Shown here in pieces: positions 1-6,043 of a stretch of 6,043 nucleotides of DNA (position 1 is the stretch's first letter; every line of letters starts with the position of its first letter). The position numbers and the translations under genes are program-made. The stretch spans positions 1-6,043 of the forward strand of contig JAFOHJ010000226.1 in NCBI GenBank assembly GCA_017421885.1. The letters run 5' to 3'. The notes beneath the pieces are model-generated. The model did no database searches. It was not told where the DNA came from and saw only the letters and a program-made list of their open reading frames with translations. The DNA comes from Clostridia bacterium. Lineage in GTDB: Bacteria > Bacillota_A > Clostridia > Oscillospirales > Butyricicoccaceae.

Positions 1-259
1 GATCAAGACACCCGACCTCGGCGGCATCAACAACACAATCGAAGCTGTTCTGTACTGCAAGGAGCGCGGCTTCGGCGCTTACCAGGGCGGCACATGCAAC
101 GAGACAGACCGTTCCAGCCAGGTTTGCGTAAACTGCGCTATGGCTACAAAGCCCGACCAGATCCTCGCTAAGCCCGGTATGGGTGTTGACGAAGGCTTCA
201 TGATCGTTTACAACGAAATGAACCGCATCATCGCTATGATGAAGGCTAAGAAGGCCTAA
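1..259 (+). CDS. Methylaspartate ammonia-lyase, C-terminal fragment
   Basis: The gene enters from the left edge; the frame starts at base 2 and gives 85 residues to the TAA at 257-259. The enzyme removes ammonia from (2S,3S)-3-methylaspartate to give mesaconate in cytosolic glutamate fermentation, and belongs to the enolase superfamily. The fragment begins IKTPDLGG and carries GAYQGGTCNET. In Clostridium tetanomorphum numbering, recalled from the literature, the second residue is catalytic Lys331. The T-C pair 29-30 residues later then matches active-site Thr360 and Cys361. The implied end near residue 414 agrees with the usual ~413-residue length, so the C-terminus is complete. Codons here favour GCT and GTT more than the cit genes downstream, perhaps reflecting high expression. 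Glutamate mutase genes usually lie just upstream, outside this window. The family assignment is very secure. Confidence 0.95.
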   Translation, partial: IKTPDLGGINNTIEAVLYCKERGFGAYQGGTCNETDRSSQVCVNCAMATKPDQILAKPGMGVDEGFMIVYNEMNRIIAMMKAKKA

Positions 260-272
260 GTCCAAAACATAA

Positions 273-312
273 ACCCGCGATTCGGCGTCTTTAGTCATAA
301 AGACCGCCGGGT
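273..312 (+). other. Imperfect hairpin ahead of the terminator
   Basis: A 7-bp perfect stem (GTCTTTA 287-293 with TAAAGAC 298-304, loop GTCA) is enclosed by a second pairing of ACCCG (273-277) with CGGGT (308-312), separated by an internal loop. It lies between the ammonia-lyase stop codon and the main terminator. It has no U-tract, so it is not itself a terminator. It may protect the mRNA 3' end or aid termination; this is inference. Confidence 0.4.
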
Positions 313-320
313 AGACCGAT

Positions 321-353
321 AAAAAGCCCGGCTCTCTAAAGCCGGGCTTTTTT
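321..353 (+). terminator. Rho-independent terminator after methylaspartate ammonia-lyase
   Basis: A perfect 12-bp stem (left arm 321-332, right arm 341-352) has a GCCCGGC/GCCGGGC core, an 8-nt loop, and six T residues at 348-353. This is a textbook intrinsic terminator. It ends only about 12 nt before the ribosome binding site of the adenosyltransferase gene, which leaves no room for a promoter between them. The downstream genes must therefore be read by leakage through it or from an overlapping promoter that I cannot identify. Confidence 0.93.
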
Positions 354-364
354 GAATATATGCC

Positions 365-372
365 AAAGGAGG
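365..372 (+). promoter_or_regulatory. Ribosome binding site fixing the adenosyltransferase start
   Basis: AAAGGAGG ends 9 nt before the ATG at 382. The frame could also open at a TTG at 352, but that codon lies inside the terminator U-tract and upstream of this site. The Shine-Dalgarno position decides for 382. Confidence 0.85.
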
Positions 373-381
373 CAACTGCAA

Positions 382-918
382 ATGCAGAAAGGCTGCATCC
401 AGCTTTATTACGGCGATGGAAAAGGCAAAACAACTGCCGCAATGGGCCAGGTGGTCCGCTGCGCAGGTCACGGCTTCAAGGTGCTGGTTTATCAGTTCCT
501 CAAGGAGCCTAACAGCGGCGAGGTAAAGATCATCTCTTCCCTGCCCGGTGTTGAATATATCGCAAATGAAGGCAAGATCCCCTTCCTCTTCAACCTTACC
601 CCCGAACAGCAGGAACACTATCGTCAGCAGTGGGGCAAGACCTTTGAACTGGTAAAGGAAAAGTTCTATTCGGGCGAATATGACCTCGTTGTTCTCGACG
701 AAGCCATTGATGCCTATAATCTCCGCACCATCGACCCTCAGGACCTTCTCGATATGATGGATAATAAGCCCGAGGGCACCGAACTGGTAATCACAGGACA
801 TAAATACGGCATGGATATCTCGGCCCTCACCGACCGCGCCGATTATGTCACCAACTTCATGAAGGAAAAGCATCCCTTTGACCTTGGCCTTCCCTGCCGC
901 ACAGGCATCGAAGAATAA
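382..918 (+). CDS. cobO: Cob(I)yrinic acid a,c-diamide / cob(I)alamin adenosyltransferase (CobA/CobO/BtuR family)
   Basis: This 178-residue cytosolic enzyme transfers the 5'-deoxyadenosyl group of ATP to Co(I) corrinoid, making adenosylcobalamin or its precursor. A Walker A loop, GDGKGKTT, lies at residues 11-18; a Walker B-like strand, DLVVLDE, at 101-107; and a conserved tail (TGH near 138-140, KHPFDLG near 163-169, RTGIE at the end). The length fits the CobA type of adenosyltransferase, not the PduO or EutT types. The gene sits between methylaspartate ammonia-lyase and a citDEF set. The sensible role is therefore to supply cofactor to the adenosylcobalamin-dependent glutamate mutase expected upstream, although general cobalamin salvage is equally possible. 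The start is set by the ribosome binding site at 365-372. The gene ends 25 nt before citD, with no terminator between, so the two are probably co-transcribed. Confidence 0.93.
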   Translation: MQKGCIQLYYGDGKGKTTAAMGQVVRCAGHGFKVLVYQFLKEPNSGEVKIISSLPGVEYIANEGKIPFLFNLTPEQQEHYRQQWGKTFELVKEKFYSGEYDLVVLDEAIDAYNLRTIDPQDLLDMMDNKPEGTELVITGHKYGMDISALTDRADYVTNFMKEKHPFDLGLPCRTGIEE

Positions 919-930
919 GTATAGTCTGAA

Positions 931-934
931 AGGA
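931..934 (+). promoter_or_regulatory. Ribosome binding site fixing the citD start
   Basis: AGGA, in the context GAAAGGAAA, lies 9 nt before the ATG at 944. The same frame is open upstream to 878, inside the adenosyltransferase gene, but the first 22 codons there do not resemble CitD. Starting at 944 places the carrier serine at residue 14, as in known CitD proteins. Confidence 0.8.
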
Positions 935-943
935 AATCAATAT

Positions 944-1210
944 ATGAATATCACCAAAAGTGCCGTCGCCGGCACCCTCGAGTCCAGCGACGTATATGTA
1001 AAGGCAGAGCCCTGCGAAACACTCGAGATCGAGATCGAGTCGGTTGTCTATAACCAGTTTGCCGACCAGATCGAGGCAACCATCCGCCGCACTCTTGAGG
1101 GACTCGGCGTAACAAGCGGCAAGATCTCGGTAAACGACAAGGGTGCCATCGACTGTGTCATCGAAGCACGTGTCGAAACTGCCGTAAAGCGCGCAGGAGG
1201 CGAAAACTGA
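944..1210 (+). CDS. citD: Citrate/citramalate lyase acyl carrier protein (gamma subunit)
   Basis: This 88-residue acyl carrier protein belongs to the citrate lyase family. It carries a 2'-(5''-phosphoribosyl)-3'-dephospho-CoA arm, on which the acetyl group and then the substrate acyl group are held as thioesters during cleavage. The N-terminus AVAGTLESSD matches the E. coli CitD segment AVAGTLESGD. Ser14 aligns with the serine that receives the prosthetic group. The C-terminal part contains the family motif NDKGAIDCVIEARVE near residues 65-79. The length is near the E. coli form (about 98 residues), with a shorter tail. The stop codon is one base from the citE start, so translation is probably coupled. 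No CitG or CitX gene for making and attaching the arm is visible here. The enzyme set could act on citrate, but the context favours (S)-citramalate. Confidence 0.94.
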   Translation: MNITKSAVAGTLESSDVYVKAEPCETLEIEIESVVYNQFADQIEATIRRTLEGLGVTSGKISVNDKGAIDCVIEARVETAVKRAGGEN

Positions 1211-1211
1211 T

Positions 1212-2093
1212 ATGAGAAGATCTATGTTATTCATCCCGGGCAACACGCCCAACCTGCTGATGAACGGCGATGTTCTCGGCTCAGACAGCATCATTCTCGA
1301 CCTTGAAGACGCTGTATCTCCCGCCGAGAAGGACGCCGCAAGGATCCTTGTCCGCAATGCTCTCAAGAGCCTCGGATACAAGGGCTGCGAGATCATCGTC
1401 AGAATCAACCCCATCGAGACCGACTTTTGGCAGAAGGACCTTGACGAAGTCATTCCCCTCTGCCCCGGCATGATCATGCCCACAAAGGTAAGCTGTGCAC
1501 GCGATGTTCAGATCGTATCCGAGTATATCGCTCAGGTAGAAGCAAAGCACGGCATCGAAAAGAACACAGTCAAGCTCATCCCCCTCATCGAGACAGCAAT
1601 GGGCGTTGAGAACGCCTTTAACATTGCCTCGGCCGACGAGCGCGTTGCCGCCATCTTCCTGGGCGGCGAAGACCTGACTGCCGACCTTAGATGCAAGCGC
1701 ACCAAGGAAGGCAACGAGATCTTCTATGCCCGCTGCCGCATGGTAAACGCTGCCCGCGCTGCAGGCGTTGACGTTTACGACACTCCCTTCACCGATGTAG
1801 ATGACATCGATGGTCTCTACAAGGATGCCCAGTTCGCCAAGAGCCTCGGCTTCACAGGCAAGGCTTCCATCTCGCCCCGCCATGTCGAGGGCATCAACGA
1901 AGTTTTCAGCCCCACACAGGCCGATATCGACTATGCCCATGAGGTCATGGAGACCATCCGTATTGCCAAGGAGCAGGGCAAGGGCGTAGTTTCGCTGCGC
2001 GGCAAGATGATCGATGCGCCCATCGTAACACGCGCTATGCAGGTCATCGAAATGGAAAAAGCCATCTTCGGAGGTGTTGAAGACGATGAGTAA
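1212..2093 (+). CDS. citE: Citrate/citramalate lyase beta subunit (acyl-ACP lyase)
   Basis: This 293-residue TIM-barrel protein of the HpcH/HpaI-CitE family cleaves the carbon-carbon bond of the acyl-ACP thioester. It releases oxaloacetate if the substrate is citryl-ACP, or pyruvate if it is citramalyl-ACP, and leaves acetyl-ACP. Visible signatures are RRSMLFIPGN at the N-terminus, LDLEDAV at 29-35, VRIN with Arg64, LIET with Glu127 and GGEDLTADL with Asp154; the last two are the expected Mg2+ ligands. KASISPRHVEGIN at 217-229 is also typical. An AGGAGG at 1195-1200, inside the citD end, precedes the ATG by 11 nt. The 3' end overlaps citF by 8 nt (ATGAGTAA). Family membership is firm, but the keto-acid specificity cannot be read from sequence by eye. 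Confidence 0.95.
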   Translation: MRRSMLFIPGNTPNLLMNGDVLGSDSIILDLEDAVSPAEKDAARILVRNALKSLGYKGCEIIVRINPIETDFWQKDLDEVIPLCPGMIMPTKVSCARDVQIVSEYIAQVEAKHGIEKNTVKLIPLIETAMGVENAFNIASADERVAAIFLGGEDLTADLRCKRTKEGNEIFYARCRMVNAARAAGVDVYDTPFTDVDDIDGLYKDAQFAKSLGFTGKASISPRHVEGINEVFSPTQADIDYAHEVMETIRIAKEQGKGVVSLRGKMIDAPIVTRAMQVIEMEKAIFGGVEDDE

Positions 2094-3498
2094 GTTAGTT
2101 AATTCCATCAAGGAGGCAGTCATCCAGTCGGGCCTTAAGGACGGCATGACCATCTCCTTCCACCATCATATGCGCAACGGTGACTTTGTTCTCAACATGG
2201 TCATGGAGGCCGTTGCAGAGCTTGGCATCAAGGATCTGACCGTCAATGCCAGCTCAATCTTTGATATTCACGAGCCCATCATCGGCCACATCAAAAACGG
2301 TGTTGTGACCGGCCTCGAGTGCAACTATATGGGCGGCAAGGTCGGCAAGGCCATCTGCGAAGGCCTTATGGAAAAGCCCGTTATCTTCCGCACCCACGGC
2401 GGCCGCCCCTCCGACATGGAGAAGGGCACATCCCACATCGACGTTGCCTTCATCGCCGCTCCCACATCGGACGACATGGGCAACTGCACCGGTAAGTACG
2501 GCCAGTCGGCCTGCGGCTCGATGGGATATGCCTTTGCCGATGCCATGAATGCCGACAAGGTAGTCGTAATCACCGATAATCTGGTGCCCTATCCCCTGGT
2601 CGATTTTTCGATCTCCGAGATCTATGTCGATACAGTCGTAGAAGTAGGCCAGATCGGCAATCCTGCAGGCATCGTTTCGGGCACAACAAAGATCACACGT
2701 GACCCCGTCGGCCTCAAGATGGCTGACTATGCTGCCAAGGTCATCGAGGCATCGGGCCTTCTTAAGGACGGCTTCTCCTTCCAGACCGGCGCCGGCGGCG
2801 CTACCCTTGCAACCGCCAAGTATGTTCAGGATATCATGCTGGCCAAAGGCATCAAGGGCAGCTACGGCATGGGCGGCATCACCAAGTATATGGTAGAAAT
2901 GCTCGAAAACGGCTGCTTCCAGGCTCTGCTGGACGTTCAGTGCTTCGACCTTGACGCTGTCAAGTCGATCCGCGAGAACCCCAAGCACATGGAGGTCACA
3001 GCCACACATTACGCAGGTGTAAGCGGCAAGAGCGCAGCTGTAGATAACCTCGACGTAGTTCTGCTGGGCGCCACACAGGTCGACCTCGACTTCGGCGTAA
3101 ACGTACACACCGACAGTAACGGTTATATCATGGGCGGTTCTGGCGGCCACAGCGACACCGCTGCCGGCGCAAAGCTCACCATGATCATCGCACCTCTGAC
3201 ACGCGCACGTCTGCCTCTGGTAGTTGACAAGTGCCTCTGCACATCGACACCCGGCTCGACCGTCGACGTAGTTGTTACTCAGCGCGGCATTGCCGTCAAC
3301 ACAAAGTACGGCAAGAACCACGAGCTCAAGGAAGCCCTCAAGAAGGCCAAGCTGCCCGTCTGCGAGATCGAAGATCTCAAGCGCATGGCCGAGGAGATCG
3401 CGGGTATTCCCAAGGCTGTCAAGCTGACCGACAAAGTCGTCGCTAACGTAATTTATCGTGACGGCACTCTGCTTGACACCATCAAGGCTGTTAAGTAA
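2086..3498 (+). CDS. citF: Citrate/citramalate lyase alpha subunit (acyl-ACP transferase)
   Basis: This 470-residue transferase exchanges the acetyl group on the carrier protein for the substrate, giving citryl- or citramalyl-ACP and free acetate. It is a family I CoA-transferase-like fold. Motifs that match CitF include LKDGMTISFHH at 17-27, FQTGAGGATLA at 232-242, GGSGGHSDTA at 350-359 and TPGSTVDVVVT at 388-398. The start ATG lies in the citE tail, with GGAGG at 2070-2074 as its ribosome binding site. The frame is closed by a stop at 2026, so the protein truly lacks the ~40 extra N-terminal residues of E. coli CitF (about 510 residues), while the core is complete. Its last 61 bp are repeated downstream at 3622-3682, and the present 3' end may have been supplied by an insertion. 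Confidence 0.95.
   Translation: MSKLVNSIKEAVIQSGLKDGMTISFHHHMRNGDFVLNMVMEAVAELGIKDLTVNASSIFDIHEPIIGHIKNGVVTGLECNYMGGKVGKAICEGLMEKPVIFRTHGGRPSDMEKGTSHIDVAFIAAPTSDDMGNCTGKYGQSACGSMGYAFADAMNADKVVVITDNLVPYPLVDFSISEIYVDTVVEVGQIGNPAGIVSGTTKITRDPVGLKMADYAAKVIEASGLLKDGFSFQTGAGGATLATAKYVQDIMLAKGIKGSYGMGGITKYMVEMLENGCFQALLDVQCFDLDAVKSIRENPKHMEVTATHYAGVSGKSAAVDNLDVVLLGATQVDLDFGVNVHTDSNGYIMGGSGGHSDTAAGAKLTMIIAPLTRARLPLVVDKCLCTSTPGSTVDVVVTQRGIAVNTKYGKNHELKEALKKAKLPVCEIEDLKRMAEEIAGIPKAVKLTDKVVANVIYRDGTLLDTIKAVK
3438..3498 (+). repeat. Direct repeat copy 1: the 3' end of citF
   Basis: This 61-bp segment encodes the last 19 residues of CitF and the TAA stop. It matches 3622-3682 with no gaps at a spacing of 184 bp. 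Four bases differ: AAC/CAT accounts for two, TAT/TAC for one and AAG/AAA for one. This is the copy joined to the functional gene. Confidence 0.95.
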
Positions 3499-3527
3499 AT
3501 ATTTCCAAACTGCGGCGACGACTTTTC

Positions 3528-3543
3528 CGTCGGAAGTCCGACG
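3528..3543. repeat. Inverted repeat A in the insert
   Basis: CGTCGG (3528-3533) pairs perfectly with CCGACG (3538-3543) around the loop AAGT. A competing stem, GACTT 3520-3524 with AAGTC 3534-3538, overlaps it, so the segment could switch between two folds. Confidence 0.65.
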
Positions 3544-3546
3544 CTC

Positions 3547-3575
3547 GATTTTCGGCAATTCATTTGCCGGAAATC
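3547..3575. repeat. Inverted repeat B in the insert
   Basis: A 12-bp stem pairs 3547-3558 with 3564-3575, with one T/G mismatch (a G-U pair in RNA) and a 5-nt loop TTCAT. The core is CGGCAA/TTGCCG. Confidence 0.75.
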
Positions 3576-3591
3576 TATTCGATCCCAGGGG

Positions 3592-3619
3592 TCCCATAAA
3601 ATCTGATGATTTTATGGGA
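3592..3619. repeat. Inverted repeat C in the insert
   Basis: A perfect 12-bp stem pairs 3592-3603 with 3608-3619 around the loop TGAT. It is the strongest palindrome in the window apart from the terminators and ends two bases before the second citF-end copy begins. No U-tract follows it. Confidence 0.85.
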
Positions 3620-3621
3620 AA

Positions 3622-3682
3622 CGTCGCTCATGTAATTTACCGTGACGGCACTCTGCTTGACACCATCAAGGCTGTTAAATAA
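3622..3682 (+). pseudogene. Direct repeat copy 2: displaced 3' end of citF
   Basis: This is the second copy of the citF terminal 61 bp, 57 of 61 identical to 3438-3498. It encodes VAHVIYRDG through to IKAVK and a stop, against VANVIYRDG in the live gene. It is not in the same frame as citF (offset 184 is not a multiple of 3), and no start or upstream gene body belongs to it. Only 12 nt separate its stop from the terminator at 3695. That suggests this was the original citF end and that copy 1 arrived with the insert. Two of the four differences are silent third-position changes, the pattern expected if both copies evolved under selection as coding sequence. Confidence 0.8.
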
Positions 3683-3694
3683 TCTGATCCATTT

Positions 3695-3727
3695 AAAAGA
3701 GGAAGACTGCGGTCTTCCTCTTTTTTT
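3695..3727 (+). terminator. Rho-independent terminator of the citDEF unit
   Basis: AAAAGAGGAAGAC (3695-3707) pairs perfectly with the complementary arm 3712-3724 around a TGCG loop, and the T-run continues to 3727. It closes the adenosyltransferase-citDEF transcription unit. Confidence 0.93.
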
Positions 3728-3743
3728 ATATTTGGAGTATAAT
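3715..3743 (+). promoter_or_regulatory. Putative promoter of citC
   Basis: A consensus -10 box, TATAAT, lies at 3738-3743. Seventeen bases upstream, at 3715-3720, is only a weak -35 match (TTCCTC), which falls inside the right arm of the preceding terminator. The start of transcription would be near 3750, giving a leader of about 30 nt. Confidence 0.6.
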
Positions 3744-3779
3744 AGAGCATATACTTCCCCCCTTTAAGGAGAAAAAGCT

Positions 3780-4811
3780 ATGGACTACGGTTTTTTTGAA
3801 GAATACGGCTCGCCTTTTTCGGGTCGCAAGCTGCGAAAGCTCAAGGATTTTCTCGCCGCTGCCGAGCTTGATTACGACGAGCAGATAGAATATACGGTCA
3901 ACCTGACCGACGGCGACGGAAATATCGTCGCCACCGGCTCGATACACTCCAATGTGCTCAAGTGCATAGCCGTGTCGGAAAGGCATCAGGGTCTCGGCCT
4001 CTCGGCCCGCATCATCACGGCCCTTATGAACAAGGCTTTCGAGCTGGGAAAAAGCCATCTTTTCCTCTTTACCAAACCCAAGAACGCCGCCATGTTCTCG
4101 GACCTCGGCTTCTATAAGATAATCGAAACCGACAGCATCCTGCTGATGGAAAACCGCCGTGACGGCATAAAGAATTATGTCAAAGGCCTGCCTCGCCCCG
4201 ATTCGCCTCAGAACGGCGCAGGAGCCATCATTGCCAACTGTAATCCGTTTACCCTCGGACACAGATATCTTGTGGAAGAGGCCGCAAAGCGCTGCAAAAC
4301 GCTGCACCTGTTCATTCTCTCGGAAGACAAGAGCGACTTCCCTGCCGATGTCCGCTTCGAGCTGGCACGAAAAGGCACCTGCGATATCCAAAACGTCATT
4401 ATTCACAAAACATCCGACTATCTTATATCCTCTGCCGTCTTCCCCACCTATTTCATCAAGGACAAGGCCAAGGCTCAGGATGCCAACTGCGAGCTCGACA
4501 TAAGGATATTCGGGACTTTCTTTGCCAAAGAGCTGGGCATCACCAAGAGATTTGTGGGAACCGAACCCTTCTGTCAGGTGACCAATGCCTATAATGAGGC
4601 TATGAAGCGTCTTCTACCCGAATATGGGGTGGAGCTTGTGGAGATCGCCAGACGGGAGATCGGCGGCCTGCCTGTAAGCGCCTCTTTTGTAAGGGAATGC
4701 ATGGCAAAGAGCGACTGTGATAGCCTTAAGGCCGTTGTGCCTCCCACTACCCTAGAGTTCATTCTCAGCCCGGAGGGCCAGGCCATTGCCGAAAAGATAA
4801 GAAACAAATAA
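3780..4811 (+). CDS. citC: [Citrate (pro-3S)-lyase] ligase / acetyl-ACP ligase
   Basis: This 343-residue cytosolic enzyme uses ATP and acetate to acetylate the thiol of the CitD prosthetic group, turning the inactive lyase on. The N-terminal part (about residues 1-130) is a GNAT-like domain with an acetyl-CoA-loop motif, RHQGLGL, at 68-74. The C-terminal part is a nucleotidyltransferase domain with ANCNPFTLGHRYL at 152-164, where TLGH (158-161) corresponds to the HxGH nucleotide-binding motif, and a late PVSASFVRE at 298-306. The length matches E. coli CitC (about 350). An AAGGAG at 3766-3771 lies 8 nt before the ATG. The gene follows citDEF but has its own likely promoter and terminator, so activation of the lyase may be regulated separately from its synthesis. 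If the lyase is a citramalate lyase, this is its cognate activating ligase. Confidence 0.94.
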   Translation: MDYGFFEEYGSPFSGRKLRKLKDFLAAAELDYDEQIEYTVNLTDGDGNIVATGSIHSNVLKCIAVSERHQGLGLSARIITALMNKAFELGKSHLFLFTKPKNAAMFSDLGFYKIIETDSILLMENRRDGIKNYVKGLPRPDSPQNGAGAIIANCNPFTLGHRYLVEEAAKRCKTLHLFILSEDKSDFPADVRFELARKGTCDIQNVIIHKTSDYLISSAVFPTYFIKDKAKAQDANCELDIRIFGTFFAKELGITKRFVGTEPFCQVTNAYNEAMKRLLPEYGVELVEIARREIGGLPVSASFVRECMAKSDCDSLKAVVPPTTLEFILSPEGQAIAEKIRNK

Positions 4812-4817
4812 TCATTC

Positions 4818-4845
4818 GCCCTGCCGCAACGGCAGGGCATTTTTA
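4818..4845 (+). terminator. Rho-independent terminator of citC
   Basis: GCCCTGCCG (4818-4826) pairs perfectly with CGGCAGGGC (4830-4838) around the loop CAA. A short T-rich tract follows at 4840-4844. It starts 6 nt after the citC stop codon. Confidence 0.92.
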
Positions 4846-4874
4846 TTGCCTGCAGCGATTCATAGTGGTATAAT
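4846..4874 (+). promoter_or_regulatory. Promoter of the riboswitch-lipoprotein-transporter unit
   Basis: TTGCCT (4846-4851) and TATAAT (4869-4874) are separated by exactly 17 bp. A TG at 4866-4867 makes it an extended -10 promoter. Transcription would begin near 4881, right where the riboswitch aptamer starts. Confidence 0.8.
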
Positions 4875-4880
4875 ATATGG

Positions 4881-5040
4881 GTCATTTGAGGAAACAGGTG
4901 AAAGACCTGTGCGAGCCCGTCGCCGTGAGACGCATTAAGAATGATCGACCTGACCCGAAGCCGCATTCGGGGACAGACCATTGGGGGAATCCTCTGAGAA
5001 GGTCGGACGGTCATGCGTCAAGCCGGAATATTCATCTGAC
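4881..5040 (+). ncRNA. Cobalamin riboswitch aptamer
   Basis: The 5' part reads GAGGAAACAGGTGAAA, then a closing ACCTGT and GCGAGCCCGTCGCCGTGA at 4911-4928. It follows the order of conserved blocks in cobalamin riboswitches (GGGAA, GGTG-AA, CCCGCCACTGTGA). The 3' part, AAGCCGGAATATTC then ATCTGAC (5020-5040), corresponds to the B12 box. A perfect 7-bp helix pairs GACGCAT 4929-4935 with ATGCGTC 5013-5019, joining the two conserved halves. The ~77 nt between hold a further helix (CGACCT with AGGTCG) and a hairpin (CCCGAA with TTCGGG), a rather large peripheral domain. ACAGGT 4894-4899 pairs with ACCTGT 4905-4910. The RNA senses a cobalamin and normally lowers expression of uptake genes when the vitamin is plentiful. 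Whether it prefers adenosyl- or aquo/methylcobalamin cannot be told here. Confidence 0.85.
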
Positions 5041-5110
5041 ATCACCCCAAGCTGCTTTTGCAGGGGCTGCCGGGAACCGACCTTAAGGGGAAATACAACT
5101 TCATAAGGAG
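5041..5110 (+). promoter_or_regulatory. Riboswitch expression platform, probably translational
   Basis: A hairpin forms from CCCC (5045-5048) and CTGC (5052-5055) with GCAG (5060-5063) and GGG (5064-5066), around a TTTT loop. No U-tract follows, so termination looks unlikely. CCTTA at 5081-5085 is complementary to TAAGG at 5104-5108, inside the ribosome binding site AAGGAG (5105-5110) of the lipoprotein gene. That gives a simple way to hide the site. The pairing is seen in the sequence; the mechanism is inferred. Confidence 0.5.
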
Positions 5111-5119
5111 AATGCAAAA

Positions 5120-5581
5120 ATGAAACAGACACGATTCACACGCTGGCTGTCCTTCATCCTTTGTATGGCGCTTATTGCGGCTATGGCGCTCTTTACGACC
5201 GGCTGTAAGGACAACGAAACCGAAAAACCTGCCGATGCCAATGCAGGTGACCTCGCTCTTCCCGTCGAGGACGGAGCCGAGCTGGGAGAAGGCAAGCTTT
5301 CCTTCAGCCTTTTGATCGCTGATAAAGACGGCAAGGAGACAAATGTGACCGTTCACACCGACGAAAAGACAGTCGGCGATGCCCTCACATCTCTTGGCAT
5401 CCTCGAAGGCGAAGAGGGTCCCTATGGACTCTATATCAAGTCGGTCAACGGCATTGCCGCAGACTATGACAAAGACGGTGTCTACTGGGCCTTCTATGTA
5501 GGCGATGAATATGCCACCACCGGTGTCGACATGACCGATATCGAAGACGGCGCATCCTATGCCCTTAAGGTGGAAAAGTAA
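5120..5581 (+). CDS. DUF4430 (transcobalamin-like C-terminal domain) lipoprotein
   Basis: This is a 153-residue secreted lipoprotein. Positively charged residues (K2, R5, R8) precede a hydrophobic segment at about 9-25 and a lipobox-like FTTGC, with Cys29 as the predicted lipid anchor. An acidic, low-complexity linker runs from 30 to about 58. The remainder resembles DUF4430, a fold related to the C-terminal domain of transcobalamin and intrinsic factor: TVHTDEKTVGDAL at 77-89, VNGIAADYDKDGVYWAFYVGDEY at 109-131, and an ending of IEDGASYAL. It probably sits on the outer face of the membrane. Its riboswitch and the transporter gene 4 bp downstream suggest that it captures cobalamin or another corrinoid for uptake. 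That role is inference, since DUF4430 proteins occur in other settings. The ATG is supported by AAGGAG 9 nt upstream. Confidence 0.82.
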   Translation: MKQTRFTRWLSFILCMALIAAMALFTTGCKDNETEKPADANAGDLALPVEDGAELGEGKLSFSLLIADKDGKETNVTVHTDEKTVGDALTSLGILEGEEGPYGLYIKSVNGIAADYDKDGVYWAFYVGDEYATTGVDMTDIEDGASYALKVEK

Positions 5582-5585
5582 GGCC

Positions 5586-6043
5586 GTGAAGCTAACTTCC
5601 CGCGAAATCGCAGTATTCGGAATGCTCAGCGGACTTATGTATGCTTCCAAGCTCATCATGGAGGCTCTGCCCAACATACATCTGCTGGGAACACTTATTG
5701 TCACCATAACGCTGGTATACCGTAAAAAAGCCCTTTATCCCATTTACGGATATGTGCTGCTGAATGGCCTGTTCTCAGGCTTCAGTATGTGGTGGGTGCC
5801 ATATCTTTATGTCTGGACTATTCTGTGGGGCGCAGTAATGCTGCTGCCGCGTAATATGCCCAAAAAGATCGCCCCTCTTGTATACATGGTGGTATGCTCT
5901 CTTCACGGATTTCTCTTCGGAGTGCTCTACGCCCCGGCTCAGGCCCTGATGTTTGGACTTACCTTTAAGGGCACCCTTGCATGGATCGGCAAACCCGGCG
6001 AAGCTGTAGGAGGAGAAGCTCCCGCAGCAGCACCTGCAGCTGC
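5586..6043 (+). CDS. ECF transporter S-component-like membrane protein, partial and with an odd 3' end
   Basis: The frame opens at GTG 5586, 4 bp after the lipoprotein stop, with AAGGTGGA (5567-5574) as a likely ribosome binding site, and runs off the right edge after 152 codons. An ATG at codon 13 is a possible but less likely start. Residues 9-134 are strongly hydrophobic, with about four to five membrane segments, and include MEALPNIHLLGTLIV, YRKKALYPIYGYV and FSMWWVPYLYVWTILWG. This style matches the substrate-binding S component of energy-coupling factor vitamin transporters, which works with shared EcfA and EcfT. Given the cobalamin riboswitch, the substrate is probably a corrinoid or a precursor. 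From residue 135 the frame changes to GKPGEAVGGEAPAAAPAA, which is not membrane-like and resembles the linker of a biotin carrier protein. The gene may be fused, truncated or misjoined near 5985-5990. Confidence 0.7.
   Translation, partial: MKLTSREIAVFGMLSGLMYASKLIMEALPNIHLLGTLIVTITLVYRKKALYPIYGYVLLNGLFSGFSMWWVPYLYVWTILWGAVMLLPRNMPKKIAPLVYMVVCSLHGFLFGVLYAPAQALMFGLTFKGTLAWIGKPGEAVGGEAPAAAPAA

Follow-up and report, generated by a model that had tools for sequence, protein, structure and literature searches.

The 123-bp insert at the 3' end of citF in the DNA discussed here, a stretch of 6,043 nucleotides that we refer to as the window, is not a one-off scar. It is a copy of a small, strongly folded, multicopy mobile repeat of gut Clostridia, belonging to a family that has apparently not been described before. 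On balance we favour the view that the family is non-coding and mobile, that it inserts mostly in sense orientation at the 3' ends of genes, and that it does so by a route through RNA.

The doubled 3' end of citF

The citF gene, for the alpha subunit of citrate lyase, is at 2086-3498 on the forward strand (Pfam CitF, 1.5e-167 over 2089-3495), its ATG start having been picked by eye within an open reading frame of 2074-3498. A repeat search of the window found the last 61 nt of the gene (copy 1 or Y1, 3438-3498), which are in the citF frame and end the gene, again at 3622-3682 on the same strand (copy 2 or Y2), where they are joined to the downstream flank. The two copies align without gaps at a spacing of 184 and are identical at 57 of 61 positions, and the next-longest direct repeat among those listed for the window is 28 nt at 79%. 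The 123-nt block between the copies is not repeated after copy 2. An earlier note on this DNA had described the repeat with its four mismatches and the unrepeated block, and had placed copy 2 just 12 nt ahead of the terminator, and all of this is confirmed: the stem of a terminator-like hairpin (3695-3724, forward strand) begins 12 nt past the end of copy 2. The element is also as tiny as the note had said and without a recombinase, as the ORF list has no recombinase-sized frame in the 123 nt. The frames of at least 60 aa that reach into it are 3458-3682 (forward strand, off the citF frame) and 2254-3597 (antisense).

Most of the insert consists of the conserved structured core of the family, 95 nt at 3527-3621 on the forward strand, as delimited by core alignment, covariance model and fold. 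Three hairpins are predicted in it, A (3528-3543), B (3547-3575) and C (3593-3618), all on the forward strand, with C closed by the terminal G-run of the family; hairpins B and C have clear covariation across the family. X' (GCGACGACTTT, 3515-3525, forward strand) is placed between copy 1 and the core. It is an 11-nt exact reverse complement of a sequence X (AAAGTCGTCGC, 3433-3443, forward strand), which spans the left boundary of the duplication. The insert as a whole (3499-3621) has a fold z of -5.1 relative to shuffled sequence, and for 3425-3640 the value is -7.0, with a long predicted helix that takes in X and X'.

Of 170 relatives found, 80 citF loci were kept, most of them from assemblies labelled Clostridia, Oscillospiraceae or Lachnospiraceae, and the 3' ends of 14 were read by eye. 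One of these (L002) has the arrangement of the window with a diverged insert. The earlier note took the citF end to be the site of an insertion, and named as support relatives without the insert, whose single citF end leads directly into what follows; L014 (100% amino acid identity over residues 100-469) and L001 (94%) are of this kind, each having a single citF end followed by its own downstream sequence. L014, in genome G003, is the kept citF locus closest to the window, and the bases that come after copy 2 in the window (TCTGATCC) also come after its single citF end. No second citF tail was seen by eye in the other 11 of the 14 ends.

The window also includes a cobalamin riboswitch (4891-5030), which is followed by a DUF4430 gene and another open frame. 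A corrinoid adenosyltransferase is also encoded in the window, as is the end of methylaspartate ammonia-lyase.

Spread and fold of the repeat family

DNA searches with the insert listed 27 matches (E up to 10) for the genome of L001, 19 for that of L002 and 18 for that of L014, the best E values being 7e-14 to 2e-12, and four for that of L004, all of them weak (best E 0.4). A covariance model was built from an alignment of 40 cores, and the element ends given here, which come from that profile, could be wrong by a few nt. The model has matches in 35 of the 87 genomes of the bacterial family to which G003 belongs (E 1e-3), with the best match below 1e-6 in 28 of these carriers and a single weak match in several of the others. 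At the level of the order, 24 of a sample of 295 genomes, which overlaps the 87, have matches (E 1e-6). The core is about 95-105 nt across the family, with the conserved fold and covariation of a structured non-coding repeat family: 19 pairs, with 94.8% of cells paired and 12 pairs changed on both sides, and covariation as high in none of 500 shuffles. Rfam has no family that fits in the window, the insert region or eight loci, the cobalamin riboswitch alone reaching the threshold in the window, and nothing like the repeat was found among the open papers listed by full-text searches, subscription journals and preprints being outside those searches.

Sites with and without the element can be compared at several genes, by eye and for the loci listed. 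At nusA the position of the element with its second tail is shared by G001, G074, G077, G078 and G079, there is core-like sequence without a clear second tail in G075, G085 and G087, and the site is empty in G002, G003, G061, G062, G063 and G064. At dnaB G002 has the element, and G003, G061, G062, G063 and G064 have an empty site. The names nusA, dnaB and tRNA were read from the sequences by eye, and citF is the only one backed by Pfam. A copy of the repeat is also present in a phage contig (L296, 8041-8134), in the head-gene region, with the major head protein gene on one side and a gene of unknown function on the other, and its relative L298 has the empty site. The phage contig matches L134 at each of the 1400 bases compared, and is thus not independent of G061. 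Pattern searches of viral contigs gave a single match, and one element of the family had no match in collections of phage and plasmid records.

Variants of the arrangement were seen. G064 (loci among L174-L210) has a sub-family of the core with extra fixed 5' hairpins, and most copies read there have no duplication, several being just upstream of start codons. A regulatory-RNA role was considered for the latter and rejected, as the downstream genes look unrelated (names by eye). Tandem arrays of tail, X' and core are found at L090, L116, L122, L281, L391, L395, L402, L409 and L416, and in L116 and L122 the terminator stems inside the tandem tails differ by compensated changes.

Duplicated tails and the reverse copy of the landing site

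A direct repeat across the core (score at least 14) is present in 116 of 197 testable elements, made up of 69 of 126 and 47 of 71 in the two sets, for which mismatched controls gave 2.2% and 5.0%; this repeat is not in every case a gene tail, and six further elements, outside the 197, could not be scored. Many of the 81 elements without it are in G064, and several are directly before start codons. At this score the duplicated length ranges from 14 to 157 nt, the longest being tandem arrays, and Y is mostly 30-110 nt. A score of 20 and a start between -3 and +8 nt from the core end defined a set of 95 pairs, 18 of which are tandem arrays. Insertion is predominantly in sense orientation: 57 of the 77 non-tandem pairs have a sense ORF that comes to its end within copy 1, 6 have an antisense call and 14 have neither (35, 3 and 17 in the first set alone). 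Two of the antisense calls, L436 and L405, look sense to us when judged by their relatives L105 and L407. Any shared target motif is weak, with a slight purine preference at the joint.

The position of the right edge is best seen in what we call young pairs, those with no more than three mismatches in the coding part (n=35). In 26 of them the last identical base is between -4 and +5 nt from the last base of the stop codon, and in the other nine the edge is at -14, -10, -9, -7, 7, 12, 31, 48 and 50. The last two of these (L121 and L448) have it at or just after the T-run of a terminator, as do L447, L419 and L086. Right edges at stop codons or terminators suggest that the edge is the end of a transcript, and this is our main reason for proposing an RNA route.

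X' is present well beyond citF. Its duplex scores at least 7.5 in 51 of the 77 single duplications, compared with 5.5% when windows are drawn at random upstream in those loci, and at least 9 in 43 (control 2.0%); in 26 of the 77 no X' was found. By exact matches, at least 8 pairs are present in 22 of 41 cases (control 3.8%), the longest being 16. The duplex crosses the left edge of the duplication in 44 of the 51. X' can also pair with the start of copy 2 because of the duplication. It is already there in L135 and L202, whose two tails have no differences yet, and so was made at insertion. In the window and L002 X is one base apart (AAAGTC, AAGGTC) and X' shifts too (GACTTT, GACCTC), and similar compensation is suggested at nusA (GAA with TTC, GAG with CTC); it was not seen in the pair L159/L137. 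At positions inside the duplex where the tails differ, X' agrees with copy 1 in 12 cases, with copy 2 in 4 and with neither in 5, in an alignment that favours copy 1.

The two tails have diverged mostly by synonymous change. The 67 unique coding pairs have 205 synonymous and 29 nonsynonymous codon differences. If copy 2 were neutral 63% would be expected to be nonsynonymous (52-73% in 200 simulations), and the observed value is 21 of 210 with the first two codons excluded. Indels are present in 2 of the 40 pairs of the first set. The stop codon has changed and is still a stop in 13 of the 67 pairs, and has been lost from copy 2 in 4. With mostly synonymous divergence and few indels, copy 2 thus behaves like coding sequence. 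The nonsynonymous differences are concentrated in the first fifth of the tail (14 of 24). Clustering of all differences at one end was looked for and rejected, the rates per fifth being near even (0.22, 0.24, 0.16, 0.20 and 0.19).

Set against the frame of copy 1, copy 2 falls into each of the three frames (24, 21 and 22 pairs), so read-through or frameshifting into it is no general explanation. An in-frame start with no intervening stop lies within 90 nt upstream of copy 2 in 53 of the 67 pairs, so independent translation is possible for many but is again not general. In L272 and L273 a patch of closely spaced changes, shared by both and found only in nusA copy 2, alters two residues, and this speaks against constraint on copy 2. 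The joining of X to Y2 at the RNA level and recombination with other lineages are each a possible fit to the divergence of the tails. On the suggestion in the earlier note that copy 2 is the original gene end, the loci that can be polarised disagree: copy 2 in the phage is closer than copy 1 to the empty-site L298 over the last codons (by eye), and at nusA in L093 copy 1 is the more usual, with several synonymous changes on copy 2.

How the repeat may move

We suggest that insertion is probably through RNA. The core RNA would be joined to the left edge of Y, with the right boundary set by the 3' end of the sense transcript itself, at the stop codon or terminator. One copying passage would then write the core, X' and the transcript end. 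A new copy would in this way add X' and core and double the gene tail Y, beginning where the core is joined and ending near the stop codon, or at a terminator when one is included; copy 1 would keep the gene whole, and copy 2 would be the displaced tail. Passage through RNA alone leaves X' unexplained, and the model does not explain why the divergence of the tails is nearly all synonymous. A reverse transcriptase domain (RVT_1) is present in 7 of 15 carriers tested and was not found in the many-copy genomes G001, G002, G003 and G064, and Y1_Tnp had no match in G001, G003 and G064 and two in G002, in assemblies that may be incomplete. Neither a reverse transcriptase nor a Y1 transposase was retained as partner, neither having been found in G001 and G064, which are richest in copies.

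Other explanations have to be weighed against insertion through RNA. It is possible, if unlikely, that this is an ordinary mobile repeat with variable target duplication, and that the synonymous differences came from recombined alleles of other lineages and not from use of copy 2. The differences are indeed clustered at some loci (dnaB L095, nusA L093), the phage copy 2 has codons of the empty-site relative, and the compensated terminator-stem changes in the tandem tails of L116 and L122 also fit. However breakpoints would be needed between the tails at many loci, with 31 pairs differing at 4 or more nt, some of the copy-2 codons of L093 are in none of 20 other nusA ends compared, differences are in general spread along the tail, and X' fits copy 1 more often than copy 2, albeit in an alignment biased that way. 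We regard as unlikely a second alternative, read from the sequence patterns, in which the RNA from X to Y2 (Y1, X' and core) would be removed or skipped in some transcripts, X' pairing, in the manner of the internal guide sequence of group I introns, with the upstream end and the start of Y1 and being able to pair with the start of Y2. Spliced and unspliced messages would then encode the same protein, and insertion would be neutral either way. Such processing would be in keeping with the synonymous divergence, the kept stop codons and rare indels, the position of X' across the junction, the mixed frames of copy 2 and the sense bias. However no group I or II intron is among the Rfam matches, no gene in need of splicing was noticed among the elements read, the nonsynonymous patch in L272 and L273 does not fit, and in L121 and L447 Y1 has a terminator-like hairpin, so that little RNA should get to the core. 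The fullest form of the idea, a new minimal intron-like mobile RNA with a spare downstream exon, in which X' would be the guide that aligns the exon ends and X would be joined to Y2, is to our minds more doubtful still.

The earlier note had proposed an attL/attR scar of an integrase-driven element, which we consider very improbable. The doubled gene end around an insert and the existence of empty sites would be expected of it, and integrative elements at gene 3' ends do restore the gene end and keep the displaced end, as does this family. However the insert has no integrase or other recombinase-sized ORF, the same core is found behind many unrelated genes, dozens of sites in all, with the gene's own tail doubled each time, and there is thus no shared or conserved attachment site. 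Copies differ in how much is duplicated, and in many there is a reverse complement of the copy's own site, which to our knowledge is not a product of site-specific recombination. Among the loci read, none was seen to have a larger, recombinase-bearing element between the repeats. L001, L002 and L014 are metagenome assemblies, and assembly from short reads can mix up repeats or strains, but an assembly artefact is hardly credible given the same arrangement on contigs of 2.28 and 0.80 Mb (L403 and L404 of G249) and in one phage contig.

There are resemblances to several known systems. REP/BIME elements with RAYT are, like the repeat family, short, multicopy, structured and intergenic, but the Y1_Tnp domain was not found in G001, G003 and G064, and we know of no REPs with gene-tail duplication and a site-derived X'. 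MITEs and the enterobacterial RU and ERIC elements are also small, multicopy and non-autonomous, with RU repeats given as 103-168 bp (PMC2759123). The family differs from them in that its core alignment has no evident terminal inverted repeats (by eye) and its duplication is long, variable and ends near stop codons. Group I introns and IStrons have guide-like pairing across the joint, the 5' exon end of IStrons pairing with an internal guide sequence (PMC4227781). Our family resembles them in geometry only, through the duplexes that span the joint, and differs in having a core of about 95-105 nt, a second copy of the downstream exon and no group I match in Rfam, no intron family appearing in scans of the window, the insert region and eight loci. 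There was likewise no Rfam match to domain V of group II introns, and RVT_1 was not found in G001-G003 and G064. Non-LTR retroelements and SINEs, which use target-primed reverse transcription, have variable target duplications and pass through RNA. The variable-length duplications of our family and its proposed RNA passage are similar, but no reverse transcriptase was found in several carriers, X' is at the 5' junction, and the duplication is anchored at stop codons.

A repeat that writes the reverse complement of its landing site and duplicates the gene tail to the stop codon is outside the insertion mechanisms known to us. If it is driven by RNA, this would be retro-like insertion in genomes in which no reverse transcriptase was detected. 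If the elements are spliced, it would be a new type of intron tolerated in bacterial coding genes, and as the protein would be the same either way, splicing would no longer be at odds with the coupled translation of bacteria. The family also accounts for partial gene-end duplications in the genomes of Clostridia.
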